Below are positions 1-64,000 of a DNA stretch of 64,000 nt, piece after piece (position 1 is the first letter of the stretch; the number at the start of each line of letters is the position of its first letter). The position numbers and the translations under genes are program-made. This DNA is from Ophiura sarsii (taxonomy: Eukaryota > Echinodermata > Ophiuroidea > Amphilepidida > Ophiuridae). The notes beneath the pieces are model-generated. The model was not told the DNA's origin, did no database searches, and saw only the letters and a program-made list of their open reading frames with translations. Location: contig CM069452.1 in the NCBI GenBank assembly GCA_035610835.1, positions 70,776,919 through 70,840,918 on the forward strand. The letters run 5' to 3'.

Positions 1-1073
1 TTTGTAATTATTGTCAAAAGTGCAGTTTTTGTACTCAGTATGAGATGGATGCCATGCAATTAGATACTAAATTAGATACTAAAATAAAGTATATATTTCT
101 TGATATAAAGGTTTGTTTAAAAACCTGCTATAATTAAATTTAAGATTTAAGAGCCTTTGAGAGGCAATTCTTACTGGGCAGCCCAGGCAGGTGTGTTTCA
201 AAAGTTACCAGCCCCGACACAAAATTTACCCACCTCAGGCGGGACTAGTACACAGCCCTGGGGGTTTCTAGACCTTTTTCATAGATATTCACAAATAGAT
301 TCAGTAGCACAGAGATAAAACCATGGACTGTATGATGATGATCCACCGGCCATGGTAGACTGAGTCTCCACATCCCTCAATTTTGGCCGCTTTGAAAAAT
401 GGTGAACCAAATCGAGGGACAGGGAAAAAACATGGCAAAAAAGTGTGTGGCTCGATTGTGGAAGTCCATGAATACTGAGCATGCGCATTGTGCCTAGCAA
501 CAACCGAAAAATCATTTGATTGATTCAATTCTAATGGCAGTACATCAAACGATCGTCACGCCATGCTGTGGGAGGTATTTCGTGCGACCTATCTCATCAC
601 ACGATAAACAACACTGTGTGAAACTACCGGCGCATGTTTATTAATCAGCTTGTCAGCGCACAGTTTTGGAACCATATTTTTTTTCAGTCTTCAATTTTGA
701 GCACCCTCGCAGGGGCCATGTGTAAATTGTGAAGAAGGGAAGGATTCAGTTTATTATTCTATTTTACTGATCAGTCTGTGAGCATGGTTAGAAGAATAGA
801 GGGGAAAAGTAACAAAATATGTGATGTAATTGTACCGAGAATTTTCATTGTTCCGTGTTGTGTTTAGGATGTTATACCAACACTATGGTTGCTCTATATC
901 CTGTTGGGGCGTGGGAGATGCGAGCAATTTCTCATGGTCCTTATTGTTATTGGGAAAGTATTGAAAGATTTGATGGTTGATAAAAGTGTTAAACTATCAA
1001 AAACAGGGATGTTATGAAGAGATAAGAAATAATAATATTATTATCCTTTGCTACTTGGGTCAACAAGCGATGA
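1..1073. other. No gene recognised
   Basis: No coding exon, RNA gene or repeat could be supported here. Open frames are short and show no recognisable family pattern. The sequence is AT-rich and looks like intergenic or intronic DNA. Confidence 0.5.
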
Positions 1074-1259
1074 GGGGGGGGGGGGGGGCGAGGCAAGGGG
1101 AAAGCAAGGGTTTAGGTGGCCAGCCAACACACCAGCTTTTGTCCACATGGCCTATACTTTGTACAAAAACACAGTTTTTGAATTTACACATATTTACACA
1201 CACACACACCTTCAAATTCTGCCCAAGTCCTTTTTTTTTTTTTTGGGGGGGGGGGGGGG
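1074..1259. repeat. Homopolymer and CA-rich simple repeats
   Basis: A run of 15 G at 1074-1088, a short CA repeat near 1196-1209, then 14 T directly followed by 15 G at 1231-1259. Overlapping open frames here are artefacts of these runs. Confidence 0.85.
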
Positions 1260-1319
1260 CGGGGATGGGTCATTTAATTCTATATTAAACACCAGGTGCT
1301 TTCAAAAAAGACCTCACTT

Positions 1320-2250
1320 TTCAAGCTATCTGTCACTCAATGACCCTCTGTACAGCTTATAACTCAATGACTCACATGTTACATTGTCTGTCTGTCACTC
1401 ATCAAGCCCACAGTCACTTAAAGACCCTCTGTACAGCTTATAACTCAATGGCTCATGTGTTACATTGTCTGTCTGTCACTCATCAAGCTCACAGTCACTT
1501 AATGACCCTCTGTACAGCTTATAACTCAATGACTCATGTGTTACATTGTCTGTCAGTCATCAAGCTCACAGTCACTTAATGACCCTCTGTACAGCTTATA
1601 ACTCAATGACTCATGTGTTACATTGTCTGTCTGTCACTCATCAAGCTCACTGTCACTTAAAGACCCTCTGTACAGCTTATAACTCAATGACTCATGTGTT
1701 ACATTGTCTGTCTGTCACTCATCAAGCTCACAGTCACTTAAAGACCCTCTGTACAGCTTATAACTCAATGACTCATGTGTTACATTGTCTGTCTGTCACT
1801 CATCAAGCTCACAGTCACTTAATGACCCTCTGTACAGCTTATAACTCAATGACTCATGTGTTACATTGTCTGTCTGTCACTCATCAAGCTCACAGTCACT
1901 TAAAGACCCTCTGTACAGCTTATAACTCAATGACTCGTGTGTTACATTGTCTGTCTGTCACTCATCAAGCTCACAGTCACTTAAAGACCCTCTGTACAGC
2001 TTATAACTCAATGACTCACGTATTACATTGTCTGTCTGTTACTCATCAAGCTCACTGTCACTTAAAGACCCTCTGTACAGCTTATAACTCAATGACTCAT
2101 GTGTTACATTGTCTGTCTGTCACTCATCAAGCTCACAGTCACTTAAAGACCCTCTGTACAGCTTATAACTCAATGACTCATGCGTTACATTGTCTGTCAC
2201 TCATCAAGCTCACAGTCACTTAAAGACCATGACTCACGTATTACAGTGTC
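1320..2250. repeat. 81-bp tandem satellite, 11 units
   Basis: Units begin GACCCTCTGTACAGCTTAT at 1342, 1423, 1504, 1581, 1662, 1743, 1824, 1905, 1986, 2067 and 2148. The period is 81 bp except for one 77-bp unit (1504-1580) that lost 4 bp. Units are nearly identical, suggesting recent expansion or homogenisation. Because 81 is divisible by three the array stays open for 225 codons with a repeating 27-residue peptide; the 4-bp deletion shifts the frame. I treat this as a satellite, not a gene. Confidence 0.95.
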
Positions 2251-2455
2251 ACTTAATAACCCTCTGAAGATGCAAAAGTACCCGACTGGTGGGTAAAACA
2301 TTTGAAACTCGCAGTGTAACACTGTAACTTGTAAGTGAGTTATTACACTGGCTGGTGGAATTTCTGTCGGGCAGGTATTATTTGAGTTACCTGACCGACT
2401 GGTTGGTTGAAATGAATCTGGCCCTAGGCTATAGTATCTACATACAAGTACACTC

Positions 2456-2678
2456 AGGCGACAGTTCAAAATGTTCTCAAAATGTTTCAAAAAATGTCAA
2501 CATTATTGAATTCCATCACCATATTTGGAATATCCATGACATGTGCATTAAAATAAGTACAAACATGCCTAGTATTGGTTCAGTATTCCTTGAGATAGAT
2601 TTTGAAAGTGGGAAAAGGTTTAAGTGAAAAATCTGTTTTGCATATGTTAAACTAATAGTGTGGTGTGGAAAGTGTTAA
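2456..2678 (-). mobile_element. Family A TTAA element, truncated copy
   Basis: This is the reverse complement of the neighbouring copy at 2675-2921. It has the family A interior (a phrase near CTATCTCAAGGATTACTGAACC in the other orientation) and the outer end GGAAAGTGTTAA. The left end is truncated near 2456. It shares its terminal TTAA at 2675-2678 with the next copy. It is non-coding. Confidence 0.75.
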
Positions 2679-2921
2679 CGCTTTCCACGCGGCTATTATT
2701 TTTACCATATACAAAATAGATTTTTCAGAAACCTTTCATAATTGTCAATGTCTATCTCAAGGATTACTGAACCAATACTAGGCATGTTTGTACTTATTTC
2801 AATGCATTTCTCATGGTGATTCCAAATATGGTTATGAAATTCAATAACTATGACATTTTTGAAACATTTTGTGAATATTTGGAGTGTCGTCTGCAGCCGC
2901 CTGCCGCATGGAAAGCGTTAA
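2675..2921 (+). mobile_element. Family A TTAA element, full-length
   Basis: A 247-bp element bounded by TTAA. It begins TTAACGCTTTCCACGCGGC and ends with the inverted partner GCCGCATGGAAAGCGTTAA, giving terminal inverted repeats of about 19 bp with one mismatch. Other copies lie at 7116-7358, 17246-17493, 21611-21807, 32387-32870 and 40920-41075. TTAA flanks are known for piggyBac- and Kolobok-type transposons. No transposase is present, so it is a MITE and the superfamily is inferred. Confidence 0.85.
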
Positions 2922-4214
2922 GTATACAACATATATACCCTGATTAGGTCATGCTTTTAAATGGCAACAATATTAGGTACTTTAATATAGGAGTACCTCC
3001 CCCTTGCCGAGGTTAAACAAATGGCTTACGTGCAGTTACAGTAGTACAGTAAACTTTCATTCTCAAGGAAGTGCCGATTCACTTGTTTTGTGGTGGTGCT
3101 GATGTTAAGTTTTATAGGGGAAAATCCCTACTATTTTACCAGTTAGGCAAAGTGCATTATGTGCATCATACTCAACTGTTAAGAGCTGTTAAGGTAGTTG
3201 AGAAATTATCAATTGGTTTCAATATAAGAATGGATTTTGATTGTACATGTATGACCCCAGAAAATTCATCACACGTTGGAACTAAATTGTTTCATCCTAA
3301 AACCGCTGGAGTCAACTCCAGTGTCAGTAGAATCTTTTGAATTGTGTTAACAGCTCGCCCCATTCGCTTTATCCCAACACTTACAAATAACAGCTATCTG
3401 TGTTGCCAAAGTTGTCTGAACTGTAGAACTGCACTTTTATATAAACGCATAATGAGCTTATGTAATGAAGTGAAGGGAACATGAGAGGGAGAGGTAGTGA
3501 AGAGAAAGTTCCCTAGAATACAAATTCCCCCCAGTCACGACCTTTGTCCACCCAGTTTCCCCCAGTCAGCTCAAGCTCCACCCCATTTTACCCCCCCCCC
3601 CCCCAAAAAAAAAGTGTTAAAAGGGGTGTGTGGGGTAATTCCCCAAATTTGTTTGATTGACCCGGATGCTTTTAGGCGATATTGAGTAGGGACACGACCA
3701 ATTGTAATTGTAGCATTGTAGTCATCCATATATTTTCTCCTTTTGTGTTCCTCCCTCTCCCCCTCTTCTTTTCCCTCTTTGCTTTCCTTTTTCAAAATAG
3801 ATTTGCTGGGGCGGGTGGGGTGGGTCACGGTGACACCCCAACACTCCCCATATCGATCTCCCTGGGGGGGGGGGGGGGGGGGGCTGTCAGCATATACTTG
3901 GTGCAGTAGTTTGTACTATAACTCACTTCAAGTGAAGGACTACCCTGGGCTACATAATATTATATCCTAAAGAACCATTGTTGATATTAGTAATAGTAAA
4001 AGATTGTGGCATAGGCAAAGTTTGTATTATTAAACACATCGGTTATAAACTTCTTCTTTCATCAGAAATAAGTTTTGATCTTTGTTGTTTTAATACAAAA
4101 GGGAAGACACATTAGCATCTAACCACAGTAGTTAGACCTACACCTAGCTCATAAAGTCCCTGCTCAGGTGCTTTGAGGTTGACTAATTCAAAATATATAA
4201 TCGGTACCAAAAAT
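2922..4214. other. No gene recognised; poly-C and poly-G tracts
   Basis: Nothing coding is supported. An 89-codon frame near 3071-3340 has no recognisable motif and no clear splice context. A poly-C run of about 15 is followed by A residues near 3590-3612, and a G run of about 18 lies near 3865-3883. Confidence 0.5.
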
Positions 4215-4666
4215 CTGAGATATACATTAAATGAGCAAATTTCTTCTCCGCAGTTTTGATACCTCATTCAACAAAATCGAATGGACACTTTTAAAGTTAT
4301 GTGGATTTCAATGACCGCGCATGCAACAGAAAAGTGGCACTAGGTATAGGAATCATTGATTTGTGTGTGATAACTGTGTGCTATCTGAACGTGACAGATG
4401 AATGGGTCTTTAGTGATAACCGCAATGTGCGGGACAAAGGGTGTATCTGGCTGTGAAGAATATAAGTCTTAGCTGATAAGCTGTGAGTTTTTCAGTGCGT
4501 AAATCCATAGACGGGTAAAACATTGATTTTTACCGTCTATGGAAAATCACACACAAATCAATGATTTCCTATACCTAGTGCCACTTTTCTGTTGCATGCG
4601 CGGTCATTGAAATCGACATAACTTTAAAAGTATCCATTCGATTTTGTTGAATGAGGTATATCTCAG
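4215..4666. mobile_element. Palindromic (fold-back) element
   Basis: The ends CTGAGATATAC (4215) and GTATATCTCAG (4656-4666) are exact inverted partners. Inside, about 120 bp at 4258-4378 matches the reverse complement of 4546-4660 almost base for base. The left arm has about 30 extra bases next to the terminus. A smaller hairpin around CCATAGACGG lies at 4505-4542. There is no open frame of note. It is best described as a non-autonomous hairpin MITE. Confidence 0.8.
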
Positions 4667-5560
4667 TACATACTATACATACGCACAGACACACATTACA
4701 TGATGACAAAATAAATTAATTTTTTTAATTTTTTTTTTTAATCACCTGCTAATCATAGCCGAAAATGAAAGCAAAGAGTCAGAAACTTTTTAAAGTATAA
4801 AAATTGAACAAAGTAATAAAATACTTCATTCAATTTTTATATTTTATTTTATTTTATTAATTTTTTTTACCTTTTTAAAAATATTTATTGTTATTTTAAT
4901 TTTTTCCTCCCTCAAAATAATAAAAAATATTCAGGGTCGGCGATGTATTTAAGGTCGGTTGGGTTAGGCCAATCAAAACTTTTTTTAGGCCTTATGTGCA
5001 CCACTACTCAGGTTTTCAAACATTAGGGGTCAAAGGTCACACATGGGGGTCAAAACGTGATTTTAACTTAAAACGTGTTTGCAATTTAGTGAAATGACCT
5101 AGGATCGTCAGAATTTGTCAACATATTCCTTTTTTGACCGTACGCATATATAATACTAATAGTTCGGTTTTTAAAATCAAAAAATATTTGGGGTCACTAG
5201 GGGTTAAAATGTAAATTTTCAATCCTCGCACTAAAAATGCTATTTTTTCGAGAGGAAATGACCCATGATTATCAGAATTGGTCAAAAGATTTTTTGTATC
5301 CATGTACACATAGGGTCTTAAGCGATTAAAAGTGGCATGTCATATGGGGTCACTAGGGGTCACTGACTTAAACAGGGGTAGAATATAAGACATACTCCGA
5401 TTTTGACCGGATTTGTTTTATCTTGTAGGTATTGATAAGACAAGAAAAAAAATCAATCATTTTCTTGGGGTCAAAGGTCAACATGGGTCACTAGGGGTCA
5501 AAAGGTAAATTTTCACTCCTCGCACTCAAAATGCTATATTTTTCGGAAAAAATGCTATAT
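4667..5560. repeat. Decayed GGGGTCA-type repeats in AT-rich DNA
   Basis: An AT-rich stretch (4700-4930) is followed by diverged copies of a phrase containing GGGGTCACTAGGGGTCAAAA and CCTCGCACTNAAAATGCTAT at about 5150-5240 and 5465-5545, with a weaker copy at 5020-5130. No gene is supported. Confidence 0.6.
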
Positions 5561-5760
5561 AATACTATGTTCTAAGGGAGACTTTGCACATTTGAGAGGG
5601 GCTGCAGAGGGTGGGTGTCGCAGACATATAATACTATGTTCTATGGGAGACTTTGCAAATTTGAGAGGGACAGTCTAGGGAGGGGGGGGGGGGCGATGTC
5701 GCAGACATATTTAATACTATGTTCTATGGGAGACTTTGCAAAATTTTGGATGTTTGTATA
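5561..5760. repeat. About 70-bp tandem repeat, 3 copies
   Basis: The phrase AATACTATGTTCTATGGGAG recurs near 5561, 5630 and 5714, each followed by a variant of ACTTTGCAAATTTGAGAGGGG. The same phrase in weaker form occurs at 58590-58640, next to a hAT-like terminus. The array may therefore be the interior of a hAT-like element. Confidence 0.8.
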
Positions 5761-5923
5761 TTAAAACAAATGTATAAGAACATTAAAGTCATTAGTAAAG
5801 CAAAATTTTATCTTCTCTAAAAGTATCTTTAGCAAAAAAATAAAATAAAATAAAAGGTAGTCGGCCACCGACCGACTCGCTTTTATTTTTTCGTTTGAAC
5901 AAACAAACTATTTTTTGTTTCTG

Positions 5924-6130
5924 ATCACAGTTTTAGAGTGAATTTAGAGTGAAAATAAACAGGACAGTTTATTATTGCTTTTTAAACTATGATTTTGAAG
6001 TAATTAGGAATCGTATCGCTCTGTAACTCATCAGAATATATTTATGATTTGTGATCAAAAATGTAAATCTGCAAGAAGTTCTGCTTTAATTTTTTTTTAT
6101 CAAGGATAGAGGGCGTCCCATGGAAATTGT
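5924..6130 (-). mobile_element. Family C element, half copy
   Basis: This matches one arm and the centre of family C (GAATTTAGAGTGAAAATAAAC, then AAGTAATTAGGAATCGTATCG, ending GGGCGTCCCATGGAAAT). It lacks the terminal TTAA and the other arm. Confidence 0.7.
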
Positions 6131-6405
6131 TCGAGCATTTTGTATGACTCCAACATTATATATGTAGTGTTTTCCCCCTTCTTCTCCTGATCAATGTTGA
6201 ATCCCATAATTTGTCCACCATCTGCACAGGGCCTCGCAACATTGATCGGTGGGGAAGGGGGAGGGGTATGATGAAGGGGATTCTTCATGCTATCATAAAC
6301 ATGTTTCTATTTTCACATGACCCAATTGGTTCAAATAACATGATGTCAATTGGGGTTTATGTTCGAACACATTTTCTGTTCTGAAAAGATTGTCTATAAA
6401 ATCGC

Positions 6406-6788
6406 TTAAAGGTATATTATGTGATCTTTTCCAGGGGACGCCCTCAATCCTCGAAAAAAAATTGGAAGCAGATTTTCTTGCAGATTTACTTTTCTGATCA
6501 TAAATCATAAATATGTTCCAAGTTACAGAGCGATACGATTCCTAATAACCTCAAAATCATAGTTTTAGAGTGAATTTAGAGTAAAATTTGAAAAAATAGA
6601 TTGTACCGCTCGGTACAATCTATTTTCAAACCATGATTTTGAAGTAATTAGGAATCGTATCGATCTGTAACTAAGAAGATCTTTATGATTTATGATCAAG
6701 AATGCAAATCTTCAAGAAAATCTGCTTTCATAGTAAAAATCAATGATAGAGGGCGCTACTTGGAAAAGATCACATAATATGCCTTTAA
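6406..6788. mobile_element. Family C palindromic TTAA element
   Basis: A 383-bp element with TTAA at both ends (6406-6409, 6785-6788). The outer sequences GGTATATTATGTGATCTTTT and AAAAGATCACATAATATGCC are inverted partners. The whole element folds on itself as a long imperfect hairpin, with the turn at 6598-6625 around GATTGTACCGCTCGGTACAATC. Related copies: 13923-14309, 16601-16982 and a half copy at 5924-6130. Confidence 0.88.
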
Positions 6789-7115
6789 GGAAATCATCTA
6801 ATTTTAATTTTAAAAATTGGCCTGTAACTCTGTTTGCAAGGAAATTTCCAATGAAAGTGGCCAAGCTTCCCAATCGCACCAAATTTGATGAAAAACGGCT
6901 AACGTTTTGGGAACCGCCACATAATTACAATAGATAATGTCGTATATCCCTGAATGTATGATTATTGAATAGGAACCATTTCATTTTGACTGTATAACAT
7001 GTTGTTATATTGGGGACGCCGACCATTCAAAACACAAGAGTTTCCCTTGCTTCAGGAAGTAATAGAGTCCAATGATTGTACAGGCTATCAGAAACTATGT
7101 CATCAATTTCTTTCG

Positions 7116-7358
7116 TTAACGCTTTCCATGCGGCAGGCGGCTGCAGACGACATTCCCATTTTACAAAAAATGTTTCAAAAATGTCAAAAGTATTGAATTT
7201 CTTTACCATATTTGGAATCACCATGAGAAATGAATTGAAATAAGTACAAACATGCCTACTATTGGTTCAGTAATCCTTGAGATAGATGTTGAAAATTGTG
7301 AAAGGTTTATGAAAAATCTTTTTTTGTGCGTGTTAAATATAATAGCCGCGTGTTTTAA
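7116..7358 (-). mobile_element. Family A TTAA element
   Basis: A 243-bp copy. It begins TTAACGCTTTCCATGCGGC at 7116 and ends AGCCGCGTGTTTTAA at 7358, where the right terminal repeat has decayed. The interior matches the other family A copies. Confidence 0.83.
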
Positions 7359-7735
7359 TATAACATCGTATGATAAACCTATACTTCACTAGAATACTGT
7401 TAAACACTTTAATTTTATGGATACTTTATTTCACAAATTAAAAATTACTTCTATTCTAGTGGCCATTTAATTTTGCGAATCTGGCAATTTTACTATTACT
7501 TTCAATGCAAAAAGTGTCAGTTTTGCGGGTATTTAATCTCGGGAATCCACATCCCTTGCGAAAATTTGCGAAATTAAATCCCTCGGGAAATGAAGTGCTT
7601 TCACAGCATTGTTTCCAACCAGCAATGACTACAGGTATGAATCATGTTATATACAGTAAATAATGTATGCTTTATTTTGCTAATAAATATTGAAGTCATA
7701 ATACTTTGTGTTGTTGTATTGTTTGTCGACTGTTC
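7359..7735. other. No gene recognised
   Basis: AT-rich DNA with a few short repeated phrases (TTTGCG and AAATTAAAT near 7440-7590) but nothing that can be named. Confidence 0.5.
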
Positions 7736-8513
7736 TAAAGGGGTCAACAAAGGTAAGCCCCCCCTAAAATTAGATTACTTTTGTTTACATAACTTTACAC
7801 ACAATTACACGTTTTGAAAAATTGAAACGATTATGAAAAGAGAAAACGCTTGGCTACCAATAGAAAGTTTTACATTTTCGATATCATGTTTACTTTTCCC
7901 AAAACAGTCACATTACCTCAAAATGATGTTTTCAGAAAAAGTGGCACTTACTTGTATTGGATTTTGGCAAATTTCATCTTAACGGAAACATTATTTTGGG
8001 GATATCTTTCTCAAAACGTCTAATTGTGTGGGGTATTACGTAAACGAAATTGTATAGGATTTTGAAAATTGTCACTGTTTCTGAGAACATCGTTTTGGGA
8101 AAATGAGACAATTTTGGGAAAAGTAAACATGATATTGAACAGGGGAAACTTTTTGTGAGAAGCCAAGCACTTTTTCTTTTCACAAGTTTTTGAATTTCTC
8201 AAAACGATCAATCCTGTGCGGAGTTGTGCAAACAAACTTGGTCTAATTTTCATATAAAAAAATCATGAGAGAGCGTTTTTAAATTGACTGGTATGGACCA
8301 AGTGCCACTTTTTCTGAAAACATCATTTTGGGGAAATGTGACTGTTTTGGGAAAAGTAAACATGATATCGAAAATGTAAAACTTTCTATTGGTAGCCAAG
8401 CGTTTTCTCTTTTCATAATCGTTTCAACTTTTCAAAACGTCTAATTGTGTTTGAAGTTATGTAAACAAAAGTAATCTAATTTTAGGGGGAACTTACTTTT
8501 TTTACCCCTTTAT
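7736..8513. mobile_element. Palindromic TA-flanked element with long inverted arms
   Basis: The left end TAAAGGGGTCAACAAAGGTAAG-like (7736-7757) pairs with the right end near 8491-8513. The arms continue inward for about 200 bp (7755-7955 against 8300-8497). The middle (about 7990-8260) carries a more diverged version of the same arm, so the element holds three related units. TA at both ends suggests a Tc1/mariner-type target, by inference. No transposase frame is seen. Confidence 0.78.
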
Positions 8514-8586
8514 ATCACTACTACTACTAGTACTAATACTATCCAGTTTGAACTCAGTTTATCCACTTTCATGGTTAATCGGAGAC

Positions 8587-8659
8587 AGCCTGTTAGCTCA
8601 GTGGTTAGAGTGTACAATGTACAGATCAGAAGGTCACAGGTTCGACTCTTGCACCAGCT
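8587..8659 (+). tRNA. tRNA-like sequence, probably a SINE head or tRNA pseudogene
   Basis: The box A-like phrase TTAGCTCAGTGGTTAGAG (8593-8610) and box B-like GGTTCGACTC (8639-8648) are about 30 bp apart, as in a tRNA. Taken as 8587-8659, the acceptor stem pairs at 5 of 7 positions, and the D stem (GCTC/GAGT) and T stem (ACAGG/CTTGC) largely pair. The anticodon arm does not form a normal 5-bp stem with a 7-base loop. It reads as a tRNA-derived relic rather than a working tRNA. Confidence 0.5.
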
Positions 8660-8850
8660 CATATCCTTGCTTTTTAAGTTGCGATATGGGTTGAAGCTTG
8701 TTACATGTATGTTTGTTTGGGTTGAACTTTGCGGTGGTAGTTGTGCTGCCGTGCTGTTATTCATTCAAATCAAGCGAATTTCAGGCAATTTTGACATTAA
8801 AAACCCAAATTCTCGTGCAATAACCCTATTTTTGTCTTGCCCCCCCCCCC

Positions 8851-9175
8851 AATTGTATTGGAACCACAGTGGTATTGGGTATTTAATAACAAAAAGGATA
8901 GAGGAGGGGTTGCAACAAATCTCTCCCTGATAAGTTGTGTTACAAACATAAACTGGGTTTATGGGTGGGGGTGGGGGCACAGTGATATAGGGTGTTTAAT
9001 TACAAAAATGATAGAGGGGTTGCAACTGATAAGTTGTGTTACAAAAGTATTCTGGGTATATGAGGGGGAGGGGGAGTTGAACCACAGTGGTATAGGGTGT
9101 TTAATAACAAACAATTTAGAGGGGTTCCAACCCCCTCCTGATAAGTTGTGTCACAACAATAACCTGGGCTTATAA
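8851..9175. repeat. About 110-bp tandem repeat, 3 diverged copies
   Basis: The phrase CACAGTGGTATTGGGTATTT recurs near 8862, 8978 and 9079. Each is followed by AATTACAAAAAGGATAGAGG-like and TGATAAGTTGTGTTACAA-like segments and a G-rich stretch. A poly-C run precedes the first copy (8840-8850). Overlapping reading frames are repeat artefacts. Confidence 0.85.
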
Positions 9176-9447
9176 GGGTTAATAAATCAATTGCTTAAAT
9201 TATATTTGTTTGTTTGTTTTATCAACAGCTAATTATCTGTTTGGTGTGAAAGTACTGGCAAAAAAAATGAACTGTCCATGCCAGAAATATCGAGCTTGTG
9301 CACACAGGATGTACACAACCAGGTAGCATGTTTAGAGGAGAGTGTTTTCTGGAGACGCGGCGCTGGACAGATAAAGAGTTTTAGGTCAGTCGTATCAACT
9401 CACTAGTAAATGGCTGCTTGGAAGACATCGAACATTGATTGGGATTA
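9176..9447. other. No gene recognised
   Basis: Short non-repetitive spacer with no supported feature. Confidence 0.4.
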
Positions 9448-9458
9448 TACAGGGTGAT

Positions 9459-10580
9459 TTAAAGGTAGATGACCCAATCACATTTTCGTAACACAGAATT
9501 ATTTCAAACATACGGTGATTTTCATATCATATGAAAGCTCGTATTTTTCTCATCATCATACTGAAATTTGACGGCCTAAATCGGTATAATTACGGAGAAA
9601 TCGATGAAATAACGTCGAATTACCGCGAATGGTGGTAACCTAGTACAGGAAACCCATACGTTGGTGTGGTTTTTGTGTGTTTTTTTCCCCTACCAACATA
9701 TGGGGAAATTGTATAGCGAGAAACTGTCAATTTGATTTGCTGTATAAAGTGAATGGTGTGGCTTTCGAATGAGAGCCGGGTGACAATGGGTGAATTACAG
9801 CAAAACTGCATTTCCGTTGATTTTCATACTAGCTACGCACCTTCATAAAGTCCTCATCTTTCTTTCCAGCCACTTTTTAAAACATGAAAATGCTAAATTA
9901 TTCCATATTTAATCATAATTCTCCGCCGTGTAAACGCAATGGCAGAATTTTGTTTTAGACATTTCGCGATATCGCCGTCCAGATTTAGTCTCATCCCCAA
10001 TCGCAAAATAACAAACGTCTATGTACGCTACGCACACCACTTGCGAACTAACGAAAATATTAAATGAGACTAAAACATGGCGCCGATTTTGATAAACATT
10101 GTTAGTGCCGTTAAGTGAATGGACTTAGAATTTCACCTTAAATTTCAAGGGAATAGTGCATTTGTACAAAATGTTAAAGGAATGGCAAGATAGATGAGAA
10201 AGAGTAGATAAGAACAAGCACAAAGAAGTGTGTTTTTGAGCTCTGGTAAGCGATACAGAAATTACCACAAAAATCATATTTAGAAGGAGTCATACTTAGG
10301 ATGGGGACAGATAGTGAAACATGCAAAATACCCTATGATGAATAATACCAACTGATGACAAATATCACTAAGTATGATTTGTTGTACTAGGTGGTAACCA
10401 CCGATATAGTTTGTGTACTACTCAATGGGTACAGTTCACAGCATCTTGTGCGTCTAAAATAAGAACCATAGAGCTATGCAACTCAAACTTTGGAACACGA
10501 CTTTTTTAAGGATGACCTTTCATGTAGAATAGAAAACTTCAAGTTGAAAATCGGAATGTGATCGGGTCATCTACCTTTAA
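9459..10580 (+). mobile_element. Family B TTAA element, split by a second insertion
   Basis: TTAA at 9459-9462 and 10577-10580 flank AGGTAGATGACC and its inverted partner GGTCATCTACCT. Excluding the 749-bp insertion and its duplicated site, the element is about 355 bp. It aligns with copies at 13404-13768, 32406-32758 and 40133-40475. It sits inside the terminal repeat of the outer element. Confidence 0.88.
9641..10389. mobile_element. 749-bp insertion with 10-bp target duplication
   Basis: The family B copy is interrupted here. GGTGGTAACC occurs immediately before (9631-9640) and after (10390-10399) the insertion, whereas uninterrupted copies have it once (for example near 32578-32587). The insertion starts TAGTACA and ends TGTACTA, a 7-bp terminal inverted repeat. 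It has no transposase frame. A 9-10 bp duplication is typical of Mutator-like elements, but the superfamily is not settled. Confidence 0.85.
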
Positions 10581-11130
10581 AATAGTCAGGTCCCGATTTC
10601 ACCGATTTTTTTAAACCAGTTAAAATTAAAAAATGAATATATTTAATGACTTGTCCAGCAAGGTGGTATTACTAGCTATAACCTACATTTTATTTCATTC
10701 AAATTGGTTGTTCGAAACGGGAGATATGATAATTTTTCTAAATTCAGTGAAATAAAATCTGTTCCAACTTATCTAAGGGATCCCTATGGATGTTAACGTT
10801 TAACGCGCGCCTTTTGAATTAAGTCAATCAAAGGCGTGTTGGTATTCACAGCAATTACAATAGGAAAAGAGATTCTATTTTCTTTGCAGTTATGTTTTCA
10901 ATAGTTTTCGTGCAATATCAGAGATACATGTAGCCTAAATCACCAAACTTGGAACACTTTGGATTACGCGTCTGTTCGTAAATATGTTGTAAATCTGGCG
11001 TGGAATATGATATTGTATTGTAAAAAGTATGTCTTGTCTCATAAACAATGAAAACAATTACCAATTTTGTACAGAAGTATTTTTCTTGATTTTTTGAAAA
11101 CGGGACCTGACTATTTTGACTCACCCTGTA

Positions 11131-11528
11131 TTGCGAACTCAAACGATAGCTATGTGTACATTATGATTCTGAAATAATAGATCTACATTGTGGTGTTATT
11201 TCATCTCTTATCCCTAAAAGAAATAAATACTACAAATTACTATGCAAAATCCTCTTCCGAAGCACATGCTTACACATTGATTTTAATGACGTCATCGACA
11301 GAACTCATATGTACATGTGGGAACCAGATTGCTGCCTGGGCAATCTCTTGCATGTTAGCTTAATCGGTAGGAGTGCGCAGGTAGCGTGCTGGTCTGCGCA
11401 TCAAATCCGGGTCGGACTGCGGTGGTTTGTTTGTTTACAATCCCTCAATTTTTTCTCCTCTCCCCCGATCCACACCAAAATAACTCCGCCAGGGTTAGGG
11501 TTAATGAACCACTTTTCTCATGTTCCAT
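11131..11528. other. No gene recognised
   Basis: Nothing coding is supported. A weak tRNA-like phrase near 11355-11415 (TTAGCTTAATCGGTAGGAG) could be a SINE head. GGGTTAGGGTTA at 11490-11501 is too short to call telomeric. Confidence 0.4.

Positions 11529-11574
<46 letters not shown>
11529..11574. repeat. 46-base poly-G tract
   Basis: An uninterrupted run of 46 G follows TGTTCCAT. It produces polyglycine and polyproline frames that are not genes. The exact length in the genome is uncertain because such runs are sequenced poorly. Confidence 0.9.
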
Positions 11575-11575
<1 letters not shown>

Positions 11576-11664
11576 AGGGCATGTTTTAGTCCAAAACGGC
11601 CCGAAAAAACGCTTTGCACAATGGGAAATGGGGTATTTTTCGGGAAATTGGGGTGGGTGGGGAG

Positions 11665-11815
11665 CTTTTTCACAAAAAAGGTACATTAGTAACAAAAAAG
11701 GTAGTTTGGTACCAAACAAATGTACATTGGTACCAAAAAAATGTACATTGGTACCAAAAAAATGTACATTGGTACCAAAAAAAGGTACATTGGTACAAAA
11801 AAAGGTACATTGGTT
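11665..11815. repeat. About 20-bp tandem repeat
   Basis: Seven to eight imperfect copies of a unit close to GTACATTGGTACCAAAAAAA, including its KpnI-like core GGTACC. The unit is partly self-complementary (GGTACC). Frames repeating LVPKK or similar are artefacts. Confidence 0.88.
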
Positions 11816-12986
11816 ACGGGCCTGGAATCTCTTTTCCTATTGTAATTATGGATATTTTTTGTCGCAAATTTTTTCATCTGCGTTCTTTCGACCATTATAA
11901 TTCCATGATTCCTCTTGTCGAATGAACAGACAGTGCCAATCTCAACCGACACGACGTCAATATTGGGGGGGGGGGGGGGGGTGATCGCCCCCCTCGCCCC
12001 TCTCTGGTGATGCCACTAACAGATGACAATTAATGGGGAAATAGACCTACGGACGTTGAGGAACATCATTTGTGCCGATAAATGCTAAGCAACTAAGCTC
12101 GTTTTTTGTGATGATGTAAAATAGATTTTCTTTTTTCTTTTTTTCTTGATAGGCTTACATCTCTCGGGCCGCAATATAGTATAGTACCTGGCGTGGCCTA
12201 TCCGTCGCATCGCAGCGGTTGCCGGTCGGGTGGGTGTTCAGTTTTAATCAATTATTTTGTCAAAATAAGGACTATTGCAATGCAACATAACAAACAATAT
12301 TTATGCGAGGGGCACATGGAAATATTGCATGAAAAGCACACTTATAACGATGAATTAAACAAATCAATCAATTATTGAATGTATACCACGATAAGACGTC
12401 TCTTACAACTGCAACAGCTGTGGCTTACTATGCAGGCTCCTAATTGTTTGTATAAATCTGGGTTCTAATCCCATCATTTTCATGTCTAATATTTCATCAT
12501 ATGTAGTGATATTAATGCCTAAATATTATATACATTTTACTCAGTTATTACTTATTTCTATTTCTTGGAATATATTACGCCACTGTAAGCCCGTTCGTTA
12601 TTGTTTACATACTCCAATTAGTATTAATTATTTCTTCATTTTCACTGTAGGCCTATAGGCTATACATAGATCTAGACTAGTTACTGTAAAGATATTGGTT
12701 AATTCAGATTATTAATATCTTAAATACTTTCTTTGTTAATTACAATTTTAATTTTGTCTGATAATTTGATGCTCCCAGTCTACTTTCTTGCCAGGTGTAA
12801 AAAAAATTACCGATCATCCCCCGTTAAAATATGGAGGTGGCCAAAATCATGTATATTAAATAATAGAAAACAATGCTTTAGAGTCAAAACTAAGTTATAT
12901 TTTGAGTTTTGGGGCAATAATTATGTTTTGAGCCATGGGTTTAGAGAAGAAAGACAATTATAGCAGAATTTATGACAACAAATTAA
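11816..12986. other. No gene recognised; G tract and possible hAT-like end
   Basis: A 17-base G run at 11965-11981 is followed by CTGGTGATGCCACT near 12005, which resembles a decayed hAT terminus. No exon is supported. Confidence 0.4.
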
Positions 12987-13170
12987 TATACAGGGTGATC
13001 AAAATGTAGCGTGGAACAATTCATAGTGGGAGAGACGATACCTCTAAAGTCTATAAATCATTTTGGAGTTGATAACCGCATGAGTGCTGTGCTGGAGTAT
13101 TATACATTTCAGACCATTACATCAAGTTGGATGACATGCCACCTTATTATATTATTCAGGGTGTCAAAAA
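12987..13170. mobile_element. Possible TA-flanked terminus fragment
   Basis: TATACAGGGTGATCAAAATG near 12987 resembles the CAGGGTG ends of the TA-flanked elements at 9448, 36323 and 38975. A second phrase, CAGGGTGTCAAAAAAATA, lies near 13158 in the same orientation. No inverted partner was found, so this is at most a fragment. Confidence 0.35.
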
Positions 13171-13403
13171 AATATAACTAAATGGCCAATTGTATGAGTA
13201 CAGTCATTTTCTTGAAAAACAAAATTCTGTGGATACCAATACAATGGGAGTCCTAATTGCCGCAATTTAAAAGTCCGAATGCGTACTATCAGGAATTATA
13301 ACTGCACCCTGCATCAAGTAAGTTTCTAATCATACATGTACACAACATTTCATGGCAACCATCGCAACTTTTGCAATATATCAATTAGTCTTGATTTAAT
13401 TAA

Positions 13404-13768
13404 TTAAAGGTAGATGACCCGATCACATTCCGATTTTCAACTTGAAGTTTTCTATTCTACATGAAAGGTCATCCTTAAAAAAAGTCGTGTTCCAAAGTTT
13501 GAGTTGCATAGCTCTTATGGTTCTTATTTTAGACGCACAAGATGCTGTGAACTGTACCCATTGAGTAGTACACAAACTATATCGGTGGTTACCACCATTC
13601 GCGGTAATTCGACGTTATTTCATCGATTTCTCCGTAATTATACCGATTTAGGCCGTCAAATTTCAGTATGATGATGAGAAAAATACGAGCTTTCATATGA
13701 TATGAAAATCTCCGTATGTTTGAAATAATTCTGTGTTACGAAAATGTGATCGGGTCATCTACCTTTAA
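13404..13768 (-). mobile_element. Family B TTAA element, full-length
   Basis: TTAA at 13404-13407 and 13765-13768 with inner ends AGGTAGATGACC and GGTCATCTACCT; 357 bp between the TTAA sites. It is inverted relative to the copy at 9459 and keeps the intact GGTTACCACC site where that copy is interrupted. Confidence 0.9.
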
Positions 13769-13922
13769 TGGTTATAGTTAATAAAAAGATAGATGTTGCA
13801 TTCAATTATAGTTAGTCAGAAACAACATTTAATCTGATCTCTGATGTGGAACAATATTACTTGAAATGTTTTAACACACAGAAACCTGTTATATGCACCT
13901 TCAAAAATGAAGTAATAAGCAC

Positions 13923-14309
13923 TTAAAGGCATATTATGTGATCTTTTCCAATTAGCGCCCTCTATCATTGATTTTTACTATGAACGCAGATTTTCTTGCA
14001 GATTTGCATTGTTGATCATAAATCATAAAGATCCTCTAAGTTACAGATCGATACGATTCCTAATGACTTCAAAATCATGGTTTGAAAAATAGATTGTACC
14101 GAGCGGTACAATGTATTTTTTAATTTTTACTCTAAATTCACTCTTTAAACCATAGTTTTGAGGTTATTAGGAATCGTATCGCTCTGGAAACTTGGAATAT
14201 ATTTATGATATATGATCAGGAAAGTAAATCTGCAAGAAAATCCGCTTCCAATTTTTTTTCGAGGATTGAGGGCGTCCCATGGAAAAAAAATCACATAATA
14301 TACCTTTAA
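13923..14309. mobile_element. Family C palindromic TTAA element
   Basis: A 387-bp copy with TTAA at 13923-13926 and 14306-14309. The turn carries GATTGTACCGAGCGGTACAATG at about 14091-14112, nearly the same centre as the 6406 copy. The right end is slightly decayed (run of A before TCACATAATA). Confidence 0.88.
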
Positions 14310-14872
14310 TTAAGCAATTAATTAGATTTTTGGTGACAAATGATATATTCGAGAAATTTTCGAAATGCAATTAAGCAAATTTCGACTTTAACCCCTGCAC
14401 TAGATATATAATGTAATGGCCCAGTGGCTTCCCTTTCGGGCGTTGGTCCCGTGGCAGGCGCATGCGTGATAGGCCTTAATTCAACGGCTTGGTACATTAT
14501 TACATTATTTACTTATTGTGACACACAACAGTTTTTCACTTCAGTTTAATGTTGGAACAGACTGGCCAGGGCCCTACCAACATACTCTGAGATATATTAT
14601 ATATCAGAGTTACCCCCTCCCCCGGAGGGGGTTGGCCTTGAGACAATGTGTTACCGAATTGTCATGTCGCACATAGTCAGACCAAATTGCCATGTCACTC
14701 ATACTCGGACCAAATTGCCATGTCTGTTAATTTATCAATTTAGTGCCACTTTTTTTTCTGTATAAAAATTGGTAAATGGCACAATTTCTTATCGTTGCAT
14801 TGTCTCAAGGCCAACAAATTTGGTATCAAAAGGTGCCTAACAATTGGGTGCATCTTTCTAGCTGAAAATTAT
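14310..14872. other. No gene; small hairpin and short direct repeats
   Basis: A GC hairpin CCCCCTCCCCCGGAGGGGG lies near 14613-14631. Three short direct repeats of ACCAAATTGCCATGTC type follow at about 14655-14722. No coding feature is supported. Confidence 0.5.
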
Positions 14873-15254
14873 TTAAAGGGGCATTGAGAGATGTATCGAT
14901 ATACTAAATGAGCAAATAACGTAAAGATAATCATCAACATAGCCTAAATCCAAAATGTCATACAATTCCGACATCGCCTTCATGCCAAAATAAGCAAATA
15001 ACGTCCGGGTTGAGATTTGCCGCGAAAGTCCGTGAGTAAAAGATAGCATAACTTCCGAATTCAGCACCTTAGTTTCGATATGATCATATCGAAACTAAGA
15101 AAATCATGAAATTTTATATTATAAACGGCGAATGTTGGTAAACTGTTTGTGATGGTAGTTAGTATAATGCCTAAGTATTACTTTGATGCAAAAAACCTGA
15201 TTTCCAGGATAATTGAGGGCGCACTCCCATACGTATCTCTCAATGCCCCTTTAA
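14873..15254. mobile_element. Family D TTAA element
   Basis: TTAA at 14873-14876 and 15251-15254. The inner ends AGGGGCATTGAGAGA and TCTCTCAATGCCCCT are exact inverted partners. It is about 382 bp and non-coding. A related right end (AATTGAGGGCGCAGC...AGCCCCTTTAA) lies just before 16604, so at least one decayed relative is nearby. Confidence 0.83.
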
Positions 15255-16600
15255 ATCAATCAAATATTTTTGGAAATATTCTAGTATATGCTAGGGGGAA
15301 CTTACATATTTTGTTGGGTGTATAAGACTTTAAAGAAGACATTGTTTCAACCGTTTTGTGTGTAAACTATATGGCATGAAATAACTCTAAATTTCTGCAT
15401 ACTATTTTCTAGCAATATGCTGCTATCATCAGTAGATAGCAAATTTGATAAAATACTACCTACGGTGCCAAACATCTAAATTCAAGTAAAATGCTTGCTT
15501 AGATATGAAGAAAAGGACTCCAAAGATTTATTAATATTGCACAAACACTACAAAGCACAGTTAAAGACAAATTCCACACATGTAGTTAACCTCGTCTGAT
15601 TTTCATAAATTGTGATTTGGTAACGCCCAAGCCTGCCAAGCCTGGCATACGGGCTGTAATTATAACCAAGACGACGTAACGATGTAAATAAGTCTTAAAA
15701 GTGAGAGATTTCCTACATTTGACAGCTTTGGGACTCCCTTTTGTAAGTTTTCTGCAGATTTAGTGGCATTTTAGCTCTTTTTGTCGTAGAGCAAGTACAC
15801 AAAACTTGCCGCATCAGGGGAAGGCGAAGTCTTAATAAATTTTGGCTAGTTTAGAGGTGCACTAATAAAATTCAGTATCAAAACTAAGCTTATTTAATGT
15901 TGAGCTGTTAGATTTACATAGTGTTTGGATGGTTGGAGTCCTGGACTTCTAGGGAGGGTGAGAGGGGGGGGGGGGGGGGGGGGGGTTGCGGTATCATGTA
16001 CCAAGACAAACCAAACATGTTGCTGCTATCTTCAGTAGATAGCAAATTTGATAAAATACTACCTTACAGTGACAAACACCTAAATTCAAGTAAAATGCTT
16101 GCTAAAATATGAAGAAAAGGACTCCAAAGATTAATTAATATTGCACAAACACTACAAACAACATTTAACGACAAATTCCACAAATGTAGAGTGCACACCA
16201 CCAAATAATATTTTGCATTCTGGCAATACCCGGCAGTGTTTGAAATTAAGATAGACCCCTCCATACGTCTAATTTTAACATCCCAGAAAAGGTAAAAAGT
16301 GCTGTATGTAAATGTAGCTAAATGTTTCATAATTTGGCAATTGTATGTTATTTCCTCCACATTAGGTCCAAAATGTCAAGGTTTTTCTTGAATGGTATCA
16401 TTTTACACGATTTCACTGTTTCCGCCAATTTAGAGCTAAAATCCCTGATCTTGGAATATTGTCAGCCTGTTGAAGAGGGCTGGTTTTCTTAATCCTTATA
16501 TATGTTAAGTTCATACATGTAATACAATCGTAGAAATATACACATCCCAGTTTTGATCATAATTGAGGGCGCAGCTTCCAACACATCTTTTCAAGCCCCT
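15255..16600. repeat. Direct repeat pair of about 170 bp, with poly-G between
   Basis: 15415-15593 and 16019-16190 are near copies about 605 bp apart. They share GTAGATAGCAAATTTGATAA and AGAAAAGGACTCCAAAGATT phrases. A run of 22 G lies at 15964-15985. Sequence ending at 16604 resembles the right end of family D, so this stretch may be a larger, decayed D relative. No coding is supported. Confidence 0.75.
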
Positions 16601-16982
16601 TTAAAGGCATATTATGTGATCTTTTCCAGAGAGCGCCCTCTATTCATTATTTTTTTTAGAAAGTAGATTTTCTTGGAGATTTACATTTCTGATCATAAAT
16701 CATACATACATTCCAAGTTACAGAGCGATACGATTCCTAATTACCTCAAAATCATGGTTTTAGAGCAAATTTAGAGTGAAAATAATAAACTGTCGGATTA
16801 TCCGACAGTTTATTTTCACTCTAAAATCATGATTTTGAAGTAATTAAGAATCGTATTGCCCTGTAACTTGGAATGTATGTACGATTTATGATCAGAAATC
16901 TAATTCTGCAAGAAAATCTTCTTTCAAATTTTTTTTAGATGTTGAGGGCGTTCCCTTGAAAGATCACATAATATACCTTTAA
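16601..16982. mobile_element. Family C palindromic TTAA element, different centre
   Basis: A 382-bp copy with TTAA at 16601-16604 and 16979-16982. The arms match other C copies, but the turn is ATAAACTGTCGGATTATCCG (about 16785-16815) rather than the GTACCGCTCGGTAC type. Confidence 0.9.
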
Positions 16983-17245
16983 AGATGAAACACCAACAAG
17001 TTTTATAGCATACGCCACACATTTCTCAAGATCTTCTTCCACTGTAGAAGTGCTAGAGCAGGATGGAGCAAAGATTACGGATGATAAACAAAAAGTTGAC
17101 CTTCTCAAACAATTTCCTTGCCAGTGTGTTGCTAACTGAACCTGACGACCAGCTAATCAATACGCTTCTTTTAGTTAGAAATACCCAGGCTAACATATCA
17201 CCAAAGCCTACAAGAGATAAGCTGAGTAGCTGACTAAACTACATC

Positions 17246-17493
17246 TTAACACTTTCCACGCGGCCATTACTTTTACCATACACAAAACAGATTTTTCAGA
17301 AACCTTTGCCAAATTTCAAAGTCTATCTCAAGGGTTACTGACCCAATACTAGGAATGTTTGTACTTTTTGTAATGCATTTTTCAAGGTGATTCCAAATAT
17401 GGTGATGAAATTCAATAAATTGGACATTTTTTGAAACATTTTGTGAAATTTTGGAATGTCGTCTGCAGCCGCCTGCCGCGTGTAAAGTGTTAA
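17246..17493 (+). mobile_element. Family A TTAA element inside the LINE
   Basis: A 248-bp copy beginning TTAACACTTTCCACGCGGC and ending CCGCGTGTAAAGTGTTAA. It splits the LINE between the linker and the KACGPDGF motif, so it inserted after the LINE did. Confidence 0.88.
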
Positions 17494-18028
17494 CAAGGCT
17501 TGTGGACCAGATGGATTTTATTGTTGAAGATGACCTAATATGAGACCAGCACCGATTCCAAAAACAATGCTTGTATGTCACCATGGTGTCACCCAACTCC
17601 TAGAATGCATATTCGACTGGACCACCATCTGTTGACGAGAAAAAGGGAGTGGACCTTATAGTCTATTTAGACTTCTTGGAATTCGTGGTCACCTATTGGC
17701 ATGGATTGAGGGTTTTCTGAAAAGTCAGAGACAAAGAGTAAGTCTAAGAAACAAAATTTCCGAGTTGAGGAAAGTCACAAGTGGAGTTCCACAAGGATCT
17801 ATCCTTGGACCAATCCTTTTTATACTCTTCGTCAACGACATTCCAGATATGGTCTTCAAACACAGCAAAAATGTTCGCTGATGACACTACAGTGTACACC
17901 GACATTGAGACTAAAATCGATTGTGACACTCTCCAACACGACTTAAATTCACTCTCTGCAGATTCCTCACCACTAAATGATTGTAGATATAAGTATTGTA
18001 AAAATGTCTCTGATTGGTGCAATAAATG
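17494..18028 (+). pseudogene. Reverse transcriptase core fragment (CR1/L2-like)
   Basis: The fragment contains KACGPDGF at the start, then WIEGFLKSQRQRVSLRN and TSGVPQGSILGPILFILFVN at 17702-17839, the palm-domain box that precedes the catalytic motif. The catalytic FADDTTVY box (17874-17897) is in a different frame from the GVPQGS box, so at least one frameshift separates them. The FADD aspartates are present, but the frame is broken and the finger region is mostly missing. It cannot make an active enzyme. The family assignment rests on motif order and the 3' tail. Confidence 0.85.
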
Positions 18029-18320
18029 ATGTATCTATCGTTCTGACCAATCGACAGGTAGTTCTCAGGGGGTTAGAAGAGTATCCACCAAAGAATGACA
18101 ATCAGGTGCTGTTGTTATAGACGACTGGTTTGGTTCAGTGCATGGTTTATAATGGACACCTCTTAGAATGCGCAGGCAAGCTTTTGTTTGCTTGTCTGCT
18201 CTGACGTTACAGGTGACATCATCTATAGTTTTGGAGTCAATCAGTAAAAAGTAAAATGTGTGAACAAAATTGTTATCGGCTTTTAAACCGATTAAAACCG
18301 ATTAAAAGCTTACAGAGCGA

Positions 18321-18647
18321 ATGGAAGATCTTCCACAGACTTGGAAGATCTGGTTTTTCACATACAAACTCATGTTGTTCACCTTCAAAAGTTTTCATGG
18401 ACTTCTTCCTATGTACATGACAAACTTTCTCACTCCGTACATACCAAAGAGACCTAATCTGAGGTCAGGTGATGACGAATTACTTCTCAAAATCCCTTGT
18501 ACTAAGTGTGCTCTTGGAGACAAAGCCTTCTACGCTATTGCTCCACGTCTATGGAACTCTCTACCTGCCTCACTCCGCAATTGTTCTACTATTAGTATTC
18601 ATAAGTTCAAAACGGCTCTCAAATTTCATCTGTTTCCTAAGCATTGA
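18321..18647 (+). pseudogene. C-terminal region of the CR1/L2-like ORF2
   Basis: The 108-codon frame carries the conserved end of CR1/L2/Rex1-type ORF2 proteins: YKLMLFTFKSFHGLLPMYM, RPNLRSGD, GDKAFYAIAPRLWNSLPASL and a final FKTALKFHLF. It is open and ends normally at a stop, but is cut off from the RT core by a rearranged 300-bp stretch. Relics of this domain are common in invertebrate genomes. Confidence 0.88.
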
Positions 18648-18855
18648 TCCCCCGCCTCACGGATTCCATTCTGTTTTTAGCATTGTATATTGTGCTGTCA
18701 TATGTTGTGTATGTACAGGCCCTTTTTACTTTGTACAGTATAATAATATGTTGCAGTAAGATATAGTGTTTTTGTGTATTTTAAGATTTAACTATTTTGT
18801 ACAGCGCTTTGACCACTTTTGAATAGGCGCTCAATAAATGCTGCTTATTATTATT

Positions 18856-19311
18856 CCACAAGTAAAAGCTGTAGTATCGGTCAGAGTTTAGTAAAAAGTA
18901 ATAGGTGTGATGTAATAAGTGAGTTAAAAGCCTAGTTTGAATGGAATTTGTATATCTTGTAAGGGTAATACCTGTGACATAGCTTGTTGTATTTGGAGCA
19001 GATGAGAATGGTGGAGGGGCGGGGAGTCGGAGGGGGAGAATATTCTTGATTTTTTTTCATTTGTTTAAATTCTAATAATATGATCTGTGAACTAAATAAT
19101 AATTCAAAATGAGATAAATTTTTTTATATAATGCACATGCTTGGCATATTTCTAAATTGTATAGTTACACAAGCATAAAGTGGGTTTATGTGGTTCAGTA
19201 TGGTTCAGTAATAAATACTATGATCATTATCACGGGTGACGTACAGCAATATCATATAGCACTAGTTTCAATATGAGTTATGCTTGGTTCATTAAGATGT
19301 ACTTCTGCGTA
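18856..19311. other. No gene recognised
   Basis: AT-rich spacer after the LINE tail; no supported feature. Confidence 0.5.
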
Positions 19312-19316
19312 TATAC

Positions 19317-19964
19317 CAGTCAGCTGTAGAACGGGGCCCCGTTTCAATTGAGGGCGCTCTAAAACGACGGGTATACGTAACCAATTTGCGCAATTATTGA
19401 ATTTTCGCCTTTTACCCCCATTTATCTGCATAAAAAGTATTTATCCATCGAGTTGAGGGCAGCATAAGGTACCAGAACTCCTTGCGATATCCAGTCAGAT
19501 GATTAAGTTTAACCTTTGACCCCAACATCAAACGACACAAGCTAAAATTATGACTTTTTTGACCGGTTTGCTGCGATGAGAACACCATTTTCTAGACGAG
19601 ATTACACCCATTTTAAGAATTTTTAGGGTAAATGTGATAATTTTTCCATTAAATATAAGCCCAATAGTATTCAGAAGTGATGCCTTTGTAACGGTTATCT
19701 CAGTGATAAGAGAGTTATTTCGTTGTTTAAAATCGGCAAAATCGTTTTTTTATGAATTTTGAAAATTACTGTGACGTGGGGCCGTTCCCTTGGAAACGCT
19801 GTCCCGTTCCCAAGCCCGCCCTCTATTGAAAAGTAGTTTTTGTTCGAATTCAGGCGGGCGACGGACTTCCGTCACTTTATGAATCGCCGTGTAAAAAATG
19901 ACGGCAGTGCGTCACTAAATAGAGCGCCCTCAATTGAAACGGGGCTCCGTTCTACAGCTGACTG
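19317..19964. mobile_element. 648-bp TIR element with TATAC flanks
   Basis: The left terminus CAGTCAGCTGTAGAACGG (19317) and the right terminus CCGTTCTACAGCTGACTG (to 19964) are perfect inverted partners. The match continues through CGTTTCAATTGAGGGCGCTC to about 48 bp with one or two mismatches. TATAC precedes (19312-19316) and follows (19965-19969) the element and may be a 5-bp target duplication, or part of a TA target. No transposase is present. Confidence 0.85.
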
Positions 19965-19969
19965 TATAC

Positions 19970-20371
19970 CCTGAACCATTCAGTGATAAGGTTAAATTAT
20001 GCTCAACACCCCGGGAAAAAGAAGGGAACTCGTACAAATGATCATGTATTTTGATGTGTCTCAAACATTTGCGGTACGTCACTTTCCTCAGAATCGGTAA
20101 TGACAATTGCGGTGGTTGTGCGGGGCCCCTAACGGAGGGGAGGGGAGAGGGGGGCTGACATTGGAAAGTATAGTTAACGTATACTCTGCTTGTCCATGGC
20201 CATGTGTCATTAACTGATTTTTAAAATGCAAAATTTCACGGTCATGGTAGAAAAAATAATGATGTGAAATGCTGATTCATTTTAAGTTACCATATGCTAC
20301 TGAATTTGTTCTAGTAGGATATCTATCTGTATTACACTGCATTTAAAACAGTAAATCTTGTTAATTTCCCC
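19970..20371. other. No gene recognised
   Basis: No supported feature; a GC-rich patch near 20120-20160 has no clear structure. Confidence 0.45.
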
Positions 20372-21491
20372 TACACTTTTCATGTGAAAGAGTGAAAAAC
20401 CACTTCACTCTTACAAAGAGCCAACTGAGTGACCAATCCTTTAGACTGAAGTTCACTCTTGAGAAAGAGTGATAAAATTCACTCTTAGGTAAGAGTGACC
20501 TGTTTACTCTTATAGTTATAGAGTGAATTTTATCACTCTTTCTCGAGAGTGAACTTCACTCTAAAGGATTGGTCACTCAGTTGGCTCTATGTAAGATTGA
20601 AATTTCACTCTTTTAGAGTTGAATGTAGGCTACTATGTTAGGTGAGTACATCTTCTAGGTAGGCTGTAGTTCATAGCATAATTATGTAAAGTTCAAATTT
20701 GAACCAGTTGATGGTAGGTTTACACAAGTCTATAAATAAGTGTAATGTAATAGAACTAATAGAGTTGTCAGAGTTAGATAATAGACTCAATTAAATTATC
20801 GGCCTACTACATTTACAAATCATGCAGTACACGCAGAGCATTATGTATAAACAAACTGGTCCAGTTTGTTAATTTCTCTGTGCAAACGGTTATGATTATG
20901 AAGTATTGTGTAAGACTCTTCATCAGCACGGTGTCACTACCGCTATAACCGTTACCAGACGACTAAATTGTGCATTGAGTGCTTTACAGTAATCTGGCCG
21001 TGCATGTCTGTCTTGCATTGCAGTAAGCCTAAGAATGATGAATCATTCCCCATTCTATGAGCATCTACCATGAACTGTCAGGCATGTCTGTCTTGCATTG
21101 CAGTAAGCCTAAGAATGATGAATCATTCCCCATTCTATGAGCATCTACCATGAACTGCCAGGCATAAACTGGTTCAGATTTGATCTTTACATTATTATGC
21201 TATGAACTACAGACTACCTAGAAGATGTACTCACCATTAAATATTTGTACAATGTCATCACTAAAATGCTTTTCTTTGAGCCACTCCTGGGAGCCACTCT
21301 TCAACGGTAATCTTGGCCATGTCGATCTCTACAGCGCAAAACAAATTTGGCATTCCTGATTGGCTATCAATTCACTCTGTAGCGAGCGGACGTCACTCTG
21401 AGCTGTTAGAGCTAAAACCCACTCGATTAGAGTTAAATCAAATTCACTCAAAATTTAGAGTGATTTTTCACTCTTCTACATTTAGAGTGTA
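20372..21491. mobile_element. Composite TIR element rich in AGAGTGA motifs
   Basis: The outer ends TACACTTTTCATGTGAAAGAG (20372) and the reverse complement of 21462-21491 pair over about 30 bp with several mismatches, with TA at both ends. Three structures lie inside: a palindrome (20388-20486 against 20519-20611); a second inverted pair (20641-20710 against 21163-21237); and an 80-bp tandem duplication (21002-21161). The 7-mer AGAGTGA or its complement TCACTCT occurs about 15 times. It is non-coding. Confidence 0.75.
21002..21161. repeat. 80-bp tandem duplication
   Basis: Two copies starting GCATGTCTGTCTTGCATTGC at 21002 and 21082 differ at about one base (GTCAGG against GCCAGG). They lie inside the composite TIR element. 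Confidence 0.92.
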
Positions 21492-21498
21492 TATCAGT

Positions 21499-21557
21499 CA
21501 CTAGCAGTTGTTGGATAACTGTATTTTACAAATACTGTTATCAAGCAACTGCTAGTG
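21499..21557. repeat. 59-bp near-perfect hairpin
   Basis: CACTAGCAGTTG at 21499 pairs with CAACTGCTAGTG ending at 21557. The inner arms ATAACTGTATTT and AAATACTGTTAT pair with a few mismatches around a very short loop. It lies just outside the right end of the composite element. Confidence 0.85.
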
Positions 21558-21610
21558 TAGTTAAATATAGATTTTTAAAAAATAAATAAAAAATAAAGAA
21601 CTGATACTTG

Positions 21611-21807
21611 TCTACTTTCCATGCGGCAGACGACATTCCAAAATGTTTCAAAATGTCTACATTTCATAATCATATTTGGAATCACCATGTTAAATGCGTT
21701 GGAATAAGTACACACATGCCTAGTATTGGTTCAGTAATTCATGAGAAAAACTTTGAAAGTTGGGAAAGGTTTCTGACAAATCTTTTTTGTATAAGGTCAT
21801 GTGTTAA
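21611..21807 (-). mobile_element. Family A element, decayed copy
   Basis: It starts CTACTTTCCATGCGGCAGAC (left TTAA lost) and ends GTGTTAA (TTAA at 21804-21807). The interior matches other A copies with small deletions. Confidence 0.78.
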
Positions 21808-21857
21808 ATGCTCGCCTCCTTTCGCGTTACACACAGATTTTGGCTTTCGCGACATGA

Positions 21858-22245
21858 TTTGAACTTATTTATATTTGCTTGTATACTTACTGGATTTATA
21901 AAAATGACTATAACAGAAAAAGTTTTCAACCTATGATAGCAAAAGTATACATTTTTGGAAAGCTTTTAACTAGAGGAATTCAGAAATGATCAGGTAAGGG
22001 TACATCCTGAAAAAATATTTCTGAAAATTCTAAAAATATGATAGGATAACAAGCACACCACACAAACACTTTACCAGATTTAAAGTATAAGGTACATAGG
22101 AGCCCAGTAGAAACCATGATAAATGGGTTTATAATGATATTAATTAAAGAACTTTAAAGACAATTAAGAGAACAACAAAAAAGTATATATTTTCATACAT
22201 ATTTGAAATAATGTTGACATGTAACATTTGTCTCTCCTTTCTATG
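21858..22245. other. No gene recognised
   Basis: AT-rich DNA without recognisable coding or repeat structure. Confidence 0.45.
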
Positions 22246-22289
22246 CATGCAGGTTGAGTCACCAGAATGCCAGACAGCAGAGAATGCAA

Positions 22290-22560
22290 GGACGCTCGCT
22301 GGGGTAAACTACGCGGTGAGATAGATCATCTACCACGGAACAGGATCTCATCACCAGCCGTGAAAGTATAATTCATCCAACTAGGACTGCCAACAAGTGT
22401 GTGAAAACAGGGGTGGATGTACCAGTCAATGGGACCATCTACCAGCAGTGAAAGTTTAATCCAATCAAGGACTTCCATTCAGTGTGCAAAATAGAGGTGG
22501 GCTGCAAGGGAGCTAGGGTGAGCTACGTGATGAGATCATCTACCATATTACAAAATCATA
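22290..22560 (+). repeat. About 100-bp direct repeats, left block
   Basis: Diverged copies of a unit that includes ACAGGATCTCATCACCAGC and GTGAAAGTATAATTCATCCA. Copies lie near 22325-22400, 22425-22500 and partly 22525-22560. Related units in the same orientation lie at 26995-27215. The unit is unidentified and no open frame is shared across copies. Confidence 0.7.
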
Positions 22561-22737
22561 GACTCCGGCAGAACAGACAGATACAAAAACTCATTTCTCC
22601 CGCGTACAATTTGTGATTGGAAACAGTCTGCTTTTATATGGGTAGGTGTGCATCCAACTCTTGAAAGTTTCAAGGTCACACTAAATTAATCAATGTCTGC
22701 ACCCCACGGCAACATGGAGTTTAAAGACTCTATTGCC

Positions 22738-22955
22738 GAATTACCCAATTAGTGTAGGCTGTTATGTAGGATTTCAAACTAGTGCATTTTTTTTTGCTAA
22801 GGATGCTTTTTTTGGTGTCATTGGATAGAGTATACCCTCAGCTATCAGAAATCCATTGGTAACATTTTTTTCCATCCACGGAATGGCCGCCATCTTGGAT
22901 TTCAAAATGGCCGCCATTTCCAATGGAATTTGTCATATAACTTTTGTTCTGAGCA
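22738..22955 (+). repeat. GGCCGCCATCTTGG repeat, left copy
   Basis: It runs from TAGTGTAGGCTGTTATGTAG to the paired phrases GGCCGCCATCTTGGATTTCA and AAAATGGCCGCCATTTCCAA. The same content appears inverted at 26560-26985. Confidence 0.75.
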
Positions 22956-23923
22956 ACCTATGAAGTCAAAATTGGTGGCAAATCATGTTTTCAATACCTG
23001 AGAGTTCAAAAATACTGTATCTATGTTCTGATGTCTTACATACATGCATGGCCACCATCTTGGGTTTCAAAATGGCCACCATTTATACAAAAAAAGATTT
23101 TATCCTATAACTTTTGTTCTGAGCAACATATGAAGTTGATTTTTGTGGCAAGAGTTATTTACTGACAATTACGTGTACAATTCTATCTGTTATCAATTAA
23201 TTTGACATGAATGGTTGCTATATATAAATTAAGCTGTAAATTCAATACAAATTTCAATTGTTAGCAGTAACATATACTTAGTATTTATTGTCCGGTAGTA
23301 CCCCACTGGTGATACATTAGGTTGATCACATTGGATTGGACTTATTACAAGAAAACATACCAGGAGCAATCAAATGTATGCTTTTGTATCCACAGCAGCT
23401 ACGGAATGGCCGCCATCTTGGATTTCAAAATGGCCGCCATTTCCAATGGAATTTGTCATATAACTTTTGTTCTGAACAACCTATGAAGTCAAAATTGGTG
23501 GCAAATCATGTTTTCAATACCTGAGAGTTCAAAAATACTGTATCTATGTTCTGATGTCTTACATACATGCATGGCCACCATCTTGGGTTTCAAAATGGCC
23601 ACCATTTATACAAAAAAAGATTTTATCCTATAACTTTTGTTCTGAGCAACATATGAAGTTGATTTTTGTGGCAAGAGTTATTTACTGACAATTACGTGTA
23701 CAATTCTATCTGTTATCAATTAATTTGACATGAATGGTTGCTATATATAAATTAAGCTGTAAATTCAATACAAATTTCAATTGTTAGCAGTAACATATAC
23801 TTAGTATTTATTGTCCGGTAGTACCCCACTGGTGATACATTAGGTTGATCACATTGGATTGGACTTATTACAAGAAAACATACCAGGAGCAATCAAATGT
23901 ATGCTTTTGTATCCACAGCAGCT
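22878..23923 (+). repeat. 523-bp tandem duplication
   Basis: 22878-23400 is repeated at 23401-23923 with about one substitution seen (CTGAGCAACC against CTGAACAACC near 22953 and 23476). The near identity means a very recent duplication or an assembly artefact of two haplotypes. Within each unit, the GCC-rich phrase and the AACTTTTGTTCTGAGCAAC phrase occur twice, so the unit itself is an older duplication. Confidence 0.93.
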
Positions 23924-24133
23924 ACCCCCTCTATAGTGTAGAGGGGTATTATTGTATTATAATAGGGGGTAATTGCTGTTTTGTTCAATTGCATGTATCA
24001 TAGGCAAAACCAAACAAACAAACAAAACGAAATAAAAACTAGGAAAGGAAAGAAAAATGGTTAATAATATTAGAAGCCTATTTGGCCTATAAGTGAGCCT
24101 ATGTGCATAATTACTTGACTTGCTTACTTTGAC
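23924..24133. other. No gene recognised
   Basis: Short A-rich spacer between the duplication and the LINE. It includes a CTCTATAGTGTAGAGG hairpin at about 23930-23945. Confidence 0.45.
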
Positions 24134-25228
24134 TTATGGCGGGTGATATTCCCAAACCATGATGCCATCTATGGCCTCACTTAGGGCGTAGTCGAGAACA
24201 ATGACAAAGAGATATGGAGCCAAGGTGTCACCTTGTAGTACTCCAGCCAGTATTTCAAATTCCTCAGGTGATATAACCTTTGCCTTGGTGTCCTTGTATA
24301 TTTCTGCAATCGCATTTGTAAGCTGCTCAGGTATACCATAGGCCTTCAGAATTCGCAGCATTCGTCCCCTATGTATTGTGTCAAACGCCTTCTTGAAGTC
24401 TTTAAAGGTGGCTGGCAGGTTGTTTGATCTAATTCCCTCAATAATTCTTCGGAGGGTAAGAATGTGGCCAACCGTGGTACGTCCAACTCGAAAGCCATTT
24501 TGATTAGCTCTCAAGTGGATGTCAAGCTCCGGTCTGATTCTGTTGAGTATCATCTTGTTGTATAGCTCGGCAACAATTGAGCTCAGACTTATTCCACGGT
24601 AGTTGCCTCCCAAACTGAGATCACCTGATTTTGGTATTGGTATTATGTTGAGAATAGACCATTGGTCTGGCTTTTCCCCGTTCATCAAGGCATCGTTGCA
24701 GAAGTCCAGTATTATATTATCCAAATCACATCTTTTGAGCATTTCAGGTGTGATACCATCTTCCCCACTGCTTTTCCCCTCTACAAGTGCCTTCTTATTA
24801 GCCCTCACATATTCCTCCAAGTCAAAGGGTCCTTCTTTTATGCTGAGATTTGATAGTACTGGGGCAATTTCCTCATCTTCATTACTTATGTGCTGTGGGC
24901 TCCCAAGTAGATTTTTGAAATGAGTATACCAATTATCTAGTCTCTCCTTTTGCGTGGATCCTTTGATTTGTCCTTTTCTTGTAGTCAATCTTCCTGATAT
25001 TTTGTTGATCAGTTTCCAACTCTTACCATGCTTGCAGTTTATGTGGGCATTTTCTACCTCTCTAAGCTTATTGGTAAGGTCTTCCTCTTTCACATGATCA
25101 TAAGCAGTAGCGTAGCCAGGGTCACTTGTCAGGGGGGGCAAAGATTTTTTTTTTTCCCCGGTGAACGGATGTAGTCCAGCTGTAGTTTGTTGCCGCTTGG
25201 GCTGACATATGTCCACATGACTCCACAA
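24134..25228 (-). pseudogene. RTE-like reverse transcriptase fragment
   Basis: A 364-codon frame. Recognisable RT blocks include SSGEDGITPEMLKRCD, IIPIPKSGDLSLGGNYRGIS, QNGFRVGRTTVGHIL, FKDFKKAFDTIHRGRM (block with the first catalytic Asp context) and LAGVLQGDTLAPYLFVIVLD. The order and wording match RTE-clade elements. The protein ends in unrelated residues directly after DYALSEAIDG, before the FADD motif, and the N-terminal 40 residues include sequence from a hAT-like insertion. It is therefore inactive. It is encoded opposite to the direction of the nearby duplications. Confidence 0.9.
25105..25160. mobile_element. hAT-like terminus fragment inside the RTE copy
   Basis: CAGTAGCGTAGCCAGG followed by a GGGGGGGCAAAGA stretch and a T-run resembles the terminal repeat of hAT-type MITEs. 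No opposite end was found, so only a fragment is claimed. Confidence 0.5.
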
Positions 25229-25507
25229 CTTTTTTCTTGCGGAAGTAAGTTATTTGCGATTATAAGATCTTTCTCTTTAGCCAAGTCTGCTAGGTACTCT
25301 CAATTTCTATTTGTGTCATCATGGTAAGTGAATTTGGCATCATCCTTTCCAAAGCCTAGCATTGAAGTCGCCAACAACAAGCAAGATGTTGTGTGCTGGA
25401 ATGGAGTCTATTGCCCCCTTTAGACTATTCTGTTGTAATGATCTCCTACGATGTCTTCATCCGCCACATTTGTAGGGCAGTAGGTCACCACTACAATTGT
25501 TGCTGGG

Positions 25508-25987
25508 TTACCATGGAAGTTGACTATTGAGTGTACGATCAGGATGTGGCTTGATACTTGCTAATGATCTGAGTGCTCTGTTATTGAGTAGTATCCCGAC
25601 TCCACCTACATCTGCACCTGCTTTATTTCTTGTTGCTGAGGTAGTGATCAGAGTTCCACCCATAATGCTCTCATACTTCACTGGGTCATCATGGACAATG
25701 CGGTGTTCCTGTATCCCGATCATGTCAATTTTACATTTAATTAGATTGGTTACAAGCTCCTCCCTGCATCGACTCTCTCTGATAGTTCTCACATTCATGG
25801 TAGATATAGTAGTATTGGTCTTGCATGTTGCAAGTGGTCTCCTATTGCGTGCTCTGCCGTCAAGCTTACTCCTCCCTTTCGGGTTTGGGGGCATGCCATC
25901 ATCAGTTGATTTAGAAAAATCCGAGTTTGCTCCAGGAGACGTTATTTTAGGGACTTTAACCCTAGTGTTGATTTGGTTTGCCATCAT
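25508..25987 (-). pseudogene. RTE-like endonuclease N-terminal fragment
   Basis: The 159-codon frame carries ISTMNVRTIRESRCREELV, IDMIGIQEHRIVHDDP (the Glu-containing metal-binding block of AP-type endonucleases) and AGADVGGVGILLNNRA. These match the start of the RTE endonuclease, a domain often mis-annotated in animal genomes as craniofacial development protein 2-like. The rest of the endonuclease between 25229 and 25507 is out of frame. It is 5' to, and in the same orientation as, the RT fragment. Confidence 0.88.
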
Positions 25988-26559
25988 GTTTTTTCAATTG
26001 CTGTAATCACTGCGGTCGCAACTCCTGCAGCATGGTTTGTGATCAAAGTTGTCCTTCTTCTAGAATACTTGCCAGCCAAGGCTAATGAGTATATTCTACC
26101 CGGGTCTCAGTGATTTAAAGTGAAACATAAAAAGCAATGATCAATAGTCCTCCAGAATACTCCAATAGTCCTAGAACTACAAACCATTGCCCCCCAGAGC
26201 TCCGTCAGTTAGCACTAACCGCAAGGTTTGGCCATCCAGGTGGCAGCATGCACTACATTGCAATGCATCTTAGTCTTCGAGGACGTGGAGATGGGTAACT
26301 GCAAGAGAAGCGATTAGGGACAGGAGGGCTGATGGAATTGCCTCCTGTATCTACAACCTATAGTAAAGCAAAGCATGGAAAAAGGTGCATAGGAGAGGCA
26401 TGCAGAGTAAGGAGCAAGATGGGAGATAGAGGAAAGGAAGAATTTGTGGTAGAGCAGAAGGTTGGAGTTGCGCTACTTACAGCCAGTTTAAAACCACCCT
26501 AATAATTACTACTATCAGCCAATATAACAACAGATCAGCTATTATACACTCTCTTGTCT

Positions 26560-26985
26560 TGTAAACAACTCTTGAAAACATGGATTTTGCCACCAAAATC
26601 AACTTTATATGTTGCTTAGAACAAAAGTTATGGCAAAATATTTTTTTGTGAATGGCGGCCATTTTGAAATCCAAGATGGCGGCCATGCATGTATGTTAGA
26701 CATAGGAACATAGCTAGAGCACTTGTGAACTCCCTTGTATTAAAAACATGTGGTTTGCCACCAAGTTTGACTTCATATGTTGCTCAGAACAAAAGTTATA
26801 GGGTAAATTATATTGGAAATGGCGGCCATTTTGAAATCCAAGATGGCGGCCAATCGGCAGATGGAAAAAAATGTTACCAATGGATTTCTGATACCTGAGG
26901 GTCTACTTTAGCCAATAAAACCAAAAAAATCATCCTTAGCAAAAAAAAAATGCAACATTACATAACATCCTACACTAAATGAAGA
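26560..26985 (-). repeat. GGCCGCCATCTTGG repeat, inverted right copy
   Basis: This is the reverse complement of the material at 22738-23110. It includes GGCGGCCATTTTGAAATCCA twice and, at the far end, AATGTTACCAATGGATTTCTG and ATCCTTAGCAAAAAAAAAATG. It is more diverged from the left copies than those are from one another. Confidence 0.8.
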
Positions 26986-26994
26986 AGATGAAGA

Positions 26995-27215
26995 TGAAGA
27001 CCAAAGAACAGGATCTCATCACCAGCAGTGAAAGTATAATCCATCCAAGGACTTTCATTATAGAAGTACGTTATATAGAGGTGGGATGCAAGGGTGCCGG
27101 GGTAAGTTGCTTGTTGAGATAGATAATCTTCCAAGGAACAGATTATCCTCTCCAGCAGTGAAAGTTTAATCCATCCAGGGACTTTGTGAAAACAGCTAGG
27201 GTGGGATGCAGGGCA
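26995..27215 (+). repeat. About 100-bp direct repeats, right block
   Basis: Two units with AACAGGATCTCATCACCAGC and GTGAAAGTATAATCCATCCA, the same family and orientation as the left block at 22290-22560. Confidence 0.72.
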
Positions 27216-27634
27216 ATTTTTTTTAATTTAAAGTATATGGCTCATTCCATGAAGTTGGGGCATATTATGTAACATCCAAGTGAAATTTTCAAAATGGATA
27301 TTTTCCAACTCTTTCTTCTTTTTTAGGTTCTACATTTACCAAAGTCCAATGTAGAACTTTTTTTTAATGTAACATTTGGTGTAAAATAACCGCACATGTT
27401 CAACAGTTGGATGACACATTAGGTTCCATCGTCCAGTATAGTTTGAGCCAAGTTTCAAATATTGTCTGACCATGGTCTGACAGGGGCTGACATATTGAAT
27501 TGGCTATCACGCTAGTATCTGTGTGTGAACATGGTGTGAACATGGTGTGAATGGGGTGATACACCCTGGACCAACAGTCTAGAAGATCCGAAAAGGCACT
27601 GCTGTAACCACGCTGCAACACTCCTGCTATTGAC

Positions 27635-28125
27635 ATATCTTCAGCCCCATTGGGCTACATTTTAAACTAAAATCTGCTATATAATTAGTTTTTTTTTAAA
27701 TTTGAACTTAATATTTGACAAAAGCTGAAATTACATTATTTTTTAAACAAATTAAAATTCAAACATTGATTTTCTTAACGCAAGAACATTGAAAAGTCGT
27801 GTGTTGGGCTAACAAAAGTCCACCCAAGAAAAACCCACTAAAAAGTGAATTCAACACATTTACCACATGCTGGGAATACCCAGAGGCTGTCTGTCTACAA
27901 TCTAGCTACACAAATTGACACACACGGTGACTTTCAGCCGAATTGGGCTAAGTTCTAAAACTAATATCTGATCCAGGGATAATATATTGTGACTTTTTTC
28001 AAATTTTGAACTTTTGACTTTAACCAAATTTAACCAAATTCGAAATATTACTAATTGCAATGACAAATTGAATTTCTCAACACAACAACTTTTAAAAGTA
28101 AGACTTTGGGCGGGACTTTGGGCTT
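27635..28125 (+). repeat. Diverged direct repeat pair
   Basis: TTCAGCCCCATTGGGCTA at about 27640 and TTCAGCCGAATTGGGCTA at about 27932 begin two related stretches of about 195 bp. Both continue with AAACTAAAATCTG-like, AAATTTGAACTT-like and TTCTCAACACAACAAC-like segments. Confidence 0.7.
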
Positions 28126-28597
28126 CTTTCCAGCAAGAAGATTATCCAATCTAATTGCGTCTAAATAAACCTGTGTATCAGTAAACTTTGATCATTTTCT
28201 GTCAGAATACTTTTAGCTAATTTCGTTAATATCCTATGGAATTCACTCGTTCGACCAGCAAATAATATAAACATTATTCATTTATGAACATTAACACAAG
28301 AAAAAAAGCAACAACTGTAATAATTACATTTCTAAAGTTCCCATTAATACCGCTCTAGTACCAAGTTCTTCCACTATGGACAATACCAGGATACCACCCC
28401 TGACGCGACGGGGCCTTGAGCCGTGCTTGGCCAGCGATCCTAGTAGCCAGGCTAGGAAATACACAGGTGTGGTGCAATAAAGCAAATAAATCAGCCAAAG
28501 AAAGTTATAATTTATTACCCTGGATACCAAGGCATATCCGTGGTCACAAAAAGCTCAAACTGTAAAGGGGACGGAACCGTAATGATTTCCAAAAATC

Positions 28598-30931
28598 CTG
28601 ATGCTACATGGACACCATTTCCCATTTCCATATCATTTTCTAATAAATTAGCTTAAGATGTGGGCCAAGTATCTATACCTCAATTAACTACTTGGAACCA
28701 CAAATACATGAAAAGAAACCAGATTTGTCTAGGTTGAACATAACTTAACGAACAAGACATCATAGATTAACTGTTTTATGTAAAAACTCATTGAAAAGTG
28801 ACTCTTTATTTTGCAATTTGTATAATGAATTTAAATAAAGTACATATCAATATTTGTTTGATGTAAAGTACTCTATAAACCATGCACATTGATTACATTA
28901 TAGTCATAAAGTAAGTATATGAAGTATTATTTACCTGTATAATGTTATAAAATGCACTACCGATGCTACATTGACACCGCGTCTTGTAACATTGTTAATA
29001 ATAAGACTATTCATACTGTTACAATTATTTGAGTGTGAATGGTTTGTCTACTTGTTCATCATATCAAGTAGATACACAGAGTGAATTGCTTGAAATTTAT
29101 CTAAACACTGTTCATGTAAAATTTACCTTTTCTGTGTACCTAAGTATTACGATGCTACATGGACACCATGCCCGAAAATATTTGGAACAGCTTGAACAGG
29201 TGCATCTTTTTCAGATCAATAGAGAGGATGTACTATGATGTTAACTTTTTATGTTATAAGCACACGATAAAATTAATAACATGGATTGTAAAACTACAAA
29301 TTACACAAAAAGATAACCTGCCATGAAGCATAAAACATAATTACCTATGATACACATACACCATTTCTTACAATTACACAATAACAATACACCATTGATC
29401 AAAGAAACTTAAGATGTCCACTGAAACAAACTTCATGCAGTGTTGTTCTTAAAGTACCCTTTGTGATCTTAGTCTCTTTGCTCGTTTCTGATTGAATCAT
29501 CCTCTATTATTGATAAAGATGATTGAAAAGTTTGATCACTTAAAAAGTCAGTTTGCAAAAAAATAATTTAATTGCCATGATGGATTTCTTTGGAAAGGTA
29601 CTAGTTTTTGAAAATGATGGGTTCCTTGTCTTCATCTCCATAAATTCCAGGAAGATAGAACTGTCTTCTGAATTAATGTCAAGAACCAGCAAAGCAAAAC
29701 AAAATAAACCATATGGCTTAGTATCTTCATGGAACATTGTGTATTGATATTGGAGTAGATTATTTATTCATGTTGCACTTTTTGTGTTGCAGGAAAATAT
29801 TTATATTAAAATCATGCTGGAGTATTTTATTTATTATTCATTTAACATGAAAAAGAATAGCAAAGGATAGAGAACTTAAATGATTTACAATTATTTGTTT
29901 TATTTATAGTAAATAAAACTAAAATAAGGGAATGTTTATTGTGAATTTAGTGAAATGCTAATGGAAATGGTGTCCATGTAGCATTGTGTATTAATATATT
30001 TCATTAGATATACATCTCTCATAATATGCCTTTTTTTCTGTAAAGTGTAGTAAAATGTAGGCAATGTTTTGAATGTTTTGGGTGATGGATAATTTCGAAT
30101 GGGGTAATTGTTTTAGTCTAATTAGGCAAATGTTATGAAATGCTACATGGACATGGTGTCCATGTAGCATCGTATTGGTAAGCTATATTATTAGCATTAA
30201 AAGAACAAAAAATAATTCATTATTAACTTCAAAGTTTATTAATGATGTGATTCTACAAAAAAATTACAATTTCAACGAACTATAACGATACCCAATGCAA
30301 AATATTGCCCATGCTATGCCCGATGCTACATGGACGCCAAATTATTATGGCGTCCGTGACTCAAAATTAATATCATAACATGAAAAGAAATTCTGATTCA
30401 GTGTTTCCCTTTCAATAAAAATGCATTAATAAATACAGACATACAAGCAACATTAAGAAATAATTACAATCGCACTTACCATTCACAAAACTATCCAATG
30501 TTTACATTTTGATGCTACATAAAAGTCCCGATGCTACAACGGGACACCAGCGACTGAAACCTTGATAAAACTAGCCCACATGTGGCAAATTCCAAACAAA
30601 CCTGATAGCTATTGACCTCTATCCTTACAAAAACAAATATGGAATGTTTTATTTATCTCCAGGGGGGGATTCCCACAAATTGCATAGGATGTTTATCACG
30701 ATGCTACATTTTATGGTTAGGACACCATTCACACGGCACGGTATACTTTTTCATGAATATATGGAATGGTCTTCATGAAATTTATTCTCATTTGCCATAG
30801 TTTTCAATTGATAAATGCTCTTAATTTTGGAAAATAATTTAAAAATGTATGATAGAGAACTACCCCCATTCAGCAATGAAAACTCCCGATGCTACACATG
30901 TATATTTTGTGGACACCGTGCGTAGCATCGG
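28598..30931. repeat. Dispersed bipartite motif GATGCTACA + GGACACC
   Basis: Copies (forward unless marked): 28600, 28962, 29151, 29968 (reverse), 30140 (overlapping a reverse copy ending at 30172), 30322, 30511 (left half), 30531, 30701 and 30889, with an extra reverse half GTAGCATCGG at 30922-30931. The two halves are usually one base apart, but the gap grows to about 11 at 30701 and about 14 at 30889. Outside this segment I found no copy in the window. It is non-coding. Confidence 0.88.
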
Positions 30932-31375
30932 AAAGGCAATTTTCATGTTGCTTGGGTGAAAAATCAGTCCAGCGTGACGAGGTGTTTTGGTCAGTAAACA
31001 ATGAATACATGTATCTTTTATTAATCAAATCGATTTCCAAGCAATTCTATGATAGTTTTGCTTACATAAAACTCATATTAATTGTTGTGTTTTCCATGTC
31101 ACGTTATTTAGCAAAAATGGTCTTGGACACCACCTCATTTTTTGTTTTATTTTTCTTCAAGGAAGGGTCGATTTTCAATTTTTTTTTTCATGGCTCAATA
31201 CTATAACCTAGTACTGTTTTTGGACACTAAATTTTTTTGATATACACATAGAGTAAAACAGTTTATAAGCTGCCTAAAGTACCAAATTCTGCTATTTTAA
31301 CAAATACCCCAACTTCATGGAATGAGCCATATTGTAAGTACATTGTAATACATCTTTAAAGGACATTAGGCTGTA

Positions 31376-32197
31376 TTCATAAAAATAAGTAATTACTAAC
31401 TAGTAAATGCTATAAGTAAAAGCAACAGCTAGGTAAGTAAAAGGTCTAGTCTAAGCAATTGCTAAAAATGTTATTCATAACCATTTGCTATATGATTACA
31501 GGTGTTACTTGCCACAGCTAGTAAGTTCTCAAGTAGTTGCTATTGTACTACAGTACCATCTACAAAAGGGGGTGGCAAAATGGTTCACTATTAGAGACAT
31601 TTTGTAGTCTTGCTCATCCCTAGCTAATTTAAGTTACTCATTAGTATCTCTTATTTCGCCAACAGACGTTTGGTACCCTGGATCTGACAAATATGCCAAA
31701 GTCGTCTCCATTTGTGCCACTGGTGTCAAACGCCCACCCTGAGTCTCGGTATTTGGTGCATGGTATGAAGGTGTCTGCAAGCCATTCCACATTTTGTTTG
31801 TCAAACCTAAATAAAGTTATGTAACTTAGTGGTAGGGTTGACTTCATCACGATTAAGCCTGATGTTATACACCTTAAGTTGTGGTCTTCGAGGTAAAAAC
31901 ATGACAGAAGATGTGATATGTCTGTACTGGCTAAACAGCAAGCCACAAATGAGGTGCTTGTACAATCACTAGTAAATGCTAGTCAAAGGTCATTTTTATG
32001 AATACAAATTGAAGTAGGTGCTAATTTCTCTGGCATTTACTTATAAGTAAAATAAGCAATTACTAATGCTTAAAATGTGCAGCTTTTACTTCAAAGTCAT
32101 TGCTTATTTCTATGAATAAACATTTAAGTAAAAGGTTAGTAAAAGGGGGTTGTTACTTTAGTAAAAGCAATTACTTATTTTTATGAATACGGCCTAA
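31376..32197. mobile_element. Decayed PIF/Harbinger-like element
   Basis: The left end TTAGGCTGTATTCATAAAAA (31376) pairs with the right end TTTTTATGAATACGGCCTAA (32178-32197), then AATAAGTAATT with AATTACTTATT. The interior is rich in GTAAAAGCAA and AAGTAATTAC phrases. It contains the transposase-like frame at 31641-31946 on the minus strand. Harbinger elements normally have 3-bp TWA target duplications; here TTA and TAA flank the GGC/GCC ends, which is only loosely consistent. Confidence 0.65.
31641..31946 (-). pseudogene. Possible Harbinger-type nuclease fragment
   Basis: A 101-codon frame with a short stretch, LFRFDKQNVEWLADTFIP, that resembles the region just upstream of the helix-turn-helix in PIF/Harbinger (HARBI1-like) nucleases, where a pattern of the type YRxxKxxVxWLAxxLxP is common. 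The rest is not recognisable and the DDE residues are absent. The match is short; its location within a TIR element with Harbinger-like ends adds support. It could still be a chance resemblance. Confidence 0.45.
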
Positions 32198-32386
32198 TAT
32201 CTCAGTTTGGCGTTTTCATAAAGACGAACTTGAAAATGATAACTCCGCTTTAGGAAGTCCAATTAAAGAAAAAGTGCCATTGTAAAGCTGAAGATCTCTA
32301 CTTTAATAATCAATTACTAATTCAATTTTGATATCTTGCCCAATTGTGTCTGGGTTCGGTAGAACACGTCACAAATGTTTAACATG

Positions 32387-32870
32387 TTAACACTTTACAC
32401 GCGGCTTAAAGGTAGATGACCCGATCACATTTTCGTAACACAGAATTATTTCAAACATATAGAGATTTTCATATCATATGAAAGCTCGTATTTTTCTCAT
32501 CATCATACTGAAATTTGACGGCCTAAATCGGTATAATTACAGAGAAATCGATGAAATAACGTCGAATTACCGCGAATGGTGGTAACCACCGATATAGTTT
32601 GTGTACTACTCAATGGGTACAGTTCACAGCATCTTGTGCGTCTAAAATAAGAACCATTAGAGCTATGCAACTCAAACTTTGGAACACAACTTTTTTAAGG
32701 ATGACCTTTCATGTAGAATAGAAAACTTCAAGTTGAAAATTGGAACATCTACCTTTAACTAATTAGTTTACCATATATACAAAACAGAGTTTCCAGAAAC
32801 TTGTCCCCAATTTATCGCAAGAATTACTGAACCAATACTATGCATGTTTGTACTTATTTCATTGCAATTG
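32387..32870 (-). mobile_element. Family A element interrupted by a family B element
   Basis: It starts TTAACACTTTACACGCGGC at 32387, is broken at 32406 by a family B copy, and resumes at 32759 with TTTACCATATATACAAAACA, running to about 32870 where it fades. Family B therefore moved after this A copy. Confidence 0.8.
32406..32758 (+). mobile_element. Family B TTAA element, short-end subtype
   Basis: TTAA at 32406-32409 and 32755-32758; 345 bp between. Its right end reads GGAACATCTACC, lacking the GTGATCGGGTC segment of the longer copies. The copy at 40133 has the same deletion, so the two form a subfamily. Confidence 0.88.
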
Positions 32871-33529
32871 TAGTTGTCAGCAGAAATATTTTCTTAATAT
32901 TGCTGATATTTATATATATTCTGTGAAAGTTGGAACTCTCCTGATAATAGGGTTTTGATGACTATATTTGAATTCATGCTGAACAGAAATGTTGCAGATG
33001 TATTGAAGCCCCAGGCATTTACTAACTAATGGAAAAACTGACTGAATCTTTACAAAATACAGAATCTGTGGTGTTAAATTAATAAAAAAAGTGCATTGTC
33101 AAAATTACATTTTTACGTTTTTTATCGTTTATCTTTGTTATATCAACTGATTGATACGAACAATGTTTAAAAATACATTTAACCATATTTTTGAAAAGGA
33201 ATCGGAGTCTACTGAACATGGATATCAAGAGTAAAAGGCATTTAAAACCTTTGGTATTGCAGCGCCCTCTATTGCTCAAATGTGTCAGATTGGCAGATTG
33301 GCTGGATTAAGCCACTGGTGGAATGAGTAGATGCCTGGGTCTTTAAGTATTGTATTAGAAATAAGCTCCTCAAACAGGGTTCAGATTTTGTTCTTCTCAA
33401 TCGCCACATTTTCAGGTATTTCTCGATGTATTCATATTTAAATATTGTTACATATTGATGGACGGCTGTTGAGTTCATCTGTGCAATTATACCAATCAAT
33501 TGTTATCTGCTTGAGAAAGAACACAGGCG
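32871..33529. other. No gene recognised
   Basis: AT-rich DNA with two short frames (33079-33279 and 33269-33499, minus) that show no family features. Confidence 0.45.
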
Positions 33530-33780
33530 GTCGCGTCACAATCAAAATGAGCCAAATTCACCACTATTTTGCGTTAAAAAACTAACTTTGTCATCTGTTC
33601 AATGAACGTTACATTGACAACTAACAGTGTAAAGTGATGCACCATTGACTATTGAGCATAGAATAGTGATGATTTGGGCATGTTGAGATTGAGACTGCCC
33701 CATATTCTCAAGCAAGTGGCATGAACACTTAACAAGTGATTGCTTCAAATTTAGTATAAATTGGAAAGATAAGCACATTT
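33530..33780. mobile_element. Family F palindrome, diverged copy
   Basis: It resembles the centre of the palindromic element at 48577-49110: GTCACAATCAAAATGAGCCA, a CATCTGTTCAATGAACGTTA turn, then CAAGCAAGTGGCATGAACAC and GATTGCTTCAAATTTAGTAT. The ends are not clear. Confidence 0.6.
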
Positions 33781-34784
33781 AAAAAAAAATATATAACAAA
33801 ATATGCACAATTTAGACAATTGAAGAAGAAAGAAATTAAACTTTTTTGAGGGGTTCCTTTAGAAATATACTCTCAAGCCTGATCAAGGCACACAAGAATG
33901 TTGGCATATTTTGAAGCACATAGTGATTATGATTAAGACCGGACTGGGTGTACAGGTTATTCGTATGACTTATAGCACAAGGCAGCGTAGCTGCCGAGTG
34001 CTATAAGGAATTAATAGCACTCATCGACAGTACTAGTATAAGTGATGATTTATGTGGCAGAACTCTGCTGTACAAACCCCTGCACAGTAGGACACTGATA
34101 GAACTTAGAAGTTTTGATTCAAGCAACACTGATCAAGATAACAAATCATCTACTAAACACACACACACCAAGTTGAGATATAATTAATCAGGCTATTTAC
34201 GATGTCAAATTTATAGCACTCTGAAGCTGTACTAAAAGTGAAATTTGTGGAACTCTGGACTGGCTGTGTATGTGCTATTAATGCTTAAATAGCACAGCTT
34301 TTTTTAACTGATGATAATGAATTACGACAGGTTGATATAATCAGTTGTAAAGGTGTGTTTAATATTATTCAATGTTACTCATTGTAGGCCATGTCAGTCA
34401 TTGCGATGGTCTGCAAAATCTTTGTTTTATATCTATTCAACAACTCCCCATGTTAATTTAAGATAAACAACGCTGATATGGGCAACCAGCACGCTGATCG
34501 AACCGCACCACGCAGATAATGTGTTTAGGTGCGACGCGGACCTAACCGCTGGTGTGTGTTGTTTTGGAATTATCGCGCACACGCGCGTTTACATCCTCTT
34601 TTAAAGCTAAAAGGAACTTTTAATTACTATTATTTTAATTTTATCATTTTAGTGTCAAGGTTTTGAAAATAGTTTGAGTGAAATTGTTAAAAATGAAGTA
34701 TAATTAAATTGTGTTCTTATTTGCATCGATTATTTATGAAATGGTGGTCAAATCCCTGGTCGTTGTTGATAAAGTTTAAAAATG
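33781..34784. other. No gene recognised
   Basis: No coding or repeat call. The words TATAGCACTC and AGCACAGC recur at 33970-34300 without a regular period. A GC-richer patch lies at 34480-34600. Confidence 0.45.
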
Positions 34785-35050
34785 CATGTTTCAGCGTATG
34801 AACATTGGTGATACAGATCCGCTGAAACATGATTTAATCCCTATGATATATTTAGAGAATAAAGGTATTGTTTTTAGACCGTATTAACCGTGTTATATTG
34901 TCTGACATAAATGCGGACGATAGTATTATTTTAAGTAAAACAATGACGCCGCAGGCGGAGTTGTTCTACGCAATAAATAATACTACCGAACGCATTTATG
35001 TCAGACAATATAACACGGTTGGTACGGTCTAAAAACAATACCTTTATTCT
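34785..35050. repeat. Two adjacent inverted repeats
   Basis: CATGTTTCAGCG (34785) pairs with CGCTGAAACATG (34820-34831). A second pair has arms of about 60 bp: 34854-34912 against 34991-35050, sharing ATTGTTTTTAGACCG and TTATATTGTCTGACATAAAT. The centre holds its own small GC hairpin near 34950-34965. The right arm ends where the hAT-like element begins. Confidence 0.85.
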
Positions 35051-35201
35051 CAGGGGCGGACTGGCCACTGTGGCGTTGTGGCGATCGCCACATGGGCCGC
35101 TTTGTTTTGTACTCAAATTTTGTGGCCGTGCGAAAATTTGTGACTGTGCAAAATTATGTGACCGTGCAAATTTTTTTGACCGTGCACATTTTTTTGACCC
35201 T

Positions 35202-35242
<41 letters not shown>

Positions 35243-35402
35243 ACACTTACGTGAAATTCACGAGGTGACTGACTTGGAAAAAAATTGGGTTAACCTTTTA
35301 CGAAAATTTACTACCGGGACGACATACTTCTGCCTGACATGGTCAAAAAGGGCCGCTTTAATAATTTTGCCACGGCCGCTTTCAGGTCCCAGTCCGCCCC
35401 TG
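35051..35402. mobile_element. hAT-like MITE with perfect 8-bp target duplication
   Basis: The terminal inverted repeats begin CAGGGGCGGACTGG (35051) and end CCAGTCCGCCCCTG-like (to 35402; AGTCCGCCCCTG visible). TTTATTCT occurs on both sides (35043-35050 and 35403-35410). A CA-starting terminus with an 8-bp duplication is diagnostic of hAT. Inside are four short repeats around GTGACCGTGCAAATTTTTTT and a run of 40 C (35203-35242). No transposase is present. Confidence 0.92.
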
Positions 35403-35410
35403 TTTATTCT

Positions 35411-36322
35411 CATTCTTAAACAATCATACATTGACATTTATCAAAGAAATAAGTACATTTTATTGTCCACATTTTACAACTTTTACCTCTGCTAGGATCG
35501 AATAACCCACAAACATTCCATCCAATCCCATGCGATGAGTAAACCATTGCGTAAGCGTTGCGGCGCCGGCATAAACGCAGGAAAGGCGCCAAAGACGCAC
35601 TGCAGAAGTGCGCGTTATGGAGCATTGAGAAGGTCGGACGCACTGTTAAAACGTAAGCCCCACTTCCCCGTATTCAATTGTCTCATCTAAATGTCGCCGA
35701 TTTTTCTGAGAACCAATCAGAATGCTTAAACTTTCTTAGCTGTTTAAGAATTGTAATTAAGAAATGAATGAAAAATTCAGTAGTTCATTGGAAATATCTT
35801 AAAAACATACGTCCTGCGACCTTTTGAGCCAATCCGTCCGTGCCAATGGAGGTTGGGTTATGATAGGGACAGGGAAAATACTCAAAAGCGCAAAAGCACC
35901 AAAAACAAGCACTTTTCACCCCCACAGGACATATTGTTCACAAGTTGTCTTAAATTAAACAAATAAAGATGTCCATTCACCAAACAATCAACAAATTACA
36001 CAACTCTGGAAGTGTTTAGTGTACGCCTGTTGTGTAGTCTGAATAAGTCCATGAATAAATGATGAGGGTTTTGACAGTTAAACAGGAAATGTGTAAACAT
36101 GGAAAAGTGCAATGTTATAGTCACGCATTTGGGCGTTTTGTCAACGCGTGTGCATATTTATTAGCAAAAAAGCACATTTTACATCAAAAAAACATTTTTG
36201 CCCTAAAAATCACTTTTCTAAAATCAGAGCGCCGTTTTAGTGCTTAAATTCCCTATCCCTATAGGAACATTGGTGATGTGATCAAGCAAATCAGTCGGAA
36301 GTCAGAAATATTGATTTTGAGA
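35411..36322. other. No gene recognised
   Basis: No supported coding sequence. GTGATCAAGCAAATCAGTC at about 36278 has an inverted partner near 37150-37180. The mariner-like element at 36323 may thus sit inside an older inverted-repeat element of about 0.9 kb. Confidence 0.5.
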
Positions 36323-36986
36323 TACAGGGTGAGTCAAAAAGAAGTTTACCCGGATTGGTGATGTTTTAAAAAACAAACAAATGACACTCGAGAGTTCAGT
36401 AAAGCATATTTAACAAGCATTCTCTCCTGCTTATTTGGAAAAAGGAATGACACAAATTGAGCATTGCTAAGAGGAGTTATGTCTATTTTAATAAAGGTAC
36501 TCATTTGGCAAGCTGTCCACGGAATACTTGACCAAACAAATGTAAAGTATGCATTTTAGCTGCGTACTTCCCTATTGACCGAGATTGTTGATGTTTTTCA
36601 AAACAAATAAATGACACTTAAAATTTCAGTAAAGCATTTATTTACCAAACATACTCTGCTGCTTATTAGAGAAAATCAATGAAGCAAATTGATCATTCCT
36701 AAGAGAAGTTATGCCTGTTTTACTGAAAGCGCTCATTGTTTGTAGCTGTCCATGGAATGCTTACTTATCATTTGTTTTGTCAAGTATTTCGTGGACAACT
36801 TGCAAATTATCTTTATTAAAATAGGCATAACTCCTCTTAGCAATGATCAATTTGTGTCATTCTTTTTTCCTAATAAGCAGGAGAGAATGCTTGTTAAATA
36901 TATGCTTTACTGAACTCTCGAGTGTCATTTTTTTGCTTTTTAAAACACCACCAATCCAGGTAAACTTCTTTTTGACTCACCCTGTA
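36323..36986. mobile_element. TA-flanked TIR element with about 200-bp inverted arms
   Basis: It starts TACAGGGTGAGTCAAAAAG and ends TTTTTGACTCACCCTGTA. The arms 36325-36530 and 36785-36984 match with scattered differences. The middle (about 36575-36780) is a third, more diverged version of the same unit. Ends and TA flanks suggest Tc1/mariner. It is non-coding. Confidence 0.88.
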
Positions 36987-38099
36987 TAGTAAAATAAGAT
37001 ATTGCCTTTTGTTTCCTGTTGTTTTGGGAACCCTTCAACTGCTCATATCTTTCAAATTAATATTCCAATTACAATGGGGTTTGCTGTAAAAGTAGCTTTG
37101 CAAATATGCCTTGAACAAGCGTAAGAAACTGAATATGTAATACGCTCTACTTCAGACTGATTTTGCTTGATCGCATCACATATGTGTACCGCCGTGCAAA
37201 AGGGGTGCAGCTGTCGGCAATATGCATTTGAAGATATTGATAGAATTGGACATTGAAAAACAAAGAAAGTAAAGACAATTGTCAGTAACTTTTCTTCATA
37301 AAATCAGGAAGCAGTATCCAATCTTAACCCCAAAGGTGTCATTTTGAAGCGTTAACAAAGCTTGTATGATTGATTTTAAGAACTTTTTCTTTGAGAGGCA
37401 ACTGCACCCTTTTTATATTACACATGTTCGTTTATGTTTGCAGAGTCCAGTTTTGAAGTGGTACATATGTGACCTGTGAAAAGATTTTTTCAAACATTCC
37501 CTAAATGGCCCTTCAGCATGTATAAGTAATTCATATAGGCCAGTAATGCACCCCAGCTCAAAAAAACAATGTATGCTTATTAAAGTGTCGACTGCCCCCT
37601 GGAAAATTGGAGGTGCATGGCGCGTGAAAATATTATTAATATTGGTGACATTTTTGTATAGGCCTATCCTGTAAATTCAGCTAATCACAGATTCATGTTG
37701 AATATTTGCATTGAGATGTGGAACTGTTATTTCAACTTATTTGTAATAAATAAGCAAATTTCAAATTTGAACGCACTGTTCCAGGCAGTTCCAACGTCTT
37801 ATCGAATGTCTTTATCAATGGTGTATGTATGACCTCTGACCCAGAGTTGCCAGGAAGTGTTGACTTTTCCATGAAATCATGGGATGTATTTGATAGACGT
37901 ATTATGGATCAATTGAACGTACATATGACTAAGTTGGTAGTCCCCCTCGTTGCCATTCATAAGATGCTGAGTTTTTAAAGTCGGAAGTGTCTGGAACAGT
38001 AAGTTGTTCAAATTTTGGAATTATTTCTATGAAATTGGCTTATTATGTTTCCTTGGATTGCATGATGAAACTGTTCTCTGTTATGTGTTATGCCCAGGG
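36987..38099. other. No gene recognised
   Basis: About 1.1 kb with no supported exon or repeat, apart from the inverted partner near 37150-37180 noted with the previous interval. Confidence 0.5.
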
Positions 38100-38345
38100 G
38101 AGGTTACGGGGTTGTGCCAGCAAATATGGTCCCATTTTTCACCCTGTGGTAAATGAATGACCACTTTTCAAAGCCATTTTTGGTAAATGTATGGGTCTAA
38201 AATCCTTAATTGTGTTTTGTTTTTTGACAAAATTTTTAGCTATAGGAAAATTCTGGGTCTCCGGTAAATGAATGGTTCCATTCTCCACCGAAATTTGATC
38301 AGTTTTTCACATCCCTACCAACAAAAATCCCTGAGTATCCCCCCC
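38100..38345 (+). repeat. Decayed repeat related to 41930-42360
   Basis: The phrases GGTAAATGAATGACCACTTT, GGTAAATGTATGGGTCTAAA and a GGTCTCCGGTAAATGAATGG-like segment recur in tandem at 41930-42360. It ends in a short poly-C. Non-coding. Confidence 0.7.
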
Positions 38346-38424
38346 CCCTGGTGTTATGTTTATAGGAAATACATTTGACAGTGTTATAGGTCAATACAGC
38401 CATTGCTATATTCTGACCTTGAAC

Positions 38425-38755
38425 AGCTTCAACCCAAAGAAGATTTTAAGGTCTTCCCACAATGTATTGCGCGAACGCCAACCAACTAAATCTTTTTCCA
38501 CACGATGCATTTGTCAAGCTCTTACATTTTAGAAATAAGAAAAAGGAACACTGATAACTAATTTATTCATTGATGTAAACTAGAATCTAAGAGCCCTAAC
38601 ATTGAACGTGCTATGAACCCATGATTGTGTGCATATGTCTATGCCAGATGGGAACTGAGACAAATTAGAGACCAGAATTAGGGCATTTTGCAAAAACGCA
38701 ATGCATTGTGGTGGTGTCTTTAAAATCTTCTTTGGCTTCAACCTGAGACTCAAAC
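38425..38755. repeat. Inverted repeat, about 45-bp arms
   Basis: AAAGAAGATTTTAAGGTCTT (about 38438) and its neighbour CCACAATGTATTGCG match the reverse complement of 38697-38750 with a few differences. No TIR-type boundary or duplication was identified. Confidence 0.7.
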
Positions 38756-38974
38756 TTTGCATAACGGTGCTTCAAGTAGAAGTTTGTGTTTCCCTAGAGA
38801 TGTACATATTGTAGCGCTCCAGTATGGGAATTATGTTGGAAAATACCTTGTATTGCTACATTAGTACATTATACAACTGTCACTGATTATACGGGATTTC
38901 TGTTGGAAAATACCAAATTTCTTAAAAGATAAAGACAACGCAGTGCATACCAACTGAAAGTTATTGTATCTATA

Positions 38975-40083
38975 TACAGGGTGAATCAAAAAACATTGTG
39001 CACGATTTGAAGCGGCCATTTGACCTTGATGCGTGCATTGAACCATGGAATTTTTGTTGTTTGTATAAAGCGTTGTTAATCTAATTAATTCTCCCAAAAA
39101 ATGAAAGCAATCGACTTAAAAATAAGCAAACTGTGGCAAGTTTCGTAAACTTACCGCGTTTATCGCCATTCCAATGGGATTTACACACAGTAAAATTGGT
39201 TTGCCTAAAATGGTCATTATTATCACATTAATTGTCAAAATGTTCCTGTAAAATCATTCTTTCACTCTAGGATAAGTAATTAATAGTCTAATATTGAGTT
39301 GTCAAATGAAAAGGCAAATCTGAATACAAGCATCACCTGCTACAGACCAAGAAAGCAAGAAGTCTTCAAGAAGTGGAGGCACGTGTCAGAGCCGAAATGA
39401 CAGGCTTAACACCGCAACAGGGGAATGGTTAGACGTGCTGTTCGTAATATGTTGGACAGGGCACACACATGTCTTCAGCAAAAAGGTGGCCATGTCCAAG
39501 GAAGGCTTCATTAACAAAACCTAATATCAGCAAACAACTAAATTATTTCTATTTTGAATTGCAAGGAAGCTAACATTGTATTGTATGCCTTAAAAATCAC
39601 CTTTAGCAGAAGAACATAACTCATACCGTGTGAACCTAAAGGCAAATGTGAATGACTTTTCAGTTCAACTATCAAGAAACAAAGTGTCTTCAGAACATTT
39701 CATTTGTGCAATATTTTTAGTTTGTGAAGTATTATTTATTTCTACAATGTGTTACCACCTTTGGCTCATTTGATATACCAGGAACCTGTAATTAACTACA
39801 GGCACAACAATGCCTTTGTTGTAGGCTCTCACTCAATATCATCATTCTGCTGAAATATTCATGTCTTAACTGTGTAAATCCCATTGGAATGGCGAAAAAT
39901 GCGGACAGTTTACAAAACATGGTACAGTTTGCTTATTTTTTAGTCGATTTCTTTCATTTTTGGGGAGGATAAACTAGATTAACAACGCTTTATACAGACA
40001 ACAATAATGTCATGGTTCAATGCACGCATCAAGGTCAAATGACCGTTTCAAATCGTGCACAATGTTTTTTGATTCACCCTGTA
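38975..40083. mobile_element. 1.1-kb Tc1/mariner-like element
   Basis: TA at both ends, with left end CAGGGTGAATCAAAAAACAT and right end ATGTTTTTTGATTCACCCTG. The inverted arms extend about 215 bp (38977-39190 against 39872-40081). Between them lies a remnant of the transposase C terminus (39373-39514). The length is short for an autonomous copy, and most of the catalytic domain is gone. Confidence 0.88.
39373..39514 (+). pseudogene. Transposase C-terminal remnant (IS630/Tc1/mariner type)
   Basis: Two frames together show VEARVRAEMTGLTPQQ, then after a 1-base shift RRAVRNMLDRAHTCLQQKGG followed by HVQGRLH and a stop. The pattern RRAVxNMxxRAxxCxQxxGGHVxGR is typical of the extreme C terminus of many invertebrate IS630-Tc1-type transposases. 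The DDE/D catalytic residues are not present. It lies centrally in an element with matching ends, which strengthens the call. Confidence 0.7.
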
Positions 40084-40132
40084 ATGTGTGTGTATCTACA
40101 TGTATGTGTAAAGATATAAGATTTAAAGGTAG

Positions 40133-40475
40133 ATGACCTGATCACATTTTCGTATCACAGAATTATTTCAAACACACGGAGATTTTCATATCATATGAAA
40201 GCTCGTATTTTTCTCATCATCATACTGAAATTTGACGCCCTAAATCGGTATAATTACGGAGAAATCTATGAAATAACGTCGAATTACCGCGAATGGTGGT
40301 AACCACCGATATAGTTTGTGTACTACTCAATGGGTACAGTTCACAGCATCTTGTGCATCTAAAATAAGAACCATTAGAGCTATGCAACTCAAACTTTGGA
40401 ACACGACTTTTTTAAGGATGACCTTTCATGTAGAATAGAAAACTTCAAGTTGAAAATCGGAACATCTACCTTTAA
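40133..40475 (+). mobile_element. Family B TTAA element, short-end subtype
   Basis: TTAA at 40133-40136 and 40472-40475; 335 bp between. It shares the shortened right end (GGAACATCTACC) with the 32406 copy. Confidence 0.88.
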
Positions 40476-40919
40476 ACATGTACTATTTATTTGAAATTGT
40501 ACATTTTGTGTTTACAAATATTTTATTCGAAATTCAATGTCTAATAAATATGAACATATGTAAAGCGATTACAGAACATAGATGTTTTGATATGTTTATT
40601 GTGTCAAATTTACTCCAGACTCCAGCCTAGAGGATTGTAGCTGATTTATTGTGATCTGATACAATTTTGACAAAAAAACTTTTAAAAAAACCCTCCAATT
40701 TGAGGAACAGACAAGTGCAGTATCATGGCCAAGACAGTAAACCACAAGTCACAATTAATTTGTAAATAATACAGCCTTTTGTAAGTCAAATCAAGACATT
40801 CTTATTATTCTGCCTTTTCATCAAGTTACTTGAGTGCATTAAACACTAACTTGTTGATAAGGTTTTTGTGTGTATTTGGTCCTCTTGTATGGGAACCACA
40901 ATACCACCAGACATAATAA
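40476..40919. other. No gene recognised
   Basis: AT-rich spacer without a supported feature. Confidence 0.45.
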
Positions 40920-41075
40920 AAAAAATCCAATTTTCAAAGTCTATCTCAAGGATTACTGAACCAATACCAGGCTTGTTTGTACTTATTTCAATGCATTTCT
41001 CATGTTGATTCCAAATATGGTAATGAAATTCATATGATTGTGACATTTTTTAAAACTTTGTGTGAAATGTGGTAA
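40920..41075 (+). mobile_element. Family A element, internal fragment
   Basis: TCTATCTCAAGGATTACTGA, then AATGCATTTCTCATG and GATTCCAAATATGGTAATGA match the family A interior. Both TTAA ends are missing. Confidence 0.75.
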
Positions 41076-41414
41076 GTGCAGAGAAAGGAAAAACTAAATC
41101 CATTTACATCTAGATATATATACACATGGCAATTTTTCACTTGCCATTTACAAATCTATGGGAATATTGCATGTGAATATGGCAACATGTAAAGGCTTAT
41201 AAATGTTCTGTTTTGGAGTAGCTTTTGAGGAAATATGTTATTATCGGATTTCCCAGACTAGCGTAGATTAAATCTATTTAAAAGATTCAAGTTTGTATTT
41301 TTGCTCCATTTGCAAGATATTGAAACGATTCTGTTGGGGTGGGGTGGGGCGGGGGCAACAATTACACTTCATTTTTATGTTCATGCCATGTTTTGCCAAC
41401 CAGTGTTGTGTTAC
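41076..41414. other. No gene recognised
   Basis: Spacer with a G-rich stretch at 41335-41355; nothing else supported. Confidence 0.45.
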
Positions 41415-41827
41415 TAAGAGCGTGTTTCTGCTGGGGATATAATAAACGCTAAGTTTGCCCAGTTGAAACAGGCAGAACCCGGCAATAATCGGTATTTTTG
41501 GTAATCCTAAAAACCTTCACAAACCAGGTTTGGAACCGGCAATAATCGGCAATAAACCTAACAGAAACAGAAAGGCGATTCTTAGCGGTTTGCGCCGTGA
41601 ACCGTGTCACGCTGGGTTATACACATTATTGTGAGGCAATCTTTTTCAGGTGCGGTGGCATTGTTTGGTATTACAAAAGGTCAAATGTCGTGGCCCATCG
41701 ACTCGGATCGATAAACTTAGCGGTAACTTTTCGCGAGTAGAAACAGGGGGATTAAAAACTGAATGATTGAAAGTTAGCGTTTATTAGCATTTACTTTTTG
41801 CAGTGCCCCAGCAGAAACACGCTCTAA
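41415..41827. mobile_element. PIF/Harbinger-like MITE with TAA duplication
   Basis: A 407-bp element (41418-41824). Left end GAGCGTGTTTCTGCTGGGG; right end CCCCAGCAGAAACACGCTC, an exact inverted partner of 19 bp. TAA flanks it on both sides (41415-41417, 41825-41827), as expected for PIF/Harbinger. Inside are two copies of a CCGGCAATAATCGG phrase. Non-coding. Confidence 0.88.
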
Positions 41828-41929
41828 GTAATTCCATGTACCACAGTTAGTTAAATCTGTTGACGCTTGGGTGGTAACATAGGATTGGCGTAGGAAAAGG
41901 AGGGACTAAAATGCATGATATTTACCAGG

Positions 41930-42860
41930 GGGTGGGGGAGCATTTAGTGGATATGAGGTCAAAGGGATGTGCTGCCAATAGGGTGCCATTTTTCAACCGC
42001 CTAGTAAATGAATGACCCCTTTACATAGATGTTTTTTTGGTACATTTTTTGGTCTATAGCCTTAAATTTCTCAGTAGAAAAGAGTTATGGCTAAATATGC
42101 TGTTATTTGCTGTTATCTTTTAGCAAAATATGTAAGCAAATTATGGGCCTTTGGTAAACATATAGGTGGGGGGGGGGGGCACTTAGTGGATTTTAGATCA
42201 CCGGGATATGCCGCCAAATAGGGTCCCATTTTTAGCCGTCTGGTAAATGAATTACCCCTTTTCATACCAATATTCGGTAAATGTATGGGTCTATCCTTAA
42301 TTTTCTGTTTTTTACTAGAAGTTTTAGCAAAATTTGTCAAATATGTAGGAAAATTAGAGGTCTCTGGTAAACACATGGGTCCATTTCCCCCAGAAGTTTG
42401 GTAAATGTGACAAACTTGTGCCCTACAATATGACAAGGAGGGCTAGGTCCCGGGGGGGGGGGGGCACTCAATTTTTTTTGGTAGGGGTGTGCCGCCCAGG
42501 GTCTCAAAGAGGGGGGATACAGAACTGAACTGAGTGGATTTTATGACGAAAAATAGGGTCGTAGGAACTGATTTTCCCCAAAAAGTAGGTCTTGAGAACT
42601 GGCCTATATAGTTCAATTTTGATTAGTAAGAACGCAAATTTGCGATTTTTTTGGTGGTTTTGGAACGCAATATTGGGACTTTGGAATGCAAAATTTCGCG
42701 ATTTTCGAATTTTCAATGAAATGGGGGTCTTAAGAACTGATGCAGGCTCAAAAGGGGGGGTCATAAGAGCTAGCAGCAGAGGGTGAAAAGGGGGTCTTCA
42801 GCGCGGCACATACCTATACCCTTTTCCAATGTCAGCCGGGGGGGGGGGGGGGGGCTAGGT
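41930..42860. repeat. Diverged tandem repeats with poly-G tracts
   Basis: Two units of about 230 bp (41930-42150 and 42165-42370) share GGTAAATGAATGACCCCTTT-like and GTAAACATATAGG-like phrases with 38100-38345. A different G-rich repeat follows at 42440-42860, with GGTCGTAGGAACTG and GGTCTTGAGAACTGG phrases and G runs near 42167, 42452 and 42838. Confidence 0.75.
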
Positions 42861-43151
42861 ATGAGTCATACAACGATGAGTGGCATGATATTATCAGACC
42901 AACAACCAGTTCTAAGGTTGACACTGATGCAATGTGTTACACATTAAAAATGGACAACTTTTGATCTTATGCCACCTGTATGTAGCAATGTCAGTAAAAT
43001 AGATAGTTAAAAGTTACTGATTTTTCTTCAAATTAACAATTGATTTTCAAATTCACTGGGCATCCAATGCATCTATGCATGAATCAACTGCATTTATATG
43101 TATTCTCAGTTGGTGACTGAGAGCATTCACATCTAGCACTGCGCAAGGTAG
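42861..43151. other. No gene recognised
   Basis: Short spacer between the G-rich repeats and the 4.5-kb element; no feature supported. Confidence 0.4.
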
Positions 43152-43269
43152 CCCTCAGCCATAAAGGTGCGATATCTGACAATTGCGCAAATAGCAATAA
43201 ATAGCAACTTGACTGCTATTATGACTTTTATTGCTAATGACTTGCAAAAATGCGCAATTATCAAAATGT

Positions 43270-43740
43270 ATCGTTTATATAGTTGCTATTATGATGCTAA
43301 ATAGCGCGAATTTGAAAACATTTTGAAAATTGCAAAGAGGTGCTATTGTATAATTTTTGAAATTAGCGCATATTAGCATCAAAGTAGCAAGTCGTTTATG
43401 TTGTTGCTATTATGATGCTAAATAGCGCGAATATGAAACATTTTGAAAATTGCAAAGAGGTGCTATTGAGTAAGTTTTGATATTAGCGCATATTAGCATC
43501 AAATTAGCAATTCGTTTATATAGTTGCTATTATGATGCTAAATAGCGCGAATATGAAACATTTTGAAAAATTGTGTTAGTTTTGATATTAGCGCATATTA
43601 GCATCAAATTAGCAAGTCGTTTATATAGTTGCTATTATGATGCTAAATAGCGCGAATATGAAACATTCTGAAAATTGTAAAGAGGTGGTATTGTATAAGT
43701 TTTGAAATTAGTGCATACTAGAATCAAAAAAGCAACAGTT
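43270..43740 (+). repeat. About 120-bp tandem repeat, 4 copies
   Basis: GTTGCTATTATGATGCTAAA starts at 43282, 43403, 43523 and 43628. The fourth interval is about 15 bp shorter. Units contain TAGCGCGAATATGAAACATT and ATTAGCGCATATTAGCATCA. Confidence 0.92.
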
Positions 43741-44149
43741 TTTTGTTGTTGCAAATGACTTGCAAAAACGCTCATTTTTCAAAATTTCTCGTCTATATCT
43801 AAATTAGCGCATATTAGCACCAAAATAGCAACATCATAACTCTGGTTGCAAATTGCATGCAGCAGATGCTATTAGCGCAATTATGCGTTTATGAAAAAGG
43901 CCCCACGTCCGTCTCGATCTATTATGTTTCCTCGTTAGCACACCGTGCTCGCTATTAGCGCAATTATGCGTTTATCAAGAAGTACTTATTTCATGTTTTG
44001 TTTTTCGAATGCATGCTGTTGTTGCTACTAGCGCAATTATGCGTTTATGAAAATCGTGAATGGCTTACAGCAGATACGGCAGCGCCATCCTGGTTCCGAA
44101 TAAAGGCAAGCATTTATTAGAATCTGCTTCTTTTTGTCGACTTTTATAT

Positions 44150-45960
44150 TCTTTAGTCCAGTATTAAATAAAAGATAATGCATTTTCAATGCCCAAAGAT
44201 GCCCAATGATGGGTCGTTCATAAAAAGTGGTCGGAGGTGATTACTCCTGTTACGGAAGACACACTAATCAAAATCATACCGATACGTCACATTTCAAAGG
44301 CAAGTATTGTTAAATAGACTCTTTTAGGCCACTTCCCATAGATACCCAATGATGGGCCGTTCTTTAGAAGCAGTCCAAGGTGCAGATGACCCCCACTATT
44401 GTATAATGCATTTCAATGTCCAAAGATACCCAATGATGGGCTGTTCTTTAAAAGTGGTCCAAGGTGCAGAGGACCCCTTGTGCGTAACCGCACAGAATGG
44501 AGCATATTTATACTAATCAAAATCATACCGATACGTCACATTTCAAAGGCAAGTATTGTTAAATAGACTCTTTTAGGCCACTTTTGTATAATGCATTTCA
44601 TTGTTCATAGATGGTCAATGATGGGCCGTATGGGTAGACTCTTTTAGGCCACTTTTGTATAATGCATTTTATTGTTCAAAGATGCCCAATGATGGGCCGT
44701 TCTTTAAAATCGGTCCAAGGTGCTTATGACCCCCTTGTGCGTAACCGCCCAGAGTGGAGCATGTTTATATAGAGCCCCGCAGGGCTCCGGAAGACAGAAT
44801 TAAATCATACTATACAAGGTGCAGATGACCCCCCCCCCCCCCCACCCCACTTCCGAAAATGCATTTCAATGTCCAAAAATGCCCAATTTAAATAGACTCT
44901 TTTAGGCCACTTTTGTATAATGCATTTTATTGTTCAAAGATGCCCAATGATGGGCCGTTCTTTAAAATCGGTCCAAGGTGCTTATGACCCCCTTGTGCGT
45001 AACCGCCCAGAGTGGAGCATGTTTATATAGAGCCCCGCAGGGCTCCAGAAGACAGAATTAAATCATACTATACAAGGTGCAGATGACCCCCCCCCCCCCC
45101 CCCCCCCCCCCGCCACTTCCGATAATGCATTTCAATGTCCAAAGATGCCCAATTTAAATAGACTCTTTTAGGCCACTTTTGTATAATGCATTTTATTGTT
45201 CAAAGATGCCCAATGATGGGCCGTTCTTTAAAATCGGTCCAAGGTGCAGATGACCCCCTTGTGCGTAACCGCCCTGAGTGGAGCATGTTTATATAGAGCC
45301 CCGAAGGGCTCCGGTATGGGCCGGTCTTTAAAAGTGGTCCAAGGTGCAGAGGACCCCCTTGTGCGATAGACTCTTTTAGGTCACTTTTGTAATGATAATG
45401 CATTTCATTGTTCAATGATGCCCAATGATGCCCAATTTAAATAGACTCTTTTAGGCCACTTTTGTATAATGCATTTTATTGTTCAAAGATGCCCAATGAT
45501 GGGCCGTTCTTTAAAATCGGTCCAAGGTGCAGATGACCCCCTTGTGCGTAACCGCCCTGAGTGGAGCTTGTTTATATAGAGCCCCCAGGGCTCCGGAAGA
45601 CAGAATTAAATCATACTATACAAGGTGTAGATGACCACCCCCCCCCCCCACTTCCGATAATGCATTACAATGTCCAAAGATGCCCAATGATGGGCCGTTC
45701 TTTAAAAGTGGTCCAAGGTGCAGAGGACCCCCTTGTGCGTAACCGCACAGAGTGGAGCATGTTTATATAGAGCCTCGCAGGGCTCCGGAAGACAACCGAG
45801 AGTAACCGTTATATGTAAAGTAATCCACATTTAAATATACGCTGTGTTGCTGATGCTGTTTCAAGCTAATGAAAATCAATTGTTGTATTAAATAAAAGAT
45901 AATGCATTTTCAATGCCCAATGATGGGTCGTTCTGTAAAAGTGGTCCGAGGTGATTACTC
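44150..45960 (+). repeat. Complex satellite with higher-order units of about 260 bp
   Basis: CCCAATGATGGGCCGTTCTT recurs about ten times. A longer unit beginning at the AATCGGTCCAAGG phrase repeats at 44711, 44969, 45235 and 45518. Other shared phrases are AGACTCTTTTAGGCCACTTT and GAGCCCCGCAGGGCTC, a small perfect hairpin seen at about 44771, 45031 and (variants) 45296, 45577 and 45771. Poly-C runs lie at 44829-44841 and 45088-45110. Frames here are repeat artefacts. Confidence 0.9.
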
Positions 45961-47130
45961 CTGAAATTGTTCTAATTATGATGAATTTGTCAAAATGATA
46001 AGATTAACATTCGCGATTACGTGTTGTTCACTACGAATTTAAAATTTAGGATTCGTGTCGTGTGGCCACCGTCGTCTGTGTACATTTACAGCGCCCTCAA
46101 ACCTATGCCGACCAAATATGACGTTTAACCTGGTTAAACATTGTTAAATTGATTACCATAATTTATGTAAATATGCAAACGGAACCGTTTTCGCAACGTG
46201 CGCTATAGTGTAGGACTTCCTATCCCAAAATTAATAGTATCCCTGATCTGATGACTAATATGAGCCTGTGTTAGTCTATAATTTTATCACAGCTCAGATT
46301 GATTACATTAAAGTTTGGATTGGTCCATTATAAGTTTTAGGGGTTAGATGTGAAAAGGGTTGCGGTGTTGGGTTAATTAAGGAAACAAACCATAGATATT
46401 TGCCGAATTGCATGAACAAACAAGGTATAACTAATAAAGTCTATACCCCGGAATTGTATTAATTTTGGGATAGGAAAGTCCTATGTACGTAGCGAAACAG
46501 TACTTTTGCATATATACGCAAATTATTAGGGTAATTGTCCAAAATTTGGGTCACCAAATTTTCACTTGCTTCAAATTCGTAATTATAAATTACAAGTTAT
46601 AATGATGGTATGTGCTTATTAATTTGTAATCATGGTAAATAGTGGTTGTGAAGATTTTGATTAAACTTTTTACGCTCTCATGTAAAATTCTGCGTGCAAT
46701 ACGTAATAATGACCTTCACAACCTAGAGTTGCATCTTCGTTGAGTAGCTCTCTCCTAACTATGGCATTTCTTTAGTGTTAGTGATAATAACGATAAACAA
46801 CTTTGCTTAATTTTATTAGCACTTGTTTTAACGTCACACACATAGTAACTTCTTGTACGATGCTTTGATTGATAAAACAATTTGAATGTCATTTGTTATC
46901 TGAAAATCTAATTTAGAACATGCATGGTCGGGCAGGAGAGCTTTGTTGAGTGATAATAATAATTGTATAATGATTTTAATGTTCACGCCACGTTACGCCT
47001 CATGACTTTACCGTAACAAGCTGATTAGGCCCATCTTTGTGTACGATATAATATTCATGATATTGATATTCATGATTGTATGTTTATTTGCTTATTTTCT
47101 CTCTTTTGTCTTATCATTTGCACCGTATAG

Positions 47131-47510
47131 CTCGAGACCTATAAAGCCCTTTTTCATAAACGCATAATTGCGCTATTAGCAACCTTTGCATGCGATTGAG
47201 AGGCAGAACAAAATCTTTTTGATAAACGCATAATTGCGCTAATAGCGAGCATGGTGTGCTAACGAAGAAACTAAATAGCTCGAGACCTTTAAAGCCCTTT
47301 TTCATAAACGCATAATTGCGCTATTAGCAACCTTTGCATGCGATTGAGAGGCAGAACAGAATCTGTTTTGATAAACGCATAATTGCGCTAATAGCGAGCA
47401 TGGTGTACTAACGAAGAAACTAAATAGCTCGAGACCTTTAAGCCCTTTTTCATAAACGCATAATTGCGCTAGTAGCAACCTTTGCACGCATTCGAAAGAC
47501 AAAACTGAAT
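47131..47510 (-). repeat. About 148-bp tandem repeat, 3 copies
   Basis: CTCGAGACCT starts at 47131, 47279 and 47428. Each unit has two copies of CATAAACGCATAATTGCGCT. This is the inverted counterpart of 43860-44060 (GCGCAATTATGCGTTTATGA) inside the 4.5-kb element. Confidence 0.92.
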
Positions 47511-47955
47511 AAAAATCATAAGTACCCTTGGTAATTGCGCAAATAGCAGATTTTCATATTAGCAGTGCGTTTTTGGCTATTATGAATGTCTTTCAATGAC
47601 ATAAATGCGCTATTAGAACCCTTGCTATTATAAGCGCTATTAATGCTATTGTCAGTTATCGCACCTTTCTCCCCTCAGCGCCCAAACTCACAAAATACAC
47701 TATACATAATATATAGAATATTATTAGTTATCCCCGCATGTTCACACCCGGGGTTCACACAATAAGGAAAATACCTTACGGTTTAGCAATGCCATAATTA
47801 TAACACGAGGCTGTGTGTCTTGGCTTTTGTGTTTACAATATCAACTACTGTATATAGGCCCTACACATAGCAGTATGAGTTTAGTAAAAATCAAATCCCA
47901 TCAAGAACCAATCATAATGCATTCAAAACTAATGTAGATCACTGTGTATAAAATA

Positions 47956-48087
47956 CCATAGAGCCCCGCCTCCAATGCTTTACAGTGACTATTACTTATG
48001 GTGTGTGTGTTGGGCTGATTACCATAGAGCCCCGCCTTCAATGCTTTACAGTGACTATTACTTATGGTGTGTGTGTGTTGGGCTGAT
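47956..48087 (+). repeat. 66-bp tandem duplication
   Basis: CCATAGAGCCCCGCC starts at 47956 and 48022. The units share GCTTTACAGTGACTATTACT and a GT repeat. They differ at one or two positions and in GT number. Confidence 0.9.
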
Positions 48088-48576
48088 GGGAAGTATGATA
48101 GCGCCATCACCAAGAATTTAACACAACCCTGGATATTTCAGCCATAATATGAAAGGGAGAAGGAGAAAGGTTTGGGAATCATTCTCGCTGTGATTTCAAA
48201 GCAGACACAATAAATCAGCATCATATTTAGTTTATACAAGCAGACTTTGTTGTATTTTACTGTGAGAGTTTTACCACTACTTTCATAGCTTATCATCAGT
48301 TTTGTGTTTTACTTTATGCTAGCTTATATGAGTTTGGTGTGAATTATTGACAGTACCCCAACGACACAAAGCAACATTTATTTCTACACTACGACTTCAA
48401 GAGTGTATTCGTCGGAGACGCAGTATTTTTTGTAACTTAAGGTAAGGCATTCATTATTTTATATAGAGTTTCTATAAACGGCAACTTTTTATGGGAAAAG
48501 GCGGCACAAGATATCTCTGTTTATTTATTTGTAATGAACAATAAACCAAGCAAATGTACTAAGTTTGTTGTATCTA
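48088..48576. other. No gene recognised
   Basis: No supported feature in this spacer. Confidence 0.45.
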
Positions 48577-49110
48577 AACTGCTCAAAAAAAGTTTGGAAT
48601 ATTTTTTCAATCACAATTTATTCAAATTTCTCAGGATATGTTCATTTAGTGTAATATATCATTTAAAAGCTGATGTGTTCATCTTTACAATGATACCAAA
48701 TGTGAAGCAATCCCTTGCTCCAGTGCTCAGCTACTTGCTTGTGAACATGGGGAGGTCACAATCTGAATGTGCCAAAATCAACACTATTTTGTGCTCAAAA
48801 GAACATCTTTGTCGTCTGTTCAATCAGTGACAGTTTAACTGTCACTGATTCAATGATGATCTATTGATTTTTAAGCACAAAATAGTGTTGATTTTGGTAC
48901 TTTCAGATTGTGACCTCCCCATGTTCACAAGCATGTGGCTGAGCACTGGAACAAGGGATTGCTTCAAATTGGATATCATTGTAAAGATGAACACATCAGC
49001 TTTCAAATGATATACTAAAAAAAGTATTATACTATAATGAATATATCCCGAGATATTTGAACAAATTGTGATTGAAAAAATATTCCAAACTTTTTTTGAG
49101 CAGTGCAGTT
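48577..49110. mobile_element. Family F palindromic TA-flanked element
   Basis: It starts AACTGCTCAAAAAAAGTTTG and ends CAAACTTTTTTTGAGCAGTG followed by CAGTT, with TA on each side. The two halves are mirror images across about 48838 (GTGACAGTTTAACTGTCAC turn), so the 534 bp can fold into one long hairpin with some mismatches. CTGCTCAAAAAA-type ends are common in Tc1/mariner-like elements. A 98-codon frame crossing the left arm is a by-product. Relatives: 33530-33780 and 60800-61020. Confidence 0.87.
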
Positions 49111-50462
49111 TATATAAAAGTCTTTAGTATAGTCAGCAATGTGGTGTCACAATCGGTTATTTTACTAAACAGGTTCACCAGTACTGATTTTACAACGCAG
49201 GTTGTACCTGTTTCATCTTGAATCCATTTAGGTGGCTTTATCTGATAATCAAACTTGCGCCCTCTCTCAATTTTTGGGGGAAAATGTTATTTAAGCTATG
49301 TTAGCATTAGTATTGTGATCAACTTTTATTCTCTAGTTTCCTGGTTTGAGCCTTTGATCATTTTTGGTCTGTAAATTGAATGATTTTAATGAAAATGGAC
49401 TGTTGTAAAATATAATTTAAAATGCTGCACCCCATTCTATGCCCTGCTCAACTCTGCTCCTGCGTATAGTAGTATTTGCTCAGACAATCTGCTATTTGGT
49501 TAAATGTCGTATACATATATCGGATCTCTACTTTCAAATTCCTTTATAGTCTGCCCGGATCTTTAGAGTATTGATGAACCCTTCTCAAAACATAGCTTTG
49601 TGAAAGGACCCTGTAATAAATTGTAATGAACTTTAACATGGTTATTTATTTCTTGTTTTAGAGAACACATAAGACTTATTGTTTTGGACAGTAACTCAGA
49701 TCATATTCATGAATGTGCACATCTAAAATCTAAAAATAATAATCCAAATATTGCTCAATTATTTCATTGTTATTGTCATATACGAATTTTACTTTTAAAA
49801 TAACTATGTAACTAACTGTGTTAGTTATAGTAATTATTTATTTGTTTAGTCAGCGTGATAATGCTAGTGACATAAAGTGCGTACGCTTTCAAAAAAATGT
49901 CCGTGCATCATTGTCACACACATGCATGCATTGTTCCCGCATTTCATGCATCTAGACGCAGCTCCGCGAACAACAACAAAACACACTCGTGTGAAATAGC
50001 TTGAATTTCGTCCATAGAATCTTAGGGAAATGAGAATCACCGGAAAATTTCTTAATCATATGAAACTGATGATGCTTGATATGTGATATAGTAAACTTTA
50101 GTTGTAGAAATATCTGGGTTTCTTATGTTTCATATTTTTATTTTTGTTTTTTGTTGTTGACTCATTTCATCAATTTGGTGCATCTTCATCATCTTCTAAT
50201 CTACCCCCAACCTGCCTATGTAACAGTGTTTGTGATTGGTTAATTACACAATATACTCATTTGAAGAACCAATTAAAATACTGCTTCAAAAATTTATCAG
50301 TCCAATCTTTATCAGGGATACAGTTATTCTAACAAATCTAGATGGTTATTAGCTTCATAACATGTCCTTTTATGCAAAACATTTCAAGATGTTGAGTCTC
50401 AGCTTTTGATCCAACAGGATCTGAGGATCACTGAGACCCCTAACAATTCTATTTTACCAAAC
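49111..50462. other. No gene recognised
   Basis: About 1.35 kb with no supported exon or repeat. A small GTACGC/GTGCATCA-rich patch lies at 49875-49925. Confidence 0.5.
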
Positions 50463-50764
50463 ACCCATTTAGTTTTGAGATTATTTTTTCTCACAACAGT
50501 AAATAACCTTACCTCTGGGGTAGGTTTCTGGCAGCAACTCGCTTGCCTTTCGCCAGCCCCAATAACACGTACATGTTATTGGTGGGGCGCTGTTGGCGGC
50601 TAACTATTGAGTCTCATCATCATCGCCATCAGGCGGTGATGGACGACAACTCAATAGCGGCGTGTAAATCGCTGGTAGGTAGTGTCCTCCGTCTCTGTTG
50701 AGGGAGCTCTACTTGAGCCTGATGTGGGCGGCTTCACGAACTCCCCGGCCAAACCCATTTAGTT
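50463..50764. mobile_element. 278-bp structured GC-rich insertion with 12-bp flanking repeats
   Basis: ACCCATTTAGTT occurs at 50463-50474 and 50753-50764, flanking 278 bp that are richer in GC than the surroundings. Inside are three hairpin-prone stretches: CCAATAACACG...ATGTTATTGG near 50556-50582; CGCCATCAGGCGG near 50625; and CTATTGAGT...ACTCAATAG near 50605-50656. The duplication length would suit a retroposed SINE-like insertion, but no A-box/B-box or A-rich tail is seen. Identity unknown. Confidence 0.55.
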
Positions 50765-50805
50765 CGTACGTGTACATAGCACGTTGTCCAAAGTGTTGTA
50801 CAACG

Positions 50806-52065
50806 TACTAAGAGTGTAAACCACTCAATCCTGCAACAGGCTTGCCACACCTGCATATTTAGGATAAGCAGGCGGACTATTTGAGTCACATTAGGGCATA
50901 CTAAGAGTGTACACCACTCAATCCTGCAACTGGCTTTGCCACACCTGTATATTTAGGATAAGCAGGCGGGCTATTTGAGTCACATTAGGGCATAGGGGAA
51001 GGTGGGGTAATGGCGGACGCGGGGTAATCGCGGACAGGGCTGTATCTAAAGGCAGGTGAAAGAAGGTGGTATTTTGCCACCCTATGATGTTAGGTGCCTC
51101 TCCATTGAAATCACACAAAACCTAAATGGGATGGTTGTCTCGCAAATTCTCGCGAGAATTACAAAAATCACTTTTTGGGCAAGTTGATATTTTGGTGCAT
51201 TCATTTCTCTTTGAAACTGGTATTTCTACATCAAGGAAAACAAAGTCTTATTATTTTTGTATGTAATGTATGATACCTTCTGATAAAAAAGAAATGAATT
51301 CGGAGTCACAATGATGAGCATAATAATAAGAGAGGATGTGCCCATACATTGTACATGGATTGGGGTAATCCCGGACATGTACCGTTTCCATGGTAACCAA
51401 TATGGGCGTGGTCAATTTAACATAATAAATCGGTAATAGTTGTTGACCATATAAATATGTGACATTGTTCTTTGATTTCTGCTACACTTTTAAAAAGGGT
51501 ATTTTTTAACTCCCATTGAAATGCTATATTCCAATAAAAAAGAGAGCTGCCATTGATAAATACGGTCCGGGATTACCCCCAGAGTGTGGGGTAATGCGGG
51601 ACGACGCCATTTTTTTAATTGCGTCGTAGCTTCGAATTTCAAAATGATGAGTTGATAAAAACTTGATAAAAGGTAGAACCTTCACAGTGCTTTGTGTTTA
51701 CATGATTTTTATTGTTATATGACGTATTATATGTGTGTTATACCTCTCTAACAAAATGTGTCCGCCATTACCCCACCTTCCCCTACTAAGAGTGTACACC
51801 ACTCAATCCTGCAACTGGCTTGCCACACCTGTATATTTAGGATAAGCAGGCGGGCTATTTGAGTCACATTAGGGCATACTAAGAGTGTACACCACTCAAT
51901 CCTGCAACTGGCTTGCCACACCTGTATATTTAGGATAAGCAGGCAGGCTATTTGAGTCACATTAGGGCATACTAAGAGTGTACACCACTCAATCCAGCAA
52001 CAGGCTTGCCACACCTGTATATTTAGGACAAGCAGTCAGGTTATTTGAACCGCATTAAGGCATAC
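50806..52065 (-). repeat. 93-bp tandem satellite, interrupted
   Basis: Units of 93 bp (ACTAAGAGTGTACACCACTC, then TTTAGGATAAGCAGGCGGGC) lie at about 50806, 50898, 51784, 51877 and 51970. A residual piece lies at 52406-52425. The array is split by two inserted elements (50995-51783 and 52068-52405). Since 93 is 31 codons, long frames cross it on the minus strand; no gene is implied. Confidence 0.93.
50995..51783. mobile_element. 789-bp TA-inserted element with GGGGTAAT..GGACA motifs
   Basis: TIR: GGGGAAGGTGGGGTAATGG at the left and CCATTACCCCACCTTCCCC at the right, exact, with GCGGAC extending inward. TA at 50993-50994 and 51784-51785 is the duplicated target within the 93-bp satellite. Shorter internal copies of GGGGTAAT(C/G)NCGGACA occur near 51019, 51363, 51568 (reverse) and 51588. 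No transposase. TA target suggests Tc1/mariner or a related group. Confidence 0.9.
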
Positions 52066-52067
52066 TA

Positions 52068-52405
52068 CAGTCATCAATAAAAAGTAACTATACAGGTAAT
52101 AAATGTACTTTTAATTCTACAAATATATATCCTACCTAGAAATATTAAATCATAAAGTTGTTGAGAAATTTATCTTCTTTAATATGAGATATTGCACGCT
52201 ATGATCGGTTTAATATTTAAGAAGCGACAATCCAAAATGTAAGGTAAAGTCACAATTTCAAATTCACATTTTACATTTCATCACGGGGGAGAGAAAAACA
52301 GGTAGCGTGTCAACAACTTTATAATTTAATATTTTTAGGTAGAATATATATTTTAAGAGTTAGAAGCCCATTTATTACCTGTATAGTTACTTTTTTTGAT
52401 GACTG
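52068..52405. mobile_element. 338-bp TA-inserted palindromic-ended element
   Basis: CAGTCATCAATAAAAAGTAA at the left pairs with TTACTTTTTTTGATGACTG at the right, then CTATACAGGTAATAAATG with CATTTATTACCTGTATAG. Further inward CCTACCTAGAAATATTAAAT pairs with 52322-52345. TA duplicated at 52066-52067 and 52406-52407, within the 93-bp satellite unit. Confidence 0.92.
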
Positions 52406-52425
52406 TAAGAGTGTACACCACTAAT

Positions 52426-52721
52426 TTGGTCGAGCACTACACTTCAGGCCAACTTAAGTATGAATACAAGTTTAGCTATTTGACAGAAAGAATTATGAAA
52501 ATTGGAAATAATAAATGTAGTTTTGGTGTCAAATGTGTGTTCTGCTTATTATTCCTTGGAATGTATACTTAATGTTTAAAAAAATAAACACCCCATTTTA
52601 GCTGAAATATAATTTTACGGACCAATTTACACTCACGTTGCATACATGGGTAAAAAATAATCACGTGATGCCAGTTTCTAGAAAAATCTAACCACTGACC
52701 CCGGGTTTTATATTCAGATAT
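52426..52721. other. No gene recognised
   Basis: Spacer after the 93-bp satellite; nothing supported. Confidence 0.4.
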
Positions 52722-52765
52722 GTTTGTTTGTTTGTTTGTTTGTTTGTTTGTTTGTTTGTTTGTTT
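52722..52765. repeat. (GTTT)n microsatellite
   Basis: About eleven perfect GTTT units. Confidence 0.95.
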
Positions 52766-53964
52766 ACACGTTCGGTCCGTACGGCCACACGCTTGGGTCC
52801 TGAAGGGTTAAAATATACCGTTTGTGTTAACACATATCCAAAATTTCACAGACTTCCTCACAAGCTATTTCGATTTACAGTGATTTGAACACTGAGCCTA
52901 CAATATTATCTACGTTGGGCTTTTAATAATGCATCTCATTATTTGTCTTTGAGCCAAATCTAAGCTTGATAACACCGTTTATGTAAAATATATATAGCAA
53001 AGGAGAGCTTTTCTAGGCCATTCAGACATAGTTCAACCCCCGGTGGGGGGGGGGGGGGGGTTCTTTCGCCAAAATCGTACGTGGATGTGCCTCCCGGACT
53101 TCGAAAATGTGACTTTCTCTATATAACACTGTGCAATGTATTTTTGATTTTTGCAATTAAGCAATTCTTTGAAAAACAAGCACTTTTGGGTAATACCCGA
53201 CAAAATAAAAAGTGAAATCACCTTGATACTTAATCACTTGATAGGTCACAGTTTGTAGTTATAAATAAAAGAGGTATATTATTGAATGACACCATTACAT
53301 CGCCATCACATCGCGATAATCAAGCATTTTCCTTGAAAATGTTGATATTTTTGAATTTTTCATTAAATCTGTAATAGTCCATGTTAAATTTTGTTAGCAT
53401 AAAGACATTATTCCAACATGGCATAAGTGCTGTTTGTGCAAGCCATGACTTAAGTAATCCAGACTTTCTTCCTTTATGCTCATTTACGAGGTTTGACGCT
53501 GTTACAAAATGTATTACAGGGTATATAACAAGGAGTTTTATATTTTGATAGATTTTGAGTATTTTTGACACTAAAAAATTGCCTGTTTTGTGCTTGATCA
53601 ACACATACCTCACAAATGAAAGGACCACTTGCCTTGTTTATACAACTGTTCTTGAAAACATAAATTGAGACCACTAATTCTATTCTGTTATTCAAATATC
53701 AAGCACATTTGAATCGTTACAGTCAGTTTTATATTATATTTTATTTACTTGATGTGTCCTTTAAAATTATAAAATCAACGATCCTGATTCAATGTAACAT
53801 GATTAGGCTTGTTAAGGATGGTACACGCCCCACTCAAACTCAAACAACACAAAGAGGACTGAATATACTGAGTATGTTACTCATCAAACAGTTGTTTTAT
53901 TTTACTATATTTCCATTTACTTCAACATTTATATAAATTACATTTTGAAGACTTATGAAATGGC
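52766..53964. other. No gene recognised; one poly-G tract
   Basis: A run of about 17 G at 53044-53060. Minus-strand frames at 53320-53695 are AT-rich and show no recognised family or splice context. Confidence 0.5.
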
Positions 53965-55560
53965 TATAAGGTATTGTGTGTGAAATGGCTGTTGTACATC
54001 TTGATCACAGGGTTAGAAATTTCTGTCCCTATGAAGACAGTACAAACTTGTTCATATGGTTAGAAATTTCTGTCCCTATGAAGACTTATAATGTTGGTGA
54101 AATGGCTATAACATCCAAAGGCACATACTTGATCATAGGGTTAGAAATTTCTGTCCCTACGAAGACTCTTATTGTTGGTAAAATGGCATAACATTCAACG
54201 GTATACACTTGATCATAGGGTTAGAAATTTCTGTTCCTTATGAAGACTTGGAGTGTTGGTAAAATGCCTATACCATTCATAAGTACAAACTTGTTCATAG
54301 GGTTAGAAATTTCTGTCCCTATGAAGACTCTAATTGTTGGTAAAATGGCATAACATTCAATGGTATAAACTTGATCATAGGGTTAGAAATTTCTGTCCCT
54401 ATGAAGACTTAGTGTTTACCAACACTCTAGGTACAAACTTGTTCATAGGGTTAGAAATGTCTGTCCCTTTGAAGACTTACTTGATCATAGGGTTAGAAAT
54501 GTTTGTACCTATGAAGATTTTGATCGTTGGTAAAATGGCTATAACATTCAATCATAGGGTTAGAAATTTCTGTCCCTATGAAGACTTAGAATGTTGGTGA
54601 AATGGCTATAACATCCAAAGGTATAAACTTGATCATAGGGTTAGAAATTTCTGTCCCTATGAAGACTTAGAGTGTTGGCAAAATGCCTATAACATCCAAA
54701 GGTATAAACTTGATGATAGGGTTAGAAATTTCTGTCCCTATGAAGACTCTAATTGTTGGTAAAATGGCATAACATTCAACGGTATACACTTGATCATAGG
54801 GTTAGAAATTTCTGTCCCTATGAAGACTCTTAATTGTTTGTGAAATGGCTATAACATTCAAAGGTATTAACTTGTTCATATGGTTAGAAATTTCTGTCCC
54901 TATGAAGACTCTAATTGTTGGTAAAATGGCTATAACATTCAACGGTATACACTTGATCATAGGGTTAGAAATGTCTGTCCCTGTGAAGACTCTTAAATGT
55001 TTGTGAAATGGCTATAAAACATCCAAAGGTAAAACCTTGATCATAGAGTTAGAAATTTCTGTCCCTATGAAGATTTTGATTGATGGTAAAATGCCTATAA
55101 CATTCATAAGTACAAACTTGTTCATAGGGTTAGAAATTTCTGTCCCTATGAAGACTTAGTAGAATGTTTGTGAAATGGCTATAACATCCAAAGGTATAAA
55201 CTTGATCATAGGGTTAGCAATTTCTGTTCCTATGAAGACTTGGGGTGTGTGTGAAATGGCTATCACATCGAGGGTACACACACGACCACAGGGTTAGATA
55301 TTTATGTCCTTATGAAGACTTGGACTGTGTGTGAAATGGCTATATCAATTAAATGTACACACTTGACTATAGGGTTAGAAATTCGTGTCCCTAAGAAGGC
55401 TTGGATCATCTGTGAAATGGCTATAACAATCAAATATACAAACTTGATCATAGGGCTAGAAATTCCTGTCCTTATGAAGACTAGGATACATACATAAATA
55501 CATACAAATAACACACACAAAAAAGTGAAATGGCTACAACAATCAAAGGCAAACACGGAC
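53965..55560 (+). repeat. About 80-bp tandem satellite, roughly 20 units
   Basis: The core GGGTTAGAAATTTCTGTCCC followed by TATGAAGACT recurs from about 54010 to 55460, usually every 79-82 bp, with some shortened units (for example near 54060 and 54490). Spacer words such as TTGGTAAAATGGCTATAACA and ACTTGATCATA are shared. Units diverge toward the right end. Frames are repeat artefacts. Confidence 0.93.
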
Positions 55561-55976
55561 ATGGGATCATAAATGTACATGAATGTCTGTCATTTCTACT
55601 GTCCTACGAAGACTACCATGTAAAATGAGCATACCATACCAGTGCCAGTGTATGCCTTGTTCATCGGATACAAATATCAAAAAGGGGTCCGCAATTTTGT
55701 CAATACATTTCTGCACAAAGGTTTTTGACATTCATGTAACAAAATGGATTTTTCCTAAATTCTAGATAATTAAACAAGGCATACATTTATTACAAAGATA
55801 ATGGCCTAAGTATATGATAAAAATGATCAATTTATTAAGGTGTTCATATGCGAATGAATCATGCGACAAATAAGACAAGTTTTTACAAATAATGGTCGTT
55901 TACACACCAAAATAAGTCAGAATAGGGCCTATATCACTTATATCATTTTGTCAGTTTATAAGCTGATGTGTTATAA
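55561..55976. other. No gene recognised
   Basis: No supported feature. Confidence 0.4.
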
Positions 55977-56057
55977 CAGTGGCGGATCCAGGATTAAAAT
56001 TTACAGGGGGCTGACCAAGTTTTTTTAAAATTAGTACCTCAAACCGTAGTAACCGTA
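55977..56057. mobile_element. hAT-like terminus fragment
   Basis: CAGTGGCGGATCCAGGATT is a typical hAT-type left terminus, followed by a short G-rich and T-rich stretch. No matching right end with a target duplication was found nearby. A right-type terminus lies at 58655-58682 but in a separate context. Confidence 0.6.
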
Positions 56058-56330
56058 GTAACAGACTTAGACTTTGCTGATGACATTGCACTGTTGTCTG
56101 AGGAAGTGTCTCAAGCGCAATCACTACTCAATAGAGTGGAGACTTCAGTGGGAAGAGTTGGGCTCAAAATGAACGCGGCAAAGACGAAGTACATGTCCTT
56201 CAACCAGACGCAAGTACCTGTAATTACCACAAGTGAAGGCATGCGCCTTGATAAAGTGGAAGACTTCAAATACCTTGGAGCCTGGATGAACAACACTGAA
56301 AAGGACATCAAAACACGCAAAGCAGCTGCT
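56058..56330 (+). pseudogene. RTE-like reverse transcriptase 3' fragment
   Basis: The frame reads VTDLDFADDIALLSEEVSQA at 56058-56117, the FADD catalytic box of an RTE-type reverse transcriptase. It continues with GLKMNAAKTKYMSFNQ and VEDFKYLGAWMNNTEKDIKT, the thumb region. It breaks off near RKAAAF where unrelated repeat sequence starts. The covered part begins just after where the RTE copy at 24134-25228 stops, but it is on the opposite strand and need not be the same copy. It is too short to function. Confidence 0.88.
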
Positions 56331-56494
56331 TTTTTTACCAAAAATGCCTCAAAATACACCCAATTTATGCCAATTGGGCGCTTTGGTGTGTGATGAAAAC
56401 CACCCCATCGCTATAACAATTTTTGTGAAAAGGCACCCCAAAAGGTAGGCACATATACGTATACCATATCAATGTGAGCCCCCCCCCCCCCCCG
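56331..56494. repeat. Inverted repeat, left arm
   Basis: The arm matches the reverse complement of about 57997-58144: GCCAATTGGGCGCTTTGG, GATGAAAACCACCCC and GGCACATATACGTATACCAT are shared. The inner edge is a poly-C run (about 56479-56493), matched by poly-G at the other arm. Confidence 0.88.
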
Positions 56495-57383
56495 GGTTAA
56501 ACCCAACAACTTCTGGCCCTGACCCAGTGACCCTATCATGTAAGTGCTAAAAATCTAAATATGGTGCACCCCCTACCCCCAACTTTAGAAAGAATTTAAA
56601 CAATTTGAAGAACAATTGCACATAGTTTGGCAATATAGTATGAACATTTTTCAAAATTCAGTTTTGGTGGCAGCTTGTAGGTTATAATAATCGTTGTGCA
56701 ATCTTGTATAGATACCTGTCAAGACCATCTCAGCCTCTCCTCAGTGTTTTGAAGACGAACTCCCCACCATTTATGAGTTGATCTGTCACATGATCGCTGT
56801 AAAGGTGGTCATGTGACCAGAGGGAAGTATCACACCGATGAAAAGAGGCAGACATGGCCTCAAAGCTACATACCAATGTCTTACAAGTTTCTATATAGAA
56901 TTCTATCCAAATGCGTGTCTAAAATTGATCTGAAATTGGCTCCGATATCCCAGTCTTAGGGATCAAGCAAGATATCTACATATGAATCCCCCCCCCCCCC
57001 CCCCCCCCCGCCCCCCGTGGCATCTGATAAATATATTTGGTATTAGAAATTTGAATTAGATTAACCCTAACCCTGCTAAATCCAACAATATCCAATTCTT
57101 CAATGTGCAATCACGCAATGGTATAAGGCCCAAAAAGTTGTTTTTGAGAGCGCGACTCCCTTAACGTGATGCACGGGTTCCGATCCCCGGGGAGGCACAC
57201 ACCATTGTTTCTGTCATTATTTATCCTGTGTTTCCCTCTGTTAGCTTGATTGCTACAAAAACACCCGAATGGGTTAGAGTTATTCATTCAATCCACTTTG
57301 TATGTTGTGTTGGTACAATTTATTATTCTCAACACTTCAGGCTTTTTCCTTCTTTTTTACAGTGTGACTTTAGAGATATCAGA
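56495..57383. other. Probable 5' flank or intron of the ankyrin-like exon
   Basis: No exon is supported upstream of 57384. A C-rich run lies at about 56989-57015. A T-arm-like phrase GGGTTCCGATCCCCGGGG near 57176 could be a tRNA-derived relic but has no box A. TTCTTTTTTACAG at 57350-57362 is a good splice acceptor just before the exon. Confidence 0.5.
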
Positions 57384-57491
57384 ATGTCAGAAACAGGAGA
57401 GCTATTGATAAAGGCAGCGACGGAGGATGATGTCAGGACGTTGGAGGAGCTCATTAGCAAGGGAGGAGATGTACAATATGCCAATGAATTA
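57363..57491 (+). CDS. First coding exon of an ankyrin-like repeat protein (partial gene)
   Basis: A splice acceptor (pyrimidine run plus ACAG, ending 57362) leads into 21 untranslated bases, then ATG at 57384. The exon encodes 36 codons, beginning MSETGELLIKAATEDDVRTL and ending QYANEL, and stops at a donor GTGAGT (57492-57497) in phase 0. The pattern ELLIKAATEDDVRTLEELI followed by KGGDV is the first helix pair and turn of an ankyrin repeat, usual at the N terminus of small ankyrin proteins. I cannot name the family. The next exons are not visible before the assembly gap at 58304. It could be a separate gene, or the gap may hide the connection to what follows. Confidence 0.7.
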
Positions 57492-57959
57492 GTGAGTATT
57501 AATATCAGTGCTACCAGATATTTCCATCTTTAATCCAATAACAGTGCGTAAACATGAAAATAATATAAATCATTCATATCTTTGCTGATGAACGATTTGT
57601 GGTGGTGCATAGTCTTTGTCAAAGACACCTCAAAAAATTACCCATCGAGCACCTTAAGTGTGAGGGGCCCTTTAAAAAGGGCGCTCATACTTTTTCAGGG
57701 TGCTCACGCCACAACGCCTTGATGGCTATAGGTGGTGCATATACTGTAAAAGTGGTAATTTGTATGTGATTAAATTTTTGTGTTTCACCAATTTTCAACT
57801 GTTTTGCGTGTTTTTAATTCGCAATTTGAAGCTTCATCACAGACTTATACGCAAAAGAAATACATTTGTGTGTTATTATTATTTCCGGGGTAGCTGATTT
57901 TAGCGCAATGCGCGAAAATACATGTTGTGTGAAAATGTCTACTTTCACAGTACATGGTG

Positions 57960-57961
<2 letters not shown>

Positions 57962-57996
<35 letters not shown>

Positions 57997-58144
57997 GGGG
58001 GGGGGGATATGGTATACGTATATGTGCCTGCCTTTTGGGGTGCTTTTTCGCAATAATTGGTATAGTGATGGGTGGTTTTCATCACAGACCAAAGCGCCCA
58101 ATTGGCATAAATTGGGTGTATTTTGAGGCATTTTTTGTAAAAGC
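57962..58144. repeat. Poly-G tract and inverted repeat, right arm
   Basis: 34 G (57962-57995), a T, then 10 G, followed by GATATGGTATACGTATATGT and sequence that is the reverse complement of 56331-56480. Together with the left arm this encloses the ankyrin-like exon. Confidence 0.88.
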
Positions 58145-58303
58145 ACCCAATTTGTGCAGAATTGGGTGCTTTTCTTTCAAAATTGGTATATTGATGGGTG
58201 TTAAATTGACGAGACTAGGGTTCACCAAGAATATAGAGATATGGTAGAAATTAATTAAAAATGTACAATTTATCTCAGTTATACGTATGTCTTTTTAAAC
58301 TTT
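58145..58303. other. Short repeats before the gap
   Basis: CCAATTNGTGCAGAATTGGG-type words recur at 58095-58195. No coding feature. Confidence 0.4.
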
Positions 58304-58403
58304 NNNNNNNNNNNNNNNNNNNNNNNNNNNNNNNNNNNNNNNNNNNNNNNNNNNNNNNNNNNNNNNNNNNNNNNNNNNNNNNNNNNNNNNNNNNNNNNNN
58401 NNN
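58304..58403. other. Assembly gap (100 N)
   Basis: Exactly 100 N, the usual placeholder for a gap of unknown length. Order and distance between the ankyrin-like exon and the dehydratase exons therefore depend on scaffolding. Confidence 0.98.
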
Positions 58404-58523
58404 AAGAAGCTTTTGACGCGTGCAGTGATACCGGTAGGAATCTGTCAGGTGTTTGCGTTTCTAGAAATAGTTCATCCCTTGGTCGGGTTGGTGAAAACTG
58501 GAGTTATGGCACCACTGATGCAG
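58404..58523 (+). CDS. HACD3: 3-hydroxyacyl-CoA dehydratase (HACD3-like), internal exon 1 of 3 visible
   Basis: The frame open from the gap edge reads CQVFAFLEIVHPLVGLVKTG followed by VMAPLMQ, then the donor GTAAGA at 58524, phase 0. This matches the HACD/PTPLA family core, in which a CQxLAxxE...GxV segment forms a transmembrane helix and ends in a Q before the LGRN loop. HACD enzymes sit in the ER membrane and dehydrate 3-hydroxyacyl-CoA, the third step of very-long-chain fatty acid elongation. The left boundary is uncertain: the acceptor may lie in the gap or in the first bases after it. Upstream exons, including any p23/CS domain expected for HACD3, are not in view. Confidence 0.82.
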
Positions 58524-59732
58524 GTAAGAAAAAAGCTCACAGGCAGGGGAGGGGGACATCAGAATTTAAGGGGTGTAGTGAACATATTTAATACACATGC
58601 TCTATGGGAGATTCGGCAAATTTTCGGGGGTTGCAGAGGGTCATGAAATTTAAGGAGGTCAACACCCTGTGATCCGCCGCCTATGTAGAAGCCTGCTCTA
58701 TGATTTGTTCATAGCCAAAATAGGCAAGACTTACCTTGAAGAATTGTACTCTATTGATGTACATAGATGGCAGAAGTGGGAAGGGAGGGAGACAGGGGAT
58801 CTCCACCTCTAGTTTTGCCAAGCTCCCATATAACTCTTGTATTAAATATACCTGACATTTGTTGTATTACTTAAAATGTGATTTGTAATAGAACCGACAA
58901 ATGGAAGTAGCATAACACTGCTAAGTGCCACAATATCAGACACAGTTAGTGGTGTGATGTGTACAGTGTTGTCACTAGCCAAAATTGAGAGCCGGTTAAT
59001 TTTACTGACGGCGAACGGAATTAAGTGTTGCGAACGAAGTGCAGTGGATCATGGATGGGGTCTAGAGGCCTTCTTAATGGTTTTTTAGGGGTTATTAATG
59101 CTTGCGGGACACTTCCTTTAACAATTGGTCCTTTTTTCTTGTGCTGTGCATTGGAAATGAGACTTTTGAAAATGGGAATTTTTTTCTTTAAATGGTGCTA
59201 ATCATGGTTTATCTTTGTTGTTAGGGGGGAAATTTGGTATCAAATTATGCCTAAAAGATTCATCTAAATGCCTATCTAGCCTGTTTGGTCAAAACAAAAT
59301 TGAATGTTACTCAAAATGACATAAACAAAGTGGTATACTTTCTTTTGTTGAACCCTTTATTTAGGATCTTAAATTATAATTGTATAGGTGTGGGTCAAGG
59401 TGTTTACAAACACATGGGTTGTCTCTGGTCAAATATGGGTATAATTGGTCATCAAATGTCATTGTTTTATATACTTCCAGAAAAAAAAATTGTAAACAAA
59501 AAAAGTGTTGTTGTTGTTTTGTGGTGTGTTTTTTTTTTTTGGTGGGGGGGGGGGGGGGGGGTTACTTGTAAAAAGAAAAATCACCTGGTGAGCATCATAA
59601 CATGTGCTCACTGCTGTAGTAAACCTACTCATTTGCATAAAGGGCATACCTGCATGGACTAGTTCATTTAATGGTAAGAGGGGTGGTATTCAGCTTTGCT
59701 TGTGTGCTCAGAACTGAACAGAAGCTAACAGT
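58524..59732. other. Intron, left part: hAT-like end and poly-G
   Basis: Intron between the first two visible dehydratase exons (58524-61801). 58590-58682 carries a CTATGGGAGATTCGGCAAAT repeat, seen at 5561-5760, and ends in CTGTGATCCGCCGCC, a hAT-like right terminus. T-run plus 17 G at about 59529-59560. Nothing coding. Confidence 0.65.
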
Positions 59733-60120
59733 GTCCGTCCGTGACAAAATTTGTGTCCGTCCGTGACAACTTTTAATTAAAGATTTAACTAATTTATGCC
59801 TGCCCTAATTAATTAACACTCCTGCATGGGAAAGAATACATATAAGGGAGATACTTCACTATGTTTTTATTTTTTTACTTTGTCCTTGAAGTTAGTTTAA
59901 AAACTTTTAAACTTTTTTTGTGTCACGGACGGACAGCAAAACATCAAAATGTTAACGCAAGTCTAGCGATATAACTTCCCCAGAATTTGTCCCCCAAATA
60001 TTTATCTTAATTGATGGAAAAGTGTGTCAGCTATCAACATTACATCACAAAACTCTGAAAATGTTACATTAACATAAAAAATATAGCATGATGAACTTGA
60101 ACTAAAATGTCCGTCCGTGA
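59733..60120. repeat. Dispersed GTCCGTCCGTGAC motif, 4 copies
   Basis: Copies at about 59733 and 59754 (forward), 59922 (reverse, GTCACGGACGGAC) and 60108 (forward). They lie within 390 bp of otherwise AT-rich intron sequence. Not elsewhere in the window as far as I could see. Confidence 0.85.
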
Positions 60121-60307
60121 CGCATCTTGTTTTCACCCCTTGGACAATAATGGACTGTTCTGCGAACGTACCACATTTTAATTTTTTTTAAATGCAGTTT
60201 CAGATAGCCTAGATATTGTCCAACATTGTGAAGTACCTATCAATATCAAAATCAGAAATTTATTTTTTCATAACCATGTTAACCTTTAACCGATCAGCCT
60301 CTCAGGT

Positions 60308-60385
60308 TATATCACTTTGGCTTTCCTGGACTTCCGACAGGCATTTGACACAGTATAGAGGAGGTTGGAGGAGATCAAAAAGTAC
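60308..60385 (+). pseudogene. Reverse transcriptase scrap
   Basis: Sixteen codons, YITLAFLDFRQAFDTV, match the RT block containing the first catalytic Asp (pattern FLDFxxAFDTV) of non-LTR elements. A stop follows at once, then RRLEEIKK. Too short to place in a clade. Confidence 0.6.
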
Positions 60386-60769
60386 ACCCAATTAGTACAC
60401 GCTGTCCAAACCTATACCTTCATAAGTTGCAGTGTAACCATTACATGATGATATACTTTTCGATCAGATTCTTTTCCACTAAAATCTTAAAAAATGGCAA
60501 AGCTGTTTTCCATAATCTCAACAAATTTCAAAGTTTAAAAATAAGATTGTTGACACTTACCTGTGAAGGCATGCTGGGCATCCCAGCGATAGTGGTCAAT
60601 TGGTATGTTTTTTATTGCTATATAATGCTGTATTCGCGGCAGTTCGCTGCAAATAAACTCTTAAAACATTCAGATTTGTTTTTTTCATTGGCCCATATAT
60701 CGGGTATTCTGTGATATATTCACACTGTGATACATACCAATGGAAAGCTGAAAGCTTGTATGTTCATCT

Positions 60770-61720
60770 TTCTCGGGGGGGGGGGGGTGGGGGGGGTGTA
60801 TCAATCTTGAAGGTGCAAAAATCACCACATTTTGGCTCTCAAAAATAACTATGCTGTTTGTTCAATGTAGTGTACGTTACATTGGTAACGACAGTATAGA
60901 GATTTTCTATCTACAGATTGTTGAGCACAAAATACTGTGGTGATTTTGGCATATATTCAAATTGAGACCTCCCAACATTCACAAGCAGGTGGCTAACTAC
61001 TGAAACAAGTAATGTCTACAAATGAAGAGCTTTGTTGCAGAAGGGCTATGGTGCATTTTTTTCAAAAATGAGTTTGATATAGAAATGTATAGGGAAAAAT
61101 CTTATGTTTCAAGGAAACAATGTCATTTTTTTCAAAAAGACCTACATCTCATTGTAAACAGCCATTGAAATTGTTGTTTTGTTGCAAAAGGACCTGTATC
61201 CAGAATTAAATCGGGATACAGGCCCTTTTGCAACAAAACAACAACTTCAATGGCTGTTTACAATGAGATGTAGGTCTTTTTGAAAAAAATGACTTTATTT
61301 CCTTGAAACATATGATTGTGACCTATACATTTCTATATCAAACTTCTTCTTTTTTTAATGATTAAAATAAATGATTATTTTTGTGTGGTATTTTTTCTCT
61401 ATGTACAAACAGATGGAGTTTTGTTGCAAAAGGGCCTACATCCAAATTTTCAAAAAATGTAAACCTGATTTTAAAAAAAATTGAAAACTAGCACATTTGA
61501 AATTTATTTCAATTTAAATTAGTATGTAGTTTACCTCTTTCATAATCCATTCAGTTTTTCAATTGCTCAACTTCAATATTTAGAAACAGTTTTTTGACTT
61601 TTTCTCAATAAGAGCCAAAGTGGATACAGGCCCTTTTGCAAAAGACCTCTTCAAATACGGGTATCATTGGAAAGAGGAATACATCAGCTTTCAATTGATT
61701 TGCTACACAGTTTAAACATA
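60770..61720. repeat. Poly-G tract, family F relative and large palindrome in the intron
   Basis: G run near 60774-60797. 60800-61020 resembles the centre of family F (CACCACATTTTGGCTC, a CTGTTTGTTCAATGTAGTGT turn, GAGACCTCCCAACATTCACA). 61075-61345 is a palindrome: AATGTCATTTTTTTCAAAAA and CATCTCATTGTAAACAGCCA on the left match 61230-61300 in reverse, with the turn near 61205. The phrase TTGCAAAAGGGCCT recurs at 61430 and 61630. The palindrome may have inserted into an F-type element. Confidence 0.75.
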
Positions 61721-61801
61721 TCACAGAATCTTATCAAATAATGTTGGGGCTTATTTCTATTAATAAATATGGCTTCGTGGAATACTTGCAGGTGCTTGGG
61801 C

Positions 61802-61914
61802 GCAACGTGCTGTTATTTCTTGTGGTCATTCCCAACCCAGACGTGCAGTCCGACCCTATGGTGTTGTATCTACTCCTAGTCTGGAGTTCAGTAGAAGTAT
61901 TCAGGTAGGTCAAT
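61802..61914 (+). CDS. HACD3: 3-hydroxyacyl-CoA dehydratase (HACD3-like), internal exon 2 of 3 visible
   Basis: The acceptor TACTTGCAG ends at 61801 and the donor GTAGGT starts at 61915. The exon is 113 bp: 37 codons plus AG (phase 2), entered in phase 0 as left by the previous exon. It reads VLGRNVLLFLVVIPNPDVQS then MVLYLLLVWSSVEVF. LGRN followed by a hydrophobic stretch and the VxYxLxxWSxxEVFRY signature are family hallmarks, and LGRN favours HACD3 over HACD1/2. The two hydrophobic stretches would be membrane helices flanking a short polar loop (PNPDVQSDP). Confidence 0.93.
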
Positions 61915-62104
61915 GAATACCAGGGCTCTAAATAAGTGGAGCAAAGGTGGGAAAGGGTAGGGGGAGGGCAAATGTACACATGTTCAAATGCCAAACCTGT
62001 TTCTTGTGCGTAAATGCTTTGTTTATCATTGGAATATGATCGCACGTCTTAGAATAAAGCAATTGTTTAAGTTGACTCTATTAACTTTATTTGTGAGAAA
62101 TTGC
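61915..62104. other. Intron between exons 2 and 3, left end
   Basis: Plain intron sequence; no feature. Confidence 0.5.
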
Positions 62105-62455
62105 ATTATTTAAAAAAAGTGATAGTACTTCTAGACAAATTATAAATATTTTAAGCAGGTTCGCCGTCGTGGATAGAAAAGAGACAATTATGGGAAAACG
62201 ATCTCGCCCGGGAATCAAACCCAGGACCTCTTGCTTACTTGGCAAGTGCCTTATCCATTGGGCCACAAGACCTCGGATGGTAAAGCATCTGAAATTCAAA
62301 CCTAAGCGATCACGTTCTTAGGTTTGGCCCAATGGTTTAGGCACTTGCACAGTAAGCAAGAGGTCCTGGGTTCGATTCCCGGGCGAGATTGTTTTCTCAT
62401 AATTGTCTCTTTTCTATCCACGACGGCGAACCTGTTTAAAATATTTATAATTTGT
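62105..62455. mobile_element. Two tRNA-derived SINE-like copies in inverted orientation
   Basis: Left copy on the minus strand (about 62105-62290), right copy on the plus strand (about 62318-62455). Each has box A-like GGCCCAATGGTTTAGGCA (or GGATAAGGCA), an anticodon-arm-like CTTGC...GCAAG, box B-like GGTTCGATTCCCGGG, and a shared body with TTTCTATCCACGACGGCGAA. In the left copy the CTTGC/GCAAG stem encloses a 7-base loop with AGT in the anticodon place. Acceptor stems do not pair, so these are SINE heads, not tRNAs. Confidence 0.72.
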
Positions 62456-62876
62456 TTAAAGAAAGTGTCCAGCAAGCACAACATTGTGCATTATATGTTA
62501 GTAAAATAATTTTCAAGCCCAAATCGCGTAGTTATATAGAACAAAACATTGTACTTATCATAAAAATAAATAAAAAACTGCCATCTATCAACATGCCATT
62601 TTTAAAATTCGCGGTGATCGAAAGTCCCGGGATCAATGACGTCATGGTTATTGGTGCTCAAATTTACGCAAGTGCATTGTATAACTATGACTTCATTGAT
62701 GCCGGGACTTTCGATTGCCGCGAATTTTAAAAATTGCATGTTGAGAGATGGCAGTGTTTATTCGGTTTTTAAGATAAGTATGATGTTTTGTTCTATATTA
62801 CTACGTGATTTGGGCGCGATAATTCTTTTCCTAACATATAATGCACAATGTTTTGCTTGTCGGACACCTTCTTTAA
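62456..62876. mobile_element. Family G palindromic TTAA element in the intron
   Basis: TTAA at 62456-62459 and 62873-62876. The left end AGAAAGTGTCCAGCAAGCAC and right end GCTTGTCGGACACCTTCT are inverted partners with a few differences. The arms continue (ATTGTGCATTATATGTTAG; GAAAGTCCCGGGATCAATGA) to a turn near 62665. About 421 bp, non-coding. Confidence 0.83.
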
Positions 62877-62943
62877 TACCCGTCGTATACGCCTATTATT
62901 TCTATGTACTTCTAGACATTTGATTTTGTTCTTATATTCACAG

Positions 62944-63050
62944 GTATCCATTCTATTTGACTGGAGTTATAGAGTATAACAGTGAAGTGTTGACATGGCT
63001 GCGGTATACAGTATGGATCCCACTCTACCCATTAGGATTTATATCAGAAG
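62944..63050 (+). CDS. HACD3: 3-hydroxyacyl-CoA dehydratase (HACD3-like), exon 3 with catalytic residues
   Basis: The acceptor TATTCACAG ends at 62943 and the donor GTAAAA starts at 63051. The exon is 107 bp: one base completing Arg, 35 codons, one base (phase 1). It reads YPFYLTGVIEYNSEV and LTWLRYTVWIPLYPLGFISE. In the HACD/Phs1 family the catalytic Tyr and Glu are seven residues apart in a YPxGxxxE segment; both are present here (Y of YPLG, E of ISE). LTWLRYTxWIPLYPLG is closest to HACD3. The remaining C-terminal exons lie beyond the window or beyond the duplicated copies that follow. Confidence 0.94.
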
Positions 63051-63421
63051 GTAAAAGAAGATCATAACATATTAGGGTGAGGGGAAGGGAGGGGAGGGGG
63101 AGGGGGTTGACACTTGGGTTATAGAGTATAACAGTGAAGTGTTGACATGGCTGCGGTATACAGTATGGATCCCACTCTACCCATTAGGATTTATATCAGA
63201 AGGTAAGAGATGATCATAACATATTAGGGTGAGGGGAGACAAGGGGAGGGGGAGGGGGTTGACACTTGGGTTATAGAGTATAACAGTGAAGTGTTGACAT
63301 GGCTGCGGTATACAGTATGGATCCCACTCTATCTATTAGGATTTATATCAGAAGGTAAGAGAAGATCATAATATATTAGGGTGAGGGGAGGGGGTCGACA
63401 CTTGGGTGTAATAGAGTAATT
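62967..63421 (+). repeat. 152-bp tandem triplication of the catalytic exon's 3' part
   Basis: Donor sites fall at 63051, 63203 and 63355, exactly 152 bp apart. Copies 2 (63118-63202) and 3 (63270-63354) carry the exon from GTTATAGAGTATAAC onward plus its donor and the following G-rich intron, but not the 5' part (GTATCCATTCTATTTGAC) or the acceptor. Copy 2 is the same as the parent in the coding part. Copy 3 changes the Pro of YPLG to Leu. The sequence before copies 2 and 3 is purine-rich, without a pyrimidine tract. Confidence 0.93.
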
Positions 63422-63599
63422 ATTAATTTTGTCAGTTTATGTGGGTTTGGCATTTCACTGGGGGTGGGGGGCATCAGGGGGATGCAAGTCTTCTATATTT
63501 TGATCAGCTCCAAATTGGCAAAGCCTACTTACAGCAGGGAATGAATACAAAATGACGCTGACACGCTGAAGGCAACAAGCGCACTGTGCATCATATGCG
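63422..63599. other. Intron sequence, no feature
   Basis: G-rich start, otherwise nothing supported. Confidence 0.4.
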
Positions 63600-63985
63600 T
63601 GACGCTTGCGTGCGATCAAAATTGTGTGCGTGTGCCCACAATCGCGCTCAAATGCTTGGATTACTTTTGCAAGTGGAGAGGTAAAAAAAAATATTTCTCG
63701 CTAATTTGGAAGGATGCCACCTTGCTTGCGTGAGATTAAAACCGTGTGCGTGTGCCCACAATCGCGCTCAAATGCTTGGATTACTTTTGCAAGCAGAGAG
63801 GTAAAAACCAAATATTTCTCGCCAATTTGGAAGGATGCCACCTTGCTTGCGTGAGATCAAAACCGTGTGCGTGTGCCCACAATCGCTCTCAAATGCTTGG
63901 ATTACTTTTGCAAGCGAAGAGGTAAAAACCAAATCTTTCTCACCAATTTGGAAGGATGCCACCCCCTTGTGCCTGGTTCATTAAC
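63600..63985. repeat. About 120-bp tandem repeat, 3 copies
   Basis: GTGTGCGTGTGCCCACAATC lies at 63624, 63744 and 63865. Each unit continues with AAATGCTTGGATTACTTTTG and AATTTGGAAGGATGCCAC. It may run past the window's last bases. Confidence 0.92.
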
Positions 63986-64000
63986 ACCCCTGCACAAAGG

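Follow-up and report, generated by a model that had tools for sequence, protein, structure and literature searches.

A row of two-part sites in a recently amplified non-autonomous DNA transposon of Ophiura sarsii

Introduction

Repeated protein-binding motifs are known near the ends of CACTA and hAT transposons; in the sister families described here, which share one genome, site positions are kept (in places within 5 bp), most spacers can no longer be aligned, and one half of the site is constant while the other differs. In CACTA elements (En/Spm, soybean Tgm), the ends are conserved but the repeats bound by TNPA, which form palindromes, vary from family to family; the motifs are described as two domains, and defective elements can obtain the binding protein in trans (PMC2613891, in the excerpt used). 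The transposase of the hAT element Herves binds short repeated motifs inside its ends, and the O. sarsii element likewise has short repeated internal motifs; unlike here, the Herves motif is single and subterminal (excerpt of PMC3143072). Tetris, a foldback element of Drosophila virilis, is also non-autonomous and has internal repeats (about 220 bp), but according to the cited passages of PMC4079207 these stand within long inverted repeats and are still alike, whereas the O. sarsii element has 22-bp ends and diverged spacers. Two flexibly spaced half-sites are also a feature of vertebrate REST/NRSF sites, about 5% of which have altered half-site spacing, most often 0-1 bp or an expansion by 7-11 bp (part of PMC2573930). 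REST sites are, however, host regulatory sites and not a row in a transposon. A possible resemblance of the motif letters to the REST consensus was considered.

The window, i.e., the whole stretch of 64,000 nucleotides that was analysed, contains a segment for which a sequence-only reading proposed a 4.1-kb mobile element with a 26-bp inverted repeat and about eleven copies of a bipartite motif. Its outer features are as follows.

27235..31332, no strand assigned: whole element with target-site duplications, a family-1 copy (from termini counts and aligned copies)
27235..27238, no strand assigned: left target-site duplication ATAT (from equal 4-mers at terminus pairs)
27239..27260, plus strand: left terminal inverted repeat GGCTCATTCCATGAAGTTGGGG
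27417..28584, no strand assigned: nested insertion of about 1.17 kb, foreign to the element (missing from the other copies compared)
31307..31328, minus strand: right terminal inverted repeat
31329..31332, no strand assigned: right target-site duplication ATAT (from the 4-mer comparison of terminus pairs)

Results

Termini, target site and copy number

The arms match at 28 of 29 bases, the first 26 (27235-27260 against 31307-31332) without mismatch, and the terminal 25-mer has no further copy at up to 6 mismatches within the window. Flanking 4-mers were equal in 37 of 39 terminus pairs drawn from 44 sequences (35 ATAT, one ATGT, one ATTT), one row, of L159, joining the ends of two nested copies. 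Exact TATGG matches were used to select 20 of the copies, which biases the set toward ATAT duplications; both non-ATAT pairs (L135 and L144) agree as direct repeats. At both ends, the outermost ATAT behaves like a target-site duplication of 4 bp, and therefore the inverted repeat proper is 22 bp long: the 26 matching bases proposed earlier are there, but the outer four probably belong to the duplication. An empty insertion site was looked for and none was found.

The comparison of these ends with known groups gave the following picture. CACTA ends are absent, the termini reading GGCTCATTCC or GGGT..., and the 4-bp equality differs from the 3-bp CACTA duplication. Tc1/mariner elements duplicate TA, which ATAT includes, yet the ATGT and ATTT pairs point to 4 bp. 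The piggyBac and Kolobok target, TTAA, stands in 0 of 39 pairs, and hAT duplications are 8 bp long, while here no further repeat was seen beyond the 4-mers (flanks judged by eye). The arms, at only 29 bp, are not the long arms of a Tetris-like foldback element. The Sola superfamily has a 4-bp target duplication, a length also seen in 37/39 pairs here. The terminus resembles the internal site weakly (P 0.006, 0.08, 0.08).

A search of the species' own 1.57-Gb assembly returned 2,290 matches to the terminus (0 in the control) and 6,883 places with the motif pair (2 in the control). Many copies thus stand between the same termini, as expected of the mobile element that had been proposed and not of a chance pair of ends. 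Alignment of full-length copies was done twice, with 12 (the window copy and 11 others; L132, L134, L135, L140, L143, L146, and L147 were excluded as truncated, interrupted, gapped, or of another family) and with 30, taken only from terminus pairs 2,850-3,000 bp apart and without the window copy. The consensus length is 2,928-2,929 bp, and the 30 copies diverge from it by 0.41-1.58%. About 1,100 copies make up this recently amplified non-autonomous DNA transposon, and the segment is one of them. The transposon shares with MITEs the inverted ends common to many copies, a target-site duplication, and, in the six longest frames of the window copy, the lack of a transposase gene; MITEs are under about 800 bp, and the consensus is far from miniature.

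The stretch at about 27417-28584, with imperfect inverted ends and borders uncertain by 1-2 bp, is missing from the other full-length copies fetched. Because it is a nested insertion, the element is 2.93 kb long and the array spans nearly all of it; the bounding by inverted repeats that was first described stands, and the 4.1-kb length does not.

The site array

Within 27236-31332, the left half GATGCTACA has 9 exact copies (0 in the rest of the window) and the right half GGACACC has 8 (3 in the rest). The window scan for GATGCTACA-N(0-16)-GGACACC found 6 exact pairs and 9 at up to 1 mismatch per half, all within the segment; when the unpaired halves, the single degenerate copy, and an incomplete palindrome arm are counted as well, the total is about eleven or slightly more, in agreement with the first estimate. 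The commonest 9-mer was observed 9 times, against at most 7 in 200 dinucleotide shuffles. The sites are listed below.

28600..28616, plus strand: site 1, left half, gap 1, right half, the latter starting 209 bp from the consensus left end
28962..28978, plus strand: site 2, gap 1, right half of TTGACACC type in the window copy and GGACACC in the consensus
29151..29167, plus strand: site 3, gap 1
29346..29362, plus strand: degenerate site (TATGATACACATACACC), not counted as a site elsewhere
29969..29985, minus strand: inverted site, gap 1, left half AATGCTACA
30139..30171, no strand assigned: palindromic double site, 30155-30171 on the minus strand plus a partial site on the plus strand
30322..30355, plus strand: site with GGACGCC, gap 1, then inverted right half GGCGTCC
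30511..30548, plus strand: left half in two copies (30511-30519, 30530-30538), then gap 3 and the right half
30700..30726, plus strand: gap-11 site
30888..30929, plus strand: composite last full site with gap 14 between left and right halves, followed by a short linker and an inverted left half (30921-30929)
31125..31131, plus strand: lone right half GGACACC, 205 bp from the consensus right end

The gap is 1 bp in six of the nine sites and 3, 11, and 14 bp in the others. The variable gap between fixed halves noticed at the outset is thus real within one copy (1-14 bp), but among the motif-pair matches listed, the order of the gap variants is repeated from copy to copy. Flexible spacing of this kind, known from the host factor REST (excerpt of PMC2573930), suits the proposal that a host multi-zinc-finger or architectural protein binds the array and serves the transposon as promoter, insulator, or anti-silencing shield. 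Against it, the motif pair is not scattered outside elements: the matches listed, about 100 of the 6,883, lie in 18 regions, each with termini of family 1 or a sister family, which stand at both ends in 15 regions and at one end in 3 (L134, L140, L147). This finding also speaks against a motif spread through the genome independently of the termini, which had been named beforehand as grounds for rejecting the element.

Adjacent sites are mostly about 175-220 bp apart, and the row is mostly one-way. In the window copy, four of the eight distances between neighbouring left halves are 188-189 bp, a count of four being reached in 1 of 200,000 random placements, and a few units are about 68-70% alike. 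These data would fit a functionless relic left in the element by an ancient tandem repeat of roughly 190 bp, as would the absence of within-family constraint on the motif: changes among 30 copies affect 26/4,999 motif bases and 453/71,714 remaining bases (P 0.40). A first count, in 12 copies, had been lower in the motif (7/2,000 against 250/31,593 non-CpG bases), and the idea of selection on the motif after insertion was dropped because of the larger set. However, most unit spacers are no more alike than background, whereas the halves are nearly perfect (although the anchors had been chosen for the motif), the mean similarity of site flanks in the window copy being no higher than that of random stretches of the same region. 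The halves and their layout also recur in families with mostly unalignable spacers, and we regard the relic as improbable.

It was also suggested that the sites are hairpins of RNA, and here single-strand DNA or small-RNA precursors can be added. Four of nine sites do fold clearly better than shuffles (z -3.3, -4.9, -3.8, -3.9), and palindromic double sites are also present in families 2 and 3 and in L186; the other five do not fold clearly better (z 0.30, -1.84, -0.25, -1.36, -0.35), Rfam has no match in the segment, and pairing does not need identical letters in one orientation across successive sites. As a general account, hairpins are not supported, and we hold it very improbable that the array acts in this way. 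One tRNA-like match near the cut-off lies elsewhere in the window.

Sister families

The half GGACACC is constant among families and the other half is family-specific, of GATGCTACA or GTTTCAC-TGTAAC type. In the family-3 element L183, a left half ending in GTAAC precedes 7/7 GGACACC and ATGCTACA precedes 0/7; the family-3 site occurs 148 times in the own assembly (0 in the control). Among 7-mers, GGACACC and its overlap GACACCA alone reach four or more plus-strand copies in both family 1 and family 3. Because the gap is variable in one copy, and because the right half is constant while the left differs between families, the comparison of sequences supports a motif of two separable halves, as would be expected of the recognition site read as two half-sites that was first envisaged. 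The difference of the left half between families of one genome is not predicted by a single host factor, which makes a host protein an unlikely reader of the array.

The array layout is common to the sister families. Measured from the left end, the first GGACACC starts at 207-209 bp in five element types, of which two are close relatives. Measured from the right end, the final five right halves stand at 998/788/610/419/205 bp in family 1 and at 993/784/606/418/204 bp in family 2, in agreement within 5 bp, and families 2 and 3 agree at six sites (equally close in 2 of 200,000 random placements); the sites compared in these tests were matched by eye, with the family-2 variants GGACTCC and TGGACACA taken as right halves. 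Families 1 and 2 both have gap 14 in the last full site, and the composition of this site is the same in families 2-4. Spacers are not clearly above shuffles in 8 of 9 cases tested (z 1.4, -0.6, -1.0, 3.7 for internal spacers of families 1 and 2; 0.6, 1.8, -0.3, -0.8, 1.8 for families 2 and 3). The layout agreement partly reflects common descent; the ends and one spacer can still be aligned between families 1 and 2, whose global alignment was kept out of the counts.

Coding content and search for an autonomous partner

In the segment, none of the six longest frames between stops (75-108 aa) reached the cut-off of a Pfam family, and one weak sub-threshold match (E 0.085) was ignored. The protein search with frame 30880-31203 returned one record, P0121; since a frame of copy L158 contains its letters too, the record derives from another copy. 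Frame 27403-27654, which overlaps the nested insertion, had no match in this search.

An autonomous relative with a transposase between the same termini, for which the sequence-only reading advised a search, was not found among the longer terminus pairs opened and the end-pattern matches listed. The longer pairs proved to be copies that are interrupted or nested (L156-L160) and two family-2 copies, one with an LTR-like insertion (L181) and one with a LINE (L184). Exact family-1 ends with other inner bases gave 1 and 8 matches, by eye point variants; wider end patterns gave only known or near-known classes among about the first 100 matches listed of 222, 357, and 181, one pattern mostly returning families 2 and 3 again with a shift of one base. 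In viral contigs, the terminus had 0 matches, an exact 17-mer occurred at 2 places in related contigs, and a loose pattern matched at least 120 stretches, with one match per listed row, taken as chance. The motif and terminus letters were not found in a text search of the literature, which says nothing on their presence in repeat databases.

Discussion

A precedent is offered by CACTA elements (En/Spm, soybean Tgm), which share conserved ends and internal palindrome-forming motifs differing between families (PMC2613891, in the excerpt used). Unlike in CACTA, where the sites are dense near the ends, those of O. sarsii follow at about 190-bp steps through the whole element, and one half is constant across families. 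In our best reading, the mode of action would be like that of plant CACTA TNPA arrays, the element itself not being CACTA. We infer, giving it about an even chance, that the array is a binding platform for a transposase or a TNPA-like helper, which an unseen autonomous partner would supply. One partner-supplied protein, most likely the transposase or such a helper, would have two DNA-reading modules, the first for the constant half GGACACC and the second for the half that differs between families; it would load along the element and aid end pairing for excision and reinsertion. Speculatively, the spacing of about 175-220 bp, near the nucleosome repeat, might hold the sites in linkers, where they could be read in chromatin.

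Several observations count against the platform: no autonomous element or transposase was found among the terminus pairs opened and the end-pattern matches listed, the sites lie throughout the element and not near the ends, where known transposase arrays sit, the motif changes no less than other bases within the family, the terminus is only weakly similar to the site, and the layout matches were chosen by eye and are in part due to common descent.

More tentatively, and with some doubt, the element may represent an undescribed cut-and-paste group with ends GGNNNNTCCATGAAGTTGGG and a 4-bp ATAT-type target, whose complex would assemble on mostly polar, nucleosome-spaced two-part sites, with a constant anchor half and a family password half switched together with the DNA-binding domain of the partner. 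If the platform reading is true, comparison alone would suffice to separate what the spacing, the anchor half, and the specificity half each contribute, and the co-evolution of protein and site would be testable in a very recently mobile family. The site code could also help to find the missing autonomous element.

The segment and its two-part sites

The segment had been described from sequence alone as a 4.1-kb unit, suggested to be mobile, that is bounded by a 26-bp inverted repeat and carries, within 2.4 kb, some eleven copies of GATGCTACA + GGACACC. Both the motif and the repeat are present: the arms agree at 28 of 29 bases, with no mismatch among the outer 26, and GATGCTACA, the left half of the site, occurs nine times exactly within the segment and nowhere in the rest of the window. 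For the right half, GGACACC, eight copies lie within the segment and three elsewhere in the window. The ordered pair is found six times exactly and nine times at ≤1 mismatch per half; the gap is 1 bp at six sites and 3, 11 and 14 bp at the others. The bounded segment stood but its length did not, since 27417-28584 (ends ±1-2 bp) is absent from other full-length copies and represents a nested insertion, leaving an element of 2.93 kb.

Features of the window
27235-31332: copy of the element (family 1), outer ATAT on each side included
27417-28584: nested insertion, ~1.17 kb, with imperfect inverted ends CATTAGGTTCC / TCATTACGGTTCC
27640-27797 and 27933-28099: decayed direct repeat (67%) inside the nested insertion
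31362-31397 / 32201-32166: inverted arms (92%) immediately downstream of the element; they may belong to another short transposon
24137-25249, minus strand: non-LTR retrotransposon frame coding for reverse transcriptase; over 74% of its length it is 88% identical to a relative
1314-2228, 43271-43678 and 54040-55482: long tandem arrays whose repeat period ranges from 81 to 165 bp

Among the 120 of 1,764 relatives listed for the reverse-transcriptase frame, those that carry a name come from Amphiura filiformis, Branchiostoma lanceolatum, a sea urchin and two fishes. No Pfam family reached its cut-off in the segment's six longest frames, no Rfam family matched the segment, and no further copy of the terminus 25-mer was found in the window at ≤6 mismatches. 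Four of the eight distances between neighboring left halves are 188-189 bp, which was equalled by 1 of 200,000 random placements. The spacers show similarity at background, except for a few related units; as these are still alike at ~68-70%, the row may descend from a tandem repeat.

Copy number, age and target site

The motif pair and the terminus were searched for in the source assembly (1,573,662,873 bases), each alongside a control. The pattern GATGCTACA-N(0-16)-GGACACC gave 3,459 and 3,424 matches on the two strands (reversed control 0 and 2), and the terminus at ≤3 mismatches gave 1,143 and 1,147 (control 0). The near-equal strand counts of the terminus fit one pair per copy, hence ~1,145 copies if both ends are always kept. 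About 100 of the 6,883 motif-pair matches were listed, all on contig C1, and were grouped into 18 regions, all of which were fetched. Each of the 18 holds termini of this or a sister family (both ends in 15, one end in 3), so that in these regions the motif is tied to the termini rather than scattered without them. Among the listed matches, gap variants recur in the same order across copies.

In 30 copies whose ends stand 2,850-3,000 bp apart, divergence from the consensus was 0.41-1.58% (mean 0.90%). A recent repeat burst, mostly of DNA transposons and peaking at 2% divergence, is described for the Amphiura filiformis genome in PMC11310086.

The flanking 4-mers are equal in 37 of 39 terminus pairs (35 ATAT, one ATGT in L135, one ATTT in L144) and unequal in L133 and L179. 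ATAT is favored by the sampling, 20 of the copies having been picked through exact TATGG matches; the ATGT and ATTT flanks agree as direct, not inverted, repeats, which argues for a 4-bp target duplication. One family-1 copy sits in another (L159, 516-6483) with ATAT on both sides, the family consensus at the insertion place being ATAC. In L132 (1853-5407), two family-1 copies, each with internal deletion, adjoin end to end, only GT standing between their ATAT edges. Empty sites were sought in the fetched sequences and none was found.

Constraint and sister families

Within the 30 copies, reduced change at motif bases was not seen (26 of 4,999 motif bases changed, against 453 of 71,714 others; P 0.40). 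As this gives no sign of selection on inserted copies, any constraint must be looked for between families, which are numbered here for convenience.

Related ends gave 111 and 111 matches in the source assembly (control 0). Family 2 (L146) is 1.76 kb long with ends GGGTATGTCCATGAAGTTGGG, and matches family 1 at ~62% over its first 258 bases and ~58% over its last 450. Family-2 copies also host other insertions: a LINE in L184 (1694-6367), whose 1,266-aa frame is uninterrupted and has a 291-aa frame upstream of it, and an insertion of ~6.6 kb in L181 (1145-7588), whose two ends hold near-identical translated stretches suggestive of long terminal direct repeats. Family 3 (L183) is 1.78 kb long and ~95% identical to the longer family 4 (L182) across the first 558 bases, the ends of both being GGGTCATTCC or GGGTTATTCC. 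A fifth type, L186, has in common with family 3 only a ~60-bp end and the sites.

In family 2 some left halves read GCACTACA in place of ATGCTACA. In L183, ATGCTACA precedes none of the seven GGACACC; all seven follow a left half ending in GTAAC, with a gap of 1, 2, 9 or 10. The best form of this left half is GTTTCAC-RTGTAAC, and some copies are degenerate. The best form with GGACACC gave 67 and 81 matches in the source assembly (control 0). Judged from these sequences, the right half is constant across families, bar variants (GGACGCC and GGACTCC among them); two main versions of the left half exist, one for each family group.

Layout of the row

From the left end to the start of the first right half, the distance is 209, 207, 208 and 208 bp in families 1-4 and 208 bp in L186. 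Measured from the right end, the last five right halves stand at 998, 788, 610, 419 and 205 bp in family 1 and at 993, 784, 606, 418 and 204 bp in family 2, an agreement matched by none of 1,000,000 random sets (four gaps, each drawn from 120-259 bp). Compared with shuffles, the four spacers between them align with z values of 1.4, -0.6, -1.0 and 3.7, the left end (30-190) with 5.2 and the right end with 0.2. For families 2 and 3, six sites agree with a summed difference of 97 bp. Random placement came this close in 2 of 200,000 trials, or in 3 of 33,086 when sites had to stand at least 120 bp apart; z for the five spacers of these two families is 0.6, 1.8, -0.3, -0.8 and 1.8. In these layout tests the sites were paired by eye beforehand, and shared descent adds to the agreement. 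It is remarkable that distances between sites persist across families where letters do not.

As a control, the only plus-strand 7-mers present at least four times in both families 1 and 3 are GGACACC and the overlapping GACACCA. Of the four 7-mers with three or more occurrences in each of families 2 and 3, GGACACC agrees within 20 bp at four of five positions, GACACCA at two of three and the other two at none.

In each of families 1-4 the last full site is a composite of left half, gap (14, 14, 10 and 10, respectively), right half, short linker and inverted left half. Families 1-4 and L186 all contain palindromic double sites, and in families 1 and 2 a doubled left half stands ahead of a single right half. 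Most sites point one way, with a mid-element inverted block in family 1, and neighboring right halves are mostly 176-221 bp apart, near a nucleosome repeat.

Classification and possible readers of the row

No autonomous element was found in the source assembly via exact family-1 ends or wider end patterns (about the first 100 of 222, 357 and 181 matches listed). The two exact-end patterns, which would miss any element with the same inner bases as family 1, lead almost only into family-1 sequence, and their 1 and 8 exceptions look like point variants. Both the ends and the 4-bp target argue against types such as CACTA, hAT and TTAA, and leave Tc1/mariner neither favored nor disfavored. The segment is a young non-autonomous transposon of an ordinary class, and the family may have an entry in Repbase or Dfam.

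If the sites worked by base pairing alone, as hairpins, identical letters at successive sites would not be forced. A single host factor would not predict a family-specific left half. One constant half, joined to a half common to all or nearly all sites of an element but differing between families, points to a protein with two modules, one of them family-specific. One protein reading half-sites at changed spacing is described for REST in PMC2573930. According to PMC2613891, CACTA elements combine conserved ends with internal repeats that differ from family to family, form palindromes and serve as binding sites for diverse TNPA-like helpers; the element's own row resembles them in its divergence and palindromes. 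Binding of hAT transposases to repeated subterminal motifs is reported in PMC3143072. The terminus partially matches the site (CTTCATGGA(CA) versus CTACATGGA(CA); P 0.006 in family 2, 0.08 in families 1 and 3), a similarity that offers a hint only. The spacing of 176-221 bp leads to the guess that sites may fall in nucleosome linkers.

It is well supported that the interior consists of two-part sites in a regularly spaced and mostly polar row, whose position is kept across diverged families, which is unusual. By analogy with the CACTA/TNPA and hAT precedents, the row would serve as a platform for a transposase or a TNPA-like helper, the likeliest of several mechanisms, to which we give about an even chance.
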